Assembly (NCBI GenBank): GCA_951213105.1
Contig: OX578137.1
Coordinates: 58,404,236-58,468,235 of the forward strand
DNA: 64,000 nt
Origin: Amaurobius ferox
Taxonomy: Eukaryota; Arthropoda; Arachnida; Araneae; Amaurobiidae
Direction: 5' to 3'
Below the pieces are notes generated by a model. It had not been told where the DNA came from. It ran no database searches and worked only from the letters and a program-made list of their open reading frames with translations. Numbering within the stretch: the first letter of the stretch is position 1; every line of letters starts with the position of its first letter. Positions 1 through 64,000 of this stretch are shown here, piece by piece. The position numbers and the translations under genes are program-made.

Positions 1-710
1 AATATAAACAGGTTTATATGCAGCGAAAAGCTTGATAACTATCTTAAAAGATCGCTAAACAACTTTCGAATACAATAAAACAGTAATTAAATGCTCATCT
101 AATTCCCAAAATAGCCGTTACGATTATCAAAATACTGACGTATTTAACAATTCGATTTAGCTCATATCACGTCAATTGCTCTCCAACTGAACAACGACTC
201 TTTTTATATTTTCTTCGTATAACTCTCTAGAGAGAACTCGTACCTCCAAGATTATTTTATATTTCGAGAAAGTTCTAGTACATTCGAAAAATTGTCTAAA
301 GAAATTAGCAATAAATCGCCAAATTTGACAACACTGCCCCGAAATTTAAAATATGGCAATGCTACAGTCACGTGTTAGTACTGGTTGCCTGAAAAGGTGT
401 TATCTCCTTGAATAGGACAAAGGCTTTCAATACAAACAAAAGTCAGCTACGTATTATTTGAATAAAGGCAAAACACAGTGAAAATTTTTACATATTCGTA
501 ACAGTATTCCCTGCAAAATTTTCTAGGCGGTAGACAAATAGCACATTTTGTCCAAAAATTGAAAGGAAAAAATACCAGTGTACACATGCTGGCACACAAA
601 TCCCCACAGAATCACTTAAGAGCACCAATTTGCGTTCTGTGATGCTGTAAATGTGCACATATATCAATATCTCTGTATGGAATTTTTGAATTTGCCACAG
701 CTCTTTTATA
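1..710. other. AT-rich sequence, nothing recognised
   Basis: Both strands are AT-rich with only short, stop-interrupted frames. I see no repeat shared with the rest of the window before about position 711. Confidence 0.6.
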
Positions 711-1186
711 CAAATTTACAAAAATAAAATTTAAAATGTGGCTATTTATTTGTGTTTTTGACTCATTATCACGGGAGAACGGCTACATCAAATTCCATAA
801 AATTTTGTGGGTAGCCTTGGAATACCCACAATTGAAATTTTGTAAACCAGGGGATTTCTAGATCCAGGAGTTGTTTGTATATTAATAAAACAAGAAAGAT
901 CAATCATGCTTAAAGCATTGATTATGAAACACTTTCCAACTTCAATGCAATTTTATTTAAAAAAGTCGAAAATGCAATACATTCCTCGGTAATATTTTAA
1001 AACTTATCACAATACTACATTGATTTATTATATTTGAAAACTTAAACCTTCATTGAAAAAAATGAACTTCATTCAAATGACGGCATTGAAATATAAATTG
1101 CGTGGTTTAAATATCTCTAAAATGCAATATATTCCACGGTAATATTTTTAAATCTATCATAATACTACGATAATATATTATATTTG

Positions 1187-1474
1187 AAAACTTCATCGAA
1201 AACATCTGAAATTAATTCAAATGACGTCATAGAAAAAATAACACGCCTGGATCTCTCTATAAAAGCAGGATTTCATTCATAACTTTCTCCATTTCATTCA
1301 TCACAATACTATAATAATTTATTTTATTTAAAAACTTCATCGAAAACAACTGAAATTAATTCAAATGACGTCATAGAAAAAATAACACGCCTGGATCTCT
1401 CTATAAAAGCAGGATATCATTCATAACTTTCTCCATTTCATTCATCACAATACTATAATAATTTATTTTATTTA
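1187..1474 (+). repeat. 144-bp direct tandem duplication inside R1a
   Basis: The block starting AAAACTTCATCGAAAAC at 1187 recurs at 1331 with few changes. The other R1 copies have one unit, so the duplication is specific to this copy. Confidence 0.8.
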
Positions 1475-2259
1475 AAAATTAAGACCATGGAGCTACAATT
1501 CATAAACTTTATGCTTAAAACTTCATCGAAAAAAATCGTCCTTCTGTTTATAAAATCAATTAATATTTCATTCATATCAGCCATGCAGACTCCATGGACT
1601 GAATTATTTTGTGTTAAAGAAATACAGTAATTCTAATGCAACTCATTCTACATATTTTGCTGTTTGCATTTTACATAGGTGAAAAATAGGCTTAGTTATA
1701 GAAATAATCAAATTTGAATGAGAATTTAAACTCAAATATATTGTCGTTGTGTTGTTTTACTATGTAGATGCACAGAATTTAAGCAGAAATAAAGTAGTTT
1801 TAGGATGGATACAACACTCAATATGAATTAAAAAGAACTTTAAAAAATCACGAATTTGAAACAAGATGGATGCCATATATCATTTTGAAGTGGGTCATGT
1901 GATCGTTTCATATCATGGTCACGTGATCGTTTCATATAAGATGTGTAATCATTATTTTAATTTTTATTTAAAAAACTACTGAATATATTTAGCTGGATTT
2001 TTTTTTATATATTTTATGGAACAATTTGACTATTACCTAAAATTTTCGAAGCAATTTGTGAATTTTAAATCCGCTTAAAAAATGTTAGAAAAATTAGGTC
2101 CCATAGGGCTCAATGTATTTCATTTTTTCAACCCGGGTTCAATCCAAAACTAATTGGGGGATATTATTCATTTATATTCCCATAGGTCCTACAGACCGTC
2201 TGAACAACATACTAAAATTTCATTTTGATTAAGTCCTTTTTACGGCAGTTATCGTGCTA

Positions 2260-2410
2260 ACGGACAGACAGACAGACAGACAGACAGACAGAATGAACAA
2301 AGTCATAAACACTTTTCAACTTTGTTGTAAAGTGTTAATAACGGACAGACAGACAGACAGACAGAATGAACAAAGTCATAAACACTTTTCAAGTTTGTTG
2401 TAAAGTGTTA
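2260..2410 (+). repeat. Duplicated R1 3-prime module: (ACAG)n plus hairpin
   Basis: The microsatellite, the spacer GAATGAACAAAGTCATAAAC and the terminal hairpin occur twice back to back, ending near 2337 and 2410. The other R1 copies have one such end. Confidence 0.75.
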
Positions 2411-3146
2411 AAAAGGCACAATTAACTTTCCATACACATAACATTATGCAGACGATATTCTTTCCTGCAAATTTATTTGAAGAAATTGATATCATGTAGT
2501 TAACAACGGAATTAAGTCTAACGAGATTATCCGTATTATAGTAGATGGTTTTTATTAAATATTTTATGATTTAATAATTAAGAAATGCATATAAAAATAA
2601 ATGTTATCGGAATTACATTTTTGACTGGATTACATCTATTACGGTTTTTGGGTTACGAGGATAATTGATATTTTTAATTTCTTATCTGTTAGTTTATCTG
2701 TTTTATAAGTTATTGTAAGTTATCTGTTTTATTTTGGCAAATATTGCTCAAACTCATATATTGTGTTTGACGCATTTTTGTAACAGAATAAAAATGTTAC
2801 TTGTATATCTTCTAATATTATTTAATACTTTCATTTTTGTCGTATGTTTATCCAATTTCATAGCGATTTCATTTGGTGTATATTGATTTAATTTCATATC
2901 TTCTGTAAATTTGTATACAAACGGGACTTGGATGTTTTATTCTTCAGATATGCCTGCGAAGATAAATGTGTACAACGAGAACACAGATTCTTATGCTTCG
3001 TTTTAGGAGGATTAAATTAAATATCTTAATAGAATGTTTTAAATAACAATGCCATTTAGAATACTGTAGGCATTTGCTCATAATTGTGAATTTTAAGTTA
3101 CTTTATATTATATATTCCGTACGAAGAACGGGTATACAATTGCTGG

Positions 3147-4073
3147 TACTATATATATGTTTCGGCAAATAAAAAATTCGAAAGAACTGTTTGTCAAATA
3201 TTTTGGAAGAAGTTGCTATCACATCTGCTACTTTTACGCTCAAAATCATATTATCTACAAAATCCCTTCAAGGATGCTTTCATATTTTAGGAAATATTGG
3301 ATCAAGTTCTGTGTTGCATGGAAATACATTATTTTAACCAGTAAAGAATTCTATTATGAAGATTTTTGCTTAGAAGAGCTTATTTCCATTCAGATAGGAA
3401 TAGCAAACTTCTTTCTGAATATTTGGACATTCGCTGTTTGAAATTCAATTGAATGAAATTCAATTGAAAGCTGATACTGAAGCACATAAGGCTGCATAAA
3501 ATGCAATTTCGGTGAACCAACCACAAATAAAATATTTGAAGTAGCAGAAAATCGGGAATGCATTTCTTTACGAGCTCCAGTGTTAGAAAATGGCCCATAT
3601 AATGACAAAATAAGATTCAGAAAAATGTTAATAAAACATTTTATGTGAAATATAAAATAAGGTTGTAAGCATTCAGTGAAGTAAAAGTAAATCTGGCGAA
3701 ATGAACAGTTCCTGCATTCAATTAATAAATGAATGTGAAAAATGAATGTTAACTTTATTTAAAATCACGGACCATTAACATGTTGTTATAGGGGAAACCA
3801 GGGTAGAATTGTATGCAATATGTTTGTTATACGATACGTTATATGACCAATTTTTCATTTACAGTAAACCATTATTATTCTTTTTTCTCTTATACAAGAC
3901 TAGAACGATTCACGCGGCATTTTTCCGTGTACTAGAAACGCGTCCGCAACTTAAATAATACATATACAGATAATACCACTCAATTTACAAAGCCCCTGTT
4001 TTGATCAAATTTATTCCCGTGCTTCGTTTTTCCATATGAAACAAAGCGAATGATACAACAAGGACGTAATATG
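3147..4073. other. AT-rich sequence, nothing recognised
   Basis: A 94-codon frame at 3157-3441 has composition-driven Phe/Tyr/Ile/Lys content and no recognised motif. I do not consider it a gene. Confidence 0.5.
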
Positions 4074-4180
4074 CCCTAAATAAGTTGCTTCAGTACGTCC
4101 TAAATAAGCTACTTTGATTCGTCCTAAATGAGCTACTTTGATTCGTCCTAAATGAGCTACTTTGATATGTCCTAAATAAT
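4074..4180 (+). repeat. 24-bp tandem repeat, about 4.5 units
   Basis: Units of the form GTCCTAAATRAGCTACTTTGATTC start near 4074, 4097, 4121, 4145 and 4169, with the first and last diverged. Confidence 0.8.
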
Positions 4181-4418
4181 CGTTCTATTGCTAATCGTTG
4201 ATTTGTCCCTTTATCCCAGGTGTAAAATTAAAAAAAATATTAATTAAAAATGGAACAACTTATTTTCGCAAAGATGGAAAACAGATAAATTAAAATCACT
4301 TCAGCAAACACCTATTTTTCATTAAAAAATAAAGACAACCATATATTAAATGGCTATAATTAAATGTCTTTAAAATCTGCATCTATACATTAAAATTACA
4401 TAACCAGAGGTTACATAA

Positions 4419-4460
4419 CCAGAGCGCTTTCGATCAATATTATGCCCTTTATCAGTGACA
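4419..4460 (-). ncRNA. Hammerhead-ribozyme-like motif (degenerate), PLE terminal repeat
   Basis: On the minus strand this reads TCACTGATAA, then a loop region, then CGAAAGCGCTCTGG. It follows the compact hammerhead layout of Penelope-like pseudo-LTRs: core CTGATGA (here CTGATAA), stem II, GAAA, very short palindromic stem III (GCGC) and a closing TGG. The core change and weak stem II suggest it is inactive. It faces away from a related motif at 7382-7422 on the plus strand. Confidence 0.5.
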
Positions 4461-4720
4461 AAGTAAAAGTAGGTGGCGAACACGAACTTTAATAGACAGG
4501 CCACAACCTCGAGGCAAAATTTGCATATTAATCATTTTAAATTCAGTACATTTAAAAAAAATAATTATAAAATACATAAATGTTAAAAGAACATAAATTA
4601 CAGGATAACAAATTGACAAAAGAAACAATCAATCAATCAATCATCGTGAGCGAGGGTCCGACTCATTGGGTTTACAACCTGAATATGCCTTGCCACGGAA
4701 TTTGAAATTCGACGATACTA

Positions 4721-5955
4721 AACAGGAAAGATCAATCATGCTTAAAGCATTGATTATGAAACGCTTTCCAACTTCAATGCAATTTTATTTAAACAAGTCT
4801 AAAATGCAATGCATTCCTCGGTAATATTTTTAAACTTATCACAATAGTGCATTCATTTATTATATTTGAAAACTTAAACCTTCATCGAAAAAAATGAACT
4901 TCATTCAAATGACGGCATTGAAATATAAATTGCCTGGTTTAAACATCTCTAAAATGTTATACATTCCTCGGTAATAGTTTTAGAATTATCATAATACTAC
5001 GATAATTTATTATATTTGAAAACTTCATCGAAAACAACTGAAATTAATTCAAATGACGTCATAGAAAAAATAACACGCCAGGATCTCTCTATAAAAACAG
5101 GATTTCATTCATAACTTTCTCCCATTCATTTCATTCATCACAATACTATAATAATTTATTTTATTTAAACATTTTGTTTAAGACCATGGAGCTACAAAAA
5201 ATTAAACTCTATGCTTGAAACTTCATCGAAAAAAATCGTCCTTCTCTTTATGAAATCAATTAATATTTCATTCATATCAGCCATGCAGACTCCATGGACT
5301 AAATTATTTTGCGTTAAAAAATACAGGAATTCTAATACAACTCATTCTATATATTTTGCTGTTTGCATTTTACATAGGTGAAAAATAGGCTTAGTTGTAG
5401 AAATAATCAAATTCAGATGAGCATTTAAAATCAAATATATTGTCATTGCGTTGTTTCAGTATGTAGATGCACAGAATTTAAGCAAAAATAAAGTAGTTTT
5501 AGGACGGATACAACACTCAATATGAATTAAAAAGAACTTAAAAAAATCACGATTTTGAAACAAGATGGGTGCCATATATCATTTTGAAGTGGGTCATGTG
5601 ATCGTTTCATATCATGGTCACGTGATCGTTTCATATAAGAGGTGTAATTATTATTTTAATTTTTATTTAAAAAACTACTGAATATATTTCGCTGAATTTT
5701 TTTTATATATTTTATGGAACAATTTGAATATTACCTAAAATTTTCGAAGCAATTTGTGAATTTTAAATCCGCTTAAAAAATGTTTGAAAAATTAGATCTC
5801 ATAGGGCTCAATGTATTTCATTTTTTCGAGTTCAATCCAAAACTTATTGGGTAATATTATTCATTTATATTCCCATAGGTTCTACAGGCCGTCTGAACAA
5901 CATACTAAAATTTCATTTTGATTAAGTCATTTTTACGGCAGTTATCGTACTAACG

Positions 5956-5989
<34 letters not shown>

Positions 5990-6034
5990 ATGAACAAAGT
6001 CATAAACACTTTTCAACTTTGTTGTAAAGTGTTA
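4721..6034 (+). mobile_element. Repeat R1, copy b
   Basis: Full-length copy colinear with R1a but without its 144-bp and 3-prime duplications, so it is probably nearer the ancestral 1.3-kb form. It ends with (ACAG)n and the AACACTTT/AAAGTGTT hairpin (about 6006-6034). It lies between the PLE coding remnant at 6.4 kb and the hammerhead-like motif at 4.4 kb, so it probably inserted into that PLE. Confidence 0.65.
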
Positions 6035-6170
6035 ATAAAACCTAACTTTTAAAAATGTAAGATTCTGTAAGTAAGTTGTCTATTATAGCAGTCAACTATC
6101 TTGCTCCTACCCTAAGTACAAAATACAATAACATACTAAGCATACATGTACTCATAAGTTTGGATCTATA

Positions 6171-6171
6171 A

Positions 6172-6243
<72 letters not shown>
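6171..6243. repeat. (TA)n microsatellite
   Basis: Nearly pure TA dinucleotide tract. Confidence 0.9.
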
Positions 6244-6246
<3 letters not shown>

Positions 6247-6416
6247 CGTAAACATGATTAAACTTAAACATCACTTATTCTCAGAGCAGTCTATATACAT
6301 AATACACACAATAACTTAACATTACTTATATAAAAGAACTCTGAGTGGTAACATATTAAATATATACAAAATTAAAATTATATCACACACATGAAAAACA
6401 CAAAAGAAAAATTGTA

Positions 6417-7334
6417 CTAAATATCCAGGAAATCATTCAATGGTTTAACACGCAGTAAGTCGAGAACAAGTCTCCAAGTATAATTGAGGGTCTGAACGGG
6501 ATCAAAATTGCAAATAGAATCACTGTAAATATAAATGTAAAGGTATTTAGAAAATAAAATATTACGAGGGTTATTGCAGGTAATTGAGAGAAAAGTCTTA
6601 TCGAACATAAGATGAAAATTATCGTTAATAGCCAAACGGTCAAGACCTGTGAACAGTTTTCTACTTTTTAACATTGCCAGCATGCTCAGTTAAACGAATA
6701 CCGACTATACTCTTAATACTACCAATGTAGAACTTATAATTTACTTTCGGAAATAACAGGGGGGACAACGTACACCCCGGCCTGACACATGAAGTTATGT
6801 TTAGTATTAGATTTATCAGAACGAATGCGATTAAATAAGGTAGTTACTTTTGAATGGTCGGGCTTAAACTTCATGACAAAATATGATCATGACATGGCTT
6901 ATTCATGACAAAATTGAATCTGAAGACGAAAAATCACCGGATGAAAAGGAAGACTAGATTCATACGACAAATTTTCAGATAAAGGAGCAAGGTTAGTATT
7001 AGGATAAATTAAATTATAGCGAATTGTGGAAAATATTTTGTAAATGAAAGGTTAAAGATAAAGTCAATTTTGGTCATTAATGCCGAGATAGATGAACAAA
7101 CGTTAAAAGCACGATTAAAATAAGCAATAAAAGGAATTGTGTTAGAAGAGTCATTTGGAAGACAAGAATTAGAGAACATAGGTTTACGAAAACAGAAGAA
7201 TGAAAGGTAAGAGAGTCACCGGAAACGTGGACGTCCAAAAAAGGCAAAGAAAAAATAGACTTATGTTTAAAGGTAAAATTAATAGAGGGGTAAAAATCGT
7301 TAACAGTATCTAAAAGATTAAGGAGTTCGCACAA
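6417..7334 (-). pseudogene. Penelope-like element, RT C-terminus plus C-terminal GIY-YIG endonuclease (decayed)
   Basis: Read on the minus strand, 7334-7077 encodes the thumb/C-terminal part of a Penelope-like reverse transcriptase, with the INFTFKHKS and LPFLDVHVS stretches near 7217-7290. Downstream, about 6745-6683 encodes YKFYIGSIKS, then R-L-T-E-H, the YIG box plus the conserved Arg and His of a GIY-YIG nuclease. The frame at 6683-6417 continues with NNPRNILF, typical of the nuclease C-terminus. So the nuclease follows the RT, the canonical PLE order. RT fingers and palm are missing, several frames are needed and stops intervene, so the copy is dead. In the family, RT plus nuclease drive target-primed reverse transcription. 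Confidence 0.7.
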
Positions 7335-7381
7335 ACTATGGTTCCATATTAATGCTCATATTCACCACCTATTTTTACTTT

Positions 7382-7422
7382 GTCACTGATGAAAGGCATA
7401 ATAAAGCTCGAAAGTATTCTGG
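7382..7422 (+). ncRNA. Hammerhead-ribozyme-like motif in PLE terminal repeat
   Basis: GTCACTGATGA at 7382-7392 is an exact CTGATGA core. A weak stem II follows (GGC/GCT), then CGAAA, a very short stem III region and CTGG. This is the layout of minimal hammerheads in PLE pseudo-LTRs. It abuts the RT remnant and points opposite to the motif at 4419-4460, so the PLE seems to have inverted terminal repeats. Confidence 0.55.
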
Positions 7423-7769
7423 TTGTGTAATTTTGATGTACCTCATGGATGGAGATTTTATTAAAGACATTTAATAATAGCCGAGTTTGGTTGCCTTTAT
7501 ATTTTAAAGTTTTATTTCTTTGACGTGTTTTTCTTTCAATTTTAACTATTTTTTTATTCGAGACAAAATCTCTGCCATATATATAATCAAAACGCTTGCT
7601 TTCAGATATCATCTGCAGCGGCACAGAAAGAATATATTTAATTTGACAAAATGACTGAAAATGTGATTGTCGAAGTTCAAAGTTCGCACGCAAGTTGCAG
7701 GTGGACGCTAACCAACCTGATTTGGTTACACCCTGTGGAAAAGAAAAAATCACATAAATACAATACTAA
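7423..7769. other. PLE flank or terminal-repeat remainder
   Basis: An open minus-strand frame (7349-7753, 134 codons) runs through the hammerhead-like motif in antisense. It is basic and matches no family I recognise. I read the stretch as non-coding terminal-repeat sequence. Confidence 0.3.
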
Positions 7770-9311
7770 CACTTACCAATAGTGTCTCCCAGTTGACTCA
7801 GTATATCGTGACTCCTATACGTATTGACTCGTATACGTGAAATCTGAAAAGATTGCGTACATTACGTTGAATTCAGAAAAGCAGTCGATTTTGTGGCTAC
7901 TAACACTTTTATTATACACATAAATTATGAAACACACTAATGATGTATAAACATTATACACTTAAAAAGAACCTAACTTGACCTCGGGGTGTACTGAGTT
8001 ATTACGATAATTGTAAATTTATATTATCATTAATTTAAATCTCGAGCTGATTTTTCCAAGCTCAGAACTTATATTGATACAATTATAGTTAAATTAAGAT
8101 ATATATATATATATATATATTAGCATTACAGTTGAATTTAAAAAACACAATACCTCCAACACAGATGAAATGGATTGTTAGTACCAAAAAGAGAGAACCT
8201 CCAAAACTTCATAAGGTTAGGGGCCTAGGATCGGCGAGGCAACACAGTTCACACGGACACTCGATTCAGGAAATTTTACGGAGATCAGGAGTCCATCAGG
8301 GATTAGTGCTCCATGTCCGTTGTGAGCTCGACCGTCCAAATACCGGTTGGTCCAGTGATGGTTGGAGGTCCGGAAAACTACGTGAAGGCCGATGCTTGTC
8401 GGGGTCGGATACCGACAAACGTTACGGTTGCATGCATCACAACATTTCGAACCGATGACGGTCGACTCATCCAGATGAATCGTGTTATATACTGCATAGA
8501 GACCCAGGATTGGTGCCTCGTAAACACTCCGCCAATGCATAGTCGTCCGTGTGGTGACATAGTCACTGAGCTGTGAAATGCCGTCTATCGTGCTGTCCGC
8601 ACAATTGTTACGGTTTAACCGTAGTTTATAGGATCCAAAAAGGTATCCTAATACTACGCCGTCTATTTCCAGAGCTGTGTGCCTCTGCTTGGCGAAAGGG
8701 ACGAAGTTCTCGCTGCTCCGATGACCGCTATCGCCCGATGAGTTTTGCAAATACCAGTGTCGTTCCTCTCTAGATCGATTTGGCTTAGAGTGGTCATAAA
8801 ATTTCATTTCTTAATAGCCGCGTCTGGATACGAGCTACACTTGAATAGTTGTGCTCACATCAGGGTACCATATACGCCGGTTACTTCCTGTAGGGTCTAG
8901 GGCTACCACTAAGGAATATCTGTGGATACCGGTTCCCAAAGATATGTCGAAATGCATTTTGGAATCGGGCTTCGATCAAGTATTTATACACTTTTAGAGA
9001 CATTCTCTGCAGAGATCAAAAATAGATGAACCGTGAAATAACTTTCTGAAATAACTTTCTAAAATCGGGTCTCTTCACATTTTGTGGAGGGTGGAATAAA
9101 ATGGGACGCTCAGCTGAGTTTCCCCGTCCACTCATTTGTTACATCATTTGTGCGCGAGAATGGGTGGGACGAAATTCCGAACTATTTATTGGATTACGAA
9201 ATGACGCTCATTTTGTATGCGTTCCAATAAAATCTGATATCCTGCGCGTTCCCAGCATCCGGGAGGTCCCCTCCGAGGCTCGGAGTGACTTAACACTTGA
9301 CTGGGGGACAT
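7770..9311 (-). mobile_element. LTR-retrotransposon-like end segment, copy A
   Basis: Related to 61301-62972. Shared landmarks are ACTTGACCTCGGGGTG (about 7977 and 61503), TTTTGTGGC followed by ACT, a GACGCT...ATGCGTTCCA block (about 9200 and 62865) and a left edge that on the minus strand reads as a splice donor (G|GTAAGTG at 7770-7777; G|GTGAG in copy B). On the minus strand the far end starts TGTCCCCCAGTC near 9311, like a TG-starting LTR. Family not determined (BEL/Pao or gypsy possible). A GC-rich block lies inside. Confidence 0.4.
8217..8807 (-). CDS. Unidentified 196-codon open frame in a GC-rich block
   Basis: This is the longest clean reading frame outside the large Helitron, in a block (about 8150-9310) that is close to half GC while its surroundings are near 30 percent. 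The product is hydrophilic, with several Cys, His and Arg clusters, and has no motif I recognise. A plus-strand frame (8313-8576, 87 codons) also has a protein-like look, with PVMVGG and spaced Cys. High GC lowers stop frequency, so either or both may be chance. It could be captured host sequence, an element gene fragment or non-coding LTR U3. Confidence 0.2.
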   Translation of the reverse strand: MKFYDHSKPNRSREERHWYLQNSSGDSGHRSSENFVPFAKQRHTALEIDGVVLGYLFGSYKLRLNRNNCADSTIDGISQLSDYVTTRTTMHWRSVYEAPILGLYAVYNTIHLDESTVIGSKCCDACNRNVCRYPTPTSIGLHVVFRTSNHHWTNRYLDGRAHNGHGALIPDGLLISVKFPESSVRVNCVASPILGP

Positions 9312-10197
9312 AATTTTCCAGTGATTTGTCGTTTCAATTTAGACATTTACTACGACATCTCATACATGAAAATTTACAACTTCTGTCTCATACTATTCAA
9401 ACCTTGGCTCTGAACTGCCTCATCGTGTCTCTGAGGAGGCATCGTGCTACAATTAAACTTACCGTACGCCTTACATACTTAGTAATTACCCGCCTTCCTT
9501 TATGGGTCGAGCCCGGTGAGCATGAATAGTGTTTGCACAATGTGTAAAATATTGTTATGCTTCATAACACACCCATCAGGTTTTCGGCATTTTGTTAATT
9601 GCCTTATCACTTTATAATATTAGCTATATTTTTCTGAAGCTTGTTTCATGTTTGCCTCTGCCTCCTTAAACACACAGGTGTGAGGCTATGTTGTTTTGAC
9701 TTTCGGCGTACGCAAATGAAAAGCCAGAGGTGTTAGGTTTAGATTTAGTTTATGGCCAGTTCTGGGGAAATTAAATAAAGGTTAGAGTAATTTTTGTTCT
9801 AGAGTTTTTGTTAGCCTGCTACTCAGTCTTTGTTTCTATGCTTTAATTGCTGTTTAAAATCACTGTTTGAAGTTTTTAGCTTTTATACAATGTTTTTTTT
9901 CTTTTTTAGTTGATATAGTTTATTGTCCTTTCAGATGTATAGTCTTTTCCGCAAAGTTTTCTACTATTCTACATATGATTTATGCTGAATCTATGAGTCC
10001 ATGTTGAGGTTAAAGTTTTTACTAATTTTCTTTGTCTTTCCTGTTTCAGACTCAAGGCCATTTCTTATGTAGTTAAGGCAGTTACTTTTTAAACCATTGA
10101 TTTTGATTACTTGTGTATTGCTGTGATGCATTTTGCTAGTTTTGACCTTCTGAGTTAAAGCTGTGTGGTGTCGTACTTGATATTGTGTGTACATTTG
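9312..10197. other. No recognised feature
   Basis: 9313-9530 is somewhat GC-richer and may belong to the preceding LTR-like segment. The rest is AT-rich without repeats I can match. Confidence 0.4.
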
Positions 10198-11200
10198 TCA
10201 TCCAGGTAATTTAGTGTTTACTTGATTTTTCCTAACGAGACAGGATTCTTCAGGACTCTGTCCGTCCAGTTTTCTATTTAATCCTGTGTCGCTTTCAGCA
10301 GATGATGTTGACTCGTTAGGGGGCAGTATGCAATGTAATGTAGTGGATCGTCGACATCTCCATGGACACAAGTGTCCGTGATACTCTTTCTTATTTGGTA
10401 TAGAATTGAAGGAAAAGGGTAGTGTCCTTTGCAGAACATGGAGATTCCCCTGGATGGTGGTTATCTGTTTTGTTCTGACATGTAACATGTATGTCTATGT
10501 CTTACGATACATTTCTGTTCCGTTCCCGGCCTCTCAAACTGCTACTGTAAGCCCTCCGGTCAGTCGAGTGGTCTGTGTTTTCAACACATTTCTGTTATCA
10601 ACAAGAGTTTTTACCACATTTGCAGCTCGCGTTTCATCAGGTAAGGCTTAAGGTTTAATTTTTATGCAGTTTAATATGAACTTTAATGTTTTTTTGCGAC
10701 TTCCCTGTTGCTGTCTTCGCTACCTGATCCGCTTGATCGTTTCTTTCTATGCCGACACGTGCTAGGACCCAGGTCAGCTATATTTTGTGGTCGAGCTTTA
10801 AGATGAGTTGTTGAACTTCTGTGACCTAACCCAAGGTTGTTTGATGCATCTTTAATGCTTCAAAGCTACATATGTTGTCTGTGGCAATTACCTCAAGTGG
10901 CGACTTATGTTGCAACATCCATTTAAGTGCCTGTATTATTGCGTTAAATTCTACCTGGAAGACCGCGTTCTTATTTGTAATCTGTGCATGCGTTAGCTTG
11001 TTGGCTGTAAAGATGCAGAGGGAAAGGTCTTTTTACGGAGTTTTTTAGTTTCTTTATGCGTAAGCTCTTCAATTTTGTTCCCCACATGCCTGTTACGTAA
11101 CAGAGGACTGGAGGAGAAAATAAAAGACTGAAATTTTACCGTGGAGCTAGAACCTATTACGGTCAATTTCCAATTGAGAAAACTCTTTTCGGCGTTAAGC
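10198..11200 (-). pseudogene. LINE (Jockey/R1/CR1-type) C-terminus: RNase H and Cys/His knuckle remnant
   Basis: On the minus strand, about 10990-10870 encodes NAVFQVEFNAIIQALKW and then IATDN, the second and third acidic motifs of RNase H as found in LINE polyproteins. About 10800-10700 encodes ERNDQADQVAKTA, the fourth motif (normally H-G/N-E-x-AD-x-AK). About 10420-10250 encodes DDPLHYIAYCPLTS, the conserved Cys/His tail after RNase H. Two frames are needed and stops are present; RT and endonuclease are absent, so this is a 5-prime-truncated dead copy. In the family, this polyprotein copies RNA into chromosomal nicks and may mobilise SINEs. Confidence 0.65.
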
Positions 11201-13507
11201 ATCACACATTGTTAAAGAACTTATTTAAAAAATGGCGCAGTCTAGTATTAGTTTTCCTGCCTTTGACAGACTTAAATATTAGTTTTTGATCATTATCATT
11301 GCAGCTTTAAAAGGTGATAGAGAATCAGACTTAATTTCGGCAATTGTATCTAATTTCGATAACACGTAAAATTTTCACCCTTCAAATTGAAACTAATAAT
11401 AACAACGACTAATAACTGAATTAGTATATGTTGAAATCAAACTTTATTTGAAGTCTAATACGAAGGAATTTCAATAAAAGCAGTCAAGAAGATCTATCAT
11501 TGTCTCATTCATATCATATAAGGGGTATGTGTAGAAGAATCCAAGGTCCTCAAGTTAGATTTCTCATTACCATGTGTATACTATATTATAATCACATGGA
11601 ACTCACTTCATAACTACTCTTTTATTCGATTCTTGCTAAACTTTTTATTGCAATCATTTTTAGTTCTGGCCAATTCAGACTCAGGAGCAAGATAGTATCT
11701 TGACTGTCAATAAAAATTAAAAATGCTTTTATCGGTCATGGTACAGAGGACTTTGCCTATGCCGAGGTCAAGGCACCAGTAATTTTACCATTAGAGTTTG
11801 TAGATTTCTAACATCTGCCGAATTGTCAGGAACTAAAAACTTCATCAGAGGAAACGGATTTTGTAAAGCCATTAGAACAAATATGCTGCCAGTAAAAAGA
11901 GACTGTAAGGTATGAGTTGTTTTTAGTGTTTTGAAGTATAGTTCATAATCCAAAGCGTCTGTTTAGTTTAGCTTGTTAATGAGCGTTAGGTTACATTATG
12001 TGGATGAACGATAAAATCCAAGACTCTTTCTAAATGCCATTAGAATTACAGAAGATGAAGGTTCTCCTTCTCTGTAATTTAATCATCGGGAACAGTAAAG
12101 TTAGTTGTGTTTTAAGTATTGCTTACGCATGTTTATAATAATTATCTGGAACTATTTTAAGTATTTTCTATAGAAATAGGTGGATCGATATCTGTTTGGG
12201 GATTTGGATCCATATAAGTTAGGAGTGGATATACAAACTTCAGTAATTTGTCCAAGAACATAATTATATACCCTTTCAATTCTATCTGTGATATATTTGG
12301 AAGTTGTCATAGAAAATATCGCCCATATCATGTAACTGGTTTTCTAAAACTTCTCCAGATCATAACAATCAATCGTTTGAGAATACAAAGTCAAAAATGT
12401 AATGAAATAATATTTTTCTTCCAACAAAAATATGGTTGAATAATATTTATAAAGTTATTTTTCGACGACGTCTTTAGTACTTTATATTACGCTCCATTAT
12501 TGCCAAATATCAGAGTTCCAATTAGTTTTCTCTCAACTGTTTCATTACGAAATCGTCTGGAAAATCATTTAGAACAAAATGAATCACAGCAAGGAATTCA
12601 TTTGACGTACATAGAACAAAACCCATAAAATTGTATTTTTATCTGCTGCCGGAAACTGTAAGAAACTAAAGAAATGTTCAATATAGTTTCCTATAAAGCG
12701 TTATTGTTACGCTATAAAGTTAGTCTGGTGAAAACTATGAAAACGGTTTTATTTTGTCTTAAAGATTGCAGAATATATTTTATTGTAGAAATTTTATGCC
12801 ATAAGTTACATTATGCTTATGGAATATTTTAAATCAATTTATAAAAGAATAGTATCAGTCTTGTCAAAAGTAATTTCTCAAAAATTAATAAAACCAAATC
12901 AAAACAATAGTGAAAGGAACTGAGTAGGCGGTTGAGTAGTCCGAAACTAAATCGCTATGTAAAATAACATGAATTATGTCTGGCAAACATACATCTCCTT
13001 TATTTTTAGGACTTGATAGATAGTCTTCTATCTGATTGTTATTTGTGTCAGACTTTTACTATAAATTCTACACATTGGCTAATAATCGATGCACAAATTT
13101 AAACCATTAATATATCCAATTAAAGATCGTAGCATGTAGATTTATTTTCAAATTCGGCCTCAGAATGCCTTTTGTGAAATTTTCAATATTTTTCCTTTAT
13201 CAAAGAATTCTAAGATGGAAATCGTATAACGTTTTTTCTCTGTTAAGTTTCATTTTCAATCTTTCGTTGAATGAAAGTAATTTTTTTATAAATAATATTT
13301 TAAAACGTTTTATTTTCACTGCCTACACTGTATAATATACAGAGTATTGCGCCTGGTTATAAAATTCGAATTTTAGTCCTTAATAGGCATTTGCCCATAT
13401 TTTTCAGAAACTTGAAATTGTGTTGAACATTTTTATCAGTGATATTTGTCTTTCTGTGCATGCTGGGATGATATTTTCAAGTATCGTTTAAACACATAAC
13501 AAAATAA
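11201..13507. other. AT-rich sequence, nothing recognised
   Basis: Short frames at 11768-11953 (minus) and 12248-12439 (plus) have no recognisable motif. No tandem or inverted repeat stands out. Confidence 0.5.
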
Positions 13508-14166
13508 CTCACAAGAGAACCTCAACTTCCGACTACTTTTAGCTGGAATTGTGTGGAAACGGTAGATACTAGTGAGAAATGTCCCTGAAATATTTCTTGA
13601 ATTGAGCGTGGAGATCTGTAGAAAAAAAAATCCCAAAGTTTACATGGATTAGAATGTTTGGTAGCTCTTACTTGAAGTATAATATGTATATTTATATAGT
13701 TTTTACATTATTATATTATTTACATTACAAGTTCCTTTAACTTTATTTCATGCCCATTAACTGCCCGCAATTGCCTCTCATCAGTGATGTTGTACTCTTC
13801 ACATAACAGATTAATAACATTCATAGGGTGTATCCTCACCATTGTGATCTACAGAAATTATATACATTATACCTTAATTATATACCTTATTATATACAGA
13901 AATTATATACATTATTAGCATAATGACTTCCATTAATTAGTTTTGTACCAGCCATAAATGTACATTCAAACGTGTTCAGAGTAGTAAAAAGAGAAGAAGA
14001 AATTTTTCTCATGCTAATCCATGTAAACTTTGGGAATTTTTTTTCTACTTATCTCCGTGCTCAATTCAAAAGACATTTCAGGGACATTAGTTTCTCGATA
14101 GTATCTACCGTTTCCAACCAATTCCAGCTGAAACTAACCGGAACAAAAGTTGAGGTTCCCTTGTCA
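13508..14166. repeat. Foldback repeat: two about 150-bp inverted arms, 360-bp spacer
   Basis: Left arm 13508-13652 and right arm 14013-14166 are reverse complements with moderate divergence. The inner ends contain a 20-base perfect match (AATCCATGTAAACTTTGGGA on the right arm). Other matching blocks are around CATTTCAGGGACAT and TTCCAGCT. Both arms contain open frames only because they mirror each other. No transposase is visible. It could be a MITE-like foldback element or an inverted duplication. Confidence 0.7.
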
Positions 14167-14486
14167 GATAAACGAAACCGAGGCGATTCAAATGGTATTT
14201 CATATGAATATTGCAATCTTGAAAATGCTGAAATTTTAACGATTTTACGTTTCAGTCCATAAAAATGATCTCAATGTTTCGAATTTTGTTTTTAATCATA
14301 AGATTTCACAGACAGTCAACCGTATTAAATAAACAACTATCTTAGGTATATACTTTAATATATACGAGCAACTAATATATTTTTCAACTTTAATATATAC
14401 TCGTATAGCAAAGATAACCAACTTGTTTGGTAAAAAAGTCTTTCATATTAAGATAATTAATTATGCACTTTAAATAACTAATATAT

Positions 14487-14526
14487 CCAGAGCTCTTTCG
14501 AACGTCACTACGTCCTTCATCAGTGG
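14487..14526 (-). ncRNA. Compact hammerhead ribozyme motif (left member of an inverted pair)
   Basis: The minus strand reads CCA CTGATGA AGGACGTAGTGACGTT CGAAA GAGCTC TGG (spaces added). All core parts are intact: CTGATGA, stem II (ACGT...ACGT region), GAAA, A15.1-U16.1 in a palindromic stem III (GAGCTC) and a CCA/TGG stem I. The expected cleavage is after the C of CTC. This is the minimal type I layout known from Penelope-like terminal repeats, thought to act as dimers because stem III is so short. It is the best-preserved hammerhead in the window. Confidence 0.75.
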
Positions 14527-14591
14527 CAATAGAAATTGTTTAATATGTGTCGAATATAAGCTCTTTGCTACATCTTAAATAATTTATATTG

Positions 14592-14631
14592 CCACTGATG
14601 AAGGACGTCGTGACGTTTGAAAAAGCTCTGG
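14592..14631 (+). ncRNA. Compact hammerhead ribozyme motif (right member of an inverted pair)
   Basis: CCACTGATGA at 14592-14601 is followed by a stem II with a perfect ACGTC/GACGT helix, then TGAAAAAGCTCTGG. Compared with its partner at 14487-14526, the base before GAAA and the first stem III base differ (GAAAAAGCTC versus GAAAGAGCTC), so it may be weaker. A 65-base spacer separates the two; homology extends into the spacer and outward flanks. Confidence 0.65.
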
Positions 14632-14649
14632 ATCTATTCGTAATTTAAC

Positions 14650-16458
14650 GTACATCATTAATGGTGTTATTATTAAATATCTTTTTACCATACAACTTGG
14701 TTGTGTTTGCTATATATGTACTAAATTGGCTTGTTTCCATTCTTATTGATATTTTAGGTATATCACAAGGAAAATCCGTACGCTGTATACTTCATATTTT
14801 TACGTTGCTTTACAGTTGAGCATTGAAATTAAATCTGGCACCCATATAGACTAACTTGTACAAGTAAACTAATTAAGACTAACTTGTAACTTGACTAACA
14901 CCCTTACAAGCCTTACAGACTAACTTGTTCAACCATTGTTAGGTTTTAATGAAATATGATTTTCTATAAAAGTAACCAAGTTCCTTTGGAATGATATACC
15001 TATAAATTACGTATTCTATGCCCCATTGAAAATTAAATAGCCTGTTTTCGGCTAGCCAAAAAGAGTCTATAGATGATGTTATCTGCAATGGGGGCATAAT
15101 GTAATCTTTGGGAACGTCCCAATAGGTGCATTCTGTGATTAAGAACTTAGCTATTGTGTAGTCCGAGTTAAATTTTAAAGAAATTGGATGGTAACTTAGG
15201 AATGTATTTCTTATCTTTCACAAAGGATTTAAAATTTTTTACGCATAGCATATTTTCTTGCTGCTACTGCAGAAATGTGACTGTTACATGCTGAAGAGCG
15301 CATATTCATTGTAAAACCATGTCATAGACGATGTTTTTTTGCAAAGAAAATGTGATTATGACCTTATAAACGCCCCTTCGAGCTGGGTTCTGTAACTGCT
15401 TGTATATCAGGGTTATTCAGGCTTCAGTCGTCTACTGCTTCTAACCTCCAAGATTGAATTGCATGGGCACCAGTTTAAAGCATGCATTTGTTGGAAATTG
15501 AATAGTTGATATATCCGGCTAACCAGACTATGCTCTGTCTGTTGATATATTGAGGCGAGTACCTCTTTCTCTTAATTTAAAATGGACCCAAAAATGAATC
15601 GAATAATTAAAAGATATTTATATGCATAAAAATGTCAAACGATAAATTTTGCTTTCTGATGCAATTTGCCTTTTAATATCATTTAGCCGTTCTCGTAAGG
15701 GATAAATGAAATTTATTAAGAGCCATTGCACTCTTGCAATAAAAAATTAATTAATTCCAAGTTACTTTCATTAGGACTGATATCCAATGCAGATTTTCGT
15801 TAATGAATTTCCTCGTGATGGTTAATGAATTTATATCCATCAACAGTAAGTGGGAATGGTTCTAATGAGGAAGCATGTTTGCATACGAAATTGATAAATT
15901 GCTGCTAATATGAGATGCAAGAGTGGTTTCTTCGAAAGTTATTGCGATAAAATATACTATGTATTTATCTTTATAGTTCTGGAAGTCCATAATTTTTTGC
16001 AATTCATTCATTTACTTGCAGATATACCTCACGTTGCTCGTGCTTGGTGCAAATAGTAATAGTATTCTAAAAAATTAATTAACTTCTTTAAAAAAATGAA
16101 TTCACTTTCCCTATAAAAATGTAAAGCATTTCTATTTACATTAAAAGTTAACTAGAGTGTGACTCAACTCAAGTTTTTCATACCAAAATCCATACACCAA
16201 ACAGATAGACAACACTCCAAAAACAGTCAAACCGTGTTTAGGAGGTCTTAAAACATATATTGGTATCAAAATATCGAATTAAAAAATTTTCATGAAAACA
16301 ATACTTCCTCTATGCTATATATTACATAGTATGAAAAAGTAAAAATTATCTAAATAGCAATTTTTTCCTGTTGCGGATGTAACCCAATTTGCAAATAAAT
16401 ATAGAACGTGACTTTGCGTACAATGAATAATAAACTAACTTACAACATAAAATGCAAC
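14650..16458. other. AT-rich sequence, nothing recognised
   Basis: No frame longer than about 60 codons and no repeat matched elsewhere. Confidence 0.5.
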
Positions 16459-16551
16459 GGATATAAAGTTAAGTAAACAGATGAATATAAAGTTAAGTAA
16501 ACAGGAGGATAAAAAGTTAAGTAAGTAGACGGATATAAAGTCAAGTAAGCG
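16459..16551 (+). repeat. Short tandem repeat around GATATAAAGTTAAGTAA
   Basis: About four units of 26-30 bases with the shared core ATAAAGTTAAGTAA. Confidence 0.7.
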
Positions 16552-17199
16552 ACTCATGTTTACCATTCTATTAAATCATGCTCTACCTCTAACTTATTAA
16601 AGTTTGAACTGGATCGCTTGAAAGTTGTTTTCTTAGATCGTAGATTCTCGCTAAAAATTGTTAATAGTGCTTTTCACAGATTTTCTAAGCTACCTTAGAG
16701 GACGGAAGATCCAGTTAAAACTTAGGAAATATTATTTGCCTCTTTTTCTATGATAAAATTAGTTATAACATTGCTGGAATTTTCAGTCAGTTTTACTTAC
16801 TTCTATTTGACATTCTCCCTTATCAGTAGAATAAATGCTACTTCCTTTAAGAGTCCTATTTAAAAGTACAATAATTGGGACATTTATTAAATACCTTGTC
16901 ATTGCGGATTATCTTATATTGATCAAACTAACCGTGACTTAAAGCACTGCTCTAAAGAACATTAAAAGTATGTCAAAAACTAAAAAATTATTAAAATTAA
17001 TTCAATCGCTTATTATTGCAGAGTGACCAGTCACTAGTTTAATTTTTCTTCTGCCTCTAAATGTGCTCTTGATGTGCTCTTAAATGTGCTCTTAGTTTTC
17101 GATTTGGATTTATTTAAAACTTTTTATAATAATAGTAATTGCAGCAATCTGGTAAAATGATTCGTTAATGACGCTCTATTTTTCCGAGGTATGGCATAA

Positions 17200-17541
17200 C
17201 CACATCAAATTTTTTTCTATTTGATTCTTTTTCTGCTCTTTGGGTTCACATACTCTCTATTTTGCCTATTTTATCTTGTTTACTTTTATAGTTCATTTAC
17301 CATTTCAGGTTTTGGCTTGTTCAAACTGCAGAAGGAGATCCAAAGTTTGCCGAAACGTATGTTTGCTTACTTTGTTTTTGCTGCAATTTGCGTTGTAATT
17401 TATCTAGTTTATCATCAATTTGCAAATTTTTTAAGTTTGATTAACATAATATACCCAAATGAAGATGCTGAAATTGAAGTAAAACATTTTTGTGTATCTT
17501 TTTCCAGTTTATACAGTTCAGTTATACAGAATTGGAAATAA
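17200..17541 (+). CDS. Hydrophobic open frame, possible membrane-protein fragment
   Basis: The frame opens after a stop at 17197, has no early ATG (the first long run starts at TTG, 17221) and ends at 17541. It encodes a strongly hydrophobic N-terminal segment, a basic stretch (KLQKEIQSLPKR) and a second hydrophobic helix, then an acidic tail. A two-helix pattern could fit an exon or relic of a multi-spanning receptor. In AT-rich DNA, however, Phe/Leu/Ile/Tyr-rich frames arise by chance. No diagnostic motif is seen. Confidence 0.15.
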   Translation, partial: PHQIFFYLILFLLFGFTYSLFCLFYLVYFYSSFTISGFGLFKLQKEIQSLPKRMFAYFVFAAICVVIYLVYHQFANFLSLINIIYPNEDAEIEVKHFCVSFSSLYSSVIQNWK

Positions 17542-18353
17542 TTAATTTGAAAAACCTTTGTTAGTATGAAACGGAAGATAGCATAAGAAATTGGAAATAA
17601 AGAATTTCAATAATCTCATTTTATTATATGGCATTACATAATGAAATATAATCCAAAATAGCTTCTCCGGTTATTAAATTTATTTTTCTTCCAATTCCTT
17701 TGCTACTTAGATCATATAACTTACTATTGGAACATTTGACTAATAAAACTATCGTATCAAGGCAATTTGATTCCGTTGCGAGGTAATACGATACGATATT
17801 CGTCTAAAGAAGTTTTTGAAAAGATGTTCTGTTTATTGTTATTTCAGCAGCAATATTCAAAATTTGGCATCAATAAATAGTTAAGCTTTGATAATGATTT
17901 TGCATACAAGCTCGAAACTTTTCTCGGAGGCATTGAAATTTGATTGAAGACCTTTGATAATTAACTATTTGTAACACATTAGACCGATAATAATAGATAA
18001 ATTAATTTTGAATAATTTATGTAGGAAATATTCTTTTATGTCTTTAGAACTCCATGGATACGGTGACTCTGATGAGCTTATGATTGTTTTCGTCCCTTGT
18101 GTAAGGCTTGCAAACAGTCATTTATCAAAGATTAGAGCGATTTCCGTCATGTTTCTTAGTTTAAGAAAAGTAAATCTTTGTACAAACAATAAAAATATAT
18201 GGACTGTGAATCTCCAATCGAATTTCTCATACATTTAAATTTCACAATATTAAGGCCTATAAGCACCGAGGGATATGACTCGTACTGGAAATTAGTGAAG
18301 TACCCAGGTGAAGATAAATACTACCTTTAAATTACTAGGGAAGGGAAGAAAGA

Positions 18354-18545
18354 TCAAATAAAAGGGATTTTACTAGACTGATAGGGATTTTGGGGAGGAG
18401 GTACGATGTCCCATTGATCACGATGTTCCTTTTCCGAGTCTTCAGAAGATGAAGTAACTGGGGTATAAACATAGTACCTAGTAGGGTGAGAGAGAAAGGG
18501 AAATATAGGGAAGGAAATCCTGGGGGCGTAGAGCCTTGAGTGAAT
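18354..18545 (-). CDS. Short hydrophilic open frame, unidentified
   Basis: One minus-strand frame runs from just after a stop near 18548 to TGA at 18354-18356. It includes YVYTPVTSSSEDSEKEH and a Pro-rich PPPQNPYQ stretch. This composition is unlike the surrounding AT-driven frames and would fit a disordered C-terminus or a terminal exon. There is no start codon and no homologue I recognise. A different minus frame over the same DNA is longer (86 codons) but hydrophobic and unconvincing. Confidence 0.18.
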   Translation of the reverse strand: MHSRLYAPRISFPIFPFLSHPTRYYVYTPVTSSSEDSEKEHRDQWDIVPPPQNPYQSSKIPFI

Positions 18546-18599
18546 TTTTTATTCCAGCATTCTTCCAGAAATAATTCAAGAACCACTAGATCCACAAAA

Positions 18600-19582
18600 G
18601 TAGTTTTTATACCATCATATGCAAAGAAGTTTTGAATTTTGTTAATTAACTCTGTACATACAACAAATCTCGAGATATTTTAATTTAGAGTTATAGCAGA
18701 CTATTTTTTTATTATATTTTATAATTCAATTTTTATACCATTTGGATTCCATTTCAAACATACTAACGGAGTTACAATAGAGTTAGAGAGAAGGAGATAA
18801 AACTACTGTGGATGAAACACTTGAAAATGTTACAATGCTTTGAGAATTATATCTAGGTACACCTTGTGTTAGTAAAGTAGTCACTATTGTTAGTTAACAC
18901 AACAGAAATATAGTATATAGTATATGTATTTTTGATTATTTTTGAATTAAGGGTTCCTTAATTATGAGTATAATTAACCAGTAATTTTTCATAGTTGTGG
19001 GATAGAGTACAGACCATATAGATTTAAAAATAAATTAAAAGATAAAATAAGTTTGAATACGTAGAAATACTCTTTATTGTTTCAATTCTAATTTGCTTTG
19101 TGCTAATAATTTATTTCTACAAAATTGACAGTTTCAATAAATGTTTTAGACCTTTAGCCATAGAAATTAATGCAAGACTACTTCTCTTACCCCAGCGACA
19201 CCTGCATTATTGTTTCACACGATATTGGTGTTTCATTAAAGTTTTAACTCTTTACTGTTGTCTTCATGAAAGCTACTCTTCAAATATCGAAATCATCTGC
19301 TCCATTAAATTTTTAGGCTAAAATGCTTGAAAACTTGGCAAAAATGCAGTGGTCGCAGATGTAATATTGCTATACGTACTGCAATTTACATGAGCGCGCC
19401 ATTTTTATGATTAATTTGAAACTGTTTTTGATATTCAGAATTATTATTAAATGTGGTAGGCGTCACACTGAGTGACAAAGCGCGTGTTGAAGCCCCAGAT
19501 CGTCCGACTTATCCTGAGGACTTATCCTAAGCAACTATTTAAACGGCCGGTACCCAGCGCGTGTGTAAATAATCAGTTTAAT
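18600..19582. other. AT-rich sequence, nothing recognised
   Basis: A 73-codon frame at 19100-19321 shows no motif. The stretch ends at the edge of an R2 copy. Confidence 0.5.
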
Positions 19583-20560
19583 AAAAAAATCTGATGTGGG
19601 CAGCACATGACTTTCCTTATATAATGCAATGGATTTACTACTTTTACAGTAAAGAAAACGTAGATTATTTTTATAGTAGTTATTTATATTCTTTCCAAGA
19701 TATTGAATTTTCATCAATGAGTTGTCATTTTCCATGTCGTCATCATCAATGAGTCGTCATTGATTTAGAGTCATTTTTATCCATTTGGCGAGTTTTTCGT
19801 TAATTGAGCAACATTTAAAAAAGTCGCCAAGTTGGCGATCCAAGTTGGCATTCCACCACATTCGTCGCCAAAATCTCGCCAAGCGTTATGGATGAAGAAA
19901 TAAGTTATTTTTACAGCAGATAAATGACTATTGGCGTTCAAATAAAAAAGTATTATTTAAGGTATCTTTTTCCATGAATGGAACGAGCTAGATCCACGAG
20001 AATGATGTCACCAAATTTATCGCATGGTATTACATATGAAAAGTGAACATGTTTCTCAATAGGAAATATATATATTTTTTATTTTATATGACCTTTTGAT
20101 AATTTTTTTTGAAAAATGTACAATATCCCAAGAACGGTTCATGTTAGCGGTCTAAAATTTATGCCGATCGTTTTCTAATGAAAAATTACATAAGAAATGT
20201 CTATTTGCGTAACTTTATTAGCGGTTTGGATTTTTTGACGATTTTTTTAAAATTTCACTCGAAAATTTAGGGGAGTTCCGAATATTCGATTACGTATAAA
20301 AACAATAAACTTCCAGTGTTTACGGATTGTGATTTTTGTACGAAATTTCGTTTAAATCGGTCCATTCGTTCGTGAGTTATCGTCTCCACAGATTCACTGA
20401 CACACACACACACACACACACACAGAGACATCACTCCAAAAATGTTTGTTTCGTGATCAGAGATGCTTGAAACGTGCTCTCCCGTCGAAAACTCGAATTC
20501 GAATTTTCAACCCCGTCACAATACTTTCCTTATACATTATGTACGTATATAAGGAAAGTA
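19583..20560 (-). mobile_element. Repeat R2, copy a (terminal-palindrome element)
   Basis: R2 has no ORF. In its own orientation it begins with a palindrome TACTTTCCTTATA...TATAAGGAAAGTA, then a conserved GAAAATTCGAATTCGA box, a TG microsatellite and AT-rich sequence studded with GGCGA/TCGCC palindromes. It ends with an inverted match to its start (ATAAGGAAAGTC) and a CATGTG/CACATG hairpin before a T-run. Here the 5-prime palindrome is at 20522-20560 and the 3-prime hairpin near 19590-19612. The subterminal inverted repeat plus 3-prime hairpin resembles Helentron-associated elements (inference). Confidence 0.65.
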
Positions 20561-20667
20561 ATAATATGAGAAACAATGTTTTTAAGTATTATATAGAAAT
20601 ATTTTACTTTTAGTTTAAAGTATTACTTTCAGTTACAAGACTTTGTGATGGATGTTGTCTCATTTTT

Positions 20668-20794
20668 ACTTTCCTTATATGCATAGTATAATGCATAAGG
20701 AGAGTATTGTGACGGGTCGAAAATTCGAATTCGAGGTTTCAACGGGAGAGAACGTTTCAAGCATCCCTGAACGAATCAAACGTTTTTGAGGTGA

Positions 20795-20851
<57 letters not shown>

Positions 20852-22530
20852 ATGTGCGTGTGCGTGTGCGTGTGTGCATGTGTGTGTGCGTGTGCGTGTG
20901 TTTGTACGTGTGTATGTGTTCGTGCCTGTGTGTGTGTGCATTTGTGTGCGTGTTTGTGTATGTGCGCGTATGTGTGTGAAAGTATGTGTGTGGATGTCAG
21001 TGAGACTGTGAAGACGACATCTCACGAACGAAGAAATCGATTCGAACGAAATTTGGTACAAAAATTATAGTGCGTGAATACTGAAAATGTACTGTTTCTA
21101 AATGCAATCGAATGTACAGAATCCCCTTAATATTTCGAGTGAGGTTTTGAAAAAAATCATCAAAAAATCAAAACCTTTAATAAAGTTACGCAAATAGACA
21201 TATATTATGTAATTTTTAATTAGAAAACGATTGATATAAACTTTAGAACGCTAGCATGAACCATTTTTGAGATATTATACATTTTTCAAATAAATTTATC
21301 AAAAAATTCCATAAATTAAAAAAGAAGTATTAACTGTTGAGAAACATGTTCACATTTCATGTGTAATATCATGCGATAAATTTGTAGACGTCATTCTCGT
21401 GGATCTAGCTCATTCCAGTCATGAGAAAAGATTGAGTAATACTTTTGTATTTGAACGCCATTAGTCATTTATCTGCAATAAGAATAACTTATTTCTCCAT
21501 TCATAACGCTTTGCGAGATTTTGGCGATGAATTTAGCGAAATATCACCAACTTGGCGACTTTTTAAATGGTGGCAAATTAACGGAAATGTCACCATACTT
21601 ATAAAAATTGCGCTAAATCAATGAAAATTACGATTAATTGGCAAAATTTAATATCTTGGAAAGAATATAATTATTTACTATAATAAGAATAACCTATTTT
21701 TTCCGTCCGTAACATTTGGCAAAATTTTGGTGACGAATTTGTCGGAATATCTCCAACTTGCTGACTTTTTAAATGCTGCTAAATTGACGAAAATGTCACC
21801 CAATTGATAAAAATTCGTCAAATTGGTGAAACCGACGTCAAATTAATTAAATGATGACTAATTGAGTTCAATGTCTTGGAAAGAACATAAGAGTAGAATG
21901 TAAGAATAACCCATTTCTCCGTCCATAATGGAGAGAAATTTAGCGGGATTTCGCCAACTTGCTGACTATTTTATATGTTGTCAAATTGACAAAAATGTCA
22001 TAAAATTGATAAAAATGAAGACAAATGCGAAGTAATGTTTCGCGAATTATGATTTCCGTGATATGACTGGCATAGTTTCTAGTATATAAGAAATATTTTT
22101 CTCTCCGTTTGTCTGTAACACTTGCTGATGTATTTTGCGAACTTGGCGAATAATCTAGCGACGTATCGCCAATTTAGCGATATTTCACCCCAGATTGACG
22201 AAAATATCGACAAAATTGCCAAAATGAAGCTAAATTAATGAAAATGACGCCTAATTGGTCAATTAATTATTAAAATATTTTAATATATGAACTATGTCGC
22301 TTATGGAGGATGGTATCAATATTGCTATTTGTTTATTTAGAGTTGAGCGAAATATAATTTAATTGGGTATTTAGAAATTGTTTTGCATGTTGTCATCCGG
22401 AAAATCGCCAAATGTACAGTTCAACCTTAAAAGCACAGTGCCGTGGAACTTATACTTTATTTTTTGACTGTAAAAGGAGTAAATTCATTGTAATAAGGAA
22501 AACCATGTGCTGCCTCCATCAGATTTTTTT
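20668..22530 (+). mobile_element. Repeat R2, copy b, with about four internal 200-bp modules
   Basis: Same family as 19583-20560 in opposite orientation, with the two 5-prime palindromes facing each other 107 bp apart. It starts TACTTTCCTTATATGCATAG and ends with the ATGTGCTGCC hairpin remnant and a T-run near 22530. It is twice the usual length because a module beginning AAGAATAAC (or AAGAAATA) is repeated near 21480, 21685, 21902 and 22088. A long TG/TGTGCG tract lies at 20793-20990. Confidence 0.65.
20793..20990 (+). repeat. (TG)n-rich microsatellite inside R2b
   Basis: A pure TG tract to about 20842, then degenerate TGTGCG/TGTATG. The Val/Cys and Thr/His open frames in all readings come from this repeat. 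Confidence 0.9.
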
Positions 22531-22904
22531 ATTGTTATATATACATTCATGTGAGCTAGAAAAACAATCTTTAGAATTCCTCTCTTTTACCAGTAGTGTA
22601 TTAAGTATATTTGAAATATTATAATTTAAAATGACGGTTAGTGTTATTAAACGGAATATGATGGGCTACCTGCCACTGGAATGCAACTTAAATTGGTGCA
22701 AACCAGCACCTTAATATGTGCAAACCATCAATATGTGCAAACCAGCAATATGTGCAAATCAAAGTAAGAGCAATTTCTATTTGATGTTATATTTCTTTTT
22801 TATAGAGACAATTCTTACTTTTTGAAAGAATAATCTATAGAAAAAAATATTGGGACTAAGTAGAAAATTATCGAAAAGTTTTCGATGGATTCACACATTT
22901 AGAG

Positions 22905-23060
22905 CTCGATTCGAATGTTTTTGAGGTGATGTTTATGTGTATGTGTATGCTTATATATGTTTGTATGTGTATTTGTGAGTTCATGGAGACAACATTTGAA
23001 GGTTAAATGAACCAATTCGAAGAAAATTAAAGACGGTTAATAAAATTTGTGAGTATTTGA
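22905..23060 (+). mobile_element. R2 fragment, copy c
   Basis: TTCGAATGTTTTTGAGGTGATGT and the following TGTATGTG tract match the R2 5-prime region. The flanks are too diverged to set ends. Confidence 0.45.
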
Positions 23061-24066
23061 TTTGACAGCGATTTAGACTAACCGAATAACATTCTTTTCT
23101 TACTGGTCTATTAAGTTGAAAGCAGGTAAGTGACTATAAATTTTGGTGGCAAAAAATTGCCATTATATTGTTTTTGTGAAATTTTTTTTGTTGAAACATC
23201 AGTTTCTCAGTATTTGCTATGGGTAGAGATCAGATAATTACTGATATGGGATAAGTTTCAAATTTTGGTGGAGATTGGAGGTTCAATAAGAATTTTTGAC
23301 GTCTGGATTGCATATAGATAGAACTTAAACAATAGTTACTGATATGGATTCAATACAAAATTACAGAAGGGGCAAAAAAAGACTTATTTTATGCTCTGGA
23401 TATATGACTTTTGATTAAAAAATGCCCGTTTCGTTAAACATCTATCTCTCAGAATCTGCTATAGATATAGCTTAGATGATGACTGAGATGAATTCAGCAT
23501 CAAACTTTCGAGATGCGTTTTGGGGTTTACTAAGGATTTTTATTTCCGAGTCTGAAGATTTCATTTCGTGTTTGTTCAAAATATCTTATGGATGTGCGAA
23601 AATTAAGTATTTAAAATAGAATAAAAATGCCTAATTGTTCCGCAAAAATGAAGTATAGATACTATTTGTCACTACATGAAGACACCACCATAACATTTTT
23701 GTTCGTCCAAATTGAAATTTCGTTACATTTTATTAATGCATTAGAACCAATTTTGATGACAGAACTTAATCAGTTGGAAATATGGCACTCAAACCGGGGA
23801 ATTTGGATAAAAGACAACCTGCTGCCAGAAGTAAAGTGTATACGTAAAAATATGTATACACAGATGTAGTGTGGGATGAAGAGAGTCAGACTTGTATAAG
23901 CAGAAGGTTTTGTTCTTAAACAAAGAATTTTTTTTATCTAGAAATATTTTTTCTAGAGAAAATATATTATGTTTTGAAAAATGGCCAACTGTTACAAAAA
24001 TCATCTGAAGAAAGTGTACGCAATTAAGCTATTAAACGGAAACTTTAGAAGTGAGTACGCTGACAA
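23061..24066. repeat. Degenerate repeated sequence, partly shared with 26320-26480
   Basis: Modules with TCAGTATTTGCTATGGGTAGA-like text recur about three times at 23190-23480. The part 23760-23930 (CAGTTGGAAATATGG, CCAGAAGT, ATAAGCAGAAGG) matches 26320-26480. An 80-codon frame at 23627-23869 overlaps this and is probably not a gene. Confidence 0.35.
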
Positions 24067-24712
24067 GAAAAAAATCTGATGTGGACAGTACATGGCTTTC
24101 GCTACAGACTTAAATTCATCATCTCTTTATTTCTTTAATAATTCATTAAATTGAATTTAATTGATCAAAATAACACTTAATTTGCACTTTTAATTCAATT
24201 TTCGTTTTTATTTTTTACCCGGACATATTTTTAAAGGTGGCGTAGCAAAAACGCGAAAAATCTAAAATATCTCTAGAACTGTTAGACCCAGAGTATCGGG
24301 GTTGCTGTTATTCTTTTTATAGCTAATATTTACGTATAAATTAAACATTTAATTGATACATTTAACCATACGTAGTCTTTTATTTTAGACATTGGCGATT
24401 TTTGCGGGCTATTTAACAAAAAAAGGCAGGATCTTTTATGCTGAATCGTACCAAAATCTAATCAGTATCAGTGTTATACAAAAGTGACTTACCTACAAAA
24501 TTTTATGAAATTTGGTCAATTAGTTTCTGCGTTAGAGTGGATATATACATTGCATTGACTCGCTCAGAGACACATAGACAGACGTAACACTAAAATAGTT
24601 TTTCGTGTTCTAGTGGTACTTTCATGTGTAGATCCGTCGAAAACTCACGTTGCGATTTTCAACATAATTCCAATACTTTCCCTATACATTACTATGTATT
24701 GCAGGGAAAGTA
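24067..24712 (-). mobile_element. Repeat R2, copy d (shortened)
   Basis: The 3-prime end AAAATCTGATGTGGACAG is at 24070-24090 and the 5-prime palindrome at 24674-24712 (TACTTTCCCTATACATTACT...GGGAAAGTA). It has lost most of the internal GGCGA-rich part. Confidence 0.6.
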
Positions 24713-25616
24713 AAAATAGGTAAGCGATTACTATATATATTTGGGAATGTATTTTCTGTTTCGTAATAAAGAAATCACAACACAAATGCATGCGTAAATT
24801 TATAAATGTGAAATTTGAATTCTGCTTGGCGTCTGTCTAAGTATTTAAATGGACGTTTTTTGAAAAGCAATATCGAAATTTTGAAATGCAAGATTTTGCA
24901 CATATGTTAAATCACGAGCAATGCCGAGTATGTCTGTGAAATGATAATAAGCGGACAATTGTTTCTAAGATTGTATTCACACAGCGGTATATAAAAAGTT
25001 TCGCAAGTAAATTTGCTTCGCAAAAAATAAATTTAATATAATGATACATATAAAGGTTTTGCGTAACAATAAGTAAATAAATCCCAGCAAAAATATTGAA
25101 ATTTCTTTATTTATGTGTTACTGCGCAATGTCATATTCTATATTTGCTATTCTAAACCATTCTACCATATTTATTCTAATTCGCATTTTCTTTCATAATG
25201 AGAGAACTCCTATTTCACTAGGCATTATTCTGACGTTACTCTAACGTGAAAAGACACCTTGTCTTTCATCCACGTCAACCCCGTTTAGCAGTATGCGCTT
25301 CATTCCCTTTGCTCCTTTATTAAAGCATAATACAATGCTAGCCGTTCTGATGTCATTACACTGTTAATGAACTGAAATTTGTACGATTCCCCGAGAGTTT
25401 ATATTAAATTTTCATTATCTCTAGCCTGTTTAAGAGAAGTGTCTATTGTTGAATATAAGTTGGGATCGCAAGTACATGTATATTGGATTTGTTAAAATTG
25501 ATCGATTTGCTGAATTTAAATATAACTGTTTTTGATAGGGATATAGTTTTAGAGTTTATTTCTGCCTGTTATGATGGTATATAATTTTCGTGGTAGTAGA
25601 TAAACTTTATTTGTTA
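24713..25616. other. AT-rich sequence, nothing recognised
   Basis: No long frames and no repeat matched elsewhere in the window. Confidence 0.5.
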
Positions 25617-25925
25617 TTTTCTCTATATGCATAGAACAATGTTTAGGGAAAGTATTGGGACGGAATGGAAAATTCGAATTCGAGATTTCGAAGGAAGAGC
25701 AAGTTATCAGGTATTCCTGAACTCGCATCATCGAACATTTCTGAAGTGATGTGTGTGTACGTGTATGTATGTATGTCAGCGCATATGTGTGTGAATGTGT
25801 GTGTGTTAGTTTGTAAGTCTGTGAACTCAATGTGTTATGAATAAATAACGTACAAATTGAAATTTTGATACAGTTTATGCAGTTTTGATACAGATTTTTT
25901 ATATAGTTTATACTGCAAGTAAAGC
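25617..25925 (+). mobile_element. R2 5-prime fragment, copy e
   Basis: The palindrome is degenerate (TCTCTATATGCATAGAAC...TAGGGAAAGTA). It is followed by AAAATTCGAATTCGAGATTTC and a TG-rich tract. The 3-prime half is missing. Confidence 0.55.
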
Positions 25926-26018
25926 CCGTTACTGCGCACAATTATTATTGAGCTAGTTTCAATTATAAATGAACAGATTTACAATGTAAAATGCAGCGCA
26001 AATTAAGATAAATAAGCA

Positions 26019-26061
26019 TACGTACGATTCGAAAATTGACTGAATTGTTTTTATCAGTGCA
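26019..26061 (-). ncRNA. Hammerhead-like motif (left member of a second inverted pair)
   Basis: The minus strand reads GCACTGATAA, then a stem II-like segment, CGAAT and the palindrome CGTACG followed by TATG. The core has CTGATAA instead of CTGATGA and GAAT instead of GAAA, so activity is doubtful. Confidence 0.4.
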
Positions 26062-26165
26062 AAAGTATGGGCCTGAATGCCCAAATAAGCGCAAAACTAT
26101 GCCAGCCAAGCTGAAATTGCTGATGTCCTACAGCCACGAGTTTAAGAGGTAAAGTCCAGACATGT

Positions 26166-26210
26166 TGCACTGATAAAGAGAATCCCGTTGATTTCTGAAA
26201 CGTACGTATG
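26166..26210 (+). ncRNA. Hammerhead-like motif (right member of a second inverted pair)
   Basis: TGCACTGATAA at 26167-26176 is followed by a stem II that pairs well with one bulged G (AGA-AATC with GATT-TCT, loop CCGTT). An intact GAAA (26197-26200) and palindromic stem III CGTACG follow. The core G-to-A change (CTGATAA) is shared with its partner. The outer arms are also inverted repeats (25985-26030 against 26200-26250). Confidence 0.5.
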
Positions 26211-26259
26211 TTTATTCATCTTGGTTTGTACAGCATTTTACGTTTAAACTAGTTCAGCA

Positions 26260-27174
26260 TCATACTTCCTTAGACATAATTTTGATAATTGAAATAGATA
26301 GACCCACGAGACACGAACCCTTATCAGTTGGAGACTCGAAATTGGATATTCTGATGAAAAACACCATTGTCAGAAGTGGAGTCGGAATGTATTCAGGTCA
26401 GTAAATTATATTTACACAGCTGTTGTGAGGGATTGCACAATTAGGATTCTTTGTATAAACAGAAAGCATTTTTTAGATGAACGAAACCCGATGAATATGT
26501 AACCATGCATTTCAAAATGACGGCAAAACATACGTTTTTGAAATTTTACATATAGACTTATATGAATTCGTAGATGTACAAGATGACCTTAGAATTCCTA
26601 TTTAAGCCTTATCAAATTAAATTTTAATTAATTAATTTAGAATTGCCAGTATCGACAAAGATTTAATGAGTTGATCCGACTTCTTTGCGATTGGCTGCTG
26701 GCAGAAACGTTACAAAGATAGCTGACGACAATGATATATATGATTTGTTGTTGATTTTTATAGTGGGTTTCGCAACTACGATTGCCATGAGCAATAAACA
26801 TTACAATTTAAACATTACAGCAGTTAACAGTTATACGTCTTATTGCTAAATTTTTTAAACAATACATAAAGTAATTACAGAAATTAATTGCATGATTTCA
26901 TAAAGGAAATTTACGGTCCTTCAACGAAAAAACCTTTTTCTATATATATATGATTACAGGACAACTTAAAAATCAAAATCCTTAAATTATATGGGAAACA
27001 CTAGCTGCCTGCATCTAACTTTTTAGACTGTAGATAATACGCTATGACTCGCATTAATATGCTTTGCTTTCAAAATCGTGCTCTTAAAAAAATTCTGTAA
27101 CTTAATATTCAAATATTCCGTATTTGAATAGTTCGACTTCCTCCAGTATGTCGCTATCAGAGCGTGTTTGGTTA
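26260..27174. other. AT-rich sequence, mostly unrecognised
   Basis: 26320-26480 resembles 23760-23930. Nothing else is identified. Confidence 0.4.
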
Positions 27175-27430
27175 TTCACTGGAATAAATCATAAGCAACA
27201 AATATCCGTCAGGCAAGAAAGTTCATATCCAGAATGAAATACTGAAATATTAAATTTAATTATTTTGCAGAAAGTGATATATTTCTGAATAGCAATTCTG
27301 ACATATGATAAAAATGCAGCTGAAGTCTAAAGCTTTACTCGACTTTCCTGTTACACACTCATATTCAATATGGTTGAGATCTATTTGTATCATAAACTAG
27401 TATTAGATACACAATAGGAGATTATTTTGT
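27175..27430 (+). repeat. Direct duplicate of 29650-29925
   Basis: Shared landmarks include AAAGTTCATATCCAGAAT, TACTGAAATATT, AGCTTTA followed by CGACTTT, and TTACACACTCATATTC. The SINE at 27436 begins right where this copy ends. Confidence 0.75.
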
Positions 27431-27435
27431 CAATT

Positions 27436-27597
27436 GTTCGATTCCCGCCACTGCCAAAACCGCTGCCGTGTTCACGCGGAGTACGATCACGTTAAACATG
27501 TTGGACCGTAAGTCCTTCCGAGAGGTTGGTGGTAGGAGAAGGAGGGTACGGTCCCTGAAGATGCCTCCCCCACTGGGTTCCGGTCCAAATTGGGATG
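27436..27597 (+). mobile_element. tRNA-derived SINE, 5-prime truncated
   Basis: Starts in box B (GTTCGATTCCCGCC) and continues with the body shared by all copies (CGCGGAGTACGATCACGTTA, then CTCCCCCACTGGGTTCCGGT). Box A is missing. Confidence 0.75.
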
Positions 27598-27731
27598 TTT
27601 TAATTATGGATATTTGAATTTATAGATATTTTAAATGGATATTTTAATTTTATGGATATTTTAAATGATGGAACGATTGAACGAGGATGATGGAATTAAG
27701 AGCTTAGCTTATGGTCATTATAAAATTTAAA

Positions 27732-28472
27732 TTAGCGCGCGAGAATTGCACTCGGTAGGCCCGGGTTCGATTCCCGCCATTGACGCGGAGTACGATCACG
27801 TTAAACATATGGGTCCGTAAGTCCTTCCGAGAGGTTGGTGGTAGGGGAAGCAGGGTACGGTCCCTGTGGATGCCTCCCCCACTGGGTTCCGGTCTAAATT
27901 GGGTGAATAAAAAGAAAGTTATGGAGATTGTCGCGGAGGGCGCGGTAGCCCAGTGGTTAGCGCGCGGGAATTTCACTCGGTAGGCCCGGGTTCGATTCCC
28001 GCCACTGCCAAAACTGCTGCCGTGTTCACGCGGAGTACGATCCCGTTAAACATGTGGGTCCGTAAGTCCTTAAGAGAGGTTGGTGGTAGGGGAAAGAGGG
28101 TAGGGTCACTGTGGATGCCTCCCCCACTGGGTTCCAGTCTAAATTGGCCGAATAAAAATAATGTTATAGAAATTGTCGCGGATGGTGCGGTAGCCCAGTG
28201 GTTAGCGAGCGGGAATTTCACTCGGTAGGCCCGCGTTCGATTCCCGCCACTGCCAAAACTGCAGCCGTGTTCACGCGGAGCACAATCACGTTAAACATGT
28301 GGGACCGTAAGTCCTTCCGAGAGGTTTGTGGTAGGGGAAGGAGGGTACGGTCCCTGTGGATGCTTCCCCCACTGGGTTCCGGTCTAAATTGGGTGGCACT
28401 TCCTGGCCTTCCAAGCAGTTACCTTACCCCTTTCTGGTAGGTCGGACGGTCTGGGTCTCAACAACAACAACA
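27732..28472 (+). mobile_element. Head-to-tail trimer of a tRNA-derived SINE
   Basis: Three monomers start near 27732 (damaged head), 27939 and 28184; the last two are exactly 245 bp apart. Intact heads carry an A box (TAGCCCAGTGG) and a B box (GGTTCGATTCC at 27989-27999), the RNA polymerase III promoter of tRNA genes. The first two monomers end in an AATAAAAA linker and run into the next head. Only the last has the full 3-prime part ending GGTCTGGGTCTC and an (AAC)n tail. SINEs encode no protein and depend on LINE machinery. Confidence 0.8.
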
Positions 28473-28957
28473 ACACCAAACCAAGCATTTTTCATCATAG
28501 CTCATAGGGTCGGAAATGAAACGTAAAGACGCCAGCGGGCGCTTAATGATGAAACTGATGAAAGGAGGTGTGAAAACACAAGAATGACTTAGAAATTATA
28601 AAATTACATTTAATAAACAATAATTATAGTAATGGCTCAAAAGAGTGAAAGCCAACCTGAATGCACGCCTCACAGCGGCGATGGAGGGATTGGCGAATTC
28701 TCTCAAACGTACCAGACATGTCCCTTATTTTGGCAGTAGCGGCTGAAATTCTGAAGACGAGTTACTCTTTAGATTCAAGAGGAGTGTTATAGATGAGACT
28801 CTTGAGATAGCCACAGAGAAAGAAGTCAATACACAACAGATCGGACTATCGTGGAGGCCAAGCTATGGGACCTCCTCGTCCAATCTATCGGCCCTTTAAC
28901 GCCTTTACGTTTCATTTCGGACCAGTAAACTGTGACGAAAAATGCTTGGTTTGGTGT
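28473..28957 (-). mobile_element. Deleted DDE transposon (mariner-like) with terminal inverted repeats
   Basis: The ends are inverted repeats (ACACCAAACCAAGCATTTTTC against its complement at 28937-28957). A second inverted block (GAAATGAAACGTAAAG) lies inside them. On the minus strand, about 28880-28790 encodes a scrambled version of the transposase C-terminal region around the last catalytic Asp; pieces of the IGRGGP..WPPRSPDL..DFFLWG consensus are readable across two frames. At 485 bp it cannot be autonomous. The left TIR abuts the SINE tail, so no clean TA duplication is visible. Confidence 0.65.
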
Positions 28958-29412
28958 ATACTTCCACCTCGTAAAGTTTGCCTCATCTTCTTTTAAACAC
29001 GCTGTATAAAACGTATTTGATCTTTGATTTCAAGGAAAATATGGATTATAATTGAAACTAAGATTTATTTATTTATCTTTCTAAACATTTAAATTCATTG
29101 AAATGTTGATATAATCTTTACGAATGAGATATTAATCTACTTATACTCATGTAAACTTTCTGTACTAAGAGTATTATCCTTGTAATTTTTAAACCCCGAT
29201 TATGAAAGTTTTTAAAGTGTTCAATTGATTTTTCCCCACAGTCTAAATTATTTAAATGAACATTTTAGGACAAACTTTGAGTAACGGAAAATACATTTTA
29301 TTAAAATGTTTTCGAATAATTCTTACAATAGCAGATTCAGGTTTGAAAATCTTAGGACAAGTATCAAGAGTTCATTCAGTTGTTAGATTACTAATGCCAT
29401 GTAATTACTCTT
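28958..29412. other. AT-rich sequence, nothing recognised
   Basis: No frame or repeat identified. Confidence 0.5.
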
Positions 29413-29545
29413 TACAATGTGTTTGGTAATTTCGCATTAGTTTTAATCCCCTTATCTTCATTCAGGATTATATGCAAATTTAGATTGATCACATTAATTG
29501 TTTCAATACATTTTTGAAAAATAATGCTTAATTGCTTTTTTAAGC
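29413..29545 (+). repeat. Direct duplicate of 44684-44817
   Basis: Near-identical over about 130 bp (TACAATGTGTTTGGTAATT, TTCATTCAGGATTATATGC, CACATTAATTGTTTCAATAC). The two copies bracket the PLE/Helitron/SINE block. Confidence 0.8.
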
Positions 29546-29649
29546 ATTCCTTTTCAAAAAATTCTCGAATGCTTAATAGTTTCTTTAAGCAATTAAGCAT
29601 TGGAGTGAATGCTTAATTATTTTGTTAAGTAATTAAGCATTTGCTACCA

Positions 29650-29689
29650 GAGCGTGGTTGCTTATTTACCAAAGTAAATTGTAAGCCAC

Positions 29690-29726
<37 letters not shown>

Positions 29727-29925
29727 AAGCAAAAAAGTTCATATCCAGAATAAAATACTGAAATATTGAATTTACAGAAAGCAATTTTGACAGAGGATAA
29801 AAATGTAGCTGAAGTGTAAAGCTTTATACGACTTTTTGTTACACACTCATATTCGATATGGTTGATATCTATTTGTATCATACACCAGTCTTAGATAAAA
29901 AATAGGAGCTTATTTTGTCGAGTTA
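29650..29925 (+). repeat. Direct duplicate of 27175-27430, with (TA)n expansion
   Basis: Colinear with 27175-27430. A (TA)n run at 29692-29720 lies where the other copy has unrelated bases. Confidence 0.75.
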
Positions 29926-30635
29926 TGTCAGTTATGACAAAAAGTGAAAGCTAAAGGCTTAGTGATGCCGAAGGTAATAAAAATGATATTTTTTAGTCGG
30001 GGTTTAAAATTTTTATAACGTCACCAGAATATTTTGATCATTTTTTTTCTTAAATATATACCTTTCCTCGTTTTATAATACCTTTCTGATTCAAACCAAC
30101 CTGAAGCAAGTTTCTATCTCTGCTATTTGGGTTCAGGTCAGGTACCTTTGGAAATGTGTCAGATGTTTCCGTTCACAATTAATTTTAGAACTACGGGAAA
30201 AAAATAAACTTAACGGTTTGTAACCCACTTCTATTTTAATGACCACAAAAATTGAAGAAAATTGCGTTTTTCTCTTAATTCTAATTTGTTTTATCATTTT
30301 GGTACATAATTAGATTTTATTTTAGTGTTTTTAATTTCCATCTTTCACATTTTAATATGATCTGTTATTATAAAACTGGGAACATATTGTATTGTTCTTA
30401 AAATACTTTTTAGATGTACTTTTCACTGTATTGCCCACAACTAAAAAATATATGAACCAGTGTGAAAAGGTATATATATATATAATAATAGTAGTTTGAA
30501 AATCCAATGAACGAAAAGTAAGAAGATGTAACACGCACGATAAACCTAACTTTTTAAAACACCCACAGAATAAAATATAATACAGCAAATCATCAATCAA
30601 ATGGATAAAAAATACAGAACACAAGCTATCAAATT

Positions 30636-30706
<71 letters not shown>

Positions 30707-30720
30707 ATGTATTTCTATTA
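29926..30720. other. AT-rich sequence ending in (TA)n at 30637-30692
   Basis: No gene recognised. The TA tract directly precedes the PLE pseudo-LTR, a common setting for PLE insertions. Confidence 0.5.
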
Positions 30721-31292
30721 TAGCTCTGATTGTATATTATCACTTTTTCTTGCCTTTTCGCATTACTGTTATTTATTTCTTACGAATGACAACAGTAGAT
30801 CATTTCTTTTTCCTTTGTGAATGGCAACACTGGTCTCTTCATTCTGGGTTCTCGGGTTCGACAGGTTCGTGCATTTGTAGTGTTTTCTCCAGGTATTCTT
30901 GTTTCCTTTTATTTTTTTCTTCTTTATGCATGTTGTCCAAATAGAAATAGTTTATAGTTATAATCAATCTATTTCTTCAGAAACATACATTTTTTGTGTT
31001 TGCTTAGACAAAATACTTGGACCCGATGAAGAGTTCTGAAGAAGTGAACAAATCCATTATTTAGGTCTAGCCCGTGTCCACGTGTATAGCTTTAACGTGC
31101 ACTTATTTTTCTTTTATCGATTCCATACCTTTCATTTTTGATGATTTTCTTTAACTTGATGATTCGAAATTTGTATTTTTTCCATTTGATTGAAGATTTG
31201 CTGACTTATACTTTTATTTTGTAGGCTTATTAGATTGTTAGCTTTTTCGAGTTACAGCTTCTCACTTTTCTTTCATTGGACTTTCAAACTAT
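30721..31292 (+). repeat. PLE pseudo-LTR, 5-prime copy
   Basis: Matches 43138-43686 over its length, from TAGCTCTG/TAGCTCTT to TTGGACTTTCAAACTAT, apart from a 22-base difference near 31240. Contains ACTTGGACCCGATGAAGAG at about 31014-31032, a conserved motif that might be a decayed hammerhead core. Confidence 0.85.
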
Positions 31293-32065
31293 TATTATTA
31301 TTGAAACCATTTTATTTATAAGCTGCATTTGCGCAATAAAATAAATGTATTTTGCATTCCTATATTTTGTCATTCCTATTTACTCGATATCTTTATTTTT
31401 TTACATTTGCATATTTGCAAAGTATCCTAAATTTTTGTAGTATGCTACGGTATTTATGATTTTTTTTTTTTTTTTTTGCAATCTATTCAAATTTATGCTG
31501 CATTTGTGCTAAATTTAGTAATAGAATTTGTTATATTTTAATTTTACTTTCGTCCAATGTTATTAGAGGAATTCTGCTGCTCGTATTCTCCTGATATGTT
31601 TTTCGGCCACTTTTTAGTCTATGTTTATATTTTTTATAATACTTTTATAATATAATTATATGTATTATAATTTGTCCTTATCCATACTGATTATTATTTT
31701 GTTAAATTCTTTTGTTTTAATTAATGTATTGCTTTCATTCTTATATTAACTTATAATTTACAAATTTTGGTTCTAATCTAGTGCTGCCATCTATTGTTAA
31801 TCCTTCTTACTTTTATTACTTTTTTCGATTTTTGGGGTAATTATATATTTGCGTTTAGTATTATGTATTGATGAATTATTGAAGCTCTTTCAACTGTACT
31901 TTTCAATACAATTTTTACTTTATTTTATTTTATTATTACATATTTGGAATGGATTTTAAGTGCATCTAATTTTTACACTTTTCGTATTATTTAATACTTA
32001 GTGTTTTATTTAATCTAGTTTAGAACTAATGTATCTGTAACATGACGTTTTCTCTTATTTTGTAA
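31293..32065 (+). other. PLE leader between pseudo-LTR and Helitron insertion
   Basis: Very AT-rich with no convincing frame. By position it is the untranslated leader of the PLE. It ends in TTTTGTAA, the A side of the Helitron target. Confidence 0.5.
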
Positions 32066-32085
32066 CTAGCCGCCTTTGGCGACCA
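32066..32085 (-). other. Helitron 3-prime terminus: hairpin plus CTAG
   Basis: On the minus strand a six-pair stem GTCGCC/GGCGGC with an AAA loop ends at CTAG, then host T. In the family this hairpin is the termination signal for rolling-circle transfer. Confidence 0.8.
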
Positions 32086-32159
32086 GCCTGTTCGCTACCC
32101 TTGAAAATCCTGACAGTGGCAAGCTTGCTTTTGAACGATGCTGTTCAGCAAAAAAGTTT

Positions 32160-34060
32160 TTTTTTAAAGATTGTCCCCACCACCACCCAATGCATAAATG
32201 CACCGCGACAATCTCCATAACTTTCTTTTAATTTTTTTTTATTTCTTGAGTGTTTAATTTTTTTCATTGTGGTCCCAACCACCACCCGATGTAAACAATA
32301 CATAGCCACAATTCAATCCAGCACAATGAGCCAGAAACCTTATAAAAAGCAAAGACTAATTCGGTTTTTAATTGTGACTAGGCCAAGAACCGTGTAAAAA
32401 CAAACACTTATTCGTTTTTTAATTATCCTTAGGCCAAAAACCGTATAAAAAGCAATCAATGATTAAGGTTTTTCGTGGTGGTCCCGACCACAACCCGAAT
32501 TAAATAAAATAATACATCGTAATTAAATAAAATAATACTGTAAATATTAAATAAAATAATACTGTATGTAATACATCACCACAATTAAGTTTTTACAATA
32601 CAACAATAGAGTACGCCACAACAATACATCGCCACAATTAAGTTTCTTCATTGTGGTCCCAACCACCACCCGATGTAAACAATACATCCCCACAATGCAA
32701 TCCATCATAAACCTTATAAAAAGTAAACACTAATTCGGTTTTAAAAGTTTTTATTAAAGATTGTCCCCACCACCATCCAATGCATGAATGCACCGCAACA
32801 ATCTTCATAATTTTCTTTATATTTATTTTTTTATTTCTTCAGTGTTTAAGTTTTTTCATTGTGGTCCCAACCACCACCCGATGTAAACAATACATGGCCA
32901 CAATTCAATTCAGCATAATACGCCGGAAACCTTATAAAAAGTAAACACTAATTCGGTTTTTAATTGTCCCTAGGCCAAAAACCGTGTAAAAAGCAAATAC
33001 TTATTCGGTTTTTAATTGTTGCTAGGCCAAAAACCGTATAAAAAGCAACCAAACACTAATTCGGTTTTTAATTGTCCCTAGGCCAAAAACCGTATAAAAA
33101 GCAATCAATGATTAAGCTTTATATTGTGGTCCCAACCACCACTCGATGTAAACAATACATCACCACAATTAAGTTTTTACAATACAACAATACAGTACGC
33201 CACAAAAATATATCGCCATAATTAAGTTTTTTCCTTGTGGTCCCAACCATCCCCCGATGTAAACAATACATCGCCACAATCAATCCAGCATAATGAGCCG
33301 GAAACCTTATAAAAAGTAAACACTAATTCGGTTTTTAATTGTCCCTAAGCCAAAAACCATGTAGAAAGCAAATACTTATTCGACATTTAATTGTTGCTAG
33401 GCCAAAATCCGTATAAAAAGCAACCAAACACTAATTCGGTTTTTAATTGTCCCTAGGCCAAAAACCGTATAAAAAGCAATCGATGATTAAGTTTTACATT
33501 GTGGTCCCAACCACCACTCGATGTAAACAATACATAGCCTCAATTAAGTTTTTACAATACAACAATACAGCACGCCACAAAAATACATTGCCATAATTAA
33601 GTTTTCTGATTGTGGTCCCAACCACCACCCGATGTAAACAATACATTGCAAGAATTAATACAGCGCCACAATTAAGTTTTACAATACGGCAACTCTTGAC
33701 ACCAAAATAATACATCGCCTCAATTAAGTTATTTCATTGTGGTCCCAACCACCACTCAATGTAAACAATACATTGCAACAATTAATACATCACCACAATT
33801 AAGTTTTTACAATATAACAATACATCACGCCATAATATATTGCCACAATTCAATCCATCATAATTCAATAATTTAAATTTCATACCAGCACCTAATGCAT
33901 CAATGCTCCGTGACAATCTCCATAACTTTCTTTTTATTTATTTTTTTATTTCTTCAGTGTTTAAGATTTTTAATTGTGGTACCAACCACCACCCGATGTA
34001 TACAATGCATCGCCACAATTCAATCCACCATAATTCAATCATTTAAATTTTATAATGACC
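32160..34060. repeat. Hairpin minisatellite array in the Helitron 3-prime tail
   Basis: Two unit types alternate irregularly. Unit 1 has a TTGTGG/CCACAA outer stem and a CGATGTA/TACATCG inner stem around AACAA, with copies near 32270, 32654, 32861, 33126, 33236, 33500, 33612, 33738 and 33976, plus a variant near 32481. Unit 2 pairs CGGTTTTT with AAAAACCG and includes CCCTAGGCC (near 32360, 32960, 33060, 33330, 33440). A third tract (GACAATCTCCATAACTTTC) appears near 32207 and 33912 and, diverged, near 32795. No coding sequence is present. Confidence 0.75.
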
Positions 34061-34418
34061 ATATGCTCAGTTCTTAATTCCGTCATTTAAAATATAACGT
34101 TTATCATCATAGGTGGATATTCCTATTTTAATTTGCCTAACAGTATAAATCTGATGGTCTTTACTTGCAATTTTAAATTGATCAACTCCATTATATCTTC
34201 GCCTTGTTAGACAGATATAGTAATCCTGATAACAGATTATTTTTTTCACAGCATTCTTATTAACACCTTTAGCAGTTATCTTCTCCATGGAAGGTGTTTT
34301 CAAACTATACATCTTTGATTTCAGGCCAACAAACTCCAGAGCAGGGTTTCCATTTTAAACTCCATTCATTCCTTTAGTTCATTTTAGATTTTGATAATTT
34401 AGAAAATGAAATTTTGCT

Positions 34419-37400
34419 TCACTCCCGTAGTATTTCCTTATACACGATATTTTGTGTTTTCCCATCTGGTGCAAGTATAAATAGATTCCTATTATCCCCA
34501 ACTCTTGAGCATCCAACATAAAGTTGTCCATGGGAAAAGCAAGGCCTTTGTAGGTTGAGTTCAACGACTTTCAAACTCTGTCCCTGAGATTTGCTTATAC
34601 TCATTGCAAAACTGAGCCGAACTGGAAACTGTAGGCGTTTAAACTCAAAAGGGAGGTTTGGAGGTATGATAGGGATGCATGGTAGAAAAACGTGACTTCC
34701 AGCAGAATGACCTGTTATGATCGTTGCCTCAAGGACATTAGGCATCATTTTCTTAACAATCAATCTTGTTCCATTACACAGTGCCGGTGGATCTAGATTT
34801 CTTAAAAGCATAATGTGTGCTCCAATCTTTAGTTCTAATTTATGTGAGGGCACACCAGAAATTTCCAGTGAATTAAAAAATTCTGGTGAGTACTCGACGG
34901 CCTGATTTTTATCTATTACAGAATCTGCAGACTTATATGTGTGAACAGAAGCAGGAAGTTTCATGAGTAGTTGTCTGTTAATAACATTAACCGCTTCATT
35001 CGTGGGAGCAAGAATAGCTCTTTCACACAGCCACTTAGGGTCTAGGAAGTGACGCTCAATGTTGGGAAATACACTTTATTTTAGTTCTACTGGCGTTGTA
35101 ACAATATTTCCAATAAATCCCATCTCTATTAATCCCTTGTCATCAGCGGTTATGTCCCCGTTTTCAAGTCGCAGTAGGTTCTCTGCAAATTCTTGAGCAG
35201 CGGCATGACCTGTCATATGAACTCTCATGTTCGTTTCTAACCTGAGTCTTTGAACATTTGTCCAAAGGCAAGATGTTTTAATTGATGCATCCGCTTTCGT
35301 ACCACGTTGAATTACTGGAAGAGTCTGCCTGAAATCCTCAGATAAAACCAACGTTACTCCTCCTATACGTCTTGTGTTATGAAAAAGGTCTTGCATGGTA
35401 ACGTCAAGAGCTTCCAGAGCAGCCTTGTTTGACATTGTACACTTATCCCAGACAATAAGCTTGCATCTTCTGAGAAGTGCAGCCTTATTCGAACTTCTTG
35501 AAATGTTGCAAGTGGGATGTGTTCAACACTTGCTAGATTTAGAGGTAATTTAATCACTGAATGAGCTGTTCTTCCTCCAGTCAAAAGAGTAGCAGCAATT
35601 CCCGAAGAAGCTACAGCAAGGGCAACCATACCTCTCTGTCTCACTTTTGCTAAAAGAAGATTGATCAGATAAGTTTTCCCTGTTCCACCGGGTGCGTCTA
35701 AGAAGAATATTCCACCCACTCTATCAAAAACAGCAGATGTAATTAACTCAAAGGCTTGTCTCTGATCCTCAACCAGATTTGGCTCATTTGATTGGACATA
35801 CGTTGTTAGTTCATCTATATTGTAGCTTGTCTCCCTCATTATTTCGTAGTTGAGACTGATAGAGTCGCCCCTTTGTGGCTCAGGAAGTCCGAATGCTTTT
35901 AAAATCTAACCACCTAAAGCCTTGATCTTATCTTCGAGAAAGATCAATGCTTGATTGAAGATGACATCGTCATACACTAACTCAAAGTTATTGGTCCTAA
36001 CTCTTGCCTGGTGCAAAATGTCTTTAGACATATTTTCTTTCTGTAAATTCTACAGCTCCAGAGGATTTGACATGGAACATGCCTGCAGCTAAAGTACAAA
36101 TAGATTACGGAGCATTCCCGCTGATCGAGTGGCAGTTGCTTCTTCCAGTGCATTTTCCCATTGTGAGTCATCTTCGAGAAGGCCTCTTAGCTGGCAGGCT
36201 TGCTTGAAAGTATCACATACTGTTTCGCCGACAGTTTTTAAAAAGCTGAAGGATGTAGGACCTTGTACTTTGTGAAGCAACAGTCGAAGATGAAAGCATT
36301 CAGAGTTAGTTGGATGAACTGTGTAGACACGACCGAGTGCATCGCTTGATATAATACCCGAATGTTCCGGTACAATTTGACCAGACTTACGACGGAGCCA
36401 TTTTTTTCTGCTTGCATTCCACGTGTAGTACTTTGGCAACTGATGGTACAGCAGAGTGTGAGCGAACTCGTCACTTTGGCACAGGGAGAAGAAGGCAGTA
36501 AATGTTGTATCTGGCGGGGACTGTGCTCGGGCTCGTGCATTCTCACTTGCGAAGTAAACTCTCTTCCCATTCTCAAGATGAATGCTCAAATGAGTGACTG
36601 TGGGATATCTCTCGTGAATGGGAAAGCCCATGATCCTCCAAATGGCCTTATTGCTGCTAATGTAACGCCCAATTTCATACTACTGCACCTCATCACGCAC
36701 ACTTTCACCACTCGCCACTTGAAATGCTGCCATGTCAGACCCCTTATTAACATATTTGCACACATATTTGATAGACTGAACCGAGCTACAGTATTCCACA
36801 TTAATGTGAGCATTGAATGCCTTCGATAATAATGGACAATACGGAACAACCCACCTATTGTCAACCATGACATCAGAACCTCGTACTTTCTTGACTACCG
36901 TAAATCCCCCGTCTTTTGGATCTCTGCGACGATAGAGCGGATATCCGTCACGGTCTGTCCGCGTATTAATCAAATTTTTTCATGGGTACTTCTTCGTACA
37001 TATCGAGTCTTTCATGCAAGGAGAGCGTGAATTAATGTTCCCGCATGGGCCATGAATCATATGTTTTGTGACTATGCCATACAAAAGTGGGTCAATTTCC
37101 GGATTCGGTATTTCCGCACTGATGAATTCGTCTACTCTGTGAACATGGATTCTGTCATGAAGTCAGAGCAAGATATGTGCATGTGGAAGACCCCGCTTCT
37201 GCCACTCCACCGTGTACATGAAACAGGCAACGTCACCAAGTATCTTTCCTTTATTGAGGAGGTTGGTCAGAGACTTCAATTTCTGGCGGAAGACTCTGGC
37301 AAGCAAGTCGTGTCGATCCTGACCTTTCTGTCTGGGCATTAATTCGTTTGTTACTTCACCCCACTGAGGATTACACGTAAACGTTATGAATAAGTCAGGC

Positions 37401-39034
37401 CTACCAAAATTTCGGACATACGTAATGGCGTCTTGAGTTCTTTCGTGCATGTAGCGAGGACCACCTGTGAAGCTAGAAGGTAAAATTATAAGTTGGCCTA
37501 TGTCACGAACATTACCATCACTGTTGACAGCATCCCTCAGATGAACATAATCTTCTACCCGTAGTTTCCTCTGGTTCAAGCGTATGAACCTCAGACGTTC
37601 TGATTCAATCTTTACATATACGTCTACGGCGAACTGGTGAAATAGTGTCTTACACCTTAAAATGATATTAAAGCTTGATGCTCGGTACATCATCCTGAAT
37701 GCATAAAAGTCCATTGCCGAAATCTTCTTTGAAGTAGCAATGCCTGTTGTGGGATTCGTTTCTCTCATTTCAAAGTGGTACCCATCTTCACCTTGCCAAA
37801 ATATTAGCGGATACTGAAGTGCATCATAGGATCTATGCGTTTCTGCAATCTTTTGAATCTCATCACTCCTCAAATGAAGTTTGATGTCTCTGCGGCCGTG
37901 TTCATCACCAGCAAGAATAACCGCCACTTCTGATGTTGTCGGTGCGTTAAATCTTCTTTCATGTTCACCCGAAGGTGTTTTATCTGCCCGAATAAGAACC
38001 TTAAATTCGGGAGTCATTTTCTCCATAGCACACTTAAAACTACTTACTGTTGTGCTCATGAAGCATGTCCTGTAACTCTGCTACTATATTTGGTTTGGCC
38101 TGCATCACATTCCTGCAACGTTGCCTGAAGAAATTTTGGCTCGTCATTTGTTTGGGGTTGCAGACTCCCTATTCTGTGGTACACTTGACCCTGCACTTTA
38201 AATGTAGGCATATATCCATCTTCTTTAATCAGCTGTGTGCAACCAAATGACGTCATTTGAAAACATGAATTATATCGTCTTATGTTTTTTTGGAAATGCC
38301 TTGCATCAGGCGAGTTGGACGTAAGCAATGTTGAAAGAGGTTCCGCAGGATCTCGAAGTAAAGGCAGGCGAATTTTCCCATTGCTGCAACACATACCAGG
38401 TGTGTCCCCTTTCCATTTAAGTGCGTGGCAGAAGTTGCATTCGACTGTCATTCTGCCTACTTTAATCATTTGTTCAGATGCATAATCAATAGTAAAATCA
38501 TAACTGAATGCAGCATTTTCTTTTTCCGACCAAACTTGATATCTAACTGCAGCCCTTCTCTGTGCATCAGCGACCTGTCTTTCTTCCTGCTGTTCCTGGG
38601 TTTCATTTTCCCTAACTGCAGTCATTCTCTCCGAGTTAAGCATCTGTCTTTCTTCCCGTTGTTCCTGGGTTTCATTTCCCCTAACTGCAGTCATTCTCTT
38701 CGCGTTAACCACCTGTCTTTCTTCCCGCTGTTCCTGGGTTTCATTTTCTCTAACTGCAGCTCTTCTCTGTGCATGAGCGACCTGTCTTTCTTCCCGCTGT
38801 TCCTGGGTTTCATTTACCCTAAGTGCAGCTCTTCTCTGTGCATCAGCGACCTGTCTTTCTTCCCGCTGTTCCTGGGTTTTATTTTCTCTAACTGCAGCCC
38901 TTCTCTGTGCATCAGCGAGCCGTCTATTTTGACGCTGTTCCTCACTTTTGGAGGCTTGAGCAGCGGCACTCCTTTCGCGGTTTCTTCTTCGGTTTGTTTT
39001 GCTACTTAAGCAGACTTTTTTTTTTTGGAGGCAT
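34419..39034 (-). pseudogene. Helitron Rep-helicase (RepHel) gene, multiple frameshifts and stops
   Basis: Domains in order: start ATG near 39034 with a Lys run shifted by an A-tract; a 23-residue repeat region (38960-38560); a Cys-containing domain (CNFCHALKWKG, about 38410); the Rep/HUH domain (38059-37163) ending RGLPHAHILL, the HUH motif; the Tyr motif IKYVCKYVNKG (about 36740); a linker (36631-36089); and a PIF1-type superfamily 1B helicase. The helicase shows Walker A GGTGKTY (about 35690), VWDKC at 35455-35440 (family usually WDEC), DFRQTLPVI (about 35310), SKSQGQSL (about 34580) and a C-terminal SHGQLYVGCSR. Known role: nicking and strand transfer by Rep, unwinding by helicase. Breaks include TGA after HILL, TGA after KKYP and shifts near 38056, 36650, 35850, 35400 and 35000. 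Together with the WDKC change it cannot be functional. Confidence 0.88.
38560..38960 (-). repeat. 69-bp (23-residue) tandem repeat in the RepHel N-terminus
   Basis: Six units with exact 69-bp spacing (the TGTTCCTGGG landmark on the plus strand at 38591, 38660, 38729, 38798, 38867 and, diverged, 38936). The encoded unit resembles TQEQREERQVADAQRRAAVR, charged and probably helical. The 69-bp period keeps the frame. Confidence 0.85.
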
Positions 39035-40668
39035 TTTTGTTTTCAATAAAAGCACGAAACAAAGTTATAAACACTCATAATACCAATAGCTGATTGCTAA
39101 AATAAACTCTAAACTGAATAAATTGTTTACAAATTAAACAAAAATCTAAATACAATTCTAGAATATGACCTGTTAATAAACCACACAAACCTTTTAATAT
39201 GACCTGTAAAATCAGAACAATATACAGCCCCCGGTTTATAAATATAAATAAAAAAGAGAAATAGTGTTCTTAGAAGAACAAATTAAACAAAAATCTAAAT
39301 ATAATTCTAGAATAGAAGTCGAAAATAGCCCCTGTTTAAACACAAATGAAATACACTTAATACGTAAAAAAAAAGAAAGAAAACTTTATGTTCTTTAAAG
39401 AACACGAAACGAATGGCTTGTTTTAGTTTAATGACGTTAAAACTAATAATTAAATAAAGCTTTTTCGTTTTTAATTAAAACACGAAACAAAATTATAAAC
39501 ACCCATAATAACAATAGCCCATTGTTAAAATAAACTCTAAACTGAATCAATATGCTTTTGTAAAAAAGATCCTAGCCAAAGCTCTGTAAACTGATACACA
39601 AATAATAAAGTAAACAAAAATAATAGCGCTAAACAATATGTTAAATCAGAACCCCTGTTTAAATAAGAACAATTTTAAAACATAAAACAATATAAATAAA
39701 ATACACTATAAACGTGTAAATACATTTAATACGTAAATGTTATAAAATAAAAAGCATGTTCTTAAAAAAACAATAAATTCAGCTGTAAAGAAGTTTAACA
39801 CAACAGAGAAATATTTGGGTTGAGTTGTAAGAAAAACTCACGTTTTTAAAAAAATAATAAATGCTTTTAAAATGAAGAGTAATTTAATAATAATTTATTC
39901 CAATAAAATGGATGAATAATTTATTCAAATGAAATGGATGGTTTGTTTTAGTTTAATGGCGTTAACACTAATAATTAAATTGAAAAGTAATGTATTTCGA
40001 ATATCGAATATATTCGATGATTTCGCTATTGCGTATTATTCAGAACCGTAACGTCCCCAGCCACCACCTTCCCTCCTTCTGCGGGGAAGAAACGCCGGTG
40101 AAGAAATGCTTTAACGGATACCGAGAAATTGAAATTCGGAAAATCTTAAAATCCCGATCCTGTGGGCAATACGGAATATTTCTTGACCAGATTGGACTTG
40201 TAAGAATGCCAGATATTTGACCTTTCTAAAAATGTAAATTATTAGTCGAAATTCTGAGTACTTTTTACTATGCGAGAATTTAAAAACCAAAAATCGTTTC
40301 TTTTTAGTCTAAAGTGACTTTTGTTTTAAAATCATAAAAAAATATTAAAATTTGTCCCTGAGATTTGAAATTGATATATTTTTACTCAAAATTCTCTGCT
40401 CTTTTCGATGGTGTGATTTGTTTTTTTCTACAATGTCTGGATCGTGGAGAAAAAAAGGCAAAAAAGACAAAAAACGGTCGAAAACGCATAAAACATTAAA
40501 TAACAAAAACAATAATTAAAATTTTGAAAATCGGTATTCACGTGTCCCCTTCCCACCCCCCGGGTCTCCGATTGCCAAATTTCGTAGCTCTCCGAAGCGC
40601 GGTCGCTGAACGTATAGCGTATAAGACAGACAGACACACACACAGACATTGCCTTTTATTATTTAAGA
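39035..40668 (-). other. Helitron 5-prime leader
   Basis: Between the 5-prime terminus and the RepHel ATG. It holds two diverged direct repeats (39038-39124 and 39460-39555, sharing AAACTCTAAACTGAAT) and short frames with no motif. Promoter elements cannot be assigned. Confidence 0.5.
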
Positions 40669-40864
40669 TTTCCTCCTGTTTTTCATTAGGATTAGGTTTC
40701 ACATAGACTTAGTTGTTTATCCTTATATATAAGCAATTATTTTATTTCTATTATTATTCTCCCTATGTTATATTGTCATACTAATAAATTTACTTATACT
40801 ATTATGAATTGCACTACTATGATTTAGTGACTGGCAAACATATTTATATTTATTATTATATAAT

Positions 40865-43020
40865 TTGATAGAAAATGCCATTATTTTCAATTTAAGTTGG
40901 GAATTGTTTACATCGATATTACATTACCAACATTGTGCCATGGATAGTTTTGAATATAATAATTACCCCAGTAAAAATTATAATTTCAATAAATGTAAGA
41001 ATAAGAATTGCAAAACCTGCCCATCTGCTTCTAAAACTCAAATTATTAACCAAAGATAGCCATATGCTTTTCTGTAAAAATTTTAATTGCATCTATCGAT
41101 TATCTTATAACATTTGCAGTCTATCATATATTGGACAAACAAGTAATCCCATTCATCTGCGTATGAATGTCCACAGAGATCACGTCAAAAAATATATTCT
41201 CAATAATAATTTTCTTCCTACTTCCAATAAAATAGAATATAAACACTTTGTTAAACACGGTTTTGAAGATATCACTATACATATTTTGGATATAAAAACA
41301 AATACAGCAGATAGGATTTATTTTGAAAACTACTATCTTTAATCAAATTGTACTCTTTTTTCATATGGAATAAATCAAATATATCTAAATGGTAATATTG
41401 TAAAAAATAATTTTGTAGATAATAAATATCCTATTTTTAATCACTTTTTTTGAAACCCCTTTTAAATAATATTAAATCAGTCAAATTCATAAGATTTAAA
41501 CGTGGTAAAGGAAACACCTTACAACATGATTTTAAAGCTGAGATAATTTGTTTACATAATCAATTTAATAACACTTTTCAATGGAAATTAATAAAATCCT
41601 GGGTTTTTGCGGTAAAGAAAAAACATTTAAATAACGTTTATGCAATTTTCTTAAAATTAAATCTTTCTAATGAACATTTTAATCATATTTTCTGTGATTT
41701 GCTTATTACAAGATCAAAGTATTTAAATTTAAAACTTAATCAATTTTTATCATAATAATATGACTGTTAATTCTTATTGTGTAATCTCTTTCAAGCATCC
41801 TATTTATAATTCTATAAATTTTGGTTATCTATTTAACAAGTTCAAACATATAATACCTATTGGAGATTTGAATGTACCAAAGACTTTTGGATACAACAAG
41901 CCTATTGATAGATCTATATTTAATTATAAGGAAATTTCACAATCTCTCTCTATAGATCATGTTTCTAAGTCACAGAAAGAAAATTTACATTCCATTAATT
42001 TCCAATTTACATTCCATTAATAGCACCAAAATTGAAAATTATAAATATGCGTAGTGATTTAAATATTAAATATAAATTTCTTAAATTTCCATATATAGTA
42101 CTTATTCCTAAATTTCATAAAAATCCTATTAAATTTAGAACAGTAACTAGTGGTCATAATACTTACTCTACTACTGCGAGTAAATTACTACAAAATTATT
42201 TTAAATCTAATAAATGATAGTCTACGTTAGACTAGCAATAATTACCTTATTCTATATAATAGTAAAGAATTAAAGAATAAATTAACATCACTTAGAAAAC
42301 TAAAAGGATTTCAAACTTTTGATTTTAAAAATCTTTTAAATAATAAAGATCTCAGACCTGTATGATGTAATTTTAGCTCTATATAATGCTTATATTACTA
42401 ACCTATCAACTCAAACCAATTTTATAAATTTTCCTAAACTTCTTCACTTTGTTATTTTCAATAATTATATTTTTCAAGGAAATAAATTATACTTACAAGT
42501 CTCAGGAGTACCACAGGGTGGCTGCAGTAGCAGTATGTTGGCAAATTTATACCTTATCATTATGAACAGTATTTTACTTCAATAGATTATACATTATACA
42601 GATATGTTAATGATCTGATTTGCTTAGTATATACTGAAAATCATGTCATAGATATAGATGTCTATCCAGATAATTTGGAATTAATTCCTAATGAAGCTAC
42701 TATTAGTAATAATATTAATTTTTTGGATTTATTATTGATCTTATTATTGAACCTTCTAATAGAATTGTTATTAATTTATATGCTAAAAAAGACTATTTTA
42801 ATTTCAACATTAATAAAATCTTACCATTTAATTCCTGCATCTCGATTCTATTGTTTAGAAATATTATACTTAATCAGCTTTTTAGAATTTATAGATTATC
42901 TGATAAAAAATTTAATGATATACATATAAATAATCTAAAAATTACCAGCAATTTATATAAATATCCTTCTTATTTAGTAAATGGTATAGTTAAAAAATTT
43001 AGATTAGCTGGATTTTCATG
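40865..43020 (+). pseudogene. Naiad-like PLE polyprotein: zinc motif, N-terminal GIY-YIG, reverse transcriptase (frameshifted)
   Basis: Order on the plus strand: NKCKNKNCKTCP (CX4CX2C, about 40998-41030); after a frameshift near 41055, GIY-YIG with CIYRL, LSYIGQTS, LRMNVHR and a later FENYY (41080-41342); RT N-terminal region with RSIFNYKEIS (about 41910-41945); PKFHKNP (about 42110), corresponding to PLE PKIHK; FQTFDF (RT motif A start, about 42312); SGVPQGG (42502-42522); and YRYVND (about 42595-42615), where YVDD is expected. Several frameshifts and stops interrupt it. In classical PLEs the nuclease is C-terminal, so this order is diagnostic. The changed YVND site argues against activity. 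Confidence 0.75.
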
Positions 43021-43137
43021 AAATCTATTCATAGTTTTTTATATTAGCCTGACATCTCCATTCTCTTGTATTAATAATACTTTTACTTTTACATCCTCTT
43101 AAACATATGCCTTACTATTATTAGCCCCACTTTTTTG

Positions 43138-43686
43138 TAGCTCTTTTTGTATATTATTACTTTTTCTCACCTTTTCGCACTACTGTTTTTTATTTCAAAC
43201 GAATGGTAACAGTAGATCATTTCTTTTTCCTTTGCTAATGGCAACACTGGTCTCTTCATTCTAGGTTCCCGGGTTCGACATGTTCGTGCATTTATAGTGT
43301 TTTTCTCCAGGTATACTTGTTTTCTTTTTTTTTTTTCTTTATGTATGTTGTCCAAGTAGAAATGGTCCATAGATATAATCTATCTATTTCTTCAGAAACA
43401 TACAATTTTTGTGTTTGCTACAAAAAAATACTTGGACCCGATGAAGAGTTTCGAAGAAGTGAACAAATCCATTATTTAGGCCTAGCCCTTGTCCACGTAT
43501 ATAGCATTAATGCTTGGATTTCATTTGTTTTTCTTTTATCGATTCCATACCTTCGATGATTTTCTTTAACCTGATGATTCGAAATTTGTATTTTTTCCAT
43601 TTGATTGAAGATTTGCTGATTTGTACTTTTATTTTGTAGGCTTGTTAGAATGTTAGGACTTTTCTTTCATTGGACTTTCAAACTAT
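43138..43686 (+). repeat. PLE pseudo-LTR, 3-prime copy
   Basis: Direct match to 30721-31292, ending at a (TA)n tract (43684-43734). Contains the same CCCGATGAAGAG motif near 43436. Confidence 0.85.
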
Positions 43687-43734
43687 ATATATATATATAG
43701 CTTATATATATATATATTTATACATATATAGTAG

Positions 43735-43860
43735 ATACAAATGTATAAAGCTGATACAAAAAGAAATATAAAAAAGAGATGGGGGTTGTACTTGCAGGTA
43801 ATGTATGAAACGGCCAAACGGTATTGCGACCCCTTGTTCCCGGTTACAACATGCTTTTAC
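43735..43860. other. Flank between PLE and 5S-SINE
   Basis: No gene. GC content rises toward the SINE. Confidence 0.4.
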
Positions 43861-43874
43861 ACCAAGGAAACACT

Positions 43875-44259
43875 AGGCCAACGGTCGTACCGTGCTGAAA
43901 ACACCGGTTCTCGTTAGATCACCGAAGTCAAGCAGCATCGGGCGAGGTTAGTACTTGGTGGGTGACCACCTCGGAACACCGCGTGCTGTTGGCCATCTCG
44001 GGTGCGGTATCCCCGTGGTTTGCGCACTAGATTTGCACGCTACCACAAATGCCGCCGTGTTCATGCGGAGTACGATCACGTTAAACATGTGGGTCCGTAA
44101 GTCCTTCCGAGAGGTTGGTGGTAGGGGAAGGAGGGTACGGTCCCTGTGGATGCCTCCCCCACTGGGTTCCGGTCTAAATTGGGTGGCACTTCCCGGCCGT
44201 CCATACAGTTACCTTACACCTTTCTGGTAGGTCGGACGGTCTGGGTCTCAACAACAACA
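43875..44259 (+). mobile_element. Chimeric SINE: 5S rRNA head, tRNA-SINE body, (AAC)n tail, with target duplication
   Basis: A 117-base 5S rRNA-like head (43877-43993) runs without a terminator into a remnant of the tRNA-SINE head (GGTGCGGTATCCCCGTGGTT, about 44003-44022) and then the same body and (AAC)n tail as the SINE at 28184-28472. The complete unit is flanked by ACCAAGGAAACACT at 43861-43874 and 44260-44273, a 13-14 bp target-site duplication. That shows the 5S and SINE parts were inserted together as one retrotransposed RNA copy. The B-box region of the tRNA head is deleted, so transcription probably relied on the 5S promoter. Comparable 5S-headed SINEs (SINE3, AmnSINE1) are known in vertebrates. 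Confidence 0.82.
43877..43993 (+). rRNA. 5S rRNA-derived sequence (SINE head)
   Basis: GCCAACGGTC at the start pairs with the terminal GCTGTTGGC. The internal control region is intact (AAGCAGCATCGGGCGAGGTT, AGTACTTGGTGGGTGACC). At 117 bases it is close to the usual 119-121. It is embedded in a retrotransposed unit and lacks a terminating T-run, so it should not be counted as an ordinary 5S gene, although it may be transcribed. Confidence 0.8.
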
Positions 44260-44273
44260 ACCAAGGAAACACT

Positions 44274-44683
44274 CCCGGAACCGATACCTTCCCGAAGCAA
44301 CCCTCCGTCCGCCATCAAAACAGGAATCTCAAAAAGCCAGAATCAAAAATCAAAACCAGAATCCCCAGATGGAGATTCAGAATAAATTCTCTTTTCAAAT
44401 ACGATGAATAAGTAAAAGGGATATGGAACGAAAACGCCTATCGACCACTTTCTTACAATCACATATTGATATGACCCTTAACTATTTTTGTAAAATGCGT
44501 ATCATTCGCAACTTTTCTCGTATATACCACTTTATACTATCAGATCGTTGACATTTGTATGTTGTTCTTTTTGTTTTTGTAAAATGCATTATAATACTGC
44601 CTTAGAAAACGTGTTGGATATTGTTGTTTTATGGCTTCACTGATTAAATTCCTTTCGCATTTTATACGTTTGCAGTTTATACG
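44274..44683. other. Unassigned sequence after the 5S-SINE
   Basis: The first 110 bases are GC-richer and Pro/Lys-codon-like; the rest is AT-rich. No motif. Confidence 0.4.
44392..44395 (+). terminator. First TTTT downstream of the 5S-SINE
   Basis: No run of four T occurs from the 5S head to this point, so a polymerase III transcript from the 5S promoter would be expected to pass through the SINE and stop here in flanking DNA. Inference from sequence only. Confidence 0.35.
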
Positions 44684-44817
44684 TACAATGTGTTTGGTAA
44701 TTACGTATTAGTTTTAATCCTCTTATCTTCATTCAGGATTATATGCAAATTTAGATTGATCACATTAATTGTTTCAATACATTTTTTGAAATGGAATGCT
44801 TAATTACTTTATTAAAG
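44684..44817 (+). repeat. Direct duplicate of 29413-29545
   Basis: See the partner at 29413. The similarity ends at ATGCTTAATT on both copies. Confidence 0.8.
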
Positions 44818-45705
44818 TTTTCATAAATAGTTAGAAAAATGTTCCTTTGTTGCTGGAGATTTAAAATGAGAATCAATTTTATTCCACCTGTGATTACATT
44901 CTAAATATTCTTATTTTATTGCTGTAATCTGAATATAAATGTGTAATCTATCGTGATTGGAAGTAAATATTTTATAAAATCATTACTTCAAACGTTTTAT
45001 CGCTCGGCACACTCTAAAATAGCAATATTCTTTCATTCTTTGTAGCAATAGATTTGCTAATTTATATTTTAGAGTGTCAATTTCAGGTCCATATGTTCAC
45101 AGAATTTACATATTTACATATCCATCACAGAATTTACATATTTTAAATCTCAGGACTCCCTTAAAATAAATAAATTTGAGAACTTTATTCTGTCTTTTGT
45201 TTTGCCAAATGATCCAATTTTTACTAAATTTTAACCGCCGTATCCAATTTAGAAATAACAGTCTTCTGCTTTCCGACATTTGGAACGATTTAGTTTATGA
45301 CACCCTTCAAATTAAATATTTCTTCTTAAACAGACATTATCCATGTTAGTTTACCGTATATTATACCTTTGTGACAAATTTCAAATTATATTTTGAATAG
45401 AAAAGGTATTTTACTGCCTATTCTCAATAATAACATTTTGGTCTGCATTATCCCCACAAAATTTAAGCTTTTGTAAATTAGCTTTATTAGCAGACATATC
45501 TGAGATCAAGCCTATGGTAATGTAGATTGAATGAAGCAAGATAATGTTTAAGTTGTTTAAGTAAGACAATGCATATCTTGTTTAAGCAAGACAATGCATA
45601 TCTTGTTTAAACAGTATAGTAATTAATTAGGGCGAATTATACTGAAATATTTGGTAGGTATTTAGTTTAAGATTCCCTACGATGTATATTTATTGTTTTA
45701 AATGA
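44818..45705. other. AT-rich sequence, nothing recognised
   Basis: A short tandem around AAGACAATGCATATCTTGTTTAA (about 45560-45612) is the only structure seen. Confidence 0.5.
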
Positions 45706-47649
<1,944 letters not shown>

Positions 47650-47989
47650 TTTAAGTCTCCTCTTTAATATCTTCCACTTTAATCTCCACCCCGGGATGTG
47701 TGGATTGTTCATCCACTTCTGGTACCTGAAAATCTTGATCCATTTCATGAGTTACTCCAATAAAAATTGATTTACTACAATGAAAAACATTGATACCAAG
47801 TCGAATCTGTCGCCACACATGAATGGGTGCAATCGCTTTACACACTATAGCCTAACTATTCCATCCCACGCAAGTTTTGCTAAATTTCTATATCTTTGCC
47901 AATACCCGGGTACCAGAATTGCAATTGTGCTAATGTCTTCATTTTAACAACTTCAAAATGTCCATGATGCTATTTCTTTAAAATCTTAT

Positions 47990-48115
47990 TACTTTCCTTA
48001 TATACATAATGTATAAGGAAAGTATAATGACGGGGTCGAAAATTCGAATTCGAGTTTTCCGTGGGAGAGCACGTTTCAAGCATCCCTGATCACGAATCAA
48101 ACATTTTGGAAGTGA

Positions 48116-48146
<31 letters not shown>

Positions 48147-48917
48147 CAGTGAGCCTGTGGAGACGATAACTGACGAACGAATGGACCGATTCGACCAAAA
48201 TTTGGTACAAAAATCACAATCCGTAAACACTGGAAGCCTATTGTTTTTATACGCAATTAAATGTTCAAAACTGTCCTAAAATTTCGAATGAAATTATGAA
48301 AAAATCGTCAAAAAATCCAAACCGCTAATAAAGTTACGCAAATAGACACTTCTTATGTAATTTTTCATTAGAAAACGATTAACATAAATTTTAGAACGCT
48401 AACATGAACCATTTTCGAGATATTTACATTTTTCAAAAAAATTATCAAAAAGTCATAAAATAAAAAAAAATATTTCCTATTGAGACATATGTTCACTTTT
48501 CAAACGTAATACCATGCGATAAATTAGGTGACATCATTCTCGTGGATCTAGCTCGTTCTATTCATGAAAAAAGATACTTTAAGTAATACTTTTGTATTTG
48601 AACGCCAATAGTCATTTATCTGCTGTAAGAATAATTTATTTCTTCGTCCATAACGCTTGGCGAGATTTTGAGACGAATTTGGCGGAATGTCGCCATCTTG
48701 GCGACTTTTTTGAAATGTTGCCAAATTAACGAAAATCTCGTTAAATGGATAAAAATGACGCTAAATCAATGAAAATGACGACTAATTGTCGAAAATTCAA
48801 TATCTTGGAAAGAATATTTGTATCTACTATAAGGAAAACCTATTTCTTTTACTGTAAAATTAGTAAATTCATTACATTATATAAGGAAAGTCATGTGTTG
48901 CCCACATGAGATTTTTT
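47990..48917 (+). mobile_element. Repeat R2, copy f (best full-length copy)
   Basis: Clean 5-prime palindrome at 47990-48020 (TACTTTCCTTATA...TATAAGGAAAGTA), GGTCGAAAATTCGAATTCGAG box, (TG)n at 48117-48146, GGCGA-type palindromes near 48655-48710, and a 3-prime ATAAGGAAAGT plus CATGTG/CACATG hairpin near 48881-48910. Length 928 bp. It separates the integrase and RNase H parts of the gypsy remnant. Confidence 0.7.
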
Positions 48918-49439
48918 CTATATGTCTTTGAAATAACTACTTTGTGCTCGTGAAAAATAACTCCATTTTGTTCACTGTATTCATCACCCTTCACAGGCTA
49001 AGTTTGAATCCTCCACGCTTTCCCTTTTAAACAAGCGAGAATACAAACTTTTTAAGCTAGGATTTATTTTAGTAACGTTTGCTAAATCGATAACAGTTTT
49101 AGTTCGCATGTTTTGTAAGTAGGTCACTTCATAAATATCTGCGGAACTATAATTTGTTAATTTTTTAAATTTTAATGGAAGTTTAGAAAATGCATCTGCA
49201 TTTACACATTTTGTGGTATCTTAATATTTGATATTATAATCAAATCTACTTAAAATATACCACTATACTAAAGTAGTACGCTTGCACTTAGTATTACTAA
49301 ACCTTTTTTTCGGATCGAATATTTGCACTAGAGATTTGTGATAGGCGATTAATGCTAATCAACGGGGCAAATAAGTATTGATGAAAATGTTTAATTGCTC
49401 AAACAATTAAGGAACGCATTTAAGAACAACTGAAATAAT

Positions 49440-50115
49440 AACATAGTAATAAAATAATAAAATAATAATAACATTTTAACTTTTTATAATTTGTTTTGTT
49501 ATTATGCTAAGAACATGGAAACTATGTTAAAAAACAGAGATTTAATAAATTTTCAATTGCTCAACCTCACTATAATTTTGATCACCATTTTAAGTTTTCT
49601 TCAGATCATATAAAAATACACGTCGATATATGATCTTCACTTTTCTGCAGACTTCTGTATCCAGAAAAATTCTAGTAATTTAATTTATAGCATTTCCGGA
49701 ACTCCATTTTTGTTCTTCGGTCTGAGGGAGTGCCTGTAATATTTTTCTTTTCTTTATATTTGCCCCTATTTCTCAGACTTTGGAGCTCTTGTGTGCTGTT
49801 TTGACTTTTTTTTTGTATTGTTAGGCCTCGTTTATTCCTCTTCGGTACTCTTCTTTTTGTGGTATCTCTATTATGTTTTGGCGCACGCCAGTCTTGTGTA
49901 TTGCATTGTGTTTTCGTTTCGCATTGGCTGAACTGCTCTTTATTCTGCTTTCTGATTGGCTCTCTCATGTGAACTCTTAATCCAGTCCTTGTGAATATAA
50001 ACCTCTCTATTTCTTCTATTTGTACTCATGTCGTCTTTATAACTTCGGATTTGTCGGTTTTTTGCTCTGATGGAAAGGATACAGCCTATCCTCGAAACAA
50101 CTGTATGCTGAATTA
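49440..50115. other. Unassigned insertion in the gypsy remnant, with hammerhead-like end
   Basis: The block is GC-richer than its flanks. It ends near 50062-50105 with CTCTGATGGAA, a perfect AGGATA/TATCCT stem, then CGAAAC. This resembles a PLE hammerhead core with A9 changed to G. A minus-strand basic frame (49672-49968) lacks a recognisable motif. Confidence 0.35.
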
Positions 50116-50650
50116 TTATTTAATGCATGCTTAAATACGTTGCTCAAATTTTCTTTATTTTTTTGCGCACAGAGCTTTTTGCTAATTGATGCCTAAACAA
50201 ATGCTGATGATCCCTTGTCAATTTTATTTTGCAATTTTTAAGTTTGTGTCAAAGTTCGTGACACAAAAGCAATGGCTTTATCTGTACCATTTGACAAACT
50301 ATGCAAAATGACTGATTATAGCCCATAGGGTAAAGCGTAAACAGCAATAACAAATGGTATTTCCGGATTACACTCTAATCAAAAACATAATGTGAATCTG
50401 TTTCTTGTTCAACTTCGTTAAATAAAGACTTTATGACATGTTTTATTCCAACGAAACTTCACATTTTCCTGCAATAATTCATTGAGTGGTTGAAATACAG
50501 TAGCCAAGTCTGGTAAAAATTTTCTATAGTAATTTACTAAACCCTAAAATGCTTTTAATTATGTGATATTACTGGGTTTCGATGCACACATAAATCCAAA
50601 AACTGCTTTACTAGGTTGGTACTATAAGAGTTCAAAGCTTCAGACTTCCA

Positions 50651-51015
50651 GTTTGCCGGTGAGGGGGGGGACCTCTGTTAAGTCTGGAAAGACAAAAATA
50701 CGTTAAACATGTTAGACAATTATATATAATGATGTATGTAAGTTGTGGGTACTATAATTTAAGAACGAATTGATGTATTGCAATTAAATTTTATGTCTAA
50801 TTGCAACACAATAACCAGAAAATATTGGAACTATATAAAACTGTCTACAATTCGCTTCATTAAAATGTTAAGTATTTGAGATCACATATTTCCATGACTT
50901 CCTTTCTTTGAGAAAACAGTAACTTCTGAAATAATGTAAGTAGTCGATTAAGGAAACTCAATTCATCATGTATGTTAAAGCTAAAATAAGACAGGCAAAT
51001 GTTTTAATGTTTTTT
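50651..51015. other. AT-rich sequence, nothing recognised
   Basis: Contains a G-run at 50662-50670 only. Confidence 0.5.
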
Positions 51016-52642
51016 ATTTTCCCTACATACCTAGCTTAATGTATAGGGAAAGTACTATAATAGGTTTGAACATTCGAATTTGAGTTGTAGACGAGGGAGT
51101 ATCCCTAAATTCGAATTAGATATTTTTGAAGCGATGTATGTGTGTGTGTGTATGTTAATCTGTATGTCCATGAGTCTGTGGTAGCAATATCTCATGAATG
51201 ACTGGAGTTTTTTGAATGAAATGTGTTATGATTATTGCAAGTAATGCATACTGGAGCCCTATTTATTTTAAAAGCAATCGAATGTTAGAGAATATCTCAA
51301 ATTTTCCAAAAAATCTTTGAAAAAAAATCATTCGAAAATCAGTACTCTTCAATAATGTAAGATAAAATAACCATTTTTAACGTAATATATCAATAAAACA
51401 CAAATAGTACTTATTTTAGAACGCTAGCGTGAACAGTTCTCTATAGATAGCACGTTTTCGGACAAATTTATCAAACCAGTTACATATATTTAACAAGAAA
51501 GATCAATCATGCATAAGCATTGATTATGAAACACTTTCCAACTGAAATGCAATTTCATTTAAAAGTCTCTAAAATGCGATACATTTAGTGATGATATCCT
51601 TTACATTATCACAGTACTACAGTAATTTATTATACTTAAATATTTAAAACTTCATCGAAATATAAATTGTCTGATTCTCTATGCAAAATCGATAAATATT
51701 TCATTCATATAACTTGTATCCCAGACTCCAGAGCTAAATAATTCTGCTTGAAAAACTTCAGCAATTCTTATATAACTCACCTTAGTATATAGATATTTAT
51801 TATAAAATATATCTCTTTTATTTCTGGAGGATATAGCAAGAGTCAGAATTTAATTTCTCCCTATATTAAATAATTTTTATTTAAAAAACTAGCTAACATA
51901 TTTTACTGAAATTTTTTTATATATTTTATGGGATAATTTTAATATTTTCTAAAACTTTCGAAGCAATTTGTGAATTTTAATTTGCTTAAAAAATGTTTGA
52001 AAAATTAGGTCCCGTAGGGTTCAATGTATTTCATTTTTACAATCGGGGTTCAATCCAAAACTAATTGGGTGATATTATTCATTTATATTCCCACAGGTTC
52101 CACAGATTGTCTGAAAAACATACTAAAATTTCATTTTGATAAAGTCATTTTTACGGCAGTTATCGTGTTAACGGACAGACAGACAGACAGACATACACAC
52201 AGACAGACAGGCAGACAGAATGACCAAAGTCATAAACACTTTTCAACTATGTTGTAAAGTGTTAAAAAGTAGTAAGTGCCGTGGTATATAATGACCTTGG
52301 CGACAAATGTGGTGTCCTTTTGAAAATGTCTCCGTATGGAGAAAAGTGTCGCCAAATGGACAAAATGATGCTAAAATGATGAAAATTCAATATCAAGGAA
52401 AGCTTAGCGGATGGTAGCAATATTTCTTGTCAAGTTAGATTTAAGCAAAATATATGACTATTTGGTACTTTAATCGAATTTGTTTCATACTTTGTAATCC
52501 CGAAAATCGTTAAATGTAAATGTACCATTCAACGTTAAAAATATTGTGTTGTGAATTTTGTGAGTCATTATATCATTGAGACAGCAGCTAAGTCCTTGCA
52601 TTATGTAGAGAAAATCATGTGCTGCCCACATAACGTATTTTT
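51016..52642 (+). mobile_element. Repeat R2, copy g, interrupted by R1
   Basis: Degenerate 5-prime palindrome at 51016-51054 (TTCCCTACATACC...AGGGAAAGTA), TTCGAATT box and TGTG tract, then colinear R2 until about 51491. It resumes at about 52265 with the GGCGACAAATG region and ends at GTGCTGCCCACAT near 52618-52632. Without R1c the length is about 854 bp. Confidence 0.6.
51492..52264 (+). mobile_element. Repeat R1, copy c (internally deleted)
   Basis: Both R1 ends are present: AACAAGAAAGATCAATCATG at the left; ACAGACAG tract and CACTTTTCAAC / GTTGTAAAGTG hairpin at the right. Several hundred bases of the middle are missing. Confidence 0.65.
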
Positions 52643-54618
52643 TCATATTTGTAGTCTTAAAATATTACGCGCAATTCAGACTATAAATAACAAATTATAT
52701 TTTACCAAGTATCGACAAGTCATGTTTGCCGGGTCAGATATAGTTTATTGATATTTCGTTTTCATTAAATAACACACTTTAATAAACCTTTGCAAATTAA
52801 TAATTTGTCCTTTCATACTTGCATTCAATTTGGTGATATGACATCCGTTAATTAACTTTCATGGCATCAATTACTTCCGAAATAACACCTATTGAGAATA
52901 GAGAGTCATTTACCTGAGGTGTTCGTTCTTTCATTGAAAAGATCAAATGAGGTTTTATCTTGTTACCACAACTTCTCATTTTTCTCTCTATGGAGTATGA
53001 TTAATTGATCTTTTTCAGAAGTTTTACATGTTTTGAAAAGGATTAAATTCATTTCATCAACCAAATATTAAACGATTTTATTTAGTTTCATAAGTAAATT
53101 TTTATTTTCTGCAAAGAAATATTTTAATTAGAAACTTTCTAATTTTAAATTTTTCTCTTAAATATTTTATATGGTGCACATTTGAAAATATAGAAGTTAG
53201 TTAAACACATTGCGTTGATAATTTAAAATGCCACTTAAACCCGATATTAAATCTTTGTGCGAGTTCCAGGAGTAAAATATATTAACATAATACTACACCA
53301 TTGACTTTAGCCATGTTAATTTTAAAATAAACATTATTTATTAAGAACATTATAATCATAATTAAATTACAATAACTATACTGATACAGAAGTGTAAAGT
53401 CAGAATGGGACCAACCTGTAAAGTCTGAATTCATCCAATTTGTAAAACAGGAATTTGTAAAACAGTCTCCGATTTGAAGGTGCCAGATTTTAATATCGGA
53501 AGCAACTGTAAAGGCCGGACGTATCAATGTGTAATAGTTTTTCATAACTGTAATAACTGAAAGTATCCGTAATAGTGGTTCATACAACCCAGTGGTTCGT
53601 CTTTCCTGGTGATGGGCGCCAGGACCCACCAATGGCTGGAATATTAAAATATGGCAGGGGAGACATGTGCACAGAATGAATACCAGACTTTGATGTTAAT
53701 CTGTTAAATCATATACATATAAATTCAAGAGCATCAGAACAAATGTACATCAATTAATTATCAATTATATTCTCTCAAATACTTTTAACCAATTTCTCTC
53801 TTGGTTTCATATTTCGTTAATACATATATTCACACAGAAACATATTTTCAGGTATATTCATTTCTCGAATTCATTTGAAGGTATTTCATAATATTAGCAA
53901 TTTTAAACTTAATATCATTTCTTCTTGGTCTGGAACTGACATCTTATGAAGGAAAGATATTAAAGAGTCTCTTGAGCAAGTTTAATTCGATGGGCATAGA
54001 AGCCGAATATTCCTTTATATCTCAGATTTACTAAACAATATTATCTTTATTTATGTTGAATCCAATAATAAATGTCATTTATACTTCTGGTTAAAATTCA
54101 GGCCGGTATAGCTTATAGTTAAAGCCAAGTCTTTTTAAGAAAAAATCTTTTCTTAAAATTGTTAAATTTTACAATAATATCAGATGATTTTAGTCCTCTT
54201 AAAATTATGGCCAATGTGAGATGGGATTACAATTTAAATTTTTATCTTGAAATTTTGAACTTTATAAAATTTAGATCGGACCTTCGGTAGCTCCATCTCG
54301 AACGCTCCCTTTGTTCCATCTCCGCGAACAGATAGCGTCCTTTTTACACCGCTACCATCGTGATGTCAGCCAAACATCACGCACTTCAAAAATTTCCTCT
54401 CCAGGGCGACAACACGTACCGCCTTTCAAACCGAAGCGCCGAAAAAGAATTAAACAAAAACTGATACAGCTACACGCATAACGAACTCATACATAACGTT
54501 GTGTCATACGTAAATTTTACTTCTTTTCAGGACTGTCAGAGCTAAAATGACCCCTGATGGGACTTTTTTAAACCTATATATTTTTAAAAATAATACTTTA
54601 TGTGTGTTTAGAAGAGAA
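52643..54618. other. AT-rich sequence with a GC-richer patch at 54270-54480
   Basis: A 116-codon minus frame (53282-53632) has no motif and spans short TGTAAA-type direct repeats. The 54270-54480 patch is GC-rich but matches nothing here. Confidence 0.4.
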
Positions 54619-56485
54619 TCTATATAAATAAAATTGAAAATCAGTTTGTCTCTCTGTCTGTATGTTTGCATCATCATCATGGGTGAACGACTGCACCGAA
54701 ACTAATGGAATTTAGTGGGTAGCCGTGAAATAGCCCCACTTAAAATTTAGTACAAGCTTAAAGTTTCTAGGATCAGGGGTTGTCGAGATATAAATAAAAA
54801 ACCCATAGTTAAACTTTCCTTAGAGTTATTATTATGCAGGCGTTATTTTTTCCGCCAATTTATTTGAAGAAAATTGTATCATATATTTTGGGAATGGCTT
54901 TAAATCCAATGTGTTTTTGTGGTTGACTATATTTAACACTTTTCAACGTAGCTGAAAAGAGTTTATCACTTTGTTCATTCTGTCTATCTGTCTATCTGTC
55001 TGTTCGCACGATAACTGCCGTAAAAATGATTTTATCAAACTGAAATTTTAGTATGTTGTTAAGATGGTCTGTGGGATATATTGGAATGTAAATTAGTTTT
55101 GGATTGAACCCGAGTTGAAATAGTGAAATACATTGAAACCTATGGGGTTCAACTTTTCAAACATTTTAAGCGAAGTTAGAATTCACAAATTGTTTCGAAA
55201 ATTTTAGGAAATATTCAAATTATCTCAAAAAATATAAAAAAAGATTCAACAAAATATGTTCGGTAGTTTTTTAGATAAAAATTAAAATAATAATTAAACT
55301 CATATTTTATGAAGAGATTAAGTGAGCCACTTCAAAATAAAATATGGCACCCATATTTTTTTGGTCAGTGTAAAACTCGTGAATTTTCAATTTCTTTTAA
55401 ATTTATATTTAGTGTTGTATCCTTCCAAAAACCTTTTTATTTTTGCGTATTTTCTGTGCATCTATATTCTCTGCCAACGCATTTACAATATTTTTGAGTT
55501 TAAATGATCATCAAACTTTGATTACTTCTACAACGAAGCGTAATTTTAATGGTTGCAGAATGTAAGCAAGTGATTGTAAGATGAGTTGTATAAGAATTGC
55601 TGAATTTTTTCCGCGCAAAATTATTTAACTCTGGAGTTTGGAATAAAAGTGATATAAATGAAATATTCTTTGCTTTTAGATAGAGAGCCAGACGATTTAT
55701 ATTTCGATGACGTTATTTGAACAAAGTTCATTTTTTTCGATGAAGTTACATGTTTTCAAATATTATAAAATTATTGTAGTACTATGATAATTTAAATTGT
55801 ATCAGCGCTGAATGTATCGCATTTTAGAGATTTTAGATAAAATTGCATTTCAGTTGGAAAGTGTTTCATAATAAATGCTTTATGCATGATTGATCTTTTT
55901 TGTTATTAAATTTTTTCGGATTTAAATAATAAAGAAATGTATATGAAAATGCTTGTAATATACAGAAATGTTTCAATAAATAATATCGAAGCAGTTTTGA
56001 CTAGATTACATCAGTTATGGGCTTCAAGTTTGAAGATTACGAGGATTGTTGATGTTTCCAACTATTACGTCATCTGTTTTATTTTGGCAAATATTTTTAA
56101 AACTAATATATTGTAGTACGGTTAATCTTCTAGTAATACACGGGTATATCTTCTAATCCACGAGAATATAAGTAATACCTCACATATAATTTTAGCGCTT
56201 TCATTGTGGCATATATTGATTCAATTTCATATTTTCTGTAAATTTGTTTACAAGCGGGACGAGGGTGTTTTATTCTTTAGATCAGCCTGTTAACATAATT
56301 TTGTATATCGATAACATATATTCTTTTCCTTCGTTTCAGGAACATTAATTTAAATAATTTAATAGAATATTTTGAATAACAATGTCATTTAGAATATTAA
56401 AGGAATTTGAGCATGATCGTGAATTTTTAAGTTTCTTTATAATGTATATTCCACACGAAGAGCAGAATATACATTATACTGCTAG
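54619..56485 (+). mobile_element. Non-autonomous Helitron-like element, copy 2, with inverted R1 inside
   Basis: The 5-prime end is A^TCTATATAAATAAAATTG at 54619 and the 3-prime end CTAG at 56482-56485, followed by T. It shares a 5-prime block (ATCATGGGTGAACGACTGCA, GTGGGTAGCC) and 3-prime half with the copy at 711-3146, and the 5-prime block with the Helitron at 59111-60507. R1d (54934-55904) accounts for 971 of 1867 bp. No coding capacity. Confidence 0.7.
54934..55904 (-). mobile_element. Repeat R1, copy d (inverted)
   Basis: The R1 3-prime hairpin and (CTGT)n tract are at 54934-55010 and the 5-prime end (CATGATTGATCTTTTTTGTT) at 55885-55904, so it lies on the minus strand. It is nested in the Helitron-like element at a different site from R1a. 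Confidence 0.65.
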
Positions 56486-56498
56486 TATTTATTAAATT

Positions 56499-56802
56499 GA
56501 CTTTAGGTTTATAGATATTTTGTGTATGCTAAATGAACTTTAGGTTTATAGATATTTCTTCTTTAGGTGTATAGATATTTTGTGTATGCTAAATGAATTT
56601 TAGGTTTATAGATATTTCTTCTTTAGGTTTATATATATTTCGTGTATGCTAAATAAACTTTAAGTTTATAGATATTTCTCCTTTAGGTTTATAGATAGTT
56701 TGTGTATGCTAAATGAACTTTAGGTTTCTAGATATTTCTTCTTTAGGTTTATATATATTTTGTGTATGCTAAATGAACTTTAGGTTTATAGATATTTCTT
56801 CA
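56499..56802 (+). repeat. About 62-bp minisatellite next to a Helitron 3-prime end
   Basis: About five units combining TTTAGGTTTATAGATATTT with TGTGTATGCTAAATGAACTT. It begins 14 bp past the CTAG terminus. Confidence 0.8.
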
Positions 56803-57719
56803 AAAGGCTCTGTAGAGGTATATATTATTTATGGTCATTCAGTCATCCTGTAATAACGTTGCTTAATAGAAATATCTTAAATTAGTGTATTCCTTTTAAC
56901 ACCCGTTCATTAACTTCCCGAGCTCAATTACTTCTAGAATAAAACCTTTTTCAAAACTGAGTGTCATTTACCCTAAGTTTTTTCTATGCGACCATTGATT
57001 TAATTTTAATCTTGTTGCCACAGACAGTCAAGAGCGATGCAATTTACCCCAGGGAATATGATTAGTTAATGCACCATGACTTGTTTGAACTTTTAGAAGA
57101 TTATTAACATCTCCTACAAGTCATGCTAAAAGAATTTTTCCAAATGTAAATTATGTGTTTTTATTCAATAAATATTTGTATTTGTTCATATTAAAGTAAA
57201 TATAAGACACTGTTTAACACCAAAGCAGTTGACTTCGATATTATGAAGAAAGTAAATGTTTTCTGGTCTTCAGAATTCGTTTTAAATAATTTTGGAATGG
57301 TGGCTATTTGAGTTTCTTTGTCTCTGTATGTATGAATTGGTGTGCATTTTTTGTGTGTCTGTGAAGTAAGAACACGAAAACGGGAAAACTAACACACGGA
57401 TCGTCATAAAATCTCGTATTGAGGAAGATTGTGTCAAAAAACTAGCAATAAAAAATTATTTTTCAATGTGTGTTATAAGACTTTATATACAAAATTTAAG
57501 ACTTTTAGTAAGGCAGGAGGTCCCAGGATCTATGGCCCAGGATCTCAATATGACTCATCATTGAATTTTCGTGTAGAGTTCGTCATCTTTTTTAATAAAC
57601 TAAATCTTCATGACGATATAAAATAAGCGCCTGCAGGCCAGTTGAATTCGTGTTAAGTAGGTGACGCTATTAGCAATTCTAGTGATATTTTCAGAAAAAA
57701 TATGTCTTATTAATTTTAA
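56803..57719. other. AT-rich sequence, nothing recognised
   Basis: No frame or repeat of note. Confidence 0.5.
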
Positions 57720-57850
57720 AAGTAATATGACGTATCATTATGGCGTAAAGTAATATGGCGTGTAAGTAATATGGCGTGCAAGTAATATGGCGTGTAAGTA
57801 ATATGGCTTGTAAGTAATATGGCGTGTAATTAATATGGCGTATCATTACT
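57720..57850 (+). repeat. 16-bp tandem repeat (AGTAATATGGCGTGTA)
   Basis: About seven units with small changes. Confidence 0.85.
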
Positions 57851-59110
57851 TTTGTTAATAGTTAATCTAACGTAGAACTGAATATTGCAGTTATGGTAAC
57901 CTATTTTAAGATGAATGGGTGTTTTGATCATATCTGATTATTTTAGCCGTCTGCTTGGGTGAAAACAAAGAAAATCAGAAGAGCACATTATGGCCAGGTT
58001 CCTATTCCATCAACTTTAAGGAGGGTCACTTATAGATAAAGACCAAGATCTATTTTCTTACCACAGGCCATTGTTAAACTAGTTGATTAAAAAAAATTAG
58101 ATGGTCCATGTTACATGCATGTGTCTTAAAGTTCAAATTTTGCAACCAATTTTGAGTTCCATGATAATTTACACAGTGAATCATTTTGGCAGCCTGCTCT
58201 TAATAGGATTCACGTGTCACTTTTCTTATTTTAGATTTTGCATATTTTAAGGTGATAGTCACAAAAGTCAAATATAAATATTTTTTTAGTTTCTCATTTA
58301 ACCCTTCTACCTGACCGCTTTGTTATTTTTACAAAAATATTTTGTAGCTGGTAAATAAGCTAAATATTTGGTGGGCTATATTTGGACCTCTTGCCTTATA
58401 CAGATTTCTATAAGGAAAGGATAATATATAATTCTCAGATGTAGTTTTCCCAGGAAAATGTCAACTTAGATTTTATTATATTATTTAAGAGTATTAGTAT
58501 GTATTACCACACATCGTATGAAATTAATATAATACAATGGCTTCACAAAATCGTTGCCAACGTGATTGTTACATTTCCTATTACATGATAATGTATATGT
58601 GCAGTATACAAATACGGTCGAAAATTGGAACTCCACTTTTCGACTGACCTGCATGTTGTGAATTATACACACAACCATCTTTATTAAGTAAGATTTATTT
58701 TATTATAAATTTTTTTGTCATACTAATATAATATCTTAACCAATTTGTCACTGGATAAGTACCTCTTGTTTATTTCAATGTATCCCAGTTTGCTAAACGG
58801 TGTTATATGCAATCACAAAAAGATCTCATTTATAGATACATTATAGGCAGTCAAAGCTATAAATTTTCAATTTGAAGGTGTATGGTCCATTACGAATATA
58901 GAAAAAATATTTATCGCTTTGGTAGTTTAATTGACAAAGTAACGGGATATATGTGGTTCGCTTGACCGATTAGAAAATAATTCTCAATATAATATATTAA
59001 TACCTTGTTCATTGCATTTCTAAATAATACCTAACTATAATTAGACGATTGCAATTATCTAATTATTATTATTCCCATATTTTTTGTTAATACTACAGCT
59101 TTATGAATAA
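57851..59110. other. AT-rich sequence, nothing recognised
   Basis: A 65-codon minus frame at 58481-58678 shows no motif. Confidence 0.5.
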
Positions 59111-59546
59111 CTAGCAGCGATTACACGGCATTGCTCCAGATTTACGACTCAAAACTCTGATAAAAATTACACCGGAACATACAAGGTCGTGAATCTTATA
59201 CATTGTTTTTTCAATGTGAAAGATGTAAATTCATTGCATTATGTAAGAGAAAAAAACATTTCATTATATAAGTCATAGCTGCTTCCGGCACAACCTTCGC
59301 AGCTAGGCCCTCCTGGCAGCGTCTCGGAATGTGATTATTAGGTGTCCACAACTGATGTACAGTCAATATGTACAGTTTGAAATATGTACAGTTAGAAAGG
59401 AACACTAAAATGACTCTTAAACGCTAAGCAAAAATGCAGATGTTAACAAATTAAATGACAGTATCCTAATTTGTTAGGTTTTACCGCAATCCTTGCTTGT
59501 AAACCACATTTTTTGATATTCCACCCGGAGTTAAAATATACAAATT

Positions 59547-59992
59547 TTATGCTCTTGAGCATGCCACATACAATTGGCCATGAGAGAAGCAAGACCGTTC
59601 TAAATTTACGCCTGCAAACTTAAGGGTTTGTCCTTGAGCTTTATTGATGGTCATCGCAAATCTCAGTCTAATACCGTGGCTTCTATGACATTTGGTAAAA
59701 TATTTTTGACACAGAGCCGTGTTCCATTTCATAGTTTTGGTGATTCTAGATTCCGCAGAAGCATTATTGGGGATATTTTCTTTAACTTCAAGGTATGAGA
59801 AGGTATTCCAGGTGGCTCAAGGTAGTTCAGAAATTCCAGCGGGTAATTAACTGCATCATCGATGTCCACTGCAAAGTCAAATGACTTGTCACGATATAAA
59901 GTGCTGATAATTAAATAACCATTTTGATTTCTTAATACTTCTCGTTGTTGAGTAAGCCTGTGAAAAATAAACCATGGTGATAGAGTTTCCAT
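59547..59992 (-). pseudogene. Helitron PIF1-type helicase C-terminal fragment
   Basis: The minus strand at 59992-59729 encodes EPPGIPSHTLKLK and IMLLRNLESPKL. A second frame at 59732-59547 gives LRFAMTINKAQGQTLKFAG and CFSHGQLYVACSRA, the last helicase motifs. It is clearly related to 34419-34964 but belongs to a different family. Part of the domain between the two frames is deleted, so it is inactive. Confidence 0.8.
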
Positions 59993-60109
59993 TTAAATTC
60001 ATATTCCAAACCTGCGATTTTTAAAAGTGACTAATACGTTCAATAAACTCCCCCAAAACTCAGCGATTTAATTGATTTTCACGTTTTAAACCAACGATGT
60101 CCAACCTTT

Positions 60110-60430
60110 TTCGTTGGGAATCATGGAGTTCGAGAGTAGGACTCCTAGGAAAGAGTTTCGTTTTCCATTAATATCTGGACAACTCCTGATTTTAGAAACT
60201 CGAAACTTGGACTAAATTTATGAAAAGATACTTTAAAGCGGCTCACAAAATTTCATTAAATTCGGTGCAGCTGTTCCCTCGTGATGATGAGACAAACAAA
60301 AGTTTTGTTTTTCACTAATATCTCGAGAACGCCTGGTTGCAGAAAATCGAAGCATATACTAAATTTTGAGTGAATATATTTCAAGACTACCCACCAAATT
60401 TCATCAAATTTGGTTCAACCGTTCTCCCGT
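60110..60430 (-). repeat. Two tandem diverged modules in the Helitron 5-prime region
   Basis: The module with AATATCT(C/G)GA, then AAATTT...CATCAAATT(T/C)GG and GTTC(T/C)C(C/T)CGTGATG occurs twice, near 60160-60290 and 60320-60435. Confidence 0.6.
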
Positions 60431-60507
60431 GATGTTGGATCATACATATATAGACACATACATACATACATACATACATACATATTTTTCTTCTTTGTAT
60501 ATATAGA

Positions 60508-61300
60508 TATTCTTAAAAACTAAAATATATAACTCGTTCATTGTTTAATTTTCTTAAATATTAAGTTAGTTTAATGGATAAAACATGCATGTTATGTTCT
60601 CACGATAAAACAGTTTATTTTCAGAAATCTTTCAGAAAACGCTTAAAGTAAATAAAATATGCAATATAGATTATGAAACTGAGTTGTCTATGGACATAAG
60701 AAAGTAAACAGTGTATGGATTATTACTAAGACATACATTTATCTTCTTTATTTTAACAATTTATTGTTTGCTATTTTTCATCACAACATATTATGTTATC
60801 AGTTCGTATACGAGTGTTGCCATACAATTTAAATTAATGAAGAGAAATATAAGAAATTATTAAAATGCGAAATAGGGATTATTTATTCATTTTTTTTTGT
60901 TTTAGTGAACGTTGTTGTTCATTTAAATTGAGTGTTACAAATAGATGGATAGTACATACCTTGATAAATCTAAAATTTAATTTAGTTTTATTTAATATTA
61001 ATATAAATTATATATCTGAGTTTCATGCATACATATAGTTATTTTAAGCGTATCAGAACAAACATGGTAGACGTTTAATGAGACGAAAGCATGCATGATG
61101 AGTAATGTTATCTGTGAAACTATTTAAACTAGCTCAGTGTTTATCAAGTGCGACACCTGCACATTTAATATATGTTCTGAATATCAAAAACAGTTTCAAA
61201 TTAATGCATAAAAATGTACATATTTTACATGCTGTCGCTGTGGTGAGGTGAATTTTACACATAAATACAATAAACTTAACACATAAATACATTAAAGATA
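60508..61300. other. AT-rich sequence, nothing recognised
   Basis: No gene or shared repeat. Confidence 0.5.
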
Positions 61301-61894
61301 CTCACCAAATAGTTCCACCAGGCTCAAGCGCGTTAAAGTATAGTGGGGTCCGATTGGACCAAAGTACATTGCGTTTACTACAACAAAATAATCACTCCCA
61401 TTTTTGTGGCCAACTACAATTTATTTATAGAACACATGAAATCTCAATTTTAAACATTAATATACAACTACACAATTACAAAAGAGTTCCCAAATTACCT
61501 AAACTTGACCTCGGGGTGCACAGTTTATTTTGCATTAATTTGCATATTCATAAAAATCCAAATTTGTAATTAAATTACTTTTGTTAAGAACACAATATAT
61601 ATCTATTCAATTTTGCAAAAGAAACACCCATTTAGCATAACCTTGCCCTCACACGATTTGATTACATCAGTTACTTAAACATTCATGTATACATTTTAAA
61701 TCAATATATAATTTCCATACCTTCATACATAGGACTCTCACTGAGTGCTGTAGCTGACCTCTGCACGTAGGAAAGGGTGGCACAATTAATTGAATGTTTA
61801 TTCATTTATTTGAATAGTTCATGGGAACACTGCCAGTCTGATCACACAGTGGCGGGTCATCAGGTGACGACAATTTTTGCCAAGTATTTTTGGA

Positions 61895-62437
61895 GATGGG
61901 CACACCGTCCACTTTCCTTCTCCTCCTCTTAATTTTGGCTTCAGTCCCAGCGGCTCTTGAGTGAGCATGCGTACAGGCTTTGCCAAATATATACGTTTTC
62001 GTAGAGGCTTGTCTGCTGCTTAGGATCCCGGGATTGATGCTCCTCTATCACTCCATACACGCAGTGTTACAGTTACCACGGCTTAAATGCAGCTAAAGGA
62101 GCAAGGTCCCACACCGCGCCGTTTTGGTGGTAGAGCTGTGTGTACTGCAACTAACAAAAACAAATTGACGATGGGCATACTGCTCACTTTCCTTCTCCTC
62201 CTCTTAATGCGGCTTAGACCCAGCGGCTCTTGAGTGAGCATGCGTACAGGCTTTACCTAAAGAGTGGAGATCAGATACTTTATTTGTAGAGATTGGCTGC
62301 TGCTTAAGAAACCTGGATGAACGCTCCACAAATATTCCGTGCACACAGTATCACATTCACCACGGCTTAAATGCAGCTAAAGGAGCAAGGTCCTACACCG
62401 CGCCGTTTTGGTGGTAGAGCTGTGTGTACTGCAACCC
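61895..62437 (+). repeat. Two tandem copies of a GC-rich 275-bp unit
   Basis: Unit 1 at about 61895-62147 and unit 2 at 62170-62437 share CACTTTCCTTCTCCTCCTCT, CAGCGGCTCTTGAGTGAGCA, AAATGCAGCTAAAGGAGCAA and GCCGTTTTGGTGGTAGAGCT almost unchanged. In the LTR reading these would be U3 repeats. Confidence 0.85.
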
Positions 62438-62522
62438 AATAAAACATGACGACCTTCTTCCCTTTTCTGGTCGAACTGCCCGAAGAAAATGCGCCCTCGC
62501 GCTGAGTTAGGCTAGGCTCGTC

Positions 62523-62870
62523 TTGGCTACGAGTCGCCTTCTATACCGGACTCACTACGTCGGCTCCTCGGCAAAGACATTTGCCGCCCGAGATAGGGAC
62601 CGCGGATGCCCGGTCAGAGATGCATCAAACATACGTGCCGGATCGGGCTACACCGAAATACAAGTGCCCCGCACTTGGAGTGCTCTCTACTCGAGCTCAG
62701 AAAAGCAACTGACTATTTTTTACATTTCTAAAACTTCCAGAATTTTACAAACAAGGGGAACGACAAAAACAGGGAGGAAATCCCCCCAACTCTCATTCGC
62801 TGTTCCCAAACGCTATAAAAAAGGAGGAGGTCCAAAAATGCTTCACCATTGGTCTTTGAAGCGACGCTAA
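62523..62870 (+). CDS. Unidentified 115-codon open frame in GC-rich sequence
   Basis: Basic, Arg/Ser-rich product without a recognised motif, antisense to the proposed LTR. GC-rich composition favours chance open frames. The 3-prime part overlaps sequence shared with 9200-9310, which argues for repeat DNA. Confidence 0.15.
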   Translation: MATSRLLYRTHYVGSSAKTFAARDRDRGCPVRDASNIRAGSGYTEIQVPRTWSALYSSSEKQLTIFYISKTSRILQTRGTTKTGRKSPQLSFAVPKRYKKGGGPKMLHHWSLKRR

Positions 62871-63217
62871 TTTTTTATGCGTTCCACTAAAAAACAAGAA
62901 CCAGAGGGCATTCTCGAGAACCGGGTGGTCCCAAGGAGGTACCCCGACGCGAGCCACACCTGACAGGGCTATAAATTTTCAAAGATTTGTAGCTCAACTT
63001 TGACATTTTGCTGCAATTAAATCTCTGAATATTTACAATCCATGTCAGTGCGCACACAACCCAACGGCGCCAAAAAATCCCAATTCCGTCTGTGCAAAGG
63101 CCTAGCTATAAACATAAATAAAAAAAACATAGTATACATTTCAATATATTTACACCATTCCCTTTTTCCAGGGTTACGTATCAAGATATGTGATTACCGT
63201 ATCACAGTCGCTTTATA

Positions 63218-63352
63218 TGCTTATCGCTATATGTTTGAATATGCTTATCGCTATATGCTTGTATATGCTTATCGCGATATGCTTGTATATGCTTATCGCT
63301 ATATGCTGTCTGAGCTGCTGAAACTGCTGCTGAGCTGCTGTCTGAGCTGCTA
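63218..63352 (+). repeat. 27-bp repeat (TATGCTTATCGCTATATGCTTG), then GAGCTGCTG repeats
   Basis: Four units of the first motif to about 63306, then degenerate GAGCTGCTG/AACTGCTGCT to 63352. Confidence 0.85.
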
Positions 63353-64000
63353 AGATATATACAGTTTTCGAATAAAATTTCAAGATTTTTAATTTTTTGC
63401 ATTACTTACAGCTTATGTCCCAAGTGTCTGCAAAGTTTCAAGTAATTCTCCCAAACAAAACCTTTTTAGGTTTATCGAATTAGTCAAAATTCAAATTATT
63501 AAAATATTGAAATTATTTGTATATAAAATTATTGATTTATAAATAGAACCATGTTTAAGGCAAAACAAGCAAAAATTGCTTATATTTTTATCAATTATGT
63601 TCAGCTATATAAGCTCCCAAAGTGTTTACGTTTCAGGTATTGTTTCGATTTCTGCCAAAGACACTCCAACTGCATACGTCATTCATGTCAGAAAGTATTA
63701 CAGTTAATTATTATCTCATAAATTAATTACCAAATGCATTAATACTATTGTGTAAAAGTTCAACTAACATGTAACTAACATTAAAATCTGGTACATTGTA
63801 GATGTTTACAAATAAATACATATATACTAATTCTTAAATGTAGTTAAAATAGTAATCATGCTATTTTTTATATTTGAAATTTTTTTTATATAATTTCTAT
63901 TGTAAGATACTTGTTACTATATCATTTACAATAATATTTTTCTATGCCTTTTGTGCCCTTTTGTATATCTATGGAAAATAATACACCAGTAACGGATATA
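63353..64000. other. AT-rich sequence, nothing recognised
   Basis: No frame or repeat of note. Confidence 0.5.

Follow-up and report, generated by a model that had tools for sequence, protein, structure and literature searches.

The window analyzed here, 64,000 nucleotides of the genome of the spider Amaurobius ferox, carries a 5S rRNA-like sequence directly in front of a SINE. This raises the question of whether the two are chance neighbors or moved as one unit and, if so, whether the unit belongs to a replicating family and which of its parts would serve as the promoter.

Structure of the window element and its surroundings

We found that positions 43861-44273 correspond to a single retroposed unit, in which a 14-bp duplication encloses a full-length 5S head, a tRNA-SINE remnant that lacks the B box, the body found in local SINEs, and an (AAC)n tail (Table 1). 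The original prediction, made from the letters of the sequence, had treated the whole interval as the unit; it is indeed bounded by the duplication, while the element proper comprises the 385 bases between the repeats (43875-44259). The two copies of the duplication are identical at 14 of 14 positions and occur nowhere else in the window, and 51 of 20,000 random flank pairs taken from the window at similar spacing share at least 14 bases. The Rfam match to the 5S model RF00001 covers model positions 1-120 of 120 (E 3.7e-21), and the same profile search found no other 5S match in the 64-kb window at E up to 1.

The SINE body is 92-98% identical to that of four nearby SINE copies at 27.4-28.5 kb. 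Both body and (AAC)n tail are common to the neighbor ending near position 28475, and the 3' part is absent from the other three; within this cluster, the 3' tail is present on the last copy only, and two upstream units terminate in GAATAAAAA. The B box reads GTTCGATTC in all four neighbors. The window copy gave no B-box match, in agreement with the predicted deletion, and its A-box stretch fell outside the search pattern used. The prediction of an intact 5S control region stood only in part. The box A stretch of the head is the same as in the host 5S gene, but the differences from that gene include a 1-base deletion at position 81 and changes at 69, 84, and 97, which we take to lie in or near box C.

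Table 1. Features of the 5S-headed element and of the sister SINE cluster in the window
Feature	Position	Strand	Evidence
5' target-site duplication ACCAAGGAAACACT	43861..43874	+	Identical to 44260-44273 at all 14 bp; no third occurrence in the window
Two extra bases (AG) ahead of the 5S start	43875..43876	+	1-3 such bases in 16/19 scored copies
Full-length 5S rRNA-derived head	43877..43994	+	RF00001 1-120, 101.9 bits; 12 differences in 119 columns compared to the host gene
Linker ATCTCG, 5S/tRNA junction	43995..44000	+	Most older copies have ACATTTCG instead; its ACATT corresponds to the host 5S 3' trailer
tRNA-derived remnant: 5' half, A-box stretch changed, then a 27-column gap relative to the tRNA-headed sister that removes the B box	44001..44053	+	
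SINE body common to the tRNA-headed sister family	44054..44249	+	92-98% to copies at 27451-28471; nhmmer body match at 44054-44246
(AAC)n tail, continuing into the start of the 3' target duplication	44250..44259	+	
3' target-site duplication	44260..44273	+	Exact 14-bp match with the 5' copy
Cluster of four tRNA-headed sister SINEs, one 5'-truncated, partly tandem	27436..28477	+	B-box match in each

The insert splits a G+C-richer stretch (window 43798-44385), which has a G+C content of 44-46% as compared to 26% upstream and 31% downstream. This stretch starts after CAG and, with the insert removed, is open for 62 codons up to a TAA; it is possibly an exon or an old exon family. A reading of the insertion site as a terminal coding exon was dropped: the other two frames are also open over most of the stretch, its two pieces had no match in Pfam or PDB, and the related flank of another copy (L002, described below) has, by eye, an in-frame stop.

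Two other mobile elements have left remains in the window. The minus strand at 34419-39042 carries those of a Helitron, with a Rep piece and a Pif1-like helicase piece in several frames and a repeated stretch upstream of the Rep piece, for which 2,035 homologues were found; the best 120 of the 2,035 are spread over many animals. The plus strand at 40896-42929 carries Penelope-like fragments. There, a weak GIY-YIG match (18.7 bits; Pfam cutoff, 22.6) is followed downstream by a piece that is RT-like by eye and had no Pfam match. This order would be the reverse of that usual in Penelope-like elements, and a homologue search with the open reading frame found none.

Copies and target-site duplications across the genome

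The genome containing the window measures 3.56 Gb in 276 contigs. When it was searched for the whole element, 1,823 first-look candidates were obtained, 40 of which were scored. All 40 were full-length and spread over many contigs; one was the window itself, and the others were 97-99% identical. The 17-base 5S/tRNA junction of the window type occurs 11,469 times as an exact match (5,775 and 5,694 by strand), as compared to a single match (0 + 1) of the reversed control. An older junction with a CATTTCGGG linker gave 11,203 exact copies (5,521 + 5,682), a number that undercounts old copies owing to the exact matching; its reversed control gave 0.

The 20 window-like loci that we fetched, the window included, were the best-scoring of the 40, and 19 were scoreable (the start of L014 was unmatched by the script). 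A target duplication of 11-20 bases was present in 19 of 19, and 18 of the duplications were distinct, with L010 and L013 having the same site and flank. Seventeen duplications were exact and at least 14 bases long; L011 had one mismatch, and L015 had only 11 bases together with five extra bases. Thus, movement as one unit, which had been proposed for the window copy, holds for the other 18 scored copies as well. It had further been suggested that counting junctions and distinct duplications would tell a family from a single locus, and both counts speak for a family.

These numbers bear directly on two alternatives. The first is a one-off template switch between 5S rRNA and SINE RNA within a single insertion, with no family behind it. 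Mammalian 5S/LINE-1 chimeras provide a precedent, as they also join 5S RNA and a retroelement in one insertion, and 20 of 27 such insertions carry target duplications of 7-17 bp (PMC13174262); moreover, only one copy lies within the window. The same source presents the chimeras as independent single events with a 5S part that is typically truncated and antisense (PMC13174262). In contrast, we found a full-length 5S head in sense orientation, not at a single locus but at 11,469 exact junctions, with 18 distinct duplications among 19 scored copies, which makes a one-off event extremely unlikely. The second alternative, an assembly artefact, has nothing in its favor beyond the first sight of a single locus. 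With thousands of junctions in near-equal numbers on the two strands, and with matched duplications on many contigs, we regard it as vanishingly improbable.

The 19 scored copies differ from their own consensus at 0-3 of 373 positions, a low divergence that is biased toward the close relatives of the window and describes the youngest layer only. Thus, the layer of window-like copies is young. Their duplications open with AC(A/C) in 17 of the 19 loci (L008 and L015 differ). Because the script extends each match as far as possible, some of this may be overlap with the (AAC)n tail; such starts would equally result if the nicked target paired with the tail. The flank of L002 is related to that of the window (78% over 60 bases) and carries a 5S SINE at the same nick. 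Because the duplication is 17 bases long at L002 as compared to 14 in the window, this insertion looks like an independent strike at the same site.

In the 162,018 bases flanking the fetched loci (L001 and L053 omitted as duplicates), we found six further 5S heads, one of them half of a tandem pair, which amounts to about 1 per 27 kb in a small and biased sample. At L006 and L009, as judged by eye from the flanks, a 5S-headed SINE is inserted into related SINE copies; such nested insertions could be used to order the ages of subfamilies. Four viral patterns and one prokaryote pattern were without a match in collections of viral and prokaryotic contigs, which is what one expects of an animal SINE.

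Two SINE families behind one 5S head

A search for the 5S family yielded 104,121 first-look candidates, a loose count rather than a copy number, of which 47 were scored and 30 loci were fetched. All 30 continue from 5S into one of two tRNA-derived regions, and none is a plain 5S gene (0/30 by eye; L021 is rearranged). We refer to the two types, the first of which includes the window copy, as family A and family B. From 60 loci, a script extracted 58 5S-headed pieces, assigned to family A (46), family B (6), or left unclassified (6: L021, L040, and two each from the overlapping L052 and L053); the family-B copy L032 was missed by the pattern. In 23 older family-A loci, for which the duplication script is weaker, a repeat of 8-15 bases was found in 11 and none in 4, and in the remaining 8 the tail pattern was unfound.

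The B box was present in 0 of 46 classified family-A copies as compared to 6 of 6 family-B copies, and a 27-column gap relative to the tRNA-headed sister covers its position. Only 6 of the 11,203 older-type junctions, the one junction type to which this count applies, have an exact B box 40-70 bases further on. Thus, loss of the tRNA promoter is a trait of family A as a whole, which substantiates this part of the promoter swap put forward in the original prediction. The six junctions that do have a B box are of three kinds. In L063 and L066, a full 5S head adjoins an entire tRNA region; in L061 and L064, the remnant is followed by a second tRNA 3' part; and L062 and L065 miss half or more of the 5S. 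A 15-base duplication was found by script at L063, and flank repeats are visible by eye at L061, L064, and L066. The tRNA part of L066 is identical, over the 75 bases compared, to its counterpart in tRNA-headed copies at L043 and L048, which suggests that RNAs of the 5S-headed and tRNA-headed families may have recombined at this locus.

Family A consists of successive subfamilies. Its box C passes from GGATGGG through GGGTGGG to the GG-TGGG of young copies, found in 6, 18, and 21 of the 46 copies, respectively (one unread). A 22-base pattern with the GGATGGG form gave 339 + 350 exact matches, and the 10 loci fetched from these read as family A. The young and old consensus sequences differ at 12 positions, half of them (6) within the tRNA remnant; the 5S accounts for 3, the linker for 2, and the body for 1. 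The distance from their own consensus is 1.35-7.26% for the 25 old copies and 0-1.62% for the 21 copies of the young set. Within the window, a comparison with one neighbor had given 15 differences in 54 positions for the head and 11 in 209 for the body; we dropped the idea that this contrast marks a long-lived lineage, as the genome data explain it by subfamily change.

The old consensus of family A retains an A-box-like TAGCCCGGTGG; the young consensus has TATCCCCGTGG there. The retained stretch, together with the A-like and B boxes that family B keeps behind the same head, would fit a dual-promoter SINE in which the tRNA part still contributes and 5S and tRNA boxes act jointly. For family A, however, the absence of the B box from 46 of 46 copies and the change of the A-box stretch in the young consensus argue against joint activity, and we consider a dual promoter unlikely. 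Alternatively, the 5S head could be a passenger, with transcription driven by flanking host promoters and copies spreading by read-through, a view to which the altered box C of the young head (a deletion and substitutions as compared to the host gene) lends itself. However, 18 of the 19 scored loci begin within 0-3 bases of the 5S start although their flanks differ; the exception is L015, with 5 extra bases. This pattern is consistent with initiation at the head, and no TTTT was found anywhere inside the window element, 5S/tRNA junction included. Transcription would thus start at the 5S head, presumably by pol III, and we find a passenger role very unlikely.

The tRNA-headed sister is itself abundant, with 27,476 exact matches (13,731 + 13,745; control, 0) to a B-box/body pattern with 28 fixed bases; this pattern and the 5S-junction patterns differ in length, and thus the counts give no ratio. 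Both the 5S-headed and the tRNA-headed family are large. The same body and tail under different promoters, at similar numbers of exact junctions in one genome, amount to a natural promoter-swap experiment. With this pair, one can ask whether an internal promoter of type 1 (5S), lacking its upstream signals, is enough to keep a large SINE family active, and how promoter heads pass between SINEs.

Family B accounts for 7 of the 30 fetched 5S loci (L027, L032, L033, L034, L039, L041, and L049). Here, the tRNA region behind the 5S head is a different one, in which both an A-box-like TGGCCGAACGG and a B box are found; the latter reads GGGTTCGAGTCCC, and some copies have single changes. The body likewise differs from that of family A, and the tail is A-rich. 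By script, 5 of the 7 loci have duplications of 9-17 bases, one of which is a simple repeat. The family-B junction was matched exactly 707 times (377 + 330; control, 0), with some matches evenly spaced on contig C2. The consensus of the 7 family-B copies differs from the host 5S gene at 11 positions, as compared to 10 for the young consensus and 12 for the window copy. The old family-A head has 6 differences from the host gene, and all 6 are also present in the family-B consensus. Because these differences are shared, the 5S head was probably captured once and then moved between SINEs; a common 5S paralogue that served as donor to both families would likewise explain them.

Origin of the 5S head and relation to known elements

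Four copies on four contigs, which are identical over 119 bases (4/4; 105.6 bits) and continue into ACATTATTT and a T-run, were for these reasons taken as host 5S genes. A GTCYGATC-form pattern gave 39 + 63 matches in the genome, some of them evenly spaced, both on small contigs and at large-contig starts. The spacing of this host 5S form is about 7.0 kb on C16 and mostly on C181, 9.4 kb on C135, and alternately about 9.4 and 15 kb on C24 (6-117 kb); further sites lie on C145 and at the start of C22. The long repeat unit may link 5S to other genes.

Several other candidates for host genes were rejected. The first six GTCYGATC-form loci that we fetched (L072-L077) are 5'-truncated 5S copies. 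Loci obtained with two patterns directed at the host gene (10 of 689 and 4 of 7 matches fetched; L052 and L053 overlap) were 5S-headed SINE copies and no genes, and the single match of another such pattern was a chance T-run upstream of a 5S-headed SINE copy. The copies in L072 (about 1469-1640) and L073-L077 match the present host gene at 39-40, 84, and 112. L072 passes via ATTATTTC into a different SINE/LINE-like tail, GGTCTGGGTCTTCAAC, and looks like an independent 5S capture. L073-L077 are the same in sequence and in flanks, at distances of tens of kilobases from one another on C1.

The old SINE junction reads GTTGGC-ACATT-TCGGGCGCGG, in which five bases of the host 5S 3' trailer (ACATT) are followed by the start of the tRNA sequence. 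Because the trailer lies within the fusion, the junction points to a 5S primary transcript with its 3' trailer as the probable donor. From the same arrangement we infer a template jump; RNA ligation of 5S and SINE RNAs would leave the same junction. The SINE heads have the base of fly and human 5S, and not that of the host gene, at positions 84 and 112, which suggests that the capture may be older than the host changes at the two positions. SINE heads may thus serve as fossils of 5S gene evolution, provided that this polarity is right. A base-pair-like double change at 17/61, considered as specific to the SINE, was rejected, as the host gene has the same state.

Together, we consider it highly probable that the window feature is one recent copy of a 5S rRNA-headed SINE family of the SINE3 type that arose as follows. 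A LINE enzyme reverse transcribing the RNA of a tRNA-headed SINE would, on reaching the 5' end of this RNA, have switched to the 3' end of a 5S primary transcript that still had its trailer, and the resulting chimeric 5S/SINE cDNA would have been inserted. A deletion, seen as the 27 columns missing relative to the sister, would then have removed the tRNA B box, leaving the internal 5S control region as the sole complete pol III promoter. The lineage would have been amplified through successive subfamilies, and the same 5S head would also have come to sit on a second, unrelated tRNA-SINE body. Mobility presumably depends on a LINE, and the SINE itself ends in GGTCTGGGTCTC(AAC)n. A LINE fragment beside L038 had 27 homologues in a search that scored only the 7,995 candidates sharing most words; among the 16 with an organism name, 14 are from Araneus ventricosus and one each from Stegodyphus dumicola and Dufourea, a distribution in line with an arachnid host.

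A broader reading, to which we give about an even chance, is that the captured 5S head acts as a promoter cassette that is both portable and self-sufficient. After a single capture from a 5S primary transcript, it would have taken the place of the tRNA promoter in one highly abundant SINE, with subsequent loss of the B box, and would also have been fused to a second, unrelated tRNA-SINE; the B-box-free family would still be moving and would rival its tRNA-headed sister in number. If true, this would contradict the view that a retroposed type 1 promoter lacks the strength to give rise to a large family. Kapitonov and Jurka, as cited in PMC3272025, held that retroposed 5S promoters should be weak, as they depend on upstream signals.

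The architecture agrees with that of SINE3 elements in having a 5S-derived 5' head with an internal control region (full-length RF00001 match, box A stretch as in the host gene, box C altered), in being short, dispersed, and multi-copy (385 bases; 11,469 + 11,203 exact junctions), and in having target duplications of variable length (11-20 bases in 19/19 young loci; by script, 8-15 bases in 11/23 old family-A loci). The original prediction had referred to 5S-headed SINEs of vertebrates. They do occur in fish and mammals, but are not confined to vertebrates, being described also from a beetle and Lepidoptera (PMC3272025, PMC8010984), and 5S-related SINEs are reported from Aspergillus (PMC5063351). 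Among the open-library titles listed, none dealt with a 5S SINE of an arachnid; Repbase and subscription journals were outside this search, and we do not claim absence from print.

HaSE3 of Helicoverpa has been put forward as possibly the first chimera of 5S and a tRNA-SINE known from insects, with template switching as the explanation (PMC3272025). Its lepidopteran relatives among 5S-derived SINEs are PxSE4, PxSE5, LaSE2, and CsSE2 (SINE3), with 4,415 and 1,952 copies given for PxSE4 and PxSE5, respectively (PMC8010984). Like HaSE3, which has its body and tail in common with the tRNA-headed HaSE1 (PMC3272025), the spider element combines a 5S-derived head with a body and tail shared with a tRNA-headed sister in the same genome. 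However, HaSE3 was judged much rarer than HaSE1 (PMC3272025), while exact junctions alone number more than 22,000 here. As compared by description, the spider element also differs from the lepidopteran families in its arachnid host and in the tRNA remnant that persists behind the 5S head, and its (AAC)n tail differs from the tails of PxSE4 and PxSE5, which are (TGA)n or (ATGT)n (PMC8010984). It is distinguished by the matched promoter pair on one body, the family-wide loss of the B box, the occurrence of one head on two SINEs, and the trailer retained at the junction.

AmnSINE1 has the same order of parts, with a 5S-derived promoter, a tRNA-derived region, and then the body and 3' tail, and contains a central Deu domain (PMC3234267). 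The tRNA-derived region behind the 5S head is a remnant in family A and complete in family B, which, with both tRNA boxes retained, is the closer architectural match to AmnSINE1. The likeness to AmnSINE1 and the DeuSINEs is one of the order of parts; the host group is another, and the B box is deleted in family A. Last, Cassandra and Ajax, which are TRIMs with 5S in their LTRs, are likewise described as retroelements with a captured 5S promoter (PMC10886601). In contrast to these, we saw no LTR structure in the spider element, which ends in an (AAC)n tail and has duplications of 11-20 bases as compared to 5 in Ajax (PMC10886601).
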